64,000 bases of DNA from Siphonodentalium dalli (taxonomy: Eukaryota; Mollusca; Scaphopoda; Gadilida; Siphonodentaliidae), in assembly GCA_032622095.1 (NCBI GenBank), contig CP136061.1:65785127-65849126 (forward strand), read 5' to 3'. Below, piece by piece: positions 1 to 64,000 of the stretch (positions within the stretch are counted from its first letter, which is position 1; the number at the start of each line of letters is the position of its first letter). The position numbers were made by a program, and so were the translations under genes. The notes below the pieces were generated by a model. That model was not told where the DNA came from. It did no database searches and saw only the letters and a list, made by a program, of their open reading frames with translations.

Positions 1-102
1 ATAAGTACTCAATGATGGATTGTTCTTAACCGATGAAGACCGGGTGAATGAATAGTGATCACGTATAGCTTTCTTGTAGATATCTTTCCATGCTGTTCCC
101 AG

Positions 103-252
103 TGGAAATTGTCCAGTTTGCATATAGGTATTAAGGAAGTCATAGAGTTTATATTGGCGGAGAATATGGACGAAAAACCAGTAGTTTGCCGATTAAAGAG
201 AGTGTATTGGTACATGTACCATCTTAGTAGGAATATCTTTAAGGGTGCCTGA
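103..252 (+). CDS. possible terminal exon of an unrecognised gene (49 aa, stop TGA)
   Basis: A pyrimidine-rich tract ending ttcccag at 96-102 is a good 3' splice site. From 103 an open frame runs 49 codons to TGA at 250-252, beginning WKLSSLHIGIKE and ending LSRNIFKGA. Composition is balanced and protein-like (charged, aromatic, no simple repeat), which is uncommon for random open frames here. A second acceptor-like site (ttcttgtag, ending at 79) would add about eight residues. No earlier exon can be seen because the window starts at 1. The first good AATAAA downstream is near 665. I recognise no family. A chance open frame remains quite possible. Confidence 0.25.
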   Translation, partial: WKLSSLHIGIKEVIEFILAENMDEKPVVCRLKRVYWYMYHLSRNIFKGA

Positions 253-2256
253 TGCCCAAGAGGAAGGTGGATTAGATGTCCGAGAAAGTTCAGCTTTTTC
301 GTATGAATTTCGCACTCGAGTAGAAGGAGTCCCAATAAACTAAGAGCGACGTCCGTGTGTGTACATTTTGGGAGAGTTTCTATGTGTTTCACACAACACC
401 GAAATGTTGGCTCCAGTGAGTTCTTTGTATACTGAGGCGTTATTTCGCTAAAATCCGATTCAGATTCTGGATTCAGATTACAGATTGGTCCCCGTACGAC
501 TTGGTTCGGCAAAAGAACAGACCAGAAATTGGCAGAATCAGTAAACGAACAGACCGTAATCTCAATTTCGTGGTAATCCGATTGGGATTCGGATTCCGAT
601 TACGGACTCAAATGTTCGTAATGTAAACAAACCGAGATTTCGCCACCTCAGAGATTAAAAACACAATAAAACATAAGAATCCGTCTCTTGTGTACAAATT
701 ATTGCAGAATATAAACGATCTATATCAAAGAATTTTAAATGCGGAGACAAATTTGTTTTATTGAATGTAAACTGGGAGAATATTACTGAAATTAGCCAAA
801 TAATAACGCTATTGATAGTAACGCTGGGGAGCACTTCGGTTGATGGCGAAGCAATTGCAAATCATTGTTGATTGTCACTTTCATATGTCCATTTCATAAT
901 TCCATCCTTAAAATACCGCCCGAACCCATGTCGATTTCGAATTCGGCGGATACGTCACCATTGACCGAATTCATATGAACCTGCATGGATATGTCTTATG
1001 CTGTGTTCGTTATTATAATGTTTCTTCTTATTCAAGAAATATTAGGATTATATGATATCGATGGATTATCAGATACACGTATGTACTATCATCTAGTCTT
1101 AAAGTTATAGCAATTTCATGTTTAACATGTTTTGGTTCGTTAAATGCAGTCGTTTTGCACAATAGTGTCTGTATAGACAACAGACACATGTTCTAGGGAC
1201 GTGGCTAGAAGTTTCCTCAAATTTCCGGCCAACTGCACCCCCCCCCCCCCCATTGAACCAAACATCAATCTCACAGGTTCGCAGAATTCAATTTGCTCCC
1301 CTTGGAAATATCCAATCTGACAAACACTAAGATTGGAAAATTACCAACTTTTACTGGTTGAAAAAAATCAAACAATGAGAACAATGCCAACCTATATATG
1401 GTGTCAAATTAATGTCCAACTAATGTTGTGTCATGCATGAAATTTCCGACTGCTGGAATGTACCAAAGTTTAGTTTAGATATATTTATTTCAAATATATG
1501 TCAAATTTAGATAACACATGATATATAACACATACATTTGTTTATACATACAAAGGAATTGGGGGACAAGTACTGACTAAGGGTACCCCCTCTCCCATAT
1601 GTTATTACACTGAACAAATAAATAATTAGTAATGGCAAAGCAACATGACTACCAAAACAAGTAGAACATATATACAGATCACTGGACACCCCCTCTCCCG
1701 AGTTAGTCATAAGTTTGTATATGTATTTATTTAAAATCGGGTTTGTTTGTTGCGTTTGTTGGCTTGTACGTATCATTATTTGAAACAGTTAGTCAAAATA
1801 ATCCTGATTTTCCTCACGTATGAATGACTGCACAGCTTAGCAAATTGTACCAAAGTTCGGCGTGGGGGTCGAGACACCCACCAACCCCTGTCGTCACGTC
1901 CCTGTTCTTCACAACATCTTCGGAATTTGATTCAGGAGGCCTTGAGCTGTCATGTTTAGATATGCTTGCTATCATCAATAAACACACTTTAACTTGAAAA
2001 AAAAGATGCGATTAAGTCGGATTGGCAGCAAATTATGTGCCGTGTATATACACATAGAATAAAAGCATGACTTTCACAACAAACATGCACTTTATAAATA
2101 TAAGATACAAATTATACTTGTGTCAAATATATGAGCCATGTTTGACGCTGGGAGAGAGTTTCGGAGACCACGTGGATTTCAAAATCTGACCTAGAATCGG
2201 GAATTAGCCCCGCCCCCGTAATCGGCTTCGGATTCTCAATCCGGATTTTAGCGAAA
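253..2256. other. non-coding stretch
   Basis: AT-rich sequence without a convincing exon. It contains a run of 14 C at 1238-1251 and one AATAAA near 665. The long open frame complementary to 9-512 lacks splice context and protein-like composition. Nothing else could be supported. Confidence 0.5.
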
Positions 2257-3900
2257 TTACGACTCTGGGTATTCACTGACATAAGTTCGCATCCGTAGAG
2301 CGCTTTGGGCATAACAACAGACATCAGCAGGGACATCATAGTCAAGGGAGAACATGACTTCATCAGGTCTTTTCCAACCAAGGCGAAGTAACACAGTCAA
2401 GTCAGTTGCTCGGTTAGAGTCAGTTTGGAACTTGGAATGTATTATTCCTACGTGTACACGTGACGATGTTTCTAATATCGGCTGGCTACCTAGGAACCAT
2501 TGTCTGTCTCGGATCTCGTGCTGTCGTTTCGTCTCATTGAAAGTAATCACTACACTTTATGTGTCAGAAAAACTGAAACGCCACAGTCGACTGTATTGAA
2601 AGCATAGTTCCAGTAAGCGATCCATTCCAGCTTTTGATATAGAAAGTAGGACAATGTCATCTGCTGCTGTCGGTGCGGCGCACTTCACCTGTCCCATTGA
2701 AAAACCACAGCCCGACGAATTCAAGTCTTTCAACAAATCGTTTATGAAGACGAGGTAGAAGAAAGGGGAGCAGACAGCCCCCATACATTGATCCCTGTTT
2801 AACATAAAGAGTGTGTGAAAGTCCATTGCAATGCAGCATACGGCTAATGCAGTCTGAGTACATATTAGCCACAACACGTATGATCTTGCCACAGAAACCT
2901 AGTTGGTGTAGTTTCACTAAGAGACCTTCATGCCAGTCTCTATCGAATGCCTTGGCTGAGTCCAAAAAGCATACATATGCACGGCTGTCAAGGTCACCTA
3001 TATAATGGATGAACTCTTGTACCAGACATGCATACATTGGGCAGCTAACACCTTTCTGGAATCCATGCTGCAATTCGTGTGGAAACAAGCCGATGCCACC
3101 GTCATTGAGAAATCTATTTAGGAGAATGCATTCAAATACTTTAAATACAACAGATAGTAATGTTATGGCTATGTAGCTGTCTGGGAAATGCTTTGGCTTA
3201 GGTTCGCCTTATAGTATATCGCCACAATGATTCCGGTTTTCATTGAAGGCGGAATCCATTCCAGCTTCAGAATTCCGTTAAACAGGCGGCACAATGCGTT
3301 CAGCAGTGATGTACATGTACTTCCATGATGCTTATTCGTGATCTGATCAATGCCACCTGACTTGTTACGCCTCAGGCTTTGCTGATGATACGTCAAAGTT
3401 ACTTATAGGCTAGCAGAACAGATCAGAGTTAAATTCGGGGTGAGACTTGTCGAACAGTGAATTCAGCTGTGAACAAATGTTTTTCTCAAAATCTGGATCA
3501 CCATGAACAGGGGGAGTGCACAGTTTCTCAAAGCATGTTCTCAATCCTTCCATGGTGTCGTCGTGGTCACGAATTGGTCTGCCATCAAAGTTCATAACGG
3601 TACCAAAGATAGCAGATTGCGGTGAAAAACAATTTTTTTTCAATATTTTCCAGAATAGTTTTTGGTCATTGATAGCACAACATTCGATGTTTTCACCTTT
3701 GCGTTGTTCCTGTAAATGAGCTGCGGAGCGCACTGATCTTCTAAACGATCGTTTAGATTCTTTGTAGTGCAAACGACCTGGCACTATAGTCTATAAGCGT
3801 GGGGACGACCATCCGCTATTCACATCGTATACGCTTCTGTTTAACATCGGAATGCAGTTTACGTAGTTCGTCATTCCAGAAACTTTTACGGGACTTGTGC
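2257..3900 (-). pseudogene. degenerate non-LTR retrotransposon (LINE) reverse transcriptase fragment
   Basis: Read on the minus strand, several overlapping frames give ordered pieces of a LINE reverse transcriptase: a pre-RT segment (KSRKSFWNDELRKLH near 3840-3900, then FWKILKK), a Lys-Ser-Gly-Gly-Ile-Asp segment, IPPSMKTG, HGFQKGVSCPM, then FLDSAKAFDRDWHEGL (the A-box aspartate), SPFFYLVFINDLL, and AADDIVLLS. A late ..MPKALYGCEL segment follows near 2280-2330. The pieces lie in different frames and are broken by stops, so the copy is dead. The catalytic box reads AADD rather than the usual Y/FADD. No endonuclease domain is visible; the copy is 5'-truncated, as is normal for LINEs. The order of motifs resembles jockey/CR1-type elements, but the clade cannot be fixed by eye. 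Confidence 0.85.
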
Positions 3901-3939
3901 ATAATTTTTGGCGGCGAAGAAATCTTTGAAGCATACAAT

Positions 3940-5224
3940 ATCGCACCTACAATCACAGGTCCCCAGAAAAAAAATTGACCCCACCCCAATAGTACTTAAT
4001 CCCATAGAAAGGTATCCAACTTGGCCCGGCCTAATTTTTTATTATTTTTACAAAGTCCACAATCAGGTTAAAAATACACAAAAATAATGTTTGTAACATA
4101 AATGTCTCATATATAGTTAGAAAGATATGTTATTACTCTTAAATTTGATATATCCCTTGTTAAAATTGGTCAAGAAAAACTCCGCTTATGAGCACAGGTC
4201 TACGCAAACCGGCTGCAAAATTTCGCTCGTTCGAGATGGTGTCCGCTAAACTGGGTCAAAAAGTCTGGTTTTTACACCAACTTTCGCTTCAAAAAACACG
4301 CTCAACGGTAAGTAGGATACATGTATATATTATACATCAATAGAAGCGGAATTGTTTACTGACCCACCAAACCAATCATTATACGAGGGAGTTTACCTTA
4401 CTGTATATAGCATGATATTGCATGCGTGGAGAGGAAGTCGAGTTTGAATATAAATAGTCACGTTTATGCCAATAGAAGGGTCTGTATCTCAAAGTAGAAA
4501 CACGCGATCCGGTTTCTTTAGGTGCCATTCGCTCAGTGTGCATAATGTCGCGGAACGAGAAGCGGTTCGAATATGTGGTATCACACCAGATATGCATGTA
4601 TAGATATATACCTCAATTTTATCCATTTGGGTGGCACAATACTGTACGAAGAAACACTGACAGTGATATGACAGAACGTCAGGCGACCAACACAGCTATG
4701 TATAGATCCCGAGGCTTCTGCATAGTATATGTGCACTATACGGCATATATATAGGTGCATATGACTACATAATTCGCATCCATATGAGATATAAATATCT
4801 ATCGCCGCTTCAAAAAGTTCAACAAAGGCAAATTCGCTCTAAATTTCACATAAACGTAATGCATGTTTGTCTAGTATATATATATGTTGTATGAAGAATG
4901 CAGCCAACCGTCTTGCCAAATTTAAAGTAAACCGGAAAATTTTAAAATATGATCGTCAGCGCACTTATCGTGTGTGTGCATGGTCGGTTACCTTGTTTAC
5001 ATTGGGTCTTTTAAGGGTACGTTCATAGATACACTGACAACTTTGCATACCTTGGTGGACACCCGAAGGCCACAGCTGTTAAATTATTCCGGTAGAATTG
5101 GTTCCTCCAAATGGTATATTATATGAGCTCCATGAATTCCGTTACTAGTTCCCAGTTCCTATAGTTCCCATGAAGTTCTCAAAATATAATAATAATCATT
5201 ACTAAATCGCCTATATATGTATGC
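3940..5224. other. non-coding stretch
   Basis: AT-rich intergenic DNA with scattered TATATA runs. I see no exon, no strong inverted repeat and no tandem array here. Confidence 0.4.
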
Positions 5225-6010
5225 ATAACCACCGCAGATACGGGGCCATCCTTTTGGATTCTCCTTGTGCCACCACTAGTCCATCTATAAATCACAAAAC
5301 AGGTCACATACGCCTGTCCAGCTGTTCAAATATTGGGCGTAAGTCATGCGTGGGGTCAAAATAATAAAAAAAAGGGTAATTTTTCGTTGCTAAATCGCCT
5401 GCGTAGGCATAACCATAGCAGCTACGAGGCTATCCTTGTGGATTCTTCTTGTGCCACCACTATTCCATCTAGAAATCACAAATCAAGTAACATGCGCCCG
5501 TCCAGAGCAGCAACGAGGCTATCCTTGTGGAATATTCTTGTGCCACCCCTAGTCCATCTAAAAATCACAAACTAAGTCACATAAATTTGTCCAGCTGTTC
5601 AAAAATTGGGCGTAAGTCGTGCGTGTGGTAAAAATAGAACATTTTTCGTCGCTAAATTCCCTATGCATAACCACAACAGCCACGGGGCCATCCTTGTGGA
5701 TTCTTCTTGTGCCAACTCCAGTCCATTTAGAAATCACAAATCAAGTCATATACGCCAATCCAGCTGTTCAAAAATTGGGGGTAAGTTGTGCGTGGGGTAA
5801 AATATGCAATTTTTCGTTGCTAAATTCCCTATGTATGCATAACCATAGCAGCCACGGGGCTATCCTTCTGGATTCTTCTTATGCCGCCACTATAGTCCAT
5901 TTATAAATCACAAACTAAGTCATATACGTCCGTCCAGTTGTTCACAAATTGGGCGTAAGTAGTGCGTGGGGTTAAAATAATGAAAAAAAGGTTATTTTTC
6001 GTTGCTTAAT
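5225..6010. repeat. diverged tandem satellite, unit about 170-185 bp, about 4.5 copies
   Basis: The same ordered landmarks recur: cataaccacagcagccacgg, gccatccttgtggattctt, gtgccaccactagtccat, aatcacaaa, cagctgttcaaaaattggg, cgtaagtcgtgcgtgg, ttttcgttgctaaatt. Starts fall near 5225, 5408, 5510 (a 5'-trimmed copy beginning aacgaggc), 5667 and 5839. Copies differ by substitutions and small indels, so the array is old. A remnant of the unit's end (tgctaaatcgcctgcg) recurs at about 6283-6299. Short open frames inside it are by-products of the repeat. Confidence 0.85.
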
Positions 6011-6470
6011 TCAGCCTGTTCTCAAAACCAGAACATTATTTGCTTATAAGGAACAATATTTTAGGTAGATAATCTGCTTAGAATCGCCTCATTTTTATCA
6101 AAAATAAATCAACCCACGACTTTTCAGGTGTACGCTCATTAACATGTGTTTTCACTGTGGCTCGTGCCATAACACGATTGGCGACTATGACTCCATTATC
6201 TGCTTATTTCAGAATCAAATAATCACTTTATGTACCTAATTAAAACTATAGGTCGATTATGTGCGTAGTTGCGTGATGATATGTTGCTAAATCGCCTGCG
6301 TTGGCTGAACCATGCATGATCCCTCTTTATGAGTTCGGGACACGTTTGTTCCCCTTTTTTGTAGAGGGGCCGTGCGTATTACATACAACCCCCGTTCTTT
6401 CGGGTATATGCCTGTGTCAATAATTGTGTCAAAAAACTTAGTATAAGAAGGACCATCACGTATATGCCGT

Positions 6471-6914
6471 TGTAGGTCCACTTGATTTTCGAACAACAGA
6501 TCACACTATATAAAATATATGCCATATTATATATCATTTGAAAGAGGTAGCTCCAAAACATTGTATTTTCAACGTATTCGGTGTAATAAACTGTGAACAT
6601 GTTGTTTTTGTTGAGATATCGACGTCTGTTCTGTGCTAAAGTTTCGCAAAAATTCGATTATTTTCAATGGAAGGGAATAACTCTATATTCAGATATAGAG
6701 TTATTCCCTTCCCATTGAAAATAAACTATAGTTTGAATTTTGTTGCATTCTGGGAGCCATAACGGGGGCAATGATTTTATTATTTCAGCTATTTTCCTAA
6801 TAGGGATGAATTATAGTATTTTAATCATATTTTATGGCATAGATTATTATTAAAATCGTATAGCAAGGCTCTATACAAAAATAATCGGTGACTCGAAAAT
6901 TAAGTGGGCCTTTA
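6471..6914. mobile_element. TIR element, family shared with 50290-50710
   Basis: The right end (cgaaaattaagtgggcc then tttaa) is the inverse of the left end (ggtccacttgattttcg). The interior matches 50290-50710 in the opposite orientation: gctccaaaacat, aataaactgtgaa, tctgttctgtgct, tcaatggaagggaataact. The centre carries a near-perfect palindrome at about 6665-6718. The right flank is ..CCTTTAA, fitting a TTAA target. No coding capacity. Confidence 0.75.
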
Positions 6915-7423
6915 AAATATTTTGTAATTTCCATTAATTTCATTGCGGTCAATATATATACATTCATAGTATACCCGAAATATGTACCAGATATTTAGCA
7001 TTGGCGTGAAATTAGCTATGAATGTGTATATTATGGCTTCATACTGCGATATGAGTTATTCAGCGACACAATTCTATAGAAATGATAATATAACAATATC
7101 TACGTAATACTCCTATGAAATGTGAAATGAATACTTTTTAGAAAATTCGTCAATTTGTGAACTTTCTAAGTTGTTATGTCAACAATTGGCTTGCTATATA
7201 ACGGAATGTATCAATTGTGTGCTCTGAAATGGTAATGAAAATATATGTGCTGCACGTAGCTATTTCCAATTAAATGCAGCTGTGTCCATGTATGAGGGGA
7301 AGCATGTAACGAATTTAATTCGTTATTCAAAATTATTGAATCAATCGCGATCAATCGCAAATGGCATTTATCGCAAAGGTTTGCGATTTATCGATTAATC
7401 ACAGATATAGAGGATATGAAATG

Positions 7424-7545
7424 AGTGTTTCTCTCATATGATATTTATGAAACGAGTCTAAGAATTTTCAGTTTTCTCGAGCCTCCGGCGAGAGAAAACT
7501 GAAAATTCGTGACGAGTTTCAGTAATATCATATGAGAGAAACACG
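7424..7545. mobile_element. fold-back (hairpin) element
   Basis: Arms gtgtttctctcatatgatat and its inverse close on a GC-rich centre (ctcgagcctccggcgag). The two halves are nearly perfect complements over about 55 bp. A similar-looking hairpin with a gccgagg / cctcgg centre is at 49206-49351. Both are followed within 250 bp by a gtgacgtca sequence, suggesting that a larger related unit surrounds them. Confidence 0.75.
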
Positions 7546-10081
7546 AATTACATATTCTATTTATCATATGACACCTATAAATTGATTATGATATCCAAAA
7601 CGCACACAAATAACTAATTAGCTATATGACATCGGCAGCAAAAGGTTAATGTGACGTCACTTCATTGCACCGGAAGCCCAATTACACCTGGTGAACTAGC
7701 AGAAATAATATGCACGCGAAGATATAGTGCGCTATTCTGTTCTCAGTTTGTGACATTATATCGTATGTTTATTAGATAAATACGAATTACATATTCTATT
7801 TATCGTATAACAATGTCCAAAACTATATATTTCAAGATTATAATTGCGATAATTTCGGCATCGCGTTGATTCGTGTATTTGACGCGCACGAATTTCACCT
7901 GCATTTAATCAGAGATGCGGCTCAGCCCCCGGCTGCCATTCAGCCAATCAGAACACACCTTTTGTCAACAAACCAATCAAATTATCGGAAGGTGATATGA
8001 ATTAGTATTGAAATGAAATTGATTTATGACATAGTTTTCAACGTAAATAATGATTGAGTCATATGATAAATATTTGTATGTATTTTTTAAAGACAATGTA
8101 TGTCTTCCTGACAAGTTTTATATAGATTCCGTGTATACAATAATTGATATGAATCAAGGACATCTGTCTGGAGAAGCTTCTGTCAATTAATTATCAAATT
8201 TATTTAGGATTTATTACTATTTCATTGGGCTAACTTTAGAAGAGATATATATCTCGCAAAAACGTTAGGATCGTTGCCGATCTTACCTTGAACGTACACC
8301 AATCTTGTTACCACCCTCCATCGGTACAAATTTCAAAACAAATAATAGATTTCACTGCGAATTAAGCTCTGCAGCATCAGAAATTAATCACTTTATTGTG
8401 GTAATTAAGTAATTTACACAATGTTCAGTTTTATCTGCATTTTATTCACACACAAAAAAACGTAGGATTAATTTGTGTTGCTGTTGTTGTTGTTGTTGTA
8501 ATTGGCGAGCACGGAAGAGATATATAAAATGCCGTCATGTCCGTGCATCATATGGGAGCTGAAATGGCGATATTAACCCAAATATTTTCTGATCACCAAT
8601 TACATTTGAAGCAATATTGACTCCATATATATATATATAGTTCCGCTTGCAATATACCGACAAAATACACGTCGGTGTCACCTATATATACTTGTATATA
8701 TACACGCCGTCGCCGATTATACGTAGTGCAAACAGTCAGAAAATGGCATATTATGCAGTACTGTGGCTAAAATAATCCATGCAGGCATGACAATTCATGT
8801 TGATAGTTAGATGATAATCGCAATATATTTAAAATTGTGAATGGCGAGTGGTCTAGTTTGAACGAGACTGGGTATACGGCACATTGACCAACTGTTTCCG
8901 CGTTGTGGGGTGTCGATACGAACGTTGGAACTAGAAGCCACAACCGTCTCCGATCTCACTACTCTCATCGGGATGATTAGAATGGAACGTGTTTTTTATG
9001 CTATTGAAGCGAGGGGGGGGGGGCGACAGGATGCGAGAGAAACATCGAGATGGAGAGGTAATGTGCGTAATTATATATTACAATGAACTCTTACAGTCCT
9101 GTAAAATAAAATTAGACCCATCGACTGACCGCTTCCCTGATTCTCTGTTTCTTTCTATAGGCCTCAGAAATAGTCTACATAAAATTACAGGGTGAGCATT
9201 CTGACCATGTTCCCTCGACAGAAATACTTTTTCCCCACTCCTAAAGACATGTTGGCACCCCGCTGGTAGTCTCCGCATAAGAACTACAATCCATGATCAT
9301 GTGGATAACGACCACCACTTCTAAATGACACAGATATTGGATAAAATCCCAATCGAAGTCACTATAGTTAATTGATAAAAATTGATAACGCTATTGTGGT
9401 TTTGATGGCAACAACGTTGTGGTCTGACGGGTTTTGTCGTTTTTCGGCGATCATATATATACAGTATTTGAGACCAGAACAAGGTGTTTTACAGATAATT
9501 CGCATTGTGGAACCAAAATAGACCATATATAATATTTACACTATAAGCAGAGTTTACCGTACAATCATGTCACATGATAAAATCCCCATCAACACTTTTG
9601 TGTGCTTTAAAATCGAACCATGCGTGCATTCATGCATTTCAAGCCAAAATATGAGGTGTTATGTTTGAGTCTAATATCATTCTACATGACGGGTGCGATA
9701 TATCAATTTAATTGTTCTATATTTACATACTGAGTGTGATTATCACTAAATCCAGCATTCCGATTGGTCGGCGCCCACGTGACTAGTTGCAATTATTTCT
9801 CGGTGAACGCGCAAGATGATCATAATTGTAAGCATAATTACATCGACGCGTCATTGATTTTGGAGAAGAAGAACGCGTAATGTTTTGAGCGCATATTTGC
9901 ACTCGCGCAGGATTGACTTAATAAATCATCAGGTTTCAATATAAAGAGCCTCGTTTTGAAATTGTTCTCAGCTGGTTTCTGGTCGGGTGCTATGGGATAT
10001 TTTTGGCTGGTTTTGTCACGATACACTTTTCGATTTAAATACATTTACAAAAGTGGCTTTTTCGCTAATTGTATATAAATA
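7546..10081. other. non-coding stretch with minor simple repeats
   Basis: A second copy of acgaattacatattctattt (near 7547) occurs near 7782. There is a short GTT run near 8483-8498, TATATA runs near 8622-8705 and a G run at 9011-9020. I see no exon with splice support. Confidence 0.4.
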
Positions 10082-10240
10082 TAAGGATTAACTGTCATGT
10101 GGACTGTTTTTATGGAGATGTAACCGTGAGGTAAGTGGTAATAACTTGTATGTAAAACCCGAAGGGTTTTACACAAGTTATGACCACTTACCTCACGGTT
10201 ACAGCTCCATAAAAACAGTCCACATGGCAGTTGATCCTTA
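10082..10240. mobile_element. near-perfect palindromic MITE, 159 bp
   Basis: taaggattaactgtcatgtg at the left end is mirrored by the inverse of the right end (cacatggcagttgatcctta). Pairing continues through tttttatggag, taaccgtgaggtaagtgg and acttgtatgtaaaaccc to a tiny loop at cccgaaggg (about 10158-10166). Only a handful of mismatches occur over about 75-bp arms, so insertion was fairly recent. Confidence 0.85.
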
Positions 10241-10316
10241 AATGAACCCAACGTACATATGACATTTATGCGTATTTGTTATCTCTGTTCTTTCTTGTAT
10301 CGTGCACGTTTTTGTT

Positions 10317-10500
<184 letters not shown>

Positions 10501-11522
10501 CCTTTATGCTTATGACGTTCATCTCTTGCTCTTCATTGGTCATAAAACTTGTAAATAATGGTGTAATCATGTATACATATTCTCTCACAAGAAGGAGGTA
10601 ATAAAGAATATATGTACATTGCCCCCGACCTCGGAGAAAATAGTCGAGTTCTCGGTCAGTCCGTCAAACCGAACGTTTTGAATTATAACTTGTTGCCAGA
10701 CGTTGGCGTCTTTTTGAGATTGTATTTTACCAGCATCATGGATGAAAAGATATTAACATGTAAGAAATTTCGTCCACCCATTATATGTGTTCCAGAGCTA
10801 CTAATGGCCGGGGGCTGGTGCCGACGACAAGCACCGATCTATCGCGCAACCTATAGCTTCGTCAATAAAAACACGGACTTAAAAGTGCGTTTGAACTAGT
10901 TAAGGTCTTGCTAAAAAAAATCCAAACAATTGAGTGTTCTATCACAGAGTTTACTCCGAAAAAAATTATATATTTTTTTTTTTAAATGATAAAATATTAC
11001 TTCATAAATCGCCTCCATGATGCAAACATATATGATCACTCGCTCGAGATAACTTGGGGGAACGCGTCAAAGGTTCTTTGGCCGTAAATTTTTCTCATCT
11101 TACAAACCCCAGTTCGAACTCATAAATAGTGGGAAATCGGACACCAATGGAAGATGTCAAACTGACAGTTTGTCTAAGCATTTAAGGCTAAAAATCACGG
11201 TTCAATGAGAGTGTATCGGGCGGCCAATTCGACATTACGTCGTATCAATGGGAGGTGCCTACCCATATGATCTCTGTATTACACCGCGGGAAGATTTATA
11301 TCCGCGGGCCGAATAAAATTCGACTCGTCCAATTGAAGCCGACGCTGAATTAGCCCCATTGAGAGGATAATTCTCTTATTCGCATTCGAGCTATTGTGAT
11401 AGCAGAAACGTTTTTCTTCACTGTGCGGGGGCAGCTATTTCCAGAAACTTATTTGTCGTGGGCAGTTGAGATTTTAATACCAGTGATCACTTCGTATAGT
11501 ATCTCTGCATATATTTTTGCTG
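10501..11522. other. region upstream of caveolin exon 1 (promoter not resolved)
   Basis: Contains GC-richer patches (about 10790-10860 and 11215-11330) that could include promoter and 5' UTR, but I cannot place a TATA box or initiator with confidence. The frame of caveolin exon 1 is closed by TGA at 11484-11486, so the first ATG in frame is that at 11523. Confidence 0.4.
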
Positions 11523-11663
11523 ATGAGCAACAACGGAATGGCGCAGGAATCGCACATATCACTCACGATTGGAAACGAAGATGTGAAAGCTGAGGATTGC
11601 ACCAAGGGGGAGACGGTGGACGTCAACAATAGGGACCCAAACAATGTTAATCAATATCTCAAG
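11523..11663 (+). CDS. caveolin, exon 1 (residues 1-47)
   Basis: Encodes the N-terminal cytoplasmic region of a caveolin, a hairpin membrane protein that oligomerises at the plasma membrane or endomembranes, binds cholesterol and organises caveola-like domains and signalling. ATG at 11523 is the first in-frame start after the stop at 11484. The exon ends ..VDVNNRDPNNVNQYLK, matching the family's conserved 'NRDPxxxNxxxK' stretch (NRDP at residues 36-39). Then comes splice donor AAG|GTTAGT. The exon ends in phase 0. The intron position just before the FEDVIAEP signature is, from family knowledge, the same as in vertebrate CAV1 and CAV3. The extreme N-terminus is short and unlike vertebrate isoforms, and an extra upstream coding exon cannot be excluded. 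Paralogue assignment is not possible from this window. Confidence 0.87.
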
Positions 11664-12299
11664 GTTAGTCTAGTCTTACAACTAAATGGGTGTCAATGGG
11701 GGTAAGAACAGCAACAGGTATGTTACAATGCGATGGAATGCTGGAGTTTGCCGTTTGGACGATGTCGGATGGCTGTCGTCCATCTTGACTTGAATGTTGC
11801 ATCCAATTGTAATTTTGATGTCCTGGATATTCGATATTGATCTTGTTCATTTGATTCAGATGCAAATTTTAAATTGTATATGAACTTGAGACAAATTGAG
11901 TATACCAGCATTTTTAATATAATAGTGCTATAATGTCATTGGCGATCGCTACCATAATACTGCTGTCAATGCATGGATATATTGGTGGCATTCCATGGGT
12001 GCTATGGAAATATGGGATTACATTTGTTCTATGTATTGTGATATATGATTTTCGACAATGATATTCAATATGTGCATTATAGTGGATGGCACATACGCTC
12101 TCTTGCGATCGGCTTTTATTTGCAAATAGCTTTATCAGTAGAAATGGTGGTGGACGTTCGACGACTGACGGCTGAAATCGCAATAATGCCCACAAATTAT
12201 TAATTTGTATATTACAAATATATTTGAACGAGAATTTGCAGTAACTGGAATATCCAGAGTTTCGTGTAGTTGAAATTTTACATGTATATACAAGCAACT

Positions 12300-12525
12300 A
12301 TCATTATATAGGGTATTTGATATTTTACAGGTATCATTGGGATAGTTGTTATTTTACATGTATATGTAGGTATAATTGGGCAGTTGATATTTTGATTGTA
12401 TACAGGTACCATCAGAATAGTGGATAGTTACATGTATATACAGTTTTCATTAGGATAATTGATATTTTATACATGTAGTATACAGGTATCATTAGGGTAG
12501 TTGATATTTTACATGTATCATGATA
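12300..12525. repeat. degenerate tandem minisatellite, about 5 units of 40-55 bp
   Basis: Recurring order of gtatcattaggatagttgat, attttacatgtatata and caggtatc/cagttttc. Units vary in length and share perhaps 75-80% identity by eye. Confidence 0.7.
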
Positions 12526-13626
12526 TGGCATGTATGATGTATATTATGCGCTTGTGAATTATTGCTACTCTGGAACCAGTTATGCACGGGTATGGAACCA
12601 GAACGACGAAGGCAAGGAGTGGGCTATTAGGAGAATGGCACCATTCAGGTTCGGGATCAAGTATAAATGCATGTTCAAATTATCAAAACATGGAGAAATA
12701 TTACGATAGAGTATTGGCCAATTTACATGATGTGCAACGATCGTGTAAGTTCGTGCTGATTTATAAGAATTGCCCTATTTCACTTTTGAATCAATCTAAA
12801 CATCCTAGCTTATGTTGATATTCGCGATCATTGTCATTCTGAGTACCACGGATAGGCATTTTCTCCTCCCTCGGTCTACTACCACCCCATTATGAATGAA
12901 AGGGACAGTTAATTGTCCTATATATCTGTATATCTGTATCCACTGGCTGTTACAAACAGAGTTTCCAAGAAAAAGCAATAAGCTTATAAGCGTTGCAGCT
13001 TTTTGTTGCTTCGTCGAGGCCGGTTCCCTATGTGTTGCAGCTGCTTACGGTTCCACAGACTGGCGCCCTTCGTATTTGGCGTGAACTCATGCATGCGCAC
13101 GCGTGTGGATTTATATAGGCCTCCCTCAAACAGTTCTCACACAAGCAGCCCCACTTAATACAGAACTTCTTGATATAAAGGTTGCAATCGTGTGTTGTGT
13201 ACTATACTGCCGCTACTTCTTCTGCCCAATTAGTGTTCTGTCTTATTTTCCGGCGGGCCTCGTCGCAGTTTGATGGTTTGTTTTATTTCATGCCACATTA
13301 ACTGCGTTTTATGCCGCTATAAACTTATCCGTACACCGACGTGTGTGACCGCCTGCGCCCCGCGATACAAATCACGAGTTTTTGGTGGTTCTGGCCAATG
13401 CATAAACTCGTCCAGATAACTGACTATTAAAGAGAATCCGACCAACCAAGGATAGATGTGTAATTCGATGTGTGGCCAATATATGGTCTTCAAATTTCAT
13501 ACTAATCATCATGAATACGATACACCGGCAACCATCACAGGATGAATGGTGATTTTTATGCTAAATTTGCAGCTGTTACTTATATTTTATAAGAATATAG
13601 GAATGCGATATATCCCGATATATGCA

Positions 13627-13894
13627 TTAACCATTTCTTTACTAAATACTCATTGACGAGTAGTTCCCTTAGGAAATGTTCATATAATTAGTTTAACAAA
13701 ACGGCCATATGCCGTCGTTTGTTGAACTTATTAAATATGTCTGAACATGTCCCACTGGCCAATGAATATGAGTTCTTCTGCACTTCTTTATTCTGTCGTC
13801 TGCTTTTGTAACCTGAAAATCCCTCCAGATGAATAATAGACCATTACAATGTATACATTGAGTGGGAGAATCTATTTAGTAGAGAACGTGTTAA
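13627..13894. mobile_element. piggyBac-like MITE (TTAA target), family P1
   Basis: Starts ttaaccatttctttactaaa and ends ..tttagtagagaacgtgttaa, with TTAA at both edges. Internal order (ctcattgacgag, gttccctt, aaatgttca, gaacttatt, tccctcca, aatagaccat, gagtgggagaatc) is shared with 60434-60709 and, inverted or rearranged, with 55860-56080 and 26867-27091. Confidence 0.8.
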
Positions 13895-15071
13895 CTTGAA
13901 AGCTCATTCAAGTTTTGAAGATATGAGTATTATATATCTGAAAAGAGCATCCAAAGGCAGTCACAAAATGAAGTCGATTCTCGTCAGGAGAAATGAAATT
14001 TACTATTTTGATTGAAGTGTTGAAATCAATACATTGACATTTCCCGAATTTTAATTTCAATAGCCTGATTCGTGTATATGGGCAAGCTTGCCAGTTGATT
14101 ATGGGGGGGGTATTTTTTTTTAATTTGAACATATTGTATTGTTGTTCATCCCAAAATGCACTTGAATAGACTATAGTGATTGTAGTAACATATAAGATGA
14201 GCGGGGAGGGGTGTAGAGCACAAGTTATTACAACTTATTAAATGCTCCTATCCCCAACATAAGAAGTCCTTGAGAAATACTGAAGTTAATAAAATGAGAT
14301 AGAAAAAAAATCAAACTCAATTTTGTGTTCAAGGTGGTAGAAAATAAGAATTAAATGACAATTGGGAAATGAAAATGAGGTTGGTTCGGGAGTAGAGAAG
14401 AGATTTTGCCAATTGGCCCTTGATTTTGAGTAAATGTGGTTCAGTGGAGTGACTGTATATCCGAGTGAAATTAATAATCGGAGCTGTTTTTCCACCACCA
14501 ATAAAATTGACAACTTCGAGATGATAGCGGCTGAGACGACAATATAACCTATAATAAACCGAACAAATTAGTATTATAGCGCATATATCTGTATGGTAAT
14601 CGCTATTGTTATCGTGTATTGATACATTAATTAGTGGGGATTCTGACCGCGGTAATTCTTTAACATTTAGTCCAAAGATGCTTGAGGGTAAATTGGGCGT
14701 TCAGATAGATCAATCCAGTCACTTATTAATGTTATGCAGATGTATATAACACTCAATTTAAGACAGTAATTTGGTCGTTATGTATATACAGGTATATCCG
14801 CATGTCACCTGATACCATAAAACACCCAAAATGCATACAATAAGTACCACATTAAGACATGTAATACACACACTCCTCCATTGTTAGGAGCTCCATAAGG
14901 ACGGTATTCATCATTGTCCGTTGCACAATCGATGACCCACCCTGAAGCCATATCACGTGTATAGTTGCCGGCTAACTGCGAGACAAATTTCAGTCAGATG
15001 TTACGCTGTCCCGATCACTGCATGCATGCCATCACGTACACATAATGTGAGGAAATCACTCATTGTTTTAT

Positions 15072-15341
15072 TTAACCCTTTCATGGCGGGAGCTGCGCTG
15101 GTGCAGCATTAAATGTCATGTGCCAGAGCATTCTCTTGTATATGATAGTATCCCACAGGGTCGCAGGGAGCCTCGCATATAGAAGAGAATGTACTGGCTT
15201 ACAAGGTCAATGTAAATATTATTAGGCCAATTCATTATCTTATTATGTATGCGAGTCTCCCATAGGGAACTCGCATATATAAGAGTATGCATTGGCACAG
15301 GTTTTTCGTAAAATTCAGGAATCTCCAGTCATGAAAGGGAT
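15072..15341. mobile_element. piggyBac-like MITE (CCCTTTCATG ends), family P2
   Basis: Left end ttaaccctttcatggcggga, right end ctccagtcatgaaaggg. Interior has repeated hairpin modules (gcattctcttgtatat, cctcgcatatag, gcgagtctcccatagggaa). A second full copy is at 33398-33650. The right target is ATAA rather than TTAA. Confidence 0.8.
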
Positions 15342-15544
15342 AAGACTTTGGGGTTCGGCATTATTTTGAGAAACTGAACTGTCCATCTTCATTTGTAATT
15401 TGGCTAGATCAATCCAGAATGAATTGTGACAAAAGACTTAAATAAATAAATAAAAAGTTAGATTTAATTACGAAAATAAACAAGACGGCAGCAGTCAGAC
15501 CAGCGTAACGAGGGGACTGAACGCAGCCTTGCAGCTTGAGTTGT

Positions 15545-15800
15545 CGGTACATCCAATATATATTTGCATACACCTAATATCGCTTCCGATTTCCCCATAG
15601 CGTTACGGTAGACATGCCCCTGAGTCAATGTGTTCATAAACCTATGAAGTTATGAACGTAACGTGATGTCACTTTCAATGTCGTTCATAGGATTATGAAC
15701 ACATTGGTCCCGGAAATCACCGGAGATTGTCGGAGATGAACGACTGCTTGAGTGTTCAGCACGTCCGGATTTTGTAAGCAATTAGTTTTGGCCTAGAATC
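15545..15800. repeat. dispersed repeat with central palindrome; copy at 38085-38340
   Basis: Shares acacctaat..cgcttc, gatttccccatagcgttacg, gtgttcataaacctatga, ggtcccggaaatcac and gttcagcacgtccggattt with 38085-38340. A hairpin spans about 15626-15707 (caatgtgttcataaacctat against ataggattatgaacacattg). Confidence 0.8.
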
Positions 15801-16089
15801 AGTGTTGTTTCCTGCACCAAAAACTCATCTCCTCTGATTACGCAACCCACGACCTCACGAATATATCATTATGGTAGAACGGCGTGTTGTCTATTTTTTA
15901 TCACCCACAACCGAAACTTAATTGTTAGTTTCAGGTATTATCATTCTTGAAATCAACACGTCTTCATTCATTACAAACCAAACAAGACATTTCGTCATAC
16001 ATGTATGCGTATACATACTTTACTGTGAAATTGTGTTTTCCGCTCTCCGTCAACGGATTCTCACAATGTTTGGTTTTCTTAAAGGTACG

Positions 16090-16262
16090 GTTGGCCTTGG
16101 CGGTGGGTATCCTGTGAAAATATTTCCACCCGTTAAAAACCGCCGCAAACAGAAAGAACATCAAAATGTAGACAGACTTTGTCCGTATACAAATAAGAAA
16201 TATCGCATAAACAGTATATGTTATTGTCATATGTTTGACTTTTGTTATGTAAACAAGAGCAT
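16090..16262. repeat. dispersed repeat; diverged copy at 58255-58440
   Basis: Common segments include ggtgggta, cgttaaaa..cgc, aaacagaaag, aaatatcgc and gtaaacaa. The open frame on the + strand here (15922-16338) is disrupted in the second copy, so it is not a conserved protein. Confidence 0.65.
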
Positions 16263-16451
16263 AAAAAGTTACTTTTCTTGTGTTTGGTTATATTATGATG
16301 GTAAACATAAAGAGCGTTCTTTGTTGGTGAATTCCTGATATGGAACTAATAAAGAGCGTTTATGCCATTTGTGTGTGGTTAGCCAGTAGCATTGTGCTGT
16401 CTTCTGTAACACAATCAGGCTCTTGATAATGAATTTAAGTATATAAATATA

Positions 16452-16605
16452 AATAATAAACGGCGGATTCAACGAGGTCATGGGGTTTTGACCGCGATAA
16501 AAATTCAGCAAACTCCACATGAACCACTTCGGGGTTCATGCAGTTTGCTGAATTTTTCTCGCGGTCAAAATCCCATGACCACATTGAAACCGCCGTTCAT
16601 TTCTT
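16452..16605. mobile_element. palindromic MITE; second copy at 38713-38840
   Basis: Arms aaacggcggattcaacgagg / cattgaaaccgccgtt enclose gaccgcgataaaaattcagc and its inverse, closing on tgaaccacttcggggttca. The second copy keeps the right arm and centre but has a trimmed left arm. Confidence 0.85.
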
Positions 16606-17767
16606 ATATGAGAATGCACATAAAGTCGAAAGTTGAAAACGCAAGATGAAACATATATATAATCTATTTAAAAAAATACGGTTTAGCTGGTAAAGGATCT
16701 CGCCCCAACCACCTGACGATCGATCACCACGCCCCTAGCTGAATATCGTTGCAGCACAATCGAGTGGCCTTTTGGCCTCGAGTTTCTCCTATATCTACGA
16801 TTTTTTTTGGTGCAATATACCTCCAAATTTATCATCAATTATATATCGTCATGTTCATCGAACGAAACTGAAATTAAATAAATAAAATGTTTTGAATTCA
16901 AAACTAAAATGACACGTCATTCTGATTTAAATTGATAGTAAAAAATCTAAATCATGGTGTTACTGACTGACTACCATTTGAGCAATCTTGTATAGTTTTT
17001 TAATAAAATATTCGTGGTATGTTGATGGTTAATCCAGTGATCAGCGATCCAATTCTAGTTTGGTAAATCGAGCGCTTTATTGGACAATGCTGGATATGGC
17101 GCTGAAACCCTCCCCTAAAATGAAGAATGAGTCATTGAGACCGGATAAAAATCGAAGTTTCAAATAAACTCTATAGGGAGCGATCCACCAAAGGTCAAAC
17201 AGCGGTTGGTGTCAGCGATATCGAGGCATCGGACGGAAGCAGGGCTATATTGCGTGGCATTTCAGAAATGATTCTTTGGTCCGCTTTAATAGGCATTCGG
17301 CAGGATATCTGATGATGTTCTAATAGAATAAATTTCGTGCTCCCCCGGCACAAAACCTGATCGATGAAGATGGGGGACCAGCAACAGTGCCCGTTATATG
17401 GATGCACGATGACTAATATAATGGAAAACAGGAGACCGCTTTTGGCTATAGCTTCGACTCATTAAAGTATTCCGCATTCAACTGTTTGCTTAATACTAAC
17501 GTCAGAATTTATTTGGTAGCCAATCGTTGAACTATACAAATGAGCGTTTAAACTGGGATATAGATTGCCGAGATCTGGTGAGACGGAAGCGTTATCACGG
17601 ATCATTGATACATTATTAGGTTCATATCCTCCGACTTCATATCGAGGAACATCTCGACCTAATTTGCTTTTCTAATAATTCGCTCCGATTGAACAGAATG
17701 GAAACAGGGCGTCCCGAGAATTCAAATGAACCGAATTTGAAGAACTTAATTAATAAGATGCTGGATG

Positions 17768-18151
17768 AACATTCTAAGTTATTGTAGTGGTTTGATGGTA
17801 AGATGGTGTGACATTCTAAGTTATTGTAGTGGTTTGATGGTAAGATGGTGTGACATTCTAAGTTATTGTAGTGGTTTGATGGTAAGATGGTGTGACATTC
17901 TAAGTTATTGTAGTGGTTTGATGGTAAGATGGTGTGACATTCTAAGTTATTGTAGTGGTTTGATGGTAAGATGGTGTGACATTCTAAGTTATTGTAGTGG
18001 TTTGATGGTAAGATGGTGTGACATTCTAAGTTATTGTAGTGGTTTGATGGTAAGATGGTGTGACATTCTAAGTTATTGTAGTGGTTTGATGGTAAGATGG
18101 TGTGATATTCTAAGTTATTGTAGTGGTTTGATGGTAAGATGGTGTGATATT
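17768..18151. repeat. 42-bp minisatellite, 9 near-identical copies
   Basis: Unit acattctaagttattgtagt + ggtttgatggtaagatggtg + tg. Nine copies run head to tail; the only clear difference is gacatt to gatatt in the last units. A 42-bp period keeps a frame open as nine 14-residue repeats (ILSYCSGLMVRWC-D), which explains the 141-residue open frame without needing a gene. Near identity implies recent expansion or active homogenisation. Confidence 0.97.
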
Positions 18152-19689
18152 GACGGCTTAGACTTTTATGTTCAACCGAGTAGCGGTTAGCTATTTATGT
18201 GACAGTTTGTACTGCAGTTCTGAGGCAAAAGTTGTGGAATTCCAATATTGTCAGTGGAAGGGGACGATAAAAAAGTTACACACAGTGGAGATATTCATAT
18301 TGCTTATAGCAGCATTAGTGGGGGGGATAGTTGCAAAATCGTTCACTTTGTGATAGAAGCGCCAAACTTTCAGAGTTTGTTAAGTGGTTGGTGAGTATCA
18401 CTAAACTGGCTGGTTCCAGATTTTGGAGGTCACCTTGACCTTAAATTTGACCTTGACCTTTTTGAAAATCTCAGTTTTTGGGTTGGGTGGTTTATGCCAT
18501 CCTTTTCTTGTGAAAATCGCATCTTCTCACAGTTTTCTCAATACTATTATAGTTGGGAGTTGACCACGATTCATTTGGGCCAAAACATATCTCAATTTTC
18601 ATAAGATGGCTGCCAATATGGCCGCCGGAAGTGGAAAATATGACATTTTTTCACAAATATCTTCTAGTTCAATTCATGCTGTTTGTAACTGGTTGAGTAA
18701 TGCAACTTTATTTTGTGTTTTGTATATTAACCGATCATTGGAGCAATTAAATATGCAATTATTGTGGTCCTAGCCCCTTCCGATCCCTCAAAACTTCGAT
18801 TTTACGGGATGCCATATAAAATTCCACAAAAAAATCACAATTGGGATTCTAGTCATATTTCAACAAGAAATGAACATAACTTTGTAATGTAAGTGAGGCA
18901 TATCATTACCTATGAATATTCCAAATCACTGGAACCAAAATTCTTACTTTGGCTCAAAATGGCTGCCAATATGGCCGCCAAAATATGGAAAATGGTAAAT
19001 ATTACACCAGCGTCTCGTGCAATCGTTTGCAAGTTGTGGTTGATGTATAAAATTGGCAATTCTGCATTCTATACATTGAATACTAAGATGTCTGATGCAC
19101 CATGGTTAATTATTACTATTGTCACCACTGACATCGTCAAAAATATTGGACTTTTCTCTCAAAAACTTGACATAAATATTGGCAAAAATTAACTTTTCAG
19201 GTTTGGACCATTTTTTCAGGTAAAATGTAACTATCTTTGGATTGAAAAGTGTTTATTGTTTTGGTCTCTCTCAAATGTGTCTCACTGCGGTGTTTATAGA
19301 CCAAATTGCTCAAGATGGGTTCCAAAATGGCAACCAATTTTTTTACATATATCCTGAACATTCTCCGCATTATCCGAAAATGTAGCAAAATGTGACTCAC
19401 TTGGTTATTATACGTGTTAGTTAATTAACTGACAACTAAATGTTCTATTCTGGTTGTCCCACTTCCGTATGGGGCAAAATAAATTCATTTTAAAGTATGT
19501 AATTTTGCCGAGCACCTCTTTTGTGATTTTGGCCATAGTTATTGAAAGGAAATGGGCAGAACTTTGAGACAGAATTGAGATGGACCATAATATTTGGCTA
19601 TTCTGGTCCATTATGCTAAGAAAATGTCAACTGAATACAGTGTGGATGCCAAGATCGTAGCCAGGGAGTTACTCTATGATCATACGTGG

Positions 19690-21290
19690 GGTGAATAGGT
19701 ATACAGTGAGTTATTGTATGGCATGACTTATGTGAATAGGTATACAATGAGTGACTATATGGTTATGAGTGGGTTGTCCATTGTAAGATGCATCTATGTA
19801 TACAAGGAGATGTCATGGTCAGGTGTGAGGTGAATCGGTATGCACGGAGTGACTATGGTGTATGATTGTGTATATCCAGTACGGGTGCACCAGGTGTGCC
19901 TGTATGGGCATTGGTGTTGTGTATGGATATAGCTACATGGTCATCTATGTGTTGATTATGTATATATGGAATGACTGTAAAGGCATGGGTGGGATGTACA
20001 TGTGTTGTCTGTATGATCATGGATGGGTGTGTTGCTAAATAGGGTGTGATTTTATGGTTACGGGTAATGTGTATAGGTATACATGGAATGACTGTACGGT
20101 CATGATTGAATATGATTACCTGGAGTAAGCTCGGTGGACATTATCGAGTGAGTGGGTATATAGGGAGTGTCCTTGTGGTAACGGGTGGGGTGCATATTTA
20201 TATATTTCATGAATGTATTATCATTGGTGTGTGTATAGGGATTGGCTGTATTATCATGGATGGCATGTATGATTATACAGTGAATTGCTGAATTGTCATG
20301 TGTGAGGTGTATATGCAAGTATGGATTGTTTGAGTGGTTGTGTGTATGTGTGGAAGAGCTGAATGGCCATTAGTGAGGTTTACTTGTATGATTGGAGTGA
20401 ATCTATGGTCTAGGGTGGGTTGTATATGTATATCGATTGGTTATATGATTGTGTGTGTGAATAGGTATACAGGGTGTTATTGTATGGTCAATGGTGAGAT
20501 GAGTACATGTAGGAATACAAGTAGTGACAGTATGATCATAAATTTAATGGACATCTATACAGGGGGTGACTATTAAAATGGTCATGTGTCAGGCGTATGA
20601 GTATACCTGGTGTTCCTGTTTGGTGACTCGTGGCTGTATGGTCATGTGTAGGTTATACCAGTATACACATGTGTTGCTTTATTGGCATGGGCAAGGGATA
20701 CGTGTATATAGCAAGTGGCTATATGGCCATGGATAAAGTGCATATGCATACATGGAGTGACTATACTGACATGGCTGGGGTGTATTAGTATATATTGAGT
20801 GACTATGCGGATACAGGGAGTGAAATGGCCAATGTTGAGGTGAATATGTATGCAAGGATTGACCATGGTCGTGTATGAATGTTTTGAATAGGTACACACG
20901 GTGTGACTATATGGCCATAGGTCAGGTACCATTGGTGAAGGTATGTGTATGAAGCGAGTGGCTATATGGCCATTGGTGAGATGCATATGTAAACCCGGAG
21001 TGACTTTATGGTCATTGTTGATGTATATATTGATTTATTTGACCACGTGTTTGGAGAATAGGTATACAGGGGATGACCTTATGGCCAATGGTGAACTGAA
21101 TGGGTATACAAGGAATGACTATATGGTTATCGGTCATGTTTAGGAGTATCCCCGGTGTGCCTGTATCGTGACGTGTGGCTGTAATGTCACCCGTGGTTAT
21201 GGGTCAGGTGTACATGTATACAGTGGGTCACTATATTGTTATGTCTGTGGTGTTTATGTATAGGTGGCCATCGTTTTCCGTGTTTAACGC
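19690..21290 (+). repeat. inner satellite of the fold-back element, forward units
   Basis: About 1.6 kb of strongly degenerate units of roughly 45-65 bp built on gaataggtatacagtgagtg, actatatggtcatg and ggtgaggtgtatatg. Numerous open frames on both strands are repeat artefacts. Confidence 0.8.
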
Positions 21291-21960
21291 CCCCATGTAT
21301 ATAAACACCATCAAGATAGAGAACTCCCTGACATGACCTCTCCATTGATTAACATATCATTGAGTTATTGCGCCACCCAAGGTACACATGTACAACCCGC
21401 CCATGACCTCAGTCACTCCATATGTACATAAACACAACACAAATGACAACATAGTCACCCACTTTATACACGTACACCTGATCATACAGCCATACTTGGT
21501 TATACCCGTACATACCACAAATGACGATACAGCCACGAGTCACCATGTATAAACACCAGGTATACACATACACCCGACACATGGCCATATAGTCACTCTA
21601 TGTATACATATTCACTACATTCACGATCATACGGTCACGCGTTGTATACATATTCACCTCACCATGGACTACACAGCCACTAGATGTATACCTATTCGCC
21701 ATATCCATTACCATAGAGTCAATCCAGGTATACATATGCACATCACCAATGGTGAGCCCTTCCAGATATACCAATACCCGCACATACGACCTCTCATAAG
21801 TTCCACACTTGCCATACTCATGATCATGCATCTACTCCCCATACACCATCAATGATAACACATCCACAACATATATAAATATACAACCCACCGTTGCCAA
21901 CAGGGCACTCCCCATATACCCACACATCATCCATGACCATACAATAACTCGCGGTATACA
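21291..21960 (-). repeat. inner satellite of the fold-back element, inverted units
   Basis: The same units in inverse complement (catgaccatatagtcactc, gtatacatattcacct). Only about 0.67 kb against 1.6 kb on the other side, so the two satellite blocks have changed copy number independently. The switch of orientation lies near 21280-21300. Confidence 0.8.
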
Positions 21961-23743
21961 TATTATCCTCATCTACGATCATAGAGTAACTCCCTGGTTG
22001 TCATCTTGGCTTCCATCCTGTATCCAGTTGATAATTTTTTATCATAATGGGCCAGACTACCCACATCTCATGGTTCATCTCATTTCCGTCTCAAAGTTCT
22101 GCCCATTTCCTTTCAATAATATGGCCATAATCACAAAAGAGGTTATCCGCAAAATTCCATACTGCAACTTTAAAATGAATTTGTCATGCCCCATACGTAA
22201 CTAGGATAAACATAATAGAACATAGTTGTCAGATAATTAACTAACAGGTATAATAACCAAGTGAGTCACAATTTGCTACCTTTTGGGATAACGCAGAGAA
22301 TAATTTTCTGGATATGTGTAAAAAATTAACTTTTTACAAATTTGGTTGCCATTTTGGAATCCATCTTCAGCAATTTAGTCTATAAACACCATAGTGTGAC
22401 ACATTTAAGATAGGTCAAAACAATAAACACATTTGATACCAAAGGTAGTTGCATTCTATTTGAAAAAATGGTCGAACCCTGAAAAGTGATTTTTTGCCGA
22501 TATTTATGTCAAGTTTGTGAGAGAAAAATCCAATATATCTGGTGATGTCAGTGGTGACAATAGTAACAATGACACATGGTGTATCAGACATGTTAGTATT
22601 CAATGTATAGAATACAGATTAGCCAATTGTATACATCAACCACAACTTGTAAGCAATTGCATGACACCCTGGTGCAATATATACAATTTTCCACATTTTG
22701 GCAGCCATTTTGAGCCAGGGTAATATTTTTGGTTTCAGAGAGTTGGAATATTCATAGGTAATGATATGCCTCACTTGCATTACAATGTTCTTTTCATTTC
22801 TAGTTGAAATATGACTAGAATCCCAATTGTGATTTTTTTGTAAAATTTTGTATCGCGTTCTGTAAAATCGAATTTTTGAGGGATTGGAAGGGGTTAGGAC
22901 CCCAATAATTGCTCCAATGATCAGTTAATATACAAAACACAAAATAAAGTTGCATTACTCAACCAGTTCCAAACAGCATGAATTGAACTAGAAGATATTT
23001 GTGCAAAAAATGTCATATTTTCAACTTCCGGCGGCCATATTGGTGGCCATCTTATGAAAATTGAGATATGTTTTGACCCAAATGAATCGTGGTCACCTCC
23101 CAACTATAATTGTATTGAGAAAACTGTGAGAAGATGCGATTTTCACAAGAAAAGGATGGCATAAACCACCCAACCCAAAAACTGAGATTTTCAAAAAGGT
23201 CAAGGTCAAATTGAAAGTCAAGGTGACCTCCAAAATCTGGAACCAGCTAGTTTAGTGATACTCACCAACCACTTAACAAATTCTGAAAATTTGGCGCTTC
23301 TATCACAAAGTGAACGATTTTTATGTTTTCCTGTAATTATCCCCCCCACTACATAGTTATAAGTATTGTAGATGAACTATATACACTGTAGGCTATAGTT
23401 TACAGTATGCATGCATGTGCACAACACATGCATGTACATGCATGCAACGTTAGTGTATATTACTGGAAATTAGCAGAGCCTTAATTGCAAAAAGTGATGA
23501 GGGCTTTGTTTAGATACTGCATGAAACCGGTAGGAATAAAATATGCTGCGGTTTTCTACTGGGGACTTTAAATCATTTGTAACATTTGTAACACTTGGTA
23601 ACACCCGTCTACGAGCGGTCTCTCTGGTATCTCAGAAAATAGGGCGGTTCTCACTTATGATAAGGAGTGTCTAAATTCTGCCGATAATAATGATTATACT
23701 CTAACTAAACAATTGTAACATTTGTAACACTGTTACAAAATGC

Positions 23744-24163
23744 CTAGTGGAGGAAAAATGTACCGGATTCATGCAATATATGGCTTTGTTGTATATATAT
23801 ATATATATATATACAGAGAAGCGGTTGTGTGTCTGCCATAGAATCACCGAATCGTTTGGTTGGTTCAAGTGTGTATTTCGCGAGTAAATACCTGTAACGC
23901 AAACAGTACTGTCTCACATGAAACCGCCAAAAAATCTGTCTCATGGGTCGTGAAAAACAGTCAGCACAAAGACATAAGTCAAAATTTGAAATGGAATCTG
24001 GTCTTGTTTCTCTCCAGACTTGACATGTAATGTATTCTTCCTCAAATGAGAGATTCCAGACGAAGTGGCTAATTCGAATTTTATCTAGCAGGTGCCCGTT
24101 ATCTAAACCACGGAATGTATATATAGCTTGTCCATTGTTTTTATGCAGACCCAATCTAGCCAT
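23744..24163 (-). CDS. hypothetical open frame, 139 codons
   Basis: Starting at the ATG at 24163 (context AACATGGC), the frame has balanced composition for about 110 residues (..GLDNGHLLDKIR.., ..EEEYITCQVWRETRPD.., ..LEPTKRFGDSMADTQPL) and then runs through a TATA microsatellite as an Ile-Tyr repeat before ending. It lies within caveolin intron 1 on the opposite strand. I recognise no family. The microsatellite tail argues that at least the C-terminus is not a real protein; an exon or transposon remnant is possible. Confidence 0.15.
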   Translation of the reverse strand: MARLGLHKNNGQAIYTFRGLDNGHLLDKIRISHFVWNLSFEEEYITCQVWRETRPDSISNFDLCLCADCFSRPMRQIFWRFHVRQYCLRYRYLLAKYTLEPTKRFGDSMADTQPLLCIYIYIYIQQSHILHESGTFFLH

Positions 24164-24451
24164 GTTCAATAAACATTCACATGATTCCACTTTTTACGAA
24201 TCATGATTCGCTTTTTATTCAGATGCTACAGTGTATAAGATAACACATTGGAAGAAGAAGTGCCGCATAAATGACACTATCTAGTTTTATCGATTTTGTT
24301 TTATCAATTCATTTGTCATTATTTCAAAAATCTAGTGGGACAGCAATAATCCCGTTGTGACTTCTTCGATAACGAAATGACATTCTTTTGTATTTTTTGT
24401 CACCGTTAGTTTTCATTATGTTTTCAGTAAAGCAAAGCAGAACGTATAGCC

Positions 24452-24698
24452 TTAAAGGGGTACTGTAGACTAAATCAGCTCATTTATAGGACCATCTCCT
24501 TTTATATACTCAACAGAATATATGCAACAAATGAATATATTTGACCATACAGTCGTGTGCTCTATGAACGATGTAAACAACATGGTAATTATAATGAAAA
24601 TGAGTCTATATATGACTCGAGTCATTAATTCATTTTCTGATGAATATAAAATGAGATGGTCCCATAAATGGCCGGATATAGTGTACATCCCCTTTTAA
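24452..24698. mobile_element. TTAA-flanked TIR MITE, 247 bp
   Basis: Left ttaaaggggtactgtagact, right gtgtacatccccttttaa; arms continue with tttataggaccatctccttt and its inverse. TTAA at both edges suggests a piggyBac- or Kolobok-type insertion. No coding capacity. Confidence 0.8.
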
Positions 24699-26227
24699 CT
24701 TAGATATTGTAAGTTTTTGTAACTGGAGTTCTGGAACCATGAATAATTCTTTAAATTATGTGGAAACAATTTGAGTCCGAGTAATAATATACTCGGAGAT
24801 GCGTATACCATGCACATAGGAATATGATACTGGTCAGGAAACTAAATAGCACCGTATTGTCCGTATCCACGACGAACTTTGTATGACCGTAATACTAGAC
24901 TGACCATGAAGAAAGTACAAAAACATTTGAAATTTTATCACTCGATGAACCGTTTGTCAATGTGATATTTCCCAGCCTATATGTCACAAATTACATTATA
25001 TTCTTTCTTCTTTATTAGTTTATCAGTACTAAATACATATATATAGTACCGATATATGCATGCATTTCGAAAACCAATTCAACGATACGTGTAGATACAT
25101 GCAAATCTTACAATATGTCAGTGAATCAGTGATCCCCACCCCTCCCCCACCCAAAAACCAATTATTTATCTGCGCTGACGAATTTGCCCTAACTGTACAC
25201 GTGTACCAACATGAAATGCAGGGGCATTGCTGTGATTCGGCAGTCACAATCTTTGGTCAACTTGTTCAACAGTTAAAAAATGTCATCACTGGAATATCAG
25301 TTGGAAGTTTCAGACTGAGAAATAAATTGAAATGATTCTGATTGTTTGACTTTCTGACCACAAGTCCCAATCCAAATTTAGTCAAAACACTTACAGTACA
25401 TATATATAAGTCTTATATATATAGGGACTCCAATTTTATTAGTTTTATGACTAATGGTGTGTCAGGGACCTGTGTTTCTTACCACATGTAATATTCAATT
25501 ACTGACACATTTTGGAGTCAAAGCACAATATGTTGGGAAATTTCCAACTATATATAAGGGGTTTCAGGTTGACATTTTTCAACAGTTGGAAACGGTTATT
25601 GATCCCAGTTAGAACATTCTAGCCCAAAGGGGTGAGTGCAAATGAAATTCCCCATTGGAAATTTATAATGTTGTTGTAATAATTTGAAGCATTATAGTTG
25701 TTTTAAAGGATGATATTTGTTTTAACGGAATTCTGAGGTGGTGCAGTCATGAAACATTGAAGGAATTATGAATAATTAGTCTCCAATAATCGGAAGCCAT
25801 GGATTCTCTCAACGATTTAGTTGTTTTAATAATAGGTTGAGATACGCAGTGGTCAGATCATCGTATATAGCGAGGGGGTTGAACTCTATACATTGCAGTT
25901 TGCACCTGGGCACGCCCTGGTGGTAACTATTCTGTCTTTATTGTAATGGCCACTCTAAAAACAAGTCAATACGATACAAAGAGTAGGAATATTTGGTACC
26001 GTTTGCCATTAAAATGATATTCGGGTTATACATAATGAACATTGAAATGTATTCCAGTATTGGTGTATTCAGAATGAAAAGGACACTCAGTGGTATAAGT
26101 TTACAGGGAATTCACGCCATCTTGGGTGCGTTGAAACCACCGACCAGGTGTCCTGGTAAATATATAGGTATATATATATATACCATCCGATCGGCTGCAT
26201 GATGGAACATGGAATCTGTGCTTATCG

Positions 26228-26299
26228 GGCATAGAACCAGCTTCTCAATCGCTGAACGACCGACCGCGCTATATACACATTAACCGTACGATCGAGCTA
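26228..26299 (-). ncRNA. tRNA-like sequence (SINE head or tRNA pseudogene)
   Basis: On the minus strand TAGCTCGATCGTACGG (26284-26299) resembles an RNA polymerase III A box, and GGTTCTATGCC (26228-26238) matches the B box consensus GGTTCNANNCC. They are separated by 45 bp. The sequence does not fold into a clean cloverleaf by eye, so a tRNA-derived SINE or decayed tRNA is more likely than a functional gene. Confidence 0.4.
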
Positions 26300-26866
26300 T
26301 CGGAGTAGGACTCTAAATAGTGACATGGGTCCTCAGACGCCTCCGTCTCGGGTATATGGGTGCATGCATGGATCAGTATATAGGTGGTTGGGGAGAGAAA
26401 CCAATAGATTCTATTGAGGTCACACCCATTAACCAGGACTACTATACCTTATTGTTATAAGTTGGCAACATTCATGTTGAGCTATTGTGATCGCATTCTT
26501 GTGCCCCAAGAAAACAACTTATTCCCAATGTCATGGCCGAGTCGGTCACACGTTAGGACGAATCTGAATAGCACACAGTTGGCTTCCATTTAAGCATTAT
26601 CAAACAAAAATAATTGCTCTTCAGGACAGAAAGATCATGACTTTATTGCTATTCAAAGAAACTTGTGAGGAAAAAGGCCTACATTGTATACAGTTATGTA
26701 GACTGCTATAGACTATTCTCCACTCCAGCCTAATGGACCCTGTTTAGTCATACTATTTGCGTTTCCGTGGCTATCAACCAATGTTTGGAACAATCCATCA
26801 TTCCAGGTAGCCATTCTCTGCTATAATGGTCTCCCATGCATGTGTTTTGTTTATGCTCACCATATA

Positions 26867-27091
26867 TCTAACCCTTTCTTTCTAAATGGATTATCTCACC
26901 CAGATAGAAAAGTATATATTGGAATGGTCTAGTATTCATTTGGAGGGGTGTTCGTGAAAATTAACAGATCACAGACAAATGAGAAGATAATACACGCGCA
27001 GAAGGATTCCTAATCATATGTGGGAAATGTTCAGATAATAAGTTCAACAAACGACGTATATGGAATGAGTATTTAGTAAAGAATGGCTTAA
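26867..27091. mobile_element. piggyBac-like MITE, family P1 (inverted, diverged)
   Basis: Begins ctaaccctttctttctaaat and ends gtatttagtaaagaatggcttaa. Interior: aaggattcctaat, gggaaatgttcagataataa, gttcaacaaacgac. Same module order as 55860-56080. Confidence 0.7.
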
Positions 27092-28149
27092 AGTGAATAG
27101 TATCACCTTGTGTGCAGCACGGACGTTGTTATGGCCACACCATGCATAAAACTGACGACGTCATGATAATATTAGCCAATAATATATATAGTATTGCGGC
27201 TGCATGAAACGACTATAAACCATAAGTCAATACAAGAAAACCATAGTCAGAAATGGTAACGCCCTCAAGATCATATTATTAGGCATGCATATATATATAA
27301 ATTATAATATAAATTATATTAATTTCATGAATGCATGCACCACCTCAGAATTCGGTTAAAACTAATCCTTCAAATTATTACAACAACTACGGCTTATTTT
27401 TGGAGGTTTCTCATTCACCACACCAGAAATCCTCTAAATGCGGATCAAAAAGCTACTAATCGGATTAAATGCACGCCCGATACTTCGCAATACGACATTT
27501 ATTCTACATTCCAACTGAGACATACTACATCAGCAAATTAGCTGTTATATTATGCATTGTGTTCCCTGCTGTTCCGCAATAAAATATTCAAGAGTGGCCC
27601 AGCCATTGTTCATACCTAAATATCGAGAGCAGTTAACGCGGTCATAAACGTTACATACTGCAACAATGAGACATCCGCGAAGATACATCCGCGAAAACCC
27701 GAAATTTTCGAGATATCCACATCGCCCCGTAGCTCCATTGACAAAGCCAGATCAGCCTTACTACAATTTCTTAAAATAACTCGCATCGCGTGAACCCCGA
27801 AATGTATTGTCCTGCCAGTTATCCACATCGCCCCATAATATGCGCGGCCAGAACAGCGAAGTAGTAAACACCCATAGGGCGCTACTTATTAACCATCGAT
27901 TTTTTAAACGAAAGCTTGCAATAAATTTTGCAAATATGATAATTTAGTCAATTTCTGACACCGCAGCAAACGCCAGGCAAACACACTTGTCACTTGTGGT
28001 CCAATTTTGCATTGACGAACACTAATTGAGTAAATCGATTGCTTCGGAAGCCCTGACATTTCCAATGAAACTGTTTAAACTGCAGTCCGATTCGACAACG
28101 AATTAGTCAAAACTTCCTATAAAAGCCAATTTTTAGCCTACCAAGACGG

Positions 28150-28157
28150 TATAAATA
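28150..28157 (+). promoter_or_regulatory. TATA-box-like core promoter
   Basis: TATAAATA preceded by gacgg, with an initiator-like gcagtcatc centred about 28 bp downstream (near 28178). An open exon starting with ATG at 28226 follows. Spacing is textbook for a RNA polymerase II core promoter, but this is sequence resemblance only. Confidence 0.3.
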
Positions 28158-28225
28158 GAAAATTCAATAATACGTGCAGTCATCATCACTCGCATGACAC
28201 AGGCATCGCGAAAATCAACAAAAGC

Positions 28226-28427
28226 ATGCACGAGAACGCTCTTCATGTTCTACCACTTGTGAAACAAAAACATGGACGCTCTTTATTAGAGTCGATCTCG
28301 AATCAGTTTGCCGTTTTCTCGTCTGACAAGAATTCAAAATGTGCTTCCTCTTTTGAAATTCGATCTGAGTCTGACCCTCAGATAGCCTATCATTTGGCTC
28401 ATGCGTATGCTATCGTTGTATCGAGTT
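28226..28427 (+). CDS. candidate first exon (67 codons) ending in a perfect donor
   Basis: ATG at 28226 opens a frame beginning MHENALHVLPLVKQKHGRSL with few AT-biased codons, ending at donor consensus GTAAGT at 28428. It lies between caveolin exons 1 and 2 on the same strand but ends in phase 1, so it cannot splice in frame to caveolin exon 2 (phase 0). It could be the first exon of a nested gene, a non-coding alternative leader or chance. The following sequence (cgttataacga repeated) is palindromic. Confidence 0.25.
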
Positions 28428-29292
28428 GTAAGTCGTTATAGCGAGTTGTAATTCGTTATAACGAGTGTTGGAAGTCGTTATAACGACTTGCAAGTATATT
28501 TGTATATTTGGAGGTGCGGTGGTGTTTCGGATGGCCCTAATCCGCTTTCGTAATATGATACTATGCTGGTAGTGTCCAAATATCGTATTACTTCCTTTGA
28601 TATATAGCTGCGTGGCACACCCTGTTCTTGTGAGAAATCTCTACTTTTCGGCGGAAATGACATGACCTATATATCCGAAAACTCTCATTATGTCGTCGGA
28701 ATCTCACATACCTTGCGAATACTGCCAATTTCACGCAATAAGTTGTTTCCTCACCTAACACGTCCGTAAGCATGTCTAGAACAGCTGTTGAATACAGATA
28801 TCTATAATTGCTTGTGTTCTAAACATCGACAAACTCGTCTAATAAAAAGATGGTACAGAATTGTACCGTTATTATGGACGAAAATTGCCCTGGATGACTG
28901 CATTAAACAGCAATAAATAAATAATTAACAAATAGATTTCAGTATTATTTTTTATTTAACTCAATTCTAATGCACCTTTAAATTATTATTAAAAAAAAAT
29001 AACACACAAGAAAAACGTCTTTAACTTGTGTTTTAAAAGATAGATTAGCAATCTATAATGTTTTAAACTGAATGCCATATTTGCTGTTGATTTGTCTCTC
29101 TGACTCAAAGTTTTGTTATACCCCAGAATATGTACATAACGTTCATGGAAGAGATACAAGTGCCATCTGTAAACGGACATGGCTCGTTAAAACCCCAACA
29201 TCCAGAAAACATATGCATGAGTATTTACTAACGAAAGGGTTAGACAACTCTTGTTACCTGTCATATAGTTAACCACGTTCGTCCTCTTTCAG

Positions 29293-29370
29293 GTGCTCTT
29301 CCATGATATATTTGCTGAGCCAGATGTCTCCATATTCTCTTTCGACAAAGTCTGGGAAATTGCGTTCAAG
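29293..29370 (+). CDS. caveolin, exon 2 (residues 48-73)
   Basis: A 78-bp exon between CTCTTTCAG and GTGAGT, phase 0 on both sides. It encodes VLFHDIFAEPDVSIFSFDKV then WEIAFK. FHDIFAEP (residues 50-57) is the counterpart of the family signature FEDVIAEP, and SFDKVW starts the scaffolding-like segment that binds membrane and partners. From family knowledge this block is always present in caveolins and lies on the cytoplasmic face. In vertebrate CAV1 and CAV3 the region encoded by exons 2 and 3 here is one exon, so the intron at 29371 is an extra one relative to those genes. Confidence 0.93.
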
Positions 29371-30389
29371 GTGAGTTGAACTTATACCCTTCAGTGCAAC
29401 GTTTTGTTCAAAGAAGTGTTCACACCGGTGGGTGGGTCTGCTGATTTTTTTCAGACATAAGGCGGGGGTGGGTGGGTGTTTTGGGTGGGTATTTCGGGGC
29501 CGGAAAAAATGAGTAATGCAAATAGTTTCCTACACTGAAATTTACTCCTGGTTGTCCACAATCAACCTTATATAGACTCTTATCTACATGAATATATCGT
29601 TTAGAACAACATCCATGTAGGGGTCTATATATGGTCTGAGGTTCCCAATACCGGGACAAATACAGGCATCAGATCTGGCAGACATAACTCGAAGTTGCCA
29701 AGTGTGTGTTCGCTAAATCACTTGATAATGTGCGTTTGCCTAGAAACCCGAATACAAAACTCCCGATACAAAAACGACATTGTAAAACTGGAATAAAGTA
29801 ATATTATGTCGGCATTATCTTGTCTAGGTAGGTATATTGTTATCAGTCGTTTGACTCGATAAATGATTACAATTTTTTTTTAAATTACATTTGTTACCCC
29901 ACTTATAATAATAAGATTAGTTGGGCAATTTATCTTATGCACGACAACATATATAGATCAAGCCACGAATCTCTACTCTGGCTAACGCCCATCACCTAGT
30001 ACAAACGCTATCGCATGCCAAATGGGGTGGGATGCTGAAAAATCGCAAGCCAATTTGCGCGCGATTTAGTTTGCCGTGTCCCGCGTGACTCAGCATCGCA
30101 TGCGAATATGTTTCGATTGTAAAATTCAAAGAAATGTAACTCTAACATACCCGTTATTTAGTAAAAAATCATACCAAAAGAATGACACCACAAAGAGACA
30201 CGTTTCAAAAACACTATAGGAAAAATCACTTTTAGGGTGGGTGGGCTTGGGGGAGGCGGACGGCACTGTCTAAGACCTGTTGGGAAACACAAAATTCAAA
30301 CGTCACCCCTTTTTCAAATTGATATCGAGGCAGTCAGGTCGCGCCAGCGACCGCTGCCGCGGGGGCCTGATGGCTCATAAAAACAACTC

Positions 30390-30542
30390 TATATATAAGC
30401 GCCCGCGGCTACCACTTTATAGCATCAAGGGTAGACTGAGCAAATCGAGACGGGATGCTGGTCCCGCCAAACTCTCCAGACGGCATCGACATATCAAAAC
30501 GCATGCGATTCTCGCCTATCGTATCCGTATTTGGACGAGATT
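30390..30542 (+). promoter_or_regulatory. GC-rich island with TATA box and short first-exon-like frame
   Basis: TATATATAAG at 30390-30399 is followed by gcgcccgcgg, then an ATG at 30455 whose frame (MLVPPNSPDGIDISKRMRFS..) runs 29 codons to donor-like GTAAGA at 30543. The local composition is clearly more GC-rich than the rest of the intron. It ends in phase 1, so it does not join caveolin exon 3 in frame. Could be an internal promoter, a nested gene's first exon or a repeat fragment. Confidence 0.25.
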
Positions 30543-31597
30543 GTAAGACCATAGCCTGCGCCCATAGCCATAGTAGAGATCCGTGGCATGATCTAGACAA
30601 CATATTGAACCTGTTTCCCACTGTTTCAGGGTTAAATTGGACAATTTACCTCATTAAAACTCGATATCGTTGTCAGCATTCATTGGAAGATTGTCGAGCA
30701 GATTGAAAATTCAAATATGGACCAGTATGAGCGAAGGTTTTATTGACTTAAGTTATATTTGGCGAGGAACTTTAGATGGGGTCGAAGTGATACCCGCTCG
30801 ATAGATAGTTTCCGAACTTGTTCTTTTATATTTATAAGTGGCGATATATTGTTTTTTAATTAATAATAAAGGCATGTACTCATTTATCATTGTCATGTAC
30901 ATTTGTGGCTTTGCTCAAATTTGTGGTCATGTACATTTGTGGCTTTGTTGTGAACTAGATTATTTTTCTGTGACATCTTAGATATGCACCCTGGTTGTTA
31001 TCAGTTTTGTGTCAAATGACAAATATTAAAAACGGGAAAAAAGTGGTTTGTTATCGAAATATCGAAGTTTGTTTAGAACGCGTGTGTGAGGGTATGTTCA
31101 TTGAAGTAGTATTGCTATCACTTAATAGAAAACAAAAAATGTCGAGCCCTAGATTATAGAAACGAATAATTTTCTTGTGAATTGTGTATTTGCTCCTATT
31201 TTAATCCCCGGGCGAATATAAAACAATTGGTTTCTGACTGCATGTATGCTTACATTAAGATAACAGTGATTCGAATGTTATGCTTTTGTGTGTCATTCAG
31301 GATGCTCTATCTCTTCCCGGGACCACTTCTATCCAAAACAGCGACAACAAATTCTTTGGAATTCTCTGTCAAGGCACATTTCAAAAGACACAAGATAAAC
31401 ATGATATTACACAATATTTCACTTAAAAGTGTTTCAAAAGATAGGTTTCTAATAAAAGATGCTGTAAAATTAATGTAATGGTCTAAAAATAGACTCATTT
31501 TCTGTCCCGGCATAATTGGGGGAAAATTTCCTGTTGCCTGCTCTCTCTGCATGACTAAAATTATTAATTTATACCCCCAAATAATATATATACCTTA

Positions 31598-32371
31598 CTC
31601 GTATTTAAATTCGCGCAGTACTATTTTTAGCGCATCCATTGGTGCGCGAATTTAAAATGAAGCGAAAATAGTACGACTCCTGGGTTTATAGCGAACCAAA
31701 GGGAAAAGCAGAGTGATATGTGGATGAGTTACATACACTAAGGAAGGCTGGACTGAATACAGGCAACTAGACCTGCTTTTATATGGCTAAATATTATGCG
31801 GCGACCGACACAAAAACTATTGCTCATAATTATGTAAAGCAACAAATTATGGTAACATCGTCGGTGTTGAAATACTTGTATACGAAATATACATGGGCCA
31901 GGCTGGTGGTGCGAAAGTGCGCCTCCTGTTATCAACACTGCATGGGGGTGACACCATTAACAAACAGCCTGAATTATTTATGCCAACGCAACCCTCAGCC
32001 AATTAAGTGTTGATTGTTTCTGAAATCAGCTGCCTGGTATGTGGTTGTTGTGTCACTTCTTTCGATTTAATTCCAATGATGTCTATAACTATTGCACTGC
32101 ATGAGAATAATTATTTGGAGCATATAAACACACATCTTTACAGCACACTGATGATGCAGTCATGTTTTACATGCACGGTGTAAATCCGTCGTTATTGTGT
32201 TTAAAATAGACATGTATCTCCAGGAATGGTTAAAAACTGAAACAGTCATCAAATCCAAAACTTTCAGGAAAATATTTTTTGTTGTCAGTTTGGAATTCGC
32301 GCAGCTAGGTTCGCGAATTCAAAGTACGCCAAACTGAGCGAAATATAGTACTGCGCGAATTTAAATACGAG
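31598..32371. mobile_element. TIR element, 774 bp, TA target
   Basis: Left end ctcgtatttaaattcgcgca + gtacta; right end is its inverse (tagtactgcgcgaatttaaa + tacgag). TA flanks both ends (31596-31597 and 32372-32373), as for Tc1/mariner-type insertions. Internal secondary repeats of ttcgcg..gaattc. No transposase frame. Confidence 0.8.
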
Positions 32372-32427
32372 TAACGTAGAAAGTTGCGGAGGAGATACGC
32401 CATCTTTAAATGATTTATACTCTATAA

Positions 32428-32950
32428 CACTCTTAGAAACGTGTGTATAAATTCTACACAATATGTGTTACATTTTGTCTTACACAATATTGTGTAGAAA
32501 TGACACATGAGATCTATGTGTCGGTGGAATGTTTTCAGCATTGAATATGATTGATTATGTGAGCATATTATAGTTAGTAAATGAGATGTGTTATATATGA
32601 GACACAAACCTCGTAAATGCTACCATATTAGAAATCTGGCATCAGCTTAAAAAAATTGTGCTACAGAATTATTTGCTGTTTATAGTTTTGACACAAAGAC
32701 AGTGTATAACACATTTTAAAGCTTCTACCAAATTTTTTTCTGTCTTAGCCTTTACGAGTTTTGTGTCTCCAATAGAATATATCTCATCTAATAACCATGA
32801 TACACTCACATATTCACTCATATTCAACGCTGAGGAAATTCCACCGACACATATAATTATGTCATGTGTCATTTCTACACAATTTTGTTTAAGATAAGAT
32901 AAGATAAGATAACACATAGTGTGTAGAATTTATACAATGTTCTTAGAGTG
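32428..32950. mobile_element. TIR element, about 523 bp, adjoining caveolin exon 3
   Basis: Left cactcttagaaa, ataaattctacaca, gtgtagaaatgacacatga and atgtgtcggtggaat are mirrored in inverse order on the right. Arms about 110 bp. The right arm carries an (aagat)n expansion near 32895-32912. Target duplication not clear. Confidence 0.8.
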
Positions 32951-33015
32951 CATTATACCCAAATATCATACTCGTTTCTCTGGAAAGAATTAAATGTTTT
33001 CTCTTCTTTCGTCAG

Positions 33016-33279
33016 GTTTTTACAAACTCCAAGTTATGGTGCTACCGAATCCTGTCCTTGCTGTGTGGCATTCCAGCGGCTTTGCTGTGGGGCATTAATT
33101 TCGCCTGCATCGCCTTCTGTCATATTTGGTGCTGTATGCCATGTATGAAGCTGTACGAAGTTGACATGGTTTGCATCAAGAAATTCTGGTTCGGCTGCCT
33201 GGATACATTCATGAGGCCATGTTACGAAAATATGGGGTATTTGTTCTACAACATCCGGGTTTTTGTTCACAAAGAGTGA
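33016..33279 (+). CDS. caveolin, exon 3 (residues 74-160, stop TGA)
   Basis: Starts after TTCGTCAG in phase 0 and ends at TGA 33277-33279. It completes the scaffolding-like segment (VFTNSKLWCYR, residues 74-84). Next is the intramembrane hairpin (about 85-113) with the conserved GIP at 91-93 and WG at 98-99, CHIW at 108-111, then MPCMK. A C-terminal amphipathic region ends YNIRVFVHKE, aligning with the family's SNIRINLRKE-type tail. The 160-residue total is within the usual 150-180. Cysteines at 82, 90, 104, 108, 112, 113 and 116 are plausible palmitoylation sites; clustering of Cys around the hairpin is denser than in CAV1. Product: caveolin. Paralogue type unresolved. Confidence 0.96.
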   Translation, partial: VFTNSKLWCYRILSLLCGIPAALLWGINFACIAFCHIWCCMPCMKLYEVDMVCIKKFWFGCLDTFMRPCYENMGYLFYNIRVFVHKE

Positions 33280-33397
33280 ACATGCAGCTCTGTTTATAAA
33301 CTATAGTGGTTCGATCGCGCTTCACTGATCACTACTCTGACTTGGTCCATTACTGAAGGTGTATTACCATTGGTGCAATACTCATTATCGTACATAT

Positions 33398-33650
33398 CCC
33401 TTTCATGACGGGAGCTGCGCTTGTGCAGCATTAATGATCATGAACCAGTGCATTCTCTTATATGTACGAGTCTCCCATAGGGAGCCTCGCATATATAAAA
33501 GAATGAACTGGCTTACATTGTCAAGGTAAATATTGTTAGGCCAATGTATGCTCTTATTTATACGAGGCATCCAATGGGAGACTCACATACAAGAGCATGC
33601 ATTGGCACAAGATTTTCTTAAATTTTAAGGAAGCTCCAGTCATGGAAGGG
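33398..33650. mobile_element. piggyBac-like MITE, family P2, in presumed caveolin 3' UTR
   Basis: Left ccctttcatgacgggagctg, right gctccagtcatggaaggg then ttaa. Full-length partner of 15072-15341. It lies between the caveolin stop codon and the first AATAAA, so it would be transcribed in the 3' UTR. Confidence 0.8.
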
Positions 33651-33731
33651 TTAAATAGGCATGTTTCGTGCAGTTATATGCATAATTAATTATGTATAAT
33701 GTTCAATTATTGTTAATGATTACTGCTCCTG

Positions 33732-33737
33732 AATAAA
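33732..33737 (+). promoter_or_regulatory. candidate poly(A) signal of caveolin
   Basis: First AATAAA on the + strand after the caveolin stop, about 450 bp downstream. Position is plausible; use is unproven. Confidence 0.45.
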
Positions 33738-34255
33738 ACCAAAGATATAATCCAATAGCATATAGTTACGGCGAATATGATATATATGGACCTGTATAGA
33801 CCACATATTGGCACCCTCTGTATAATGTCACTACCTCCAGCAAGCCGAATGGTCTTTGGGAGTGCTAAATAATACAAAGGACACAGTTCTTATACTTGAC
33901 TGGCACGGTGCGGTAAAATTTCGTTGCTTTGAAATTTACTTCACGAAGTTCGTTGTTCGACCACAAAGAACTGTTGTGTATGTCGTTATATGAAAGCAAC
34001 GAGACTATTCAGTATTGACAACTCGTGTCTGGAGTTTTTCCAGTCATCTTTCGAGCAATGATATATCTTTTCATCCGGGCATTCATTTGTATATATTTCC
34101 ACATTGATATACGTTTCATAGGCAGCTATATGTTTGTCAATTATTTGTTGTCCTATATATTTAAATAATGTCGTTTCGTTATTATAGTATTGACAATAAA
34201 ATATCTGTGCTCACTCACTAACCCTGATTATTATATTACTGTTAGGAATTTATCA

Positions 34256-34735
34256 AAGCGCTCAGCAAGCCTTGAAATAGTGTGCCTGTCATTTGCAGAA
34301 TGAGGTCCCCAGATGGTGAATTTAGTGACGCATCCAACATTATTAAATTATGCATTTTATCTTCTGCAAATTAGGGAATATAGAAACTGAACAGAAGGGG
34401 AAAAGTAACTAAAACAATGTTAATTTGTGACTGTAGATAACTCCCAGAAGATGAGGCCTAAGCAGAACAACGTCCCAGATGGAGAATTTAATGATACTAG
34501 CCCACTATGTGGGGTAGCGTCACTAAATTCACCCTCTAGGGCCCTCATTCTGCAAATGTCAGACACACCCTCTGGGGACCTCATTCTGCTTACACCTCAG
34601 CAGAATGAGGTCACTGAGGGTGAATTTGGTGATGCTAGCCCGCTATGCGGGGTAGCATCACTAAATTCACCCTCTTGGAACCTCATTCTGCAAATGACAG
34701 GCACATGCACTATTTCAAGGCTTGGCGCTCAGGCC
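34256..34735. mobile_element. palindromic MITE family M4, copy 1
   Basis: Left agcgctcagcaagccttgaa + atagtgtgcctgtcatttgc; right is the inverse (gcaaatgacaggcacatgca, tatttcaaggcttggcgctc). The core alternates gaggtccccagagggtgaat, tagtgatgctagcccgc and their inverses. Other copies at 51008-51393, 53633-54040 and 61024-61475. The 111-residue frame inside is a repeat artefact. Confidence 0.88.
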
Positions 34736-36830
34736 ATCATTAGCTCAGGCTATGAACTGTAGGAGACTGTATCTTATTTATGATGCCCATGATTTGGAAT
34801 CGGTTTCTTCCCAGGGGCCAAGCTAAAAGACATAGTTCGTACAGCCCCCCCCCCATTCGATCGATACGCTGCATGGTCTTACTTACAGTTCTGTTTCTCA
34901 GATTAAAGCATGATTGAATACGACTTATCACTGAGTCGCGGCCATATTGGATCCAGTCCAGCCCCGTTCCATTTTTGTAGTGCTGCAGGTCAAAGTTCTA
35001 GAGTAGAATTCCATATATGCCGCTTTTGAATATTTGTGAATTCCATATATGGAATAGTACTCCAGAACGTTGACCTATATCACTAAAAAACGGAACGGGG
35101 CTGGATGCATCAAATATGACTCCATGACTGACAAGGCGTATTGTAACCGACCAGTTATATATAGGAATGATTTCCTCTGATATGTTGTGTACGTGATGGC
35201 AGTGTTCAGTCCGTCCAGTGTAGCAGCCCCGGAACTCAGTGAACTCGGCCTTGCAGTTTGCCCCGGTGGTGCAAAGTAAATATAATCTGTACCAAACAGG
35301 GACGTGGCGACAGGGGGCATGGCGGGGTGGGGTGTCCTGAAAGTTTGCCAAATTTACAACAAAAGTTGGAAAGTTCAAACATAACTAGGTAGAATTTGTG
35401 CTAATCGTTTGATATTCAAAACAGAATTTAGTGTGGAATTTCTTTAGCTGCAGGCCAAAAGTCTGATATTTTTCTACTTTCGGTAATTTTTGTTTTGTTT
35501 TGTTATGTTTTGTTTTGGACTGTACTAGCAATCAGTTGGAACCTTCTTAACAAAGGGGGTGTTAGGTTGATATTTCCAACATTTGGAGGTGACCCAGGTG
35601 GAATATTCCAACCAAAGTGGGAGGGGGAAATTTTAATTTCTTAGATAGATTTTATTACTCTTTTCATCGACAAGATATATGAGCAAAAAGAATTAAACAT
35701 ACAAGTTATGCACATACGCGAAGATAACAAAATAAATGAATGTGACATGTTCCGAGTATATATCTCAGTATAATTGTTTTATTAGGTCTGTTTGGTTATC
35801 GGGTGTGGTGGGGTTGGGTGAGGATGAGGTACGTGGACGTGGAAATTTCGGTCTGCTTCAAAGTTGGAAATTCCAATGTCCACATGAATACCTACAAACG
35901 AAGACCGTCCAGTCACGTCCTGATTACCAAAGAACCAAAGGCGGCGTTGTGTGCGTGGGTATGGATCCTTCAGCACTTGCATTATCTTTTCATCTGACTA
36001 TCGTCTGCGAATTTACCATGAACACCCCTCCAAATGTCATACCGATCGATGTATATACGTTTATAACTGAGTTGGAAAATCCATTTTGTAAAGAAAGGGT
36101 TCACATCGGCATTTATTGCACGAGAGGTTCAAAGGAACATTAATTTAAGGTTAGAATCTCCGCAGACGCAAAGTGCTGTAGATATCTATAATTTTACACC
36201 TATAATCGAACACGACACAACTGAACCTGAGACAATATGGTTACATTATTGGTCCCATACAGACTGAACTATTTACTACAGCGTTATATGCCATGTATTT
36301 GTATTGTCATTAGACGATTGCGGCAATAAACGCTTGGTTTATTACATACCAAAATGGACAGCAGTTGCACTGGCAAAGTTTATCGGTCATTTTCGTAAAT
36401 TACATTGTTATTGCTATTGTCATGGTCGTGGTTCATTTGCAATAAAGTGATACTGGTATAGGGAGTGGTGTCTCATTTTTGACATTAATTGTGGTGATTT
36501 TTCAAAAGTGACAACGCACTTTATAATTTATAATCTTCTCGATTTCTTTAATGCACTGGTAGTGAGCGGTACTTGTACGAATTTGACCGGTTGAGTTCTA
36601 CACGAAGAAACTTATACAATCATGTCTATGAACACTGTAATTAGAAATCACACGAGAAACTTATACAATCATGTCTATAAACACTGTAATTAGAAATCAC
36701 ACGAGACATTATTGTTGTCGCGACACACCGCGTCTCTGAATGGAACCAATCTGCAGTCTCACATGCGATGGCCAGTAAAACTGCAGTAAATGTTTTAAGT
36801 GCGATCTTCCCGCAAAAGAAACTGGCTGTG

Positions 36831-37232
36831 AGACATGACAAATTGACAATATCCGGAATGGGATGGAATGCTGAACAGAATGACCATCTGCGGAACAGAA
36901 TTTAAAATTTCGTCGGACGGCCGATATCTCGAATAACATGGCACGTAGATGACTCGTTTTAGTGTCTAACGAAAGGCCGATATTCGCCCCATCCAAATAT
37001 ATTAACCCTGTCACTGACCGGACACCAGCAGTTTCATTATTAGATCGGCTGACCTACCATAAAACTTGCGGCGTTAATATATCTAACGAATATCGGCCTT
37101 TCGTTAGACACCAAAACGAGTCCTCTACGTGCCATATTCCTCGAGATATCGGCCGTCCCACGCAATCTCAAATAATGTTCCGCAGATTGTCATTCCGTTC
37201 AGCATTCCATCCCATTCCGCAGATTGTCATGT
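36831..37232. mobile_element. palindromic MITE nested in repeat R, copy 1
   Basis: Left ggaatgggatggaatgctga and ctaacgaaaggccgatattc are mirrored on the right (gaatatcggcctttcgttag, tcagcattccatcccattcc), with arms about 155 bp. Second copy at 41187-41602. Confidence 0.8.
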
Positions 37233-37395
37233 CCCTGGCTGGGGGATCTTTATGTTGTCTCTGAGGTCGTATGCCTATTTATGGACCGATATTATGATCC
37301 CGTAAATGTGACGAACAATACTATAGGTATAATATGAGACCACAAACCAAGCTGCCGCCGGACTGACGGAAAACTTGTTGCCAATTAAAAAAATA

Positions 37396-37438
37396 CCGAA
37401 GAGACGTCGACACAAAATTTGTGTCGACGTCTCTTCGG
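37396..37438. repeat. perfect 21-bp-arm hairpin
   Basis: ccgaagagacgtcgacacaa followed directly by its inverse complement with a single-base centre. The corresponding site at about 41763 in another copy of repeat R has only a left-arm-like sequence. Confidence 0.85.
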
Positions 37439-37689
37439 ACACGAAAGAAAATATATACAGACTTGCCCATGAAAAGCTTGTAACTGTTTGGATGTCACTG
37501 TTTCACCTGATAGATAACTTGAATATGTAACATGTTTTTAACAAATATCAATTTCAATCAATCATGGACTTTAAATTCATACACAATGTGGGCTCAATTG
37601 GGCTGCAGTTTCTGTAGATCATGCCATATATGAATATGTACAATAGCTACACACGAAGAGATCATATAAAACCTCGGTGACATTACCTT

Positions 37690-39760
37690 TTGCCAAAAAC
37701 CTCGTGTCTGACACAACATTAGTTGGAAAGTCCAGACAAAAGTAGGTTGAATTTGTGCTAATCGTTTGATATTCCAAACAGTATTTAGTGTGGAATTTCT
37801 TTATCTGCAGATGAAAAGCCTAATATTTTTCAACTTTCGGTATTTTTGTTTGTTTAGATATCAGTTGGAACTTTCTTAACAAATGGGGTGTTGGGTTGAG
37901 ATTTCCAACATTTGGAAGTGACCCATGCAGGTGGAATATTCCAACCAAAGTGTGCAATTTGAATTTCTTTGACGTGGAAATTTCGGTCTGCTTCAAGGTT
38001 GGAAATTCCAATGTCCACATGAATACCTCCTAACGAAGCTCCTCCAGTCACGCCTGGTTACCAAAGGCGGCGTTATGTGCATGGGTATATATTTACATAC
38101 ACCTAATTTCGCTTCTGATTTCCCCATAGCGTTACGGTAGGCACGCCCCCTGAGTCGATGTGTTCATAAACCTATGAACGTAACGTAACGTCACTTTGAA
38201 TGTCGTTCATATGTTTATGAACACATTGATCCCGGAAATCACAGGGGATTGTCGGATATGAACTTGAGTATTCAGCACGCCCGGATTTGGCAAGAAATAT
38301 TTTTTGGTCTATATATATATATAATCAGTGCTGTTATACCTGCAGATAACCCACATCTCGACAATTGTTGCCATGAGAAGTACAACGCGCGGAGATCCCT
38401 CACCTCAGAGCTATGGTTATATTATAAAGACGACACTCTGTTTATAATCCCACAACTTTCGAAACATCGTGAACAATGGTGTTTGCTCATTTGCATAATT
38501 AACGTTTTTAATTTGCAATTGAAATGCGTTGTGCGTATATAGTGTTGCGACCGACGTAAATTCGTGTTATGGTGTCTATTTGGTCTTCTAACATGATCTA
38601 ACATGAAAAGCGAGGATTCTAACTATCCGAACTGAACTCCATGTGTTCACTTAAAGTTGAATAAATAGTGGGAAAGACAGACATCATATATAGTTCATAA
38701 TGAACTTAAGTAACCCATGACCACGATAAAAATTCAGCAAACTCCGCATGAACCCTTTCGGGGTTCATGCAGTTTGCTGAATTTTTCTCGCGGTCAAAAC
38801 CCCATGACCACATTGAAACCGCCATTCATTTCTTATATGGATCCTTCAGCACGTGAATTATCTTTCATCTGACTATCGTCTGCGAATTTGCCACGAACAC
38901 CCTCCAAATGTCATTCCGATGTATACGTTTATAACTGAGTTGGAAAAATCCACTTAGTAAAGAAAGGGTTCACATCGGCATTTATTGCATGAGAGGTTCA
39001 AAGGAACATTAATTTAAAGTGCTGTAGATATTTATAATTTTTGCACCTTGTCGAATTTCTGCCCTGGGGTTATAAGCAAACATAAATCGAATTGTTGCTA
39101 CACAACTGAACCTGGGACAAATTTTGACACACCATTGGACCCAGGCTGAATTATATATATAGTATAGCGTTATATGCCATGTATTGTCATTATAGATGAT
39201 TGCGGCAATAAACGCTTGGTTTATAACATAGCAAAATGGACAGCAGTGGAACTGGCAAGGCTTGTTGGTCATTTTCGTAAATTGTATTGTTATTGCATTT
39301 ATTTTGCACCTATAATCGAATTTCAGCCCTGCATGGGGTTACAAATAAATAGAATTGTCACTACATAACTGAACCGGGGACAAATATGGTCACATTATTG
39401 GTCTCATACAGACTGAACTGTATACTACAGCGTTATATGCCATGTATTTGTATTGTCATTAGACGATTGCGGCAATAAACGCTACGTTATTACATACCAA
39501 AATGGACAGCAGTGTAACTGGCAAGGTTTATCAGTCATTTTCGTAAATTACTTGTAGTGATTTTTCAAAAGTGACAACGCACTTTATAATTTATAATTAT
39601 AATCTTCTCGATTTATGTAATACACTGTTAGTGAGCGATACTAATTTGACCGGTTGAGTTACGCACGAAGAAACTTATTATAACGCCCCTCGTGTGTATA
39701 CTGTGGTACATATTTTAGAAAGCTGTGGTTCGCTGGGCATTTTATAAATAGATCATGGGT
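37690..39760. repeat. repeat R, copy 2 (rearranged), with a 38085-38340 insert
   Basis: Same modules as 35100-37640 in the same order but interrupted by the dispersed repeat at 38085-38340 and a palindromic MITE at 38713-38840. The segment around gattgcggcaataaacgc occurs twice (near 39200 and 39465). Confidence 0.75.
38713..38840. mobile_element. palindromic MITE, second copy of 16452-16605
   Basis: Shares ataaaaattcagcaaactcc, ttcggggttcatgcagtttg and catgaccacattgaaaccgc with the first copy. Confidence 0.85.
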
Positions 39761-40102
39761 TTTTTCGGTTGTGACAATTCGCAGTATAGGTCGCTATTTG
39801 CGGACGTCTATTTGCGGAGGTCCCCGAATTCGCGGAGGTCCCCTAAAATTGTCGAAATATGTTAATTTTAATTAGGGAACGGGTGCGTATATGTCAATCA
39901 TCATCATCATCATAATACGGAACAAGTCTTGCGACTTTTCGTCCCAATAACATTATTTGCAATGCTTGTTTACAAATATATGTATCGTCATTCGATATTT
40001 ACTTGTGAGTCACTTGAACATATTACTTGTCGTCGAACTCGTATTTTATATAATAGAAGAATGAGTCTATGTATATTTTGAATTGATCGAGTATATTGGA
40101 GC

Positions 40103-40490
40103 CTAAACAGCGAAGTCTGACAGAGAGTTCCAGCTATTTACCACCCTCTGTGTGAAGAAATATTTTCCCATGGCCTTGTTAATAATGGGCATATGTAGCT
40201 TTTTATTATGTCCCCTTGTTCTTCCCGATGAATGTCTTTCTAATAGGTCACAGGCATTGATATTGTAATGACCATTCAACAGTTTATATACCTCGATTAG
40301 ATCTCCTCTAAATATTCGATATTTTAAAGACATCAGATTGAGTCTTATCATTCGGTCTCGGTAGCATAGAGTTTTGATTTGACGAACTAGTTTCGTTGCT
40401 TTTCTTTGTATTTCTCTAACACAATGCTTTGATGTTTGTGATGCGGGCTCCATCCATAGTTACAGTATTCGACGACAGGTCTGACCATGC
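40103..40490 (-). pseudogene. LINE (CR1/L2-like) 3'-terminal RT fragment
   Basis: Minus-strand translation gives the C-terminal signature of CR1/L2-type LINEs: an EYCN..WSPH piece (near 40440-40490), then REIQRKATKLV, LSLKYRIFRGDLIEVYKLL-like text, RTRGHNKKL and FFTQRVVNSWNSL. The upstream piece lies in another frame, so a frameshift separates them. Only the 3' end of the element is present. Confidence 0.85.
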
Positions 40491-41019
40491 TTATGTGGAG
40501 CGATTAGAAAGACTTTGTGTCGATGTCCAAGTTCGTGAAAGTTCTGTTGACTATGCCGATGATTTGAGAAGCTTTATTGTTTTAGGATATTGTAGGAAGG
40601 CTAATCTGGCCGTGTCAAATTGACCTATAGCGATGGGATTTCTCGCAGGACAACACATTTCGGGTTTTCGTGGGGTGTGTACTCGCTGGATGTGTTATAC
40701 ATGTAGTTGCAGTATGTAACTATTATGACCGAGTTAATTGCTTTCGTTGTTTAGGTATGAACAATGGCTGGGACATGCACTCTTGGTGTGAACACAATGC
40801 CTCCTATTTTTGATCAGCATTTAGAAGCTTTCTGGTGTGGTGAATGAGAAACATGCAATAATAAGCAGTAGTTTTTTTCAATAATTTGAAGGATTAGTTG
40901 TTTTAACGGAATGCTGAGGTGCATTCCTGTAACCAATATATTTTATATTATAATTTATATTTATGGCTAATAATATGATCTTGAGGGCGTTACCATTTCT
41001 GATTATGGTTATCTTGTAC

Positions 41020-41998
41020 AATCATGTCTATAAACACTGTAATTATAAATCACACGAGACAATATTGTTGTCGCGACACACCGCGTCTCTGAATGGAACC
41101 AACCTGCAATCTCACTGTCGATGGCTATTAAAACTGCAGTAAATGGTTTTAAGTGCGATCTTCCCGCAAAAGCAACTGGCTGGGGAACATGACAAATTGA
41201 CAATCTGCGGAATGGGATGGAATGCTGAACAGAATGACAATCTGCGGAACATAATTTAAAATTGCGCCGGACGGCCGATATCTCGAAGAATATGGCACGT
41301 AGAGGACTCGTTTTGGTGGCTAACGAAAGGCCGAATTTATCCCCATCCATTTTTATTAACCCCACCACGACCTGACACCAGAAGTCTCATTATTCGATCG
41401 TCTGACCTACCATAAAACTTACGGCGTTAATATATCTGACTGGGGCGAATATCGACCTTTCGTTATAGACACCAAAACGAGCCACCATCTACGTGCCATA
41501 TTCCTCGAGATATCGGCCGTCCCACGCAATTTAAAATGATGTTCCGCAGATGGTCATTCTGTTCAGCATTCCATCACATTCCGCAGATTGTCATGTCCCT
41601 GGCTGGGGGATCTTCATGTTGTCTCTGAGGTCAACCTATGTACCTATTTTGATCCCATAAACCGAAGAGGCGAGGTATGTGACGAGCTTTACTAGGTATA
41701 ATATGAGACCACAAACCAAGCTGCCGGACTGACGGAAAACTTGTTACCAATTGTTTTAAAAATCCGAAGAGACCTGGACACAATTTTCTTCATGCTTCGA
41801 CCCACAGGCTCATGGAAGAAAATATACACAGGCAGGCCGGTGACAAACATGGAACTGTTTTGGATGTAACTGTTTCACCTGATAGATAACTTGAATATGT
41901 AACAAACTTTAATCAAATATCAATTTCAATCATCCATGGACCTTAAATTCACACAAAATGTGAGCTCAATTGGGCTGCAGTTTATCATACCATATATG
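41020..41998. repeat. repeat R, partial copy 4
   Basis: From aatcatgtctataaacactg through ctgacggaaaacttgttacc to ctgatagataacttg and catatatg, where a TIR element is inserted. Confidence 0.75.
41187..41602. mobile_element. palindromic MITE nested in repeat R, copy 2
   Basis: Same arms as 36831-37232 (gaatgggatggaatgctgaa ... ttcagcattccatcacattc). Confidence 0.8.
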
Positions 41999-42876
41999 CA
42001 CACCGTATTACCGATCCGGATTACCACCGGTCACGATGCGGATCACTACCGGCTGAAAGTGGCAATTTGTGTAACGGTAGGTCGACTAAAACGTTAATTA
42101 TATCTGAATGTAACCCACACAAAGTTTGTTGCCGCCGTCTTTCTTACATACATTAGAAAATGGCCACGCCAAGAAAATATAAAATAATCGCCTACGATAA
42201 CCTTAGAGGTAGCATATGTTACTAGGATCTAGTTGCACGTGGCCCATTATTTATCTTCATTGGCACAATACATGATGCAAATGCATGGAATTTTCTCTTA
42301 TTTCTGTTGCGTATACAAGAATGTCCATAACTGTACAAAATGGCAATATGGTTTGTCATGTTGAATGTAAATTAAACGCGTAGTATCGATTTCCATGCTC
42401 ATGGGTTCCAAAAAACAGGATGCGGATCGGCACCGTTCACTATTTGCCGGTACAGATCCGTACCCGTTCATTTCATGGGTATCTATGTTCAAAACGTTCC
42501 AGATGGCCACAAATCGAACATACAAACGTGTACATTAGGCGAATGACTTAGTAAATGGTCTATCTTTTCGTACCACGAGAATACCGCATAAAGAAATAAA
42601 ACATGAACCATCCATATCAGCTACTGCTCGAAATAATGAAACACAATGGTAAACATGCGTTACAAATATAAGAATAAGTGAACATATATTGTATACTTAT
42701 CAGATTTATCGGCGTCCTCCGCTAGCCCAGTTACTCCTATACACGAAGGGAGAAAAAATTCACACCTTCCACAGAATGTAGGGCGAAAATGATCCAACTA
42801 CAATGATGCCACGTGGCACGCTTTTGTCAAAACAGCCGGTAGTGATCCGCATCGTGACCGGTGGTAATCCGGTGTG
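41999..42876. mobile_element. TIR element, 878 bp, 5-bp target duplication ATATG
   Basis: Left end CACACCG..gattaccaccggtcacgatg + cggatcactaccggctg; the right end is its inverse, ending CGGTGTG. The left TIR has a 13-bp insertion after CACACCG relative to the right. ATATG flanks both sides (41994-41998 and 42877-42881). The uninterrupted site exists in other repeat R copies (ccatatatgaatatg near 37624, ccatatatgaatctg near 45702). No transposase frame. A second internal, partly matching pair (gatcggcaccgttc, cggtacagatccgtaccc) lies near 42424-42465. Confidence 0.82.
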
Positions 42877-42881
42877 ATATG

Positions 42882-44105
42882 AATCAGGGAACCGAACTCT
42901 GCCTTGCAGTTTGCCCATGGGGTGCAAAATAAATATAATCGTGGCGACAGGGGGGCATGGCGGGGGTGGGTGTCGTTAAGTTTTGCCAAAACTTACAACA
43001 CTTGGAAACTTCGTGTCTGGCACATTAGTTGGAAAATTCAGACCAAATGTAGGTTGAATTTGTGCTAATCGTTTGATATTCCAAACAGTATTTAGCGTGG
43101 AATTTCTTTATCTGCAGACCAAAAGTCTAATATAAATATATATTTTTTGGACTGAAATAGCAATCAGTTGGTTGAGATTTCCAATATTTGGGAGTGACCC
43201 AGTTGGATGATTCCAACGAAAGTGGGAGGTGTGCAATTTGAATTTCTTGGACGTGGAAATTTCGGTCTGCTTCAAGGTTGGAAATTCCAATGTCCACATG
43301 AATACCTCCTAACGAAGACCCTCCAGTCACGCCTGGTTATTTTTGCACCTAGTCGAATTTCTGCCCTGGGGTAATAAGCAAAAATAAATCGAATTGTTAA
43401 TACACAACTGAACCTGGGACAAATTTTTACACACCATTGGTCCCAGACTGAACTCGGTATATAGTATAGAGTGATACACCTGTGTTGTAATTATAGCAGA
43501 TTGCGGCAATAAACGCTTGGTTTATTACATAGCAAAATGGACAGCAGTTACACTGGTAAGGCTTATTGGTCATTTTCGTAAATTACATTGTTATTGCTAT
43601 TGTCATGGCCGTGGTTCATTTGCAATCAAGTGATACTGGTATAGGGAGTGGTGTCTCATTTTGACATTAATTGTGGTGATTTTTCAAAAGTGACAACGCA
43701 CTTTATAATTTATAATCTTCTCGATTTCTTTAATACACTGGTAGTGAGCGGTACTTGCACGAATTTGACCGGTTGAGTTCTACACGAAGAAACTTATACA
43801 ATCATGTCTATGAACACTGTAATTAGAAATCACACGAGACAATATTGTTGTCGCGACTCACCGCGTCTCTGCAGGGAACTAATCTTGAAACACACAGGCG
43901 ATGGCCAGTAAAACTGCAGTAAATGTTTTAAGTGCGATCTTCACGCAAAGACGACTGCCTGTGGGAATTTTGTGTTGTCTCTGAAGTCGTATGCCTATTT
44001 ATGAACCTATATTTATCCCCTAAACCGGACAGGTAAGGGATGTGACTAAAATTAATAGGTATAATGAGACCACAAACCAAGCTGCCGGACTGACGGAAAA
44101 CTTGT
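42882..44105. repeat. repeat R, copy 3
   Basis: Modules ccttgcagtttgccc, gtgctaatcgtttgatattc, cggtctgcttcaaggttgga, gcggcaataaacgcttgg and acggaaaacttgttgccaat in the same order as copy 1, but lacking the palindromic MITE. Confidence 0.78.
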
Positions 44106-44109
44106 TGCC

Positions 44110-45510
44110 AATTAAAAACGAGAGGCCGATCACGATCGGCAGATGTTTAACCCATCCCTTGGCGATAGTAAATTACTATGATCGGAATAATTAATTAGAG
44201 TCTTGATGTTTAATTACAGATTATACCTTATGTACTATTATAGACAAATGTACATAATAACACAAATTATTGGAATTTATGGGTCAAATAGGGAGACTCA
44301 CATATATAAGATCATGCACTGGCAGAGGATGTGTAAAGCTTCACCAGCACAGCCTTGGATTAAATGTGAAAAGGTGAACTGGACATGGAATACTTGGATT
44401 AATAGAGTCCAATTTAAGTTTACAATGATAATGTATCAAATTCTACCAACACAGCCATCAAGATAAGCCACCTCACAGCTGACCCAATAATATCAAGCAG
44501 AGCTGTCAACTAATCACTGGTTTTGTTTATGTTTAATCTTGGCATCTCAGTTATATCAAATTTATAATGACTCAGACTATCTGTAGAGTGATATACTCAG
44601 ATGGTGTAGTCAACTGTTAATAGCATGGCATGTGTATTGTTAAAAATGCAATATGCATGTGATGAAATTGGTGAAGTGGGTTTAATATCACTCCAAAAAA
44701 TTTACCAGTACATAACACAGGATTATTGACCGATTTAAACCAAATTTGGTGTGGTGACTAGCGGTACCCTGACAGAGTTATAAATGGTGTTAGTTTTTCA
44801 AATTTTAAAAGAAAAAAAACAAGGAGTTCAATAAAAAAAATTGTTTGTTTGTTAATTATTTATTGAAAAAATAATTATTTTTTTTGTTGCTTTGCTTAAA
44901 TTGAGCAAGGAATTCAATCTAATTTTTTTATTATTATTAACCCGTTGGCCAGTATTTGTAATGTCATTTACATGACGTCATGAGTAAATTTAACGTCAAC
45001 GTCATAGCAATAATTATGAACAAGTTCGGGTCAAAAGGGCCCAATAATTCGTTTTAATTTATGTGCATTTTTTTTTAACGTGTGTTATCATAATCGATTG
45101 CACTTATACATTTGGGACATTATATTAATGAAAATAACTCTTATAGAAATCATTTATAAATCAGATGATTTATTGAAGTTATGTCTACATAAAATAACAC
45201 TTCCTGAAACAACATATTTGTCGTTCTACTCCTCAACCGATAGACGACATATATGTCGTTCTACTCGCCAAAGGGTTAAGAATGAATATTTTTCGAAAAA
45301 GGGTCATAAATCCGTAAAACAAACTTGGATCAAAACCATGTTCGAACTCGATCTGTATTTTGGGCTGAGAAACTCATATACAAAATTTGGTTCCGATCGA
45401 TAGAAAATATTTAATAATGTTTACGGACAGACAGATGGACAGACAAACAACAAGTGGTCAATCTGGACACTGACAATATGTGTACCATACTATGGTATGG
45501 GTACACATAA
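44110..45510. repeat. dispersed repeat Q, copy 1; copy 2 at 48318-49012
   Basis: Begins gagaggccgatcacgatcgg, then cccatcccttggcgatagta, ctggcagaggat, ccttggattaaatgtgaaaa, gcaaggaattcaatc and gaatatttttcgaaaa. Ends in a gacagacaga tail and ccatactatggtatgggta. Copy 2 has the same order with an internal deletion. Open frames within differ between copies and are not supported as genes. Confidence 0.75.
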
Positions 45511-45726
45511 AAATCCGAAATCTTCATGCTCGACTGACATGCTCATGTAAGTCAGGCCGATGACAAGAATATAACTGTTTCACCTGACAGATAACTTGAA
45601 TATGTAACAAACTTTAATCAAATATCAATTTCAATCATCCATGGACCTTAAATTCACTCAAAATGTGAGCTCAATTGGGCTGCAGTTTCTCTAGTTCATG
45701 CCATATATGAATCTGTACTCCAGCTA

Positions 45727-46064
45727 CAGTAATGCTCTAATTAATCGGCTCCTTAACCACAGCAGAATTCTGGGTAACTTTTCAGGATTTAGTCGGAAAT
45801 ATGGCTTGTTGCCATTCATCGGAAAGCTCTCACCGAGAGCTTTCCGATGAATGGCAACAAGCCATATTTCCGACTACTGAGAGCTTTCCGATGAATGGCA
45901 ACAAGCCATATTTCCGACTAAATCCTGAAAAGTTACCCATAATTCTGCTGTGGTTTACCGAGAGCTTTCCGATGAATGGCAACAAGCCATATTTCCGACT
46001 AAATCCTGAAAAGTTACCCAGAATTCTGCTGTGGTTAAGGAGTCGATTAATTAGAGCATTACTG
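45727..46064. mobile_element. mariner-like MITE, 338 bp, TA target, internally triplicated
   Basis: Ends CAGTAATGCTC..GAGCATTACTG flanked by TA (45725-45726, 46065-46066). The module gagctttccgatgaatggca + acaagccatatttccgact occurs once inverted and three times direct, so the element can fold in alternative ways. A minimal 100-bp relative is at 51908-52007. Confidence 0.88.
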
Positions 46065-46082
46065 TACACCCGTAGACTGCGT

Positions 46083-46180
46083 ATAGATCATACTCCACCA
46101 GTACAAAACCTGGGAACTGTTTTCTGTTGTGACAGGGAGGTTTATAACACAGAAAAAACAGTGCAGGTAATATATTTTTT
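46083..46180 (+). repeat. exon-like duplicate, + copy (inverted partner 46430-46535)
   Basis: gatcatactccaccagtaca + aaacctggga..tataacacagaaaaaa matches the inverse of 46430-46535 at about 75%. In this copy the matching frame is broken after about 27 residues; gcag|gtaata resembles a donor. Confidence 0.6.
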
Positions 46181-46391
46181 AGCCCATTCCTGTTCCTTAA
46201 TAATGCAGTTCGCTGTAGGTTAAGGTCCCAACTCAAAGACTGTGTAAAGCAATTTTTCTTTGCGTCGCTTACAATTATGGAATTTATCCTGGATAATTAA
46301 TTCAATGTTTATTGTGATATCAGCTCACACAAGTCACAGTAATGTATTCATTGCAATCTCAAGCTGGGACCACCCCCTAATGTGAAGTAGA

Positions 46392-46610
46392 TTATTGACG
46401 AACAAGTATTAACAAAGTATTAACAAAGAAATATATTCCCTGCCTTGTTTTTTTTTCTGTGTTATAATGTTCTCTGTCAGAATGTGTCAGATCGTCAAAA
46501 TGTTTCCAAGTTTTGTACTGGTGGAATATGATCTCTAAGGTCTTTAGCAAGAGATTCATGACACGATCTACAGTTTCAGGAGAAGTCTTTGGGAGTCTCA
46601 GTGAACTCAA
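46392..46610 (-). pseudogene. exon-like open frame, unrecognised, possibly a decayed exon
   Basis: The minus-strand frame reads SLRLPKTSPETVDRV..LLLKTLEIIFHQYKTWKH..SDREHYNTEKK, with protein-like composition and an acceptor-like tttctctcattgag before it. No GT donor is found at the expected end: the position equivalent to gcag|gtaata in the + copy reads gcag|ggaata. It may be an exon of a lost gene or of a transposon. I do not recognise the product. Confidence 0.3.
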
Positions 46611-47682
46611 TGAGAGAAATCGTTTAGTTCCATGACTCCCATTTCTATTTTATTTGTAACAATCTGGGTCATTTTGACAAATCATCCAAGTTACCTCTTA
46701 CAAAATATGCAATCAATTGGATTAGCTATTTCAGTGAATTCCCTGAAAGGAAAAGGAGTAATAGGCTTGATCCTCATTGATCAATTCATGTCATTTCAAC
46801 AATTCTGCACCCCTGTCATCCAAATATAAGTCAAGGTGGCCTGTTAGTGTTGGAAAAGATGTTAAAAAAGTTTTAAATCTTTATTTATCGTATCACAGTC
46901 TTCTTACAGACATATCAAAACCTAAAAACAAATAACGCAACAATAGTTAAATACTCTCTCGACAATAAACAATCACAGCAGTAATAATAAATACTTAATA
47001 TTTTGATTTCATGAAAATGCTGGTAAATATTTTGCACACTTCATGTTTATCATTGCAATATAGCAAGTATGTAGACACTGGAGTTCCAGATGCAACCATG
47101 GGAAAGGGGCAGAACATGCCTGAGTTTAGTGTGCCTCTTTGTTGAAAATATCTTGCAATTTTTGCCTTGATTTATGCAAAAACGCACGTCTGGCACTTAG
47201 GCTATCACAATGGATATATTCTCTCGCAAAAAATATTTGACTCGAGTCGAGGAACCCATCCATCAAAGCTCAGAGTGATCAGATATTGATTTTTGAAATC
47301 TATTATTTTTCACCAACGATACTTTTTAGTGGCCAAGTAAGAAGTCGCTGAGAAGACGGTCTCGGACCAATTCGCGGATGAAGAAGGATACTCTAAAATC
47401 AAGTGGCTTTTTTGTGTCAGATATTTGACAAACAAGCAAATTTCGTTCAACAAAATATTGATTAATAACAGGTTTTGGACAATTTTATACTATAGTTGAC
47501 TGTAGTTAGCATTATTTTTGGGCAAGTAATCGATTCTGATAACTGAAGCGGCATTTCAAAAAATATTATTGTTATTGGAATCTGATGATATGGGGTCCAT
47601 CGAATCGGATTGGGTACCTTTAAGCCAATAAAACTCAACTTTCAGGCAAATTAATTGGAAGCTGTGAACACATTATCATATA

Positions 47683-47840
47683 TTAACCCTTGCTTTACTC
47701 AATGGATTCTCCCATCAATTATAGAAATATACATGGGATTTGTCTATTGTTCATCTGGAGGAGTTTTCAGGAAATATAAGCAACTACTTAATACAGGTGC
47801 AGAAAGATTCATATTCATTGGTGCAAAAATGTTTAGTTAA
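47683..47840. mobile_element. piggyBac-like MITE, family P1, deleted copy
   Basis: ttaacccttgctttactcaa at the left and gtgcaaaaatgtttagttaa at the right, TTAA at both edges. Interior ttgttcatctggaggagttt and agattcatattcattggtgc matches 55900-55990. Confidence 0.65.
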
Positions 47841-48059
47841 TAAATTTAACACACTGGCTATGGCAGTTGTTGAACTTGTAATCTGAACATTTCCTGAGGG
47901 AACTACTCATGCTATCATATACTAAAATAGTATATTGATATACATATCAAAGTGGCTGCAACTCAAAGAACTGGTTACAAATCTTGTATGAAATCAGCAG
48001 CAAGATCATTAGACAAACATTGGAAAGGCGACTTTCCACGGAGGTTTTTTATTTTCTGA

Positions 48060-49700
48060 GTTGGCTTAATTTGAAATATGTCTTGATCCGACCTGCGATG
48101 AATGGACAAAACCTGTAGCATGTGGATATCCTTCATCCCGTTGTGATTCATGAATAAACCAAATAACATACACATCCGATATAAGATGACAGAGATACAG
48201 GGATGAACATATTTTACACTAACACTCTAAGATCCATAAATTCAGAAGAAATGAATGGACAGAACCTGCTACTTGTCAATATTGTTACATTCATGCTGCC
48301 TCATGAGTGTACTTTAAATGAGAGGCCGATCATGATCGGCAGATGATAACCCATCCCTTGGCGATAGTAAATTACTATTACCGGAATCATAAATGAGAGT
48401 TTTGATGTTGAATTATAGAGTATACTGTTATGTACTATTATAGACACATGTACATAATACAAATTATTGGAATTTATGGGTCACTCGCATTTATATAAGA
48501 GAATGTACTGGTAGAGGATCTGTTATGCTGCACCACCACAGCCTTGGGTTAAATGTGAAAAGGTGACCTGGACTTGGAATACTTGGGTTAAGAGAGTCAA
48601 ATTTAAGTTAACAATGATAATGTTAAATTTTTTTTAATTATTTAAACAAAAAATATTTTATTATATTTTTTTTAAATTAATTAATTAATTAATTTTTTTG
48701 CTAAATTAAGCAAGGAATTCAATCTAAAATTTTTTTATTTTTTTTTATTTTTTAAGAGTGAATATTTTTCGAAAAGGGGCCATTACTCAGTTAAAAATAG
48801 TCGGATAAAACCCATATTCGAACTCAGATCTGTCTTTTGTGCTGAGAAATTCATATACAAAATATGGTTCTGATCAGATAGAAAATATTTGAGTTATCGC
48901 ACCAATGCGTAAAGTGTCTATGGACAGACAGACGGACGCACGCACGACGAGTGGTCAATCCGGACATCGACACTATGTTTACCATACTATGGTATGGGTA
49001 AAGATAAAAATCACTCAAACATGACCTATGATAACTTTAGATACAGTCATCCAAAGTTGGTAAAATGAAATTTAACTCCCAAGGCCAATAACTCTGTAAC
49101 AAATGAATGGACGAAACCTGTTCTATGTGGATATCACTTCCCCGTGGTGGTTCCCGAGTATACCAAAGATCATTATAATACAACTGATGATGACTTAGAT
49201 ATAGAGGATCTCACATGAGTTTCTATTTTATACGGAATTTATCAACCGAGTTCACTAAATTCGATTTGAGCCGAGGTTTACCGAGGCTCAAATAGAATTT
49301 AGAGGACGAGGTTGATAAATTACGTATAAAATAGGACGAGTGTGAGATACCTTTTATCACATGATCAAATAAACCCGAAGCAACGCGAAATATTCATCGA
49401 AAACAACAATCATAAACTACAGCGATCGCAAGTAATTTGAAGAACGCCGTGACGTCATCGCACGCGCTGATATTAAACGTGTCTATTACCGATAATTATG
49501 AAACTGCTTTTATGGCCAAATTATGTGATAAAGAGAGATAGAAAGTTGTTTAGGAAATATGGACAATGCATTTCCACTCCAAGGGCAATAACTGTGCAAC
49601 AAATCAATGGCTGAAACCTGTTCCATGTGGATATCGCTTCCCCCATGGTGGTTCATGAGTATACCAAAGATCATTAAAATACAACAGATGATGACTAAGA
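48060..49700. repeat. several copies of an 'acctgttccatgtggat' repeat around repeat Q copy 2
   Basis: gaatggacaaaacctg..tgtggatatc and related text recur near 48092, 48248, 49100 and 49595, the last two followed by ccaaagatcatta..aatacaac.gatgatgac. Repeat Q copy 2 (48318-49012) and the hairpin at 49206-49351 are interspersed. Confidence 0.65.
49206..49351. mobile_element. fold-back (hairpin) element, 146 bp
   Basis: gatctcacatgag..ctattttatacg..aatttatcaaccgagtt, then tcgatttgagccgaggttta and its inverse complement back to gtgtgagatac. A gtgacgtcat sequence follows at about 49450. Related in layout to 7424-7545. Confidence 0.75.
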
Positions 49701-50289
49701 TAGAGAGCTCCAAAGTTGTTACGGATGGACGGAAGGAACACATTATATATCCCCTCACGTTTGTGTGGGATAAAACAAATTTGAATTGATAATCAAAATG
49801 CACCAACTTCGTGTAGATGATTCACACTTGAGTTTACTTTAGTCAATTGGCTGTCACATAAAAAATGAATGACTTCTTACGAGGATGTAAACTTATGAGC
49901 TTTTGCAGGGAATTCTTACTCCAAATTTCATTTATTCTTCAAGAACATAAATCTATTTATTGATTTTGTGTCCACTGATTAACAAAGTTGAACCTCCTTG
50001 ACTTATTTTCACGATGTAGGACAATCTAGTGTAATGAGATTTTAAATCACGTCAAAACACAATGCTTTTTCACACAGTGATTTATTCTTATGGTGCGAAT
50101 AGCTGTTAAGAGCAGTAAACATATTAACCATTTAATAACTGAACACGCACTGATGGGATATTACATATAGAATACGTAGCTATAGTTCTGTCGGTTAACA
50201 AATTGACTGTCGACTATGAGTTATCGTGTGTTATACCATCCTTTGGCAACCACCATGAGTTAACTCATACTATATACCTGCTGTACAGA

Positions 50290-50710
50290 CTTAAAGGCCC
50301 ACTTATTTTTCGAATGCCCAGATCACATTATATACAACATATTCCTTATTATATACCATTTGCACTGTTATTGAGGAACCAAAACTATATATATTCTACT
50401 GGAATATGGAACAGCTGTGGCCTAAGAGCAAGTGACATATACTCAGATTCACACAAAAGTCCCCATTATTTACCCCAGAATGCATCATAATTCACAACTA
50501 AGAGACATAGTTATTCCCCTTCCATTGAGAATAATAGACTGGCAGTACAGACCATTTCGAAATTAAGCACAGAACACACGTCGGTACCTTGACAAAAATA
50601 TTCACAGTTTATTTGACCAGATGTTTTGGAGCTTCCTCTATTGGTATATAATATGGAATATGTTGTATATAATGTGGTCCGGACATTCAAAAATTAAATT
50701 GGCCTTTAAG
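50290..50710. mobile_element. TIR element, family shared with 6471-6914
   Basis: Left cttaaaggcccacttatttt, right gaatgtccgg-inverse..aattggcctttaag. TIRs over about 75 bp (cacattatatacaacatatt). Internal tccattgagaataa and cagaacacacgtcggtacc. TTAA is part of both ends. Confidence 0.8.
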
Positions 50711-51007
50711 AAACTGAAGTCTCAATGTAAACGTGATTCCAGCCATCCTCGATAACCAAACAGTATTCCTGTCGTGGGTGGTGCCCCTCCATCTCTCAAA
50801 ATTAAGCAACCCAATGGTGGTCAAAAGTATGGTTACACTGACGAACTTCTCTCCAATTACCCATTGCGCCACGTAAATTGGCATTTACTGGTAGGATTCG
50901 TAAAAGCTCCAGACATTCTGTACATCAGAATGATGAGTTAGATCATGTTTATGAACTGAAGACACCAATTCTGAAGTTCCTACAAATGAGATTGTACATG
51001 TTGAGAT

Positions 51008-51393
51008 CAAGCCTGCAAATAGTGTGTCTGTCATTTACAGAATGAGGTCCCCAGAGGGTGAATCTAGTGATGCTCTGGTGACCTCATTCTTCTTAGCCCT
51101 CATCTTCTGGGAAGTATCTATAGTCTCAAATTAACATTGTTTTTAGTTACTTTTTCCCTTCTCTTTAGTTTCGATATCCCCTAATTTGCAGAAGATAAAA
51201 TGCATAATCAAGGTGACTAATAGGTAAACATCAACTTCAACAGGGGTACTTCAATCTGATCCTTGGTCTCCCATAGCAGTTAAGGCCTAAGCAGAATGAG
51301 GTCCTCAGAGGGGGAATTGGTGATGCTTGCCTGCTGTGTGGGATAGTGTCACTAAATTCACCCTCTGGGGACCTCATTTGCAGCCTTGGCTGA
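51008..51393. mobile_element. palindromic MITE family M4, copy 2 (truncated)
   Basis: agcctgcaaatagtgtgtct..gaggtccccagagggtgaat at the left; accctctggggacctcattt..gcagccttgg at the right. Internal ttgcagaagataaaatgcat and ctaaagagaag-inverse text is shared with copies 1 and 3. It lies just downstream of the minus-strand gene's stop codon. Confidence 0.8.
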
Positions 51394-51531
51394 AATGCCC
51401 CCTTGCCCTTGGTTGCTTCTGACAACTAAATTGCAATTATTGGACTTGTCTATCATTGGATATCACAGAGAAGCTTAGTTATATGAGTTCAAATACAAAC
51501 TGTCACTACCAGTTACTATGGCAACCATGAA

Positions 51532-51810
51532 CTAGCTACCACTGGCTACATCCTGTTCACTAACGCTATTCATTCTCTCTGGTAAATTTTCCATTTCCTG
51601 GTCAAAGGTGATGGTGTTATTAGTAGTCATTCTGCTGGAGTCACCATCTCCTCCAGTATGCGTGTACGGTCTCGTCGTCGTGGGAGCAGGAGTCTTCGGA
51701 TCTGTAGCTGAGTAAGCATGTTTGTATCGGGAGCTCTTGTCCACTAACCACGTTGGTCCTTCTGTATGGAAGTTTTTACCAATGTCAAATAAGTTCATCA
51801 CAGATAGCTT
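51532..51810 (-). CDS. unrecognised gene U2, last exon (92 aa, stop TAG)
   Basis: Minus strand: acceptor TTTGCCCAG, then phase-0 frame KLSVMNLFDIGKNFHTEGPT.., KSSRYKHAYSATDPK, and a Thr/Pro/Ser/Asn-rich tail ending SEQDVASGS and TAG at 51532-51534. It joins in phase to 53418-53482. The start is a conserved-looking globular stretch; the second half is low-complexity and probably disordered. No AATAAA is found close behind the stop (one lies near 50608), so the 3' UTR probably runs through an M4 MITE. I recognise no family. Confidence 0.65.
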   Translation of the reverse strand, partial: KLSVMNLFDIGKNFHTEGPTWLVDKSSRYKHAYSATDPKTPAPTTTRPYTHTGGDGDSSRMTTNNTITFDQEMENLPERMNSVSEQDVASGS

Positions 51811-51907
51811 CTGGGCAAAGATAAGGAAAATTTTATTTTTATTATACCCTACAGGCCGAAGTTATATAATTTTTCAACTGTTGGAACTTTTCTTTTGACA
51901 AAATGTA

Positions 51908-52007
51908 CAGTAATGCTCTAAATAATCGACTCCTTAACCGACTAAATCCTGAAAAGTTACCCATAATTCTGCTGTGCTTAAGGAGTCAATTATTTAGAGC
52001 ATTACTG
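51908..52007. mobile_element. minimal mariner-like MITE, 100 bp, TA target
   Basis: CAGTAATGCTCTAAATAATC.. and its inverse, TA at 51906-51907 and 52008-52009. It keeps the left arm up to gactaaatcctgaaaagtta and the right arm, but lacks the triplicated module of 45727-46064. It sits about 100 bp upstream of the last U2 exon. Confidence 0.88.
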
Positions 52008-52439
52008 TATATACTACTGTTGGTCAATAAACAACATTTCCCCACTAATTACCGGTTGGAATATCAAACAATGAGAACAATTTCAACCTTATGTGGTGTA
52101 AAATTTCCAATTATCCAAGTGATCATCCTCAGGGCAATTCCACAGTAATAGATGTTCCATTCAGACACAAATTAGGAGTTTTATATCCCTCTCCTATGAA
52201 CAATTATGAATATTTCTTCACTTCCAATGACTGTAAATTGGTTTCTATACATGAGATTTTAATAACCTGGGTAACTTTATCACAATTTTGGGAACCTGGG
52301 TAACATTATCACAAAAGCTGATAAGAATAACCAATTCAGCAATATTTAGAGGGTTTTGCGGTATTGTCCAAATTTCATTCAGATCCACCCATGGCTGAAA
52401 TATATGCGCAGACAGACAAGGTCAACAAGTATACCCCCA

Positions 52440-53010
52440 ATTTGTCTTCAAAGGGTGAGTTATAATTACTTCAGACTTTAGTCAGACTGGTTGCCATTAT
52501 GATAAAAGGACGCTTGGCCACACATTCACCAAAAAGTTTGCTTTATTTGGCTGTGGAGAATCAAATTACCATTGCTAAAGTTGTCATCAAATTAACAATT
52601 CGTTAATTATTTTGATATCTGGAAAATTCTAAGTCAAAGGGGGCATAACTCCATCAAAGATTATCTGCATGAACATAAATCTGAACTCCGTTTGTACTTT
52701 AATGTGGTGAATCCACATAATAAACTTGAAAGCTAACGAATAACTATAACTTAAGTTTTCATCTGGACAACAAAACAATCGGCAAATTCTAAGTTGAAAA
52801 GGGGCATAACTCTGTCAAAAATGGTCAGACAATCCAAATTTGAAGTTGAGCGAGACTTGCTCATATGTAGACAATATCCCAAAATTCAATAATTTCTGTC
52901 AAATATTATTCAAGTTAGCATCTGGGCAACAAATATTTTGGACGGATAGATTGAACGACAGACAGACACTGCTCATTTCTGTAGAATCCCCCAATTTTTT
53001 TTTCGGGGGA
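52440..53010. repeat. dispersed repeat with internal duplication and gacagacagac tail
   Basis: gcataactc.atcaaa and gaaaattctaagt..aaagggg occur twice (about 52620 and 52790). The 3' part ends gacagacagacactg and a poly-T then cgggggacaaagg. Similar tails end repeat Q copies. It lies within an intron of U2. Confidence 0.6.
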
Positions 53011-53417
53011 CAAAGGTAAGGCATTCAGATATTAAAGTAATAATGATAGGCAATATCTGAGATTTGATACAATGGGTAATATTTGGGCTTTCCTTTTTCT
53101 CAAAGCCACATCCTCCACCAGCCCCACCATCCCTACTATTCCATGGTATTCTATTTTTAGCTATGTTTAATAAAAATAGAATCTTTCGGCATTACTCATT
53201 TATATTAGGTAAAATGGAACTTTTTTCATGGATAAAAAAGCTTGCCCAACGATATTGCCACAACAACATAAATGTATCTTTAACATAAAAAACAGGAAAT
53301 ACGTTACTTTTATGAACAAAACCAACATCATATTGTCAACAAGTAAAGAGTTATTAAAAATGACTAAAACATAAACATATACTGAGTAATATCTGACATT
53401 TGCTAACAAAAGGATAC

Positions 53418-53482
53418 ATTTTTAGGTAGAGGTGGAAGCTGGAATATTGATGGCGGCTGAGTTAGTCTAGCATCCAGTGATC
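53418..53482 (-). CDS. unrecognised gene U2, short penultimate exon (65 bp)
   Basis: Acceptor TTTTTAG, two bases completing a Gly codon from the previous exon, then SLDARLTQPPSIFQLPPLPK + N, then donor GTATCC. It enters in phase 1 and leaves in phase 0, exactly what its neighbours need. Proline-rich with a PPSIFQLPPLP stretch. The exon is too short to be seen as a long open frame; the evidence is the double splice fit plus phase agreement on both sides. Confidence 0.6.
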
Positions 53483-53632
53483 CTAAAAACGACAAAATAA
53501 AGCAAGCAATTAACAGCAACTCATTACAGTGCAATTAGGTGAAATGAGTGAAGTACAATCAATATAAGGTCAGGATTACATGACATAATTCACAAAAGCT
53601 ATGCTGATTGGATGACAAATATGTCAGCACTG

Positions 53633-54040
53633 ATAGCTCAACAATGAGGTCCCCAGAGGGTGAATTTAGTGATGCTATCCCGCACAGTGAGCTAGCATCA
53701 CCAAATTCACCCTCTGGAGACCTCATTCTGTTTATGCCCTCAACTGCTATGGTAGACCTAGGATCAGATTGAAGTTCCCCAGTTGAAGATGGTGATGTTC
53801 ACCCAATGGGCGCCTTGATTATGCATTTTATCTTCTGCAAATTAGGCGATATAGAAACTTCCCAGAAGGGAAAACATATAAAATAATGTTAATTTGATAC
53901 TTCCCAGAAGATGAGGCCTAAGCAAATGAGGTCTCCAGAGGATAAATTTGGTGATGCTAGCCCACTGCACTAAATTCACCCTCTGGGGACCTCATTCTGC
54001 AAATGACAGACACACTTTTTGCAGGCTTATAGCTCAATGA
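53633..54040. mobile_element. palindromic MITE family M4, copy 3
   Basis: gatagctcaacaatgaggtc..ccagagggtgaatttagtga at the left; gacctcattctgcaaatgac + agacacac..gcttatagctc at the right. Core gctagcatcaccaaattcac and inverses. Confidence 0.82.
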
Positions 54041-55359
54041 GGGCCACGGAATGCTGCAGGGGGGTCTGCCGTGCAATGGAAGGGGGGTCTTTCCATCTTG
54101 CCCACCAAATGCACATGGCCTTTCATGGAAATTCATGCCCCACAGAATGGCAAGAAATACTTTATATATCAACACAAACAGAAATGATTTATTGTTCTGA
54201 AAGTGCAGTATGTTCCACAAATGACCTATATACATCCCTCCAAATTACTAATTAGAAACCTATCTCTTCTACAGCTGTATTAAATTAATAATAGACCATT
54301 CCAATAGATACTTTTATAACTGAATGAGAGAATATATTTAGTAACGAAAGGTTTAGAAACTAGTAAAGTCCTATAGCATCTTTTATTGATTTTATTTTGA
54401 TCTTAGCTTTCTGATTGCAATAATAACATCGAATGATGAGACCCAATATCAGTCGGTTCAACAAAATGTTGATTGAACACAATAGTCTGTTTACTTGTCA
54501 TGGTAATGCTTTAAGGAATAATCTCCAATTCTCCGTTGCTGATGTGATTACACTGTACAAATATGGTTCCAACTCACAAATGGATTTATATGAGTCAGTG
54601 ATTAAGCACTAGGCATTTTACTGTATAATCATATCCAGGAAATAAACTTCATAGTGAGGATGTCATGATGTAGCATATTGTATTGGATTTGAGTGTTTAA
54701 CTTTACATGATTAACGTCCATTTGTGCCTCAATGTAATTATTCTTTTGTAACCAACCAGCTTCTCAAATTTGACCCCATTTGGTCAATCAGTTTTACATG
54801 GAGGTCATTAAAGATGTATTAATGATTTCGGAATGCCAGTTACAACAACAACATCATACAATATCAAATTTAACCTAATTGGTTTTGTTCTGCTACACTG
54901 AAATTTTTTTGAAAACCAAGAGTGACATGGTGTGCCATCAATACATCATATAACTGTTTTTAGGCTGACAGGACAGCCCTCTGACTGTAGAGTTATAATA
55001 TTACACCAATGGATTTTAGTTCATTTTTTTAACATTGATCCAATATTTCTTATCTCGATCCACATCTGGTTGTAACTAGCATCTGATTGGGTACAATGCC
55101 ATGTTTAAATCACCATGTCCCCCATCACCATTGACAGAGGGGTATAAGAGAATGTGCGCGAAACATCAGGGGGGTACATGAGCAAGTGAAACATCAGGGT
55201 TATATGAATAACCCTTGAACTGGCAGTTTCCACAAATGGTGACGTTGCTCTCGCATGCAGAGTTTGATGTCACCTGACGCCATATATTTAGGTCACTACT
55301 AAATAATTCATTGGTGTGAATTATTGTTGTGGGGACAAAATTGTTATCTCTGCCAATTT

Positions 55360-55470
55360 CGTGGGGTACATGGATATTTAACACCTGGATGTCTCTTTTT
55401 TAACCCCTCGACTCTGTATCGGGATTCATAATCGACATCCAGGTATTAAATCCTCATGTACCCCCGATGT
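55360..55470. repeat. inverted repeat, about 35-bp arms
   Basis: ggggtacatggatatttaac + acctggatgtc against gacatccaggtattaaatcc + tcatgtacccc. A related ggggggtacatgag occurs at about 55169-55182, suggesting a larger decayed element from about 55150. Confidence 0.65.
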
Positions 55471-55859
55471 TGCCGAAGATAACTAATAATATCAATCAGC
55501 TGATAAACTCTGATTTATACTGAATGGATCCCCCATTCAGTTCTTATATTATACATTGGAACAGTGCCCTCTTATTTGATATTGATAGGTAGGGAAACCC
55601 TAATTAATTTATATAGATGTTCCACTAATAAGGTCAACAACCAGTCTTGCTGAAATCTTATAGAAGTGGGGCTACTGTAAAGCAGAAACCCTTATCCCAG
55701 ACCTTTTAAGTAAGGCCATTTCAAAGAAAATGAACTATTTATTATTTCATTTCAAAAGCAAAATAGATAAATTCTGATCGATTTACGAGAACTGGATCCT
55801 TGTAAATGTTTCTACATTCCACATTTTAATAAATTTTTCATTTATCCTTGAATTCCACA

Positions 55860-56080
55860 TTAACCGTTTAAATACTAAACGGATTCTTCCTCAAAGTTAT
55901 AAATATATTCATTGGAATAGTCCATTATTTATTTGGAGGGATGTTCAGGTAAAATGAGCACTCAGAAGGATTCCTATTCATTGGTGGGAAATGTTCAGAT
56001 AATATGTTGGTTGAACTTATTATCTGAATATCTCTTAAGGGAACTATTTGTCAATGAGTATTTAGTATGGAAAGGGTTAA
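55860..56080. mobile_element. piggyBac-like MITE, family P1, in U2 intron
   Basis: ttaaccgtttaaatactaaa at the left and ggaaagggttaa at the right with TTAA at both edges. Interior aaggattcctattcattggt, gggaaatgttcagataatat and gaacttattatctgaatatc. Confidence 0.78.
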
Positions 56081-56142
56081 GTCAAGGTGCCCCTTGCCCC
56101 TTGAATGCGCCTGGCACCACTGTATTTGGAATGATAACTCAC

Positions 56143-56226
56143 CTGTGGGATGGAAATAGTGGTGTGCCCTGGGATTGTATATGTGTCCTTGCTTTTGTGG
56201 CATAAATAGTGCTGGTAATGAGACAT
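56143..56226 (-). CDS. unrecognised gene U2, internal exon (84 bp)
   Basis: Acceptor TCTTTTTTCAG; the frame is completed by two bases, then VSLPALFMPQKQGHIYNPRA + HHYFHPT, then donor G|GTGAGT. Phase in 1, phase out 1. The residue pattern (aromatic and His-rich, HIYNPRAHHYFHP) looks conserved rather than random. Joins ..ADKFE-H to this exon and ..HPT-G to the next. Confidence 0.65.
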
Positions 56227-56428
56227 CTGAAAAAAGAAAAGACAACAGTATATATATATAGTAGATATAATTTTTTTTTTTATTTCATACTCGTTTAGAG
56301 TTAAAGTTAGTGTATCAATAATTTTTATAAAACCTGATTTCAAGTATAAAAATAGCTTGTTGCGAATAAAATACAAATTAAACTAAAAATTGTAGATATT
56401 ATTTGTCTATAAACAGAGTGTAATTCAC

Positions 56429-56565
56429 GTTCAAATTTGTCAGCTGAAAAAACTTTTCCTTGATTGAGGGTTCTAACAAGACAGAGTTCTCCCTCTTGGA
56501 ATGCTCCAAACATTTCTGCGACATCGCCTGAAGTTTCTGTTCTAAATATAGCTTGTAAAACTGTC
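56429..56565 (-). CDS. unrecognised gene U2, internal exon (137 bp)
   Basis: Acceptor CCTTTCAG; one base completes the preceding codon, then 45 codons: TVLQAIFRTETSGDVAEMFG.. and ELCLVRTLNQGKVFSADKFE, one base, donor C|GTGAAT. Phase in 2, phase out 1, matching both neighbours. Composition is that of a folded domain. An in-frame read-through past the donor ends quickly in AT-rich sequence. Confidence 0.65.
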
Positions 56566-56640
56566 CTGAAAGGTTGTATGTATTATACCAGAAAAAATCT
56601 AACTAAAATCAATATTAATTGATAGAAGAGTTTCTGGACA

Positions 56641-57452
56641 GGTGTCATCGATTCATATTTATTGTTTTATACCCTGGAATCTATATAAAACTTACTGGGT
56701 GTCATCGATTCATATTTATTATTTTATACCCCGGAAACTGTATAAAACTTACTGGGTGTCATCGATTCATATTTATTATTTTGTACCCCGGAATCTATAT
56801 AAAACTTACTGGGTGTCATCGATTCATATTTATTATTTTATACCCCGGAATCTATATAAAACTTACTGGGTGTCCTCGATTAATATCTATTGATTCATAT
56901 TTATTATTTTATACCCCGAAATCTATATAAAACTTACTGGGTGTCTTCGATTCATATTTATTATTTTATACCCCGGAATCTATATAAAACTTACTGGGTG
57001 TCTTTGATTCATATTTATTATTTTATACCCCGGAATCTATATAAAACTTACTGGGTGTCCTCGATTCATATCTATTGTTTTATACCCTGGAATCTATATA
57101 AAACTTGCTGGGTGTCCTCGATTCATATTTATTATTTTATACCCCGGAATCTATATAAAACTTACTGGGTGTCTTTGATTCATATTTATTATTTTATACC
57201 CCGGAATCTATATAAAACTTACTGGGTGTCCTCGATTAATATCTATTGATTTATACCCTGGAATCTATATAAAACTTGCTGGGTGTCCTCGATTCATATC
57301 TATTGTTTTATATCCTAGAATCTATATAAAACTTACTGGGTGTCTTTGATTCATATTTATTATTTTATACCCTGGAATCTATATAAAACTTACTGGGTGT
57401 CTTCGATTCATATTTATTATTTTATACCCAGGAATCTATATAAAACTTGCCA
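56641..57452. repeat. 57-bp minisatellite, about 14 copies, in U2 intron
   Basis: Unit ggtgtcatcgattcatattt + attattttataccccggaat + ctatataaaacttactg. Variants tcatcg/tcctcg/tctttg/tcttcg and ccccgg/cctgg; two units carry a ctattgatt variant. The 57-bp period equals 19 codons, so two + strand frames stay open as 19-residue repeats (..IYYFIPRNLYKTYWVSSIH..); this is periodicity, not coding evidence. Lies wholly between two U2 exons. Confidence 0.97.
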
Positions 57453-57486
57453 TAAATGTATTTATAGGATGAGAGGAGGTCACTAC

Positions 57487-57563
57487 CAAGGATTGAGTTT
57501 AACTGATGCAAGGTGTGGAATGAATACAGAACACAACTTGCAAAAGAATCTCAAATATTTTGG
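57487..57563 (-). CDS. unrecognised gene U2, most 5' exon found (77 bp)
   Basis: Acceptor TTTTCATTACAG, 25 codons (PKYLRFFCKLCSVFIPHLAS + VKLNP), two bases, donor TG|GTAGTG. Phase in 0, phase out 2, which fits the exon at 56429-56565 (joining codon TGG). Less certain than the downstream exons because length and phase could agree by chance. The start of the gene was not found; it would lie at higher coordinates. Confidence 0.4.
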
Positions 57564-58468
57564 CTGTAATGAAAATTAATATATCCTTGCTATTTGTTAC
57601 AGAAATTCACGATTTAGATATGCATTGTATTCTGTCTATAGATGGTATTTAGAGTTAATGCACATTTTGCCAACATTTCCTGATATTTAAAAATGGAATT
57701 GCTCAATATCAGTCTGGAATTTCTGTTTTAAATTTGGTGCAAGCCGTTATTGTGACACAATACAGATGTATTTAAAAATCATCAACCCATTGGAAATTAT
57801 AACCCTATTTACAATACTTATATATCATGAACAATATTTAAAATTTCACTACTTCAGGTACCAAGAATTCCTGTAAAATAGAACTTTTTCAAAAGTACAG
57901 TTTACATATCCATTATATCATATCTGAAAATCATAGGAGGGAATTTAATTTTGCTTGATTAAACAAATTTCATGCATCAACATTTGTTTTCATTAGGGTG
58001 AAATATTTATGGCTGATTTATTCTTCATGTAAAAAATGTGGGTATGATGTTATATAATGCCTTTAAAAATATAACATTATGACACAAATGAAGCTCCTGC
58101 TCATAGAGCTAATCTGTTTGTTGATTGTATTTTTGTGTGAAATTATTAATAATTCTAGCAGTTCTTGGTACCTAAAGGGACAAAAAATAAAATAATATTT
58201 TCAACCTCTCAAATGCATTAAAATCCACCTTTTGGTCTTCTCTTAAAAACATGGATGGCGTTCGTGGTGGGTATTGATGTTAAAATAGTCACATCCGTTA
58301 AAACTGCCATAAACAGAAAGCATATTAAAATATAGAATATAGACATATTTTGTTCTTATACCAATCATAAATATCGCGTAAATAGTATGCTATTGTCAAG
58401 TTTGTAGGCTTTGTAATATAAACAAAAGCCAAGAATGTTACAGAACCTGCCTTTTGTTTACATAATGT
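57564..58468. other. non-coding stretch holding a copy of the 16090-16262 repeat
   Basis: The part 58255-58440 matches 16090-16262 at a diverged level. Otherwise AT-rich, without an exon that I can phase to U2. Confidence 0.5.
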
Positions 58469-59576
58469 TAGTGCTGGGCGGTTTCCCGATTAATCGTCAA
58501 TACCCGGTTAATATTTCAATATCGTCAGTAATATCGTCTAAACTAAAATAATCGTAATATCGTCGGCAATAGAGGGTGCCAGACCATCATAAGCGTATAC
58601 AAACAAATAGTTTAACTCAAGCCTAAATCGAGTTATTTAAGTTTTAAATTCCAACTAAATCCCCGTGTCCTGACTTTTTCAATATTCAATAATCATAGTA
58701 AACAACGTTTAGGACGACTAACGAAATTAGGGGGATATGAAAACCCCGAATACATCCCCCTTTCGCTCACAATATTACACAAACCCTCCGACTTCCCTGC
58801 GTACTTTTTATTACAAGAGAATTCACCAAATGATTGAAGACTGATCGGGTGATAGATCAATATGAATGTCAGTTTTGCCACGCCTCTTCCTTCAGTACAA
58901 TGATGCACATGCACCGTCAATCAAAATAGTAAATGAGCGAAGATACCGCCCCCTTCTCGACTAGAAGAAACCACTCACGGCGATTGGTTAAAACCAATAT
59001 TATAGAATTAGGGCTTCAAACCCGCCCAAAATACATGGTGTCCTTGCTTGGCCGAATTCCAAAAGTTATGTACTACGTGTGTGTGTGGACTTCGCTAAAA
59101 TTTGTCTTGACGGTAAACCATATTCCATTTGTCAAGCGACGCAAGTGTCATCGGGAACAACATATGTATTTGCTCAACATAGTTGAATATACCGAGTTAG
59201 AAAAGGATACTATATAGTATAGAACACTTTTAGTTTTGGCATATACTAGATAATGGTTTTATTAATTATCGGTATATACCAGAATTTGTCAAGTCACCGG
59301 AAAGAAATTGTCCGAATAGCGGAATTTAACCGGTGAATTTACTTTTCATTCCGAATATCGATCGAGCATGAGATTGTCACTGGTTGAAAGGTTGTGTATG
59401 TTATTATTGACGTCAACTTGTCAAAATTAATGACAATGATGTGATTCTAGCGAACAGTGAGAAACTGTTTAAGTTACTAGTATCTGATGTTTTAAAAAAA
59501 CGCGATTATATCGTTAACCGCGGTTTTAATTTCCAAAAATCGCGGTTTTTATTTTCGTTAATATCGTCCAGCCCTA
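58469..59576. mobile_element. hAT-like non-autonomous transposon, 1108 bp, 8-bp TSD
   Basis: Ends TAGTGCTGGGCGG.. and ..GTCCAGCCCTA are imperfect inverses; cataatgt flanks both sides (58461-58468 and 59577-59584), an exact 8-bp target duplication as in hAT elements. The subterminal regions are rich in atcg/cgat motifs (aatatcgtc repeated). Inner frames do not resemble a transposase. It lies between the U1 poly(A) region and U2. Confidence 0.88.
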
Positions 59577-59629
59577 CATAATGTTCAGATTCCACATACA
59601 ATAAAGATGATGATATGTGAAATTAAATT

Positions 59630-59635
59630 TTTATT
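59630..59635 (-). promoter_or_regulatory. candidate poly(A) signal of gene U1
   Basis: AATAAA on the minus strand about 43 bp after the TAA stop of U1; good distance, though chance AATAAA are frequent in this AT-rich DNA. Confidence 0.5.
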
Positions 59636-59677
59636 CGCCTGATCGATCCAGAGAAATTCTTTGTTTTACAAATGTCT

Positions 59678-59896
59678 TTAAATTTTTTTAAACGTGGTCT
59701 GGCTCTCTATGTACCAGAACTCAGCTAACGCCATACCTTTGAGTGCATCATAGATGGCCTCTTCTTTTTGACTGAGTTTTCGCTGACCAGCCAGTTTCTT
59801 CTCCAGGCTATCTCGTATCTCATGTAGTGTTCTCTCATTTAACTCTCTCTTATGCTGTTTACTCTCTTCTTGAAAGAGCCTCAACCTCTCAAAGAA
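59678..59896 (-). CDS. unrecognised gene U1, last exon (72 aa, coiled-coil-like)
   Basis: Acceptor CTCCTTTTCAG, then phase-0 frame FFERLRLFQEESKQHKRELN.., HEIRDSLEKKLAGQRKLSQK, EEAIYDALKGMALAEFWYIE, SQTTFKKI and TAA. Strongly charged, Lys/Glu/Arg/Gln-rich with hydrophobic spacing typical of an alpha-helical coiled coil. Codon use is markedly less AT-biased than surroundings. Joins in phase 0 to 62320-62544. The stop is followed by AATAAA, so I take this as the terminal exon. A donor-like TG|GTACAT inside could extend the gene to U2, but is weak. Confidence 0.72.
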   Translation of the reverse strand, partial: FFERLRLFQEESKQHKRELNERTLHEIRDSLEKKLAGQRKLSQKEEAIYDALKGMALAEFWYIESQTTFKKI

Positions 59897-60065
59897 CTGA
59901 AAAGGAGATTGTAATCAACTGTTGAACTCCAAATTATTTTCCTTTGTTTTTGTATTTGTATTTTTTCGGAATGCAATATGTAAGTAAACAATTTGAAAAA
60001 TAGACTTAGTGTGACTCAGGGTTCCCACAGATCATTCAAGACTTTCCAAGACCTCTACTCTAAGG

Positions 60066-60385
60066 CACTGTTCACGCAGTTACGCTATGCACCAGCTAGC
60101 GATGTTATTTAGGTTGTATTGGAATTTTGTTTTGATTGTCACACAGCTAGCAAGACAATTTACGCCCACGATTGGTTCTAATCCTATAGTTTTGACACAT
60201 GCTTTCTCACTAGTTCATAATTGAGCTGAGCTATACTAAAAGAGCATGTGTCAAAACTATAGGATTATGACCAATGGTGGGCATGAATTGTCTCGCTCGC
60301 TGTGACAGTCAAAACAAAATACCGATACGACCGGGCCTAAATGCGGCTCCTCACCAGGGAACAGCATAGCTTGTGTGAACAGTCA
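60066..60385. mobile_element. palindromic MITE, about 320 bp, in U1 intron
   Basis: cactgttcacgcagttacgc and ttagg..gtattg..ttttgtttt, then ctatagttttgacacatgct are mirrored (agcatgtgtcaaaactatag, ttgtgtgaacagtc). Arms over 120 bp with a short loop near 60215-60240. Confidence 0.85.
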
Positions 60386-60433
60386 ATAAAATTTAAGGAG
60401 TTTCAAGGTCATTTTAAAGACTTTTTAATATTA

Positions 60434-60709
60434 TTAACCCTTTCTTTACTAAATACTCATTGACGAGTCGTTCCCTTCAGAAATGTTCAGATAATAAGTT
60501 CTGCAAACAACCATATGTGGTTTGTTGAACTTATTATTTGAATATATCCCACTAATTAATAGAAATTCATCAGCACTTTATTGTCTTTTCATCTCTCTGT
60601 TGTCTGATTTGATTACCTAAATCCCTCCAACTGAACAATAGACCATTTCATTGTATACTATTACAACTGAGTGGGAAAATCCATTTAATACATGTATAGA
60701 AAGGGTTAA
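60434..60709. mobile_element. piggyBac-like MITE, family P1, best copy, in U1 intron
   Basis: ttaaccctttctttactaaa at the left, atgtatagaaagggttaa at the right: CCCTTTCT/AGAAAGGG termini inside a TTAA duplication. Defines the family. Confidence 0.88.
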
Positions 60710-61023
60710 ATTATGCATTAGTGAGCTTTGCATAGAGAGCTGAAAATTAAGGCTTTTCATGGCACCCGATGGCTATTTAAGCACTTTCCCGACCTTGAAT
60801 GATCATTTGTCAGATTGCTACTAAAGGCTTTCTTTGCCATGCAGGATCCATGTGTGAAACTGCTTGCTAATATATGGTCAAACGTATGTTGCTAAAATAC
60901 AACCCAAATATATTCTCTTAAAGGGAATTATATTCAATCATAATATTAAACATAGTGATAGATCGCTTTTGTCATGTTTCATGTATCAACATAGGATGAT
61001 AAATAAATGAGATATTTAGACCC

Positions 61024-61475
61024 AAGTCTGAGTTTAGTGTGCCTGTCATTTGCAGAATGAGGTCCCCAGGGGGTGAATTTAGTGACACTATCCAGCATAG
61101 CGGGCTGGCATCACCAAATTCACCCTCTGAGGACCTTATTCTGCTTAAGCCTCATCTGCTATGGGAGACATACTCAGATTGAAGTTCCCAAATGGTGAAT
61201 ATTGTGATGTACACCCATTGGGAACCTCAATTATACAATGTGTCATCTGCCAATTTGGGAATTTGGAGAAACTAAACTAAAAAAGAAATAGAATCTATGT
61301 CAAGAAGTTTCTATAGAAATTTGACAATAAAGAAACTTTCCAGAGAAGATGAGGCCTAAGCAGAATGAGGTCCCAGATGCTAGCCCGCTATCAAGGATAG
61401 CATCACTAAAATCACCCTCTGGGGGACCTCATTCTACAAATGACAGACACACTAAACTCAGGCTTGCTTAGGCCA
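61024..61475. mobile_element. palindromic MITE family M4, copy 4, in U1 intron
   Basis: aagtctgagtttagtgtgcc at the left, gacacactaaactcaggctt at the right, an almost perfect TIR. Core as in copy 1 (gggtgaatttagtgacacta, gcgggctggcatcaccaaat). Confidence 0.88.
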
Positions 61476-62319
61476 TGCAAAGCTAATTTCCCATTTCTTA
61501 TTTTTTAAAGCATGAGCATGTAAGTTTTTATATTTAATTTTTCATTTCTGATTTATTTTGTCCAGAATCATTCAATCAAGTACCAGTATCAACGACACAT
61601 TTTTGACTGAGATTGAAGTCAGTTCTAACACATGCTTGAGCATAGTTATCAATTACTAAAATGGATCGGAAATATGAACTGGGAAACAGGTTTGTTTGAT
61701 CTCAGTTCTGTGCAAGTTTGTATAAAAATGTATTGACAAGCCATATTCTGCATGTGTATTCTGATGTCATGTTTTGGATGATCAGCCATCTGTATCAGTT
61801 CAACAACACAATTATTTCCTCATCCCTATGATGCTACCGTGTGATAGGCACCGGAGCATTTTTATTTAATGTAAACGCCATATATATAGCTGCCGGTGAG
61901 GTGACCAGTTTATTATCCAATTCAAAATCCCAAAAGCAAAAACAAAGACAGGAAGGGACAAAAAATCTGACCCAAACAGGAACATCGACCTGACAAGACA
62001 TAAAAACTCTAATCCCATTGCCAATTTAACAACCCCAGAAGAACACGATTACCATTCCAAACACTAATGCCATGCAGGAGGATATGGCCACACCCCCGGT
62101 ATGCACAAAATGGATAAATACATGGACAAAAGTATGCCTGTTTTTTTGTCTGATTATATATTGTGAATACACCTGTGTATGGACTACCAATATCTTGCCG
62201 TAGTTTACTAGCAATGCAAATCAGTAACACCATAATTTGTTGAATTTTCAGCTGTGAAGAACAGACTTCTGGGAAGGTGAAAAAATGTGTCACCTCTGCT
62301 ACACCTTAATAAAACTTAC

Positions 62320-62544
62320 ATCTTCAGGAAGCCCTTCTCCCCATTTCGGCAGTGGTCGTCCAATCCTAAAGTTTTTCTGTTGTTTGTCTGGAGGAGGAAC
62401 TGGCGCTCTAAATGCTGGACTGTGTTCACTGGTGACAAAAAAACTCAGCTCATTATTTACATTATAAGTCAGTTGCCAAAGACATAATGAGAAAATTAAC
62501 TTTTTATTATCTGACTCCATATTTTTTCTGACAAAGTCCGTCAC
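62320..62544 (-). CDS. unrecognised gene U1, internal exon (75 aa)
   Basis: Acceptor AATTTTAG, 75 open codons in phase 0 (VTDFVRKNMESDNKKLIFSL, CLWQLTYNVNNELSFFVTSE, HSPAFRAPVPPPDKQQKNFR, IGRPLPKWGEGLPED), then donor GAT|GTAAGT. A hydrophobic strand-like part is followed by a Pro/basic linker. The next exon begins FFERLR in the same phase. No 5' exon could be phased; an ATG with a GTGAGT donor at 62910-62949 lies upstream, but joining it directly gives a stop. Confidence 0.7.
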
Positions 62545-63221
62545 CTAAAATTTCCAAATTGATCAGCTGAATTGATGCTGCAGAATGATCAATCAATAAT
62601 TGAACGTGGATAAAGATTGGTGATTTGGCATTGTGGTCATGGTGTAGCTGTAGTTCCATCGCGTTAAACTCAAAATGAACTGGAGTGAAGTGAATTTAAA
62701 CAGGATTCGTCATCGTAGATTGAATTTAAAAATTTGCTCTCATTGGACAGAATCAACATTCTATTTTATGCGCAAATTTGAACGGATTTTGTCACCTATA
62801 ATCGCTATCAGGAACATTTAAGATTGATTTTTGACAATACAAGTGACATGAGTTCGATGTAAACAAAATAGACAAGTTTGAGTGCAAGAGGAGTAACCCA
62901 AACACTCACCAGCAAGATGAATAAGTAAACCAAAAATAGTCAGCCATTATCAAGAGTGTCATAACATGTTCCAGCCTTTGGGAATGGGCGATATGATTTT
63001 TAATTTGACAGGAAATATTGATGAAAATATAATGCAAGGCAAAGTCAATTTCCTATTTCTGAGGCCAAAAATATTTTTAAAACATGTGCATACGCGTATT
63101 TATACTTGATTCCCAAACAGATGTCGGTAAAAACTTAGATAATAAACTCCATGTGATTTATTTTTGCCAAAAATCGCTCTATCAAGTATGACTGATGCAT
63201 GTCTTTAACAAATGTTTGAAC
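62545..63221. other. non-coding stretch upstream of the U1 exon
   Basis: No exon found that can be phased to 62320-62544. The sequence holds a good minus-strand donor (GTGAGT, 62904-62909) that may belong to an upstream non-coding or unlinked exon. Confidence 0.4.
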
Positions 63222-63686
63222 ATATGTGACCCGCCATATCAAATCCAGTCGGAAGTCGGGATTTTTTTACCCTGTGCCAATGCATTCTCTTATATATGCG
63301 AGTCGACCATAGGTCGCCTCGCATATATAAGAGAATGCATTGGCCTAACAATTTTTTATCATTTTTTTAAATAAATGTTTCTTACAATTTTTAGGACATA
63401 AAATAAAAAAAACACCCATTACCCTGCAGGGAGCCCCACACATATATAGAAGCACCTAGAAGAGTGTCGTCTGCTCATGTTTGTCTGGGGCTCTGTATGG
63501 ATGAAATTATAAAATTGTTAAAGAATACAAGAAAAAATTATTAAAATTGTAAAAAATTGTTAGGCCAATGCATTCTCTTATATATGCGAGGCGACCTATG
63601 GTCGACTCGCATATATAAGAGAATGCATTGGCACAGGGTAAAAAAATCCCAACTTCCGACTGGATTTGATATGGCGGGTCACATAT
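63222..63686. mobile_element. nested palindrome: two inverted arms that are each palindromes
   Basis: Outer arms 63222-63357 and 63552-63686 (atatgtgacccgccatatca ... tgatatggcgggtcacatat) are near-perfect inverse copies. Within each arm lies a near-perfect palindrome (63277-63342 and 63565-63631) from ccaatgcattctcttatata to tatataagagaatgcattgg around gtcgaccataggtcgc. The inner palindrome shares text with P2 MITEs. The interior is about 190 bp of AT-rich DNA including a tract of acccattaccctgcaggg. Confidence 0.9.
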
Positions 63687-64000
63687 ATAGTTACCAATTA
63701 AAGTAATGAATCTGAACATGGAAACGGATCTGTTCGATCTCAATTCTGTGCTTGTTTGTATGAAAACATACAGCAATTGTTTAGTAGCAATTAAAACTTT
63801 CCCTGACTAATTGAACGTGATTGAAAATGTTGCATCTGCATGATTTCGGGAAATTGACTTAGTACATATTTTTCTCTATCTTGGTGCTGGGTAGAGACTA
63901 AATAATAAAAATATAATGGGAATATATAAAGCCATAAAACTGACTCCATGCAAAGGCTATTATCATATACAATTCTGGAAAATCATACACCATTCAAACT
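63687..64000. other. non-coding stretch at the window end
   Basis: AT-rich; ggaaac..gatctgttcgatctcaattctgtgc resembles 61683-61718, so part of it is a dispersed repeat. No exon seen. Confidence 0.4.

Follow-up and report, generated by a model that had tools for sequence, protein, structure and literature searches.

We propose that positions 18316-23351 of the window, the 64,000-nucleotide stretch of Siphonodentalium dalli DNA analysed here (C1:65785127-65849126, in a genome of 2.23 Gb on 9 contigs), are one copy of a non-autonomous foldback DNA transposon, a reading to which we give a probability of about 0.92. Because other copies exist, their ends are fixed, 3-bp duplications flank them, an empty site can be found and no transposase is recognised, the element is best read as a cut-and-paste transposon moved in trans; a fold-back element lacking a transposase is also what the sequence-only reading had described. 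We infer the source of the transposase and the cut-and-paste chemistry as follows: a transposase made elsewhere would recognise TAGTGGGGGGGATA together with some sequence behind it, excise the element and place it in a target cut with a 3-bp stagger. Self-comparison of the window gives a length of 5036 bp for the element, and its parts and the nearest host coding sequence are as follows:

18313-18315, no strand: left target site duplication CAT, from flanking comparison
18316-18329, + strand: left terminal inverted repeat TAGTGGGGGGGATA, an L-type end, followed by GTTGCAAAATCG
18316-19744, + strand: left outer arm, mostly non-repetitive, in which coding capacity was not found
19650-21265, + strand: left inner domain, a diverged tandem repeat of period 42, GT-rich strand
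21275-21995, - strand: right inner domain, the 42-bp repeat type of the left domain in inverse orientation, shorter
21915-23351, - strand: right outer arm, 85.5% identical to the left arm inversely
23338-23351, - strand: right terminal inverted repeat, an R-type end, followed inward by ATTACAGG
23352-23354, no strand: right target site duplication CAT, from flanking comparison
33007-33261, + strand: caveolin-like exon, matching Pfam PF01146 at positions 46-130; it lies outside the element and is the closest recognised coding sequence of the host

The termini are TAGTGGGGGGGATA on the left and TATCCCCCCCACTA on the right; the ends of the family can also be written TAGTGGGG, with the 3-bp duplications flanking them. 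In the self-comparison, 18316-19744 matches 23351-21915 at 85.5% over 1466 columns (E reported as 0), and each outer arm is about 1.43 kb long. The fold-back architecture claimed earlier at 18317..23350 is therefore real, with its true edges one base further out on each side; the inverse orientation of the arms stands, but not the length of ~1.3 kb given for them. The 14-mer end has two exact sites in the window, the two termini, and no others appear even when 2 mismatches are allowed, a level at which 0.38 sites are expected by chance and two or more occur in 5 of 100 shuffles. The inner blocks match themselves at a lag of 42 at 39% and 38%, against an average of 28% over lags, and the right inner domain is AC-rich, inverse to the GT-rich left domain. 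Since the arms are inverse to each other and the inner 42-bp blocks are too, nearly all of the 5036 bp forms one lopsided palindrome. The traits of the foldback class are thus present: inverted arms over most of the element and tandem repeats inside. A near-perfect 42-bp array also lies at 17769-18151, ~165 bp outside the element, with a period equal to that of the inner repeats; we claim no link between the two, and 11 of 100 shuffles score as high.

The genome holds many such elements. A genome-wide search for other copies, as the sequence-only reading had suggested, was made with the first 184 bp and found dozens, with fixed ends: it returned 630 candidates, and all 40 of the 40 scored match at 99-100% over at least 180 bases. 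Copies with family ends lie on all 9 contigs. The 14-mer end occurs 62 times per strand genome-wide, against once per strand for the reversed control; 7 of these 124 sites lack the family’s next bases, and at least one of them, L034, belongs to the family in mutated form. When exact ends were typed genome-wide by the bases that follow, 52 were L-type and 60 R-type, with reversed-pattern controls at 0. These 112 typed ends were then paired as neighbours facing inward within 30 kb: all 34 of the 34 pairs join an L with an R, and there is no L-L and no R-R pair. Pair spacing is 3313-6108 bp, and 5009-5131 bp in 25 of the 34; 44 typed ends are left unpaired.

Target sites were compared in 20 fetched loci plus the window. 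Both ends, with a G/C run of 7 or 8, are preserved in sixteen of these 21, and the five loci with an altered or missing end (L010, L011, L013, L016 and L022) were kept out of the duplication count. One flank of L011 holds a diverged relative, 83% identical over element positions 288-1769 (arm plus the start of the inner domain), and its other flank holds a diverged relative at 71%. Target duplications had been among the things to look for, and they are present: identical 3-bp duplications flank 15 of the 16 copies with both ends, L028 being the one without. The window copy has CAT/CAT, and the duplicated triplets of the 14 others are TGA, CAT, TAG, CTA, TTA, AAC, ATA, ATA, CCA, TTC, TAT, TAA, TTT and CTT. 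A or T makes up 35 of the 45 triplet letters, whereas the window as a whole has 62.5%; the preference, if any, is weak. When the flanks of L027 are joined, they align for 120 bp, with one mismatch and CTT kept once, to an uninterrupted paralogue at L022, and over 600 bp the joined flanks are 95.9% identical to this empty site; such a match is the signature of a precise insertion with a 3-bp duplication. Many copies, fixed ends, a target duplication and an empty site are together the marks of a mobile element.

That the element has no transposase, as stated earlier, agrees with our scans. The longest stop-to-stop frame in the element region is 130 aa, and a Pfam scan of 5 arm frames (49 listed) gave no transposase family, its matches being weak and below the cut-off. 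An autonomous partner was not found in the 17 of 34 pairs read through (L029, L030, the window and 14 fetched loci; for the other 17 the evidence is their spacing only) or in the sampled unpaired ends. Each of the 17 read pairs proved to be a copy of the family, though deletions or rearrangements have altered some of them. Sampling or fetching covered 43 of the 44 typed ends without a partner; the remaining one, C7:180558285, lies 5 kb from a match to the family. Each sample was 200 bp at ~2 kb inside the end, a size that leaves room for a coding interior in some copies. In the first set, made up of isolated 14-mer ends, family sequence is present at ~2 kb in 20 of 26 and absent in 6, and these six exceptions are two chance ends, C4:128160673 with 132 bp, and three rearranged or shortened copies. 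In the second set it is present at 2 kb in 15 of 17 and at 0.3-1.2 kb in the other two. No coding interior was met in the copies and end samples read.

Several candidate ends were set aside. C4:128160673, the most promising candidate for an autonomous partner, has 132 bp of left arm at 99%; the sequence beyond is unrelated, its longest frame is at most 125 aa, the 9.8 kb fetched contain no right end, and the locus is read as a truncated copy. C5:55545057 (L033) is a member of an older family, for which 40 of 580 candidates were scored; in three of its relatives (L066-L068) the motif is internal to a longer repeat rather than terminal. At C4:54505135 and C7:33215441 similarity to the family stops at the 14-mer while the two resemble each other, so we take them as chance ends in another repeat.

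The ends fit no family among those tested. We put at about even odds that the element belongs, as a non-autonomous member, to a known 3-bp superfamily whose transposase moves it; Zator and AcademX are the most plausible. The 3-bp duplication seen here fits both by length, Zator making 3 bp and AcademX 3 or 4 bp (PMC10045372). Both have been recorded from molluscs, where the surveyed species carrying them are almost all bivalves (PMC10294476). The likeness is one of duplication length, and Zator and AcademX have a transposase, whereas none was seen in the foldback copies read. The profile PF07592, a bacterial family related to Zator, has 0 matches in the genome, but it matched 0 of 14 controls as well, which makes that zero uninformative. 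The AcademX transposase carries an XPG nuclease. For the XPG_I nuclease domain there are 7 genome matches, with no multi-copy family, and at least 3 Mb separate them from every one of the 112 typed ends.

A derivative of the CACTA/EnSpm or PIF/Harbinger group is distinctly improbable. CACTA elements make 3-bp duplications, and EnSpm-type transposase domains are abundant (78 genome matches), but none of the 78 comes closer than 83 kb to a typed end (112 in all). CACTA elements also begin with 5'-CACTA, whereas the foldback termini read 5'-TAGTG...CACTA-3', so that CACTA stands at the end and not at the start. Duplications of 3 bp are included in both groups (for PHIS, see PMC4482050), and the target triplets given in that paper are TWA for PIF/Harbinger, ANT for Pangu, CWG for NuwaI and TNA for NuwaII. 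However, the triplets of our element fit ANT in 0, CWG in 0 and TNA in 3 of 15 cases, and the TWA of PIF/Harbinger is found in 2 of 15. As far as searched, the foldback family is new, and it may be catalogued in Repbase or Dfam: a literature search for the string TAGTGGGGG gave no transposon work by title among the matches listed, and one for foldback with mollusc or bivalve gave none on the element by title or abstract start, again among the matches listed.

Among known foldback systems, Tetris of Drosophila virilis is the nearest structural parallel. Like our element, Tetris has long inverted arms, an outer flanking domain and inner tandem repeats, and its description reports no conserved ORF and no autonomous partner found (PMC4079207). 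The same paper gives it duplications of 8-10 bp against 3 bp in 15 of 16 copies here, an inner repeat of ~220 bp against a diverged one of 42 bp, and three structurally complete copies against our 34 pairs of exact ends (PMC4079207). Galileo, a Drosophila element of the P superfamily, shares with ours long arms (0.3-1.2 kb in Galileo), internal tandem repeats in one subfamily, arm-length dynamics and chimaeric copies, but its duplications are 7 bp (PMC3573991), against 3 bp in 15 of 16 copies here, and it has a P-type transposase, of which none was found in the foldback copies read. The 3-bp duplications therefore set our element apart from both Galileo and Tetris, and of the comparison with FB and Galileo-type transposons made from the sequence, the foldback class holds while membership in the Galileo type, with its 7 bp, is not supported. 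FB of Drosophila and TU of the sea urchin have giant inverted arms with satellite-like parts, a likeness to our element that is one of description, and FB duplications are longer than 3 bp. Both are named as foldback elements in PMC4079207.

The copies differ in age. In a pairwise comparison of 17 copies, L017, L018, L020, L021, L026, L027 and L028 are 99.3-99.8% identical and the trio L009, L011 and L025 98.8-99.1%; the window copy is at 96.0-97.0% to the 16 others, and the lowest pair of all is at 95.8%. Some copies are very recent, and there are several subfamilies, including a young cluster. In the majority sequence of the 17 copies the arms are ~10% apart, while the copies are 1.3-2.3% from the majority; since the difference between arms is far above that between copies, the fold is older than the copies. 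Arm-to-arm identity in this majority sequence, in 100-bp bins from the tip, is 97, 100, 99, 100, 94, 93, 91 and 88%, and in the next bins inward 90, 87, 92, 90, 89, 82 and 74%, the last at ~1.4 kb. This fall from 97-100% near the tips to 74% inside suggests copying between the arms near the ends: if it proceeded from the ends inward, such copying would keep the tips near-identical while the inner arms drift.

At diagnostic sites, left arms are L and right arms R in 15 of the 17 copies, bar scattered single sites. L026 has a short left-type patch within its right arm. In the right arm of L014 the outer 0.9 kb is left-type, 96.9% identical to its own left arm; here an R-type stretch is joined to an L-type stretch (total 5443 bp), and L014 is longer than usual because the two overlap. 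Inter-arm copying thus has its basis in two copies plus a single majority sequence, and what L014 shows is a rearrangement rather than a clean tract of conversion. Divergence between copies, taken from 14 of the 17 (L014, L019 and L026 left out), is much the same in the outer 400 bp (1.5-1.6%) and in the inner arms (1.2-1.8%). The 100-bp bin at the right tip is the quietest in the right arm, at 0.43%; the left tip bin, at 0.57%, carries a bias, since the first 184 bp served to select the copies, and two inner left bins are as low (0.36% and 0.50%). Singleton-variant sites number 6-8 per 100 bp in the outer 400 bp against 11-16 inside, and this scarcity speaks partly against inter-arm copying: constraint on the outer arms is a possible explanation in its place. 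A wider proposal, which we hold as improbable, is that the ends TAGTGGGGGGG and the motif-free 3-bp duplication mark an undescribed transposase lineage, with end-anchored arm renewal keeping an old hairpin mobile. If this were true, a hairpin far older than its copies would stay mobile through arm renewal that fades inward.

As for the surroundings of the window copy, its placement in “caveolin intron 1” by the sequence-only reading is not established. Downstream of it, at a distance of 9.7 kb and on the same strand (+), there is one caveolin exon; motif scans, which are weak evidence of absence, found no exon upstream. The caveolin profile has 27 listed matches, each of them on C1: the start falls at profile positions 16-23 in 25, at 46 in the exon at 33007-33261 and at 79 in one weak fragment; it is as if the first coding part of the gene at 33007-33261 lay in another exon. 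The element may lie in an intron of a caveolin-like gene or in front of it. If transcribed, it could form a very long hairpin, potentially a source of small RNA or a target of ADAR; of this earlier suggestion the structure is strongly predicted: the predicted RNA fold has -2815 kcal/mol against -1366 +/- 11 in 8 dinucleotide shuffles, and contains 2070 pairs, 1275 of them arm-to-arm, with a longest perfect helix of 101 bp and 18 perfect helices of at least 21 bp. It is very unlikely that the host maintains this hairpin locus as a source of small or edited RNA: the predicted hairpin is very stable, with perfect helices up to 101 bp, but the family is mobile and dispersed over many sites, and the arms differ by ~10% in the majority sequence. 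An immobile locus, made by inverted duplication or palindromic amplification on the spot, could claim in its favour that the arms are only 85% identical and that no transposase was recognised, but dozens of same-end copies on 9 contigs, the 3-bp duplications and the empty site refute it, and the absence of copies and target duplications by which the fold-back reading could have fallen is not what we found.

It has long been asked how foldback elements originate and how their arms are maintained. With dozens of clean-ended copies, subfamilies of varied age, mostly fixed L and R arms and an identity that decays inward, this foldback family makes inter-arm copying separable from selection. The family also spreads predicted giant hairpins, with more than 1 kb of duplex, through the genome of its host, and is thereby a natural test set for dsRNA processing.

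Window features beside the foldback element, a DNA transposon copy at 18316-23351, are listed here by window position.
2660-3208 (minus): part of a reverse transcriptase domain, matching PF00078 at E 3e-8
3413-3790 (minus): frame close to the reverse transcriptase fragment
17769-18151: 42-bp tandem array, nine near-perfect copies (99% matches)
56641-57448: tandem array with a 57-bp unit, about 14 copies

The 42-bp array lies on the upstream side of the element, separated from it by about 165 bp, and shares its period of 42 with the element's inner repeats; its similarity to those repeats was no higher than that of shuffles, 11 of 100 of which reached its score. Each strand of the array has one open frame; measured between stops, these two frames run to 185 and 146 codons. 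In the 57-bp array, a 114-bp period outscores the 57-bp one. The PF00078 fragment is a LINE-like remnant.

L033, a locus bearing the element-end 14-mer (C5:55545057), belongs to an older repeat family of 580 candidates. This family contains an internal TAGTGGGGGGGATA-like motif, and its ATGGCTGCC...CCGCCAT motif type is, as judged by eye, the same as that in the element's arms; the family may possibly be a distant relative of the element.

On contig 7, 12 EnSpm-type transposase matches fall inside about 5 Mb (18.9-24.0 Mb), and each of the 12 carries one internal TAG.

Contig 1 carries all 27 caveolin matches listed for the genome, including that at window 33007-33261, and many are bunched near 111.2 Mb and 226-229.8 Mb. 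Because the listed matches are all on this contig and many are clustered, its caveolin genes appear to be a local expansion.
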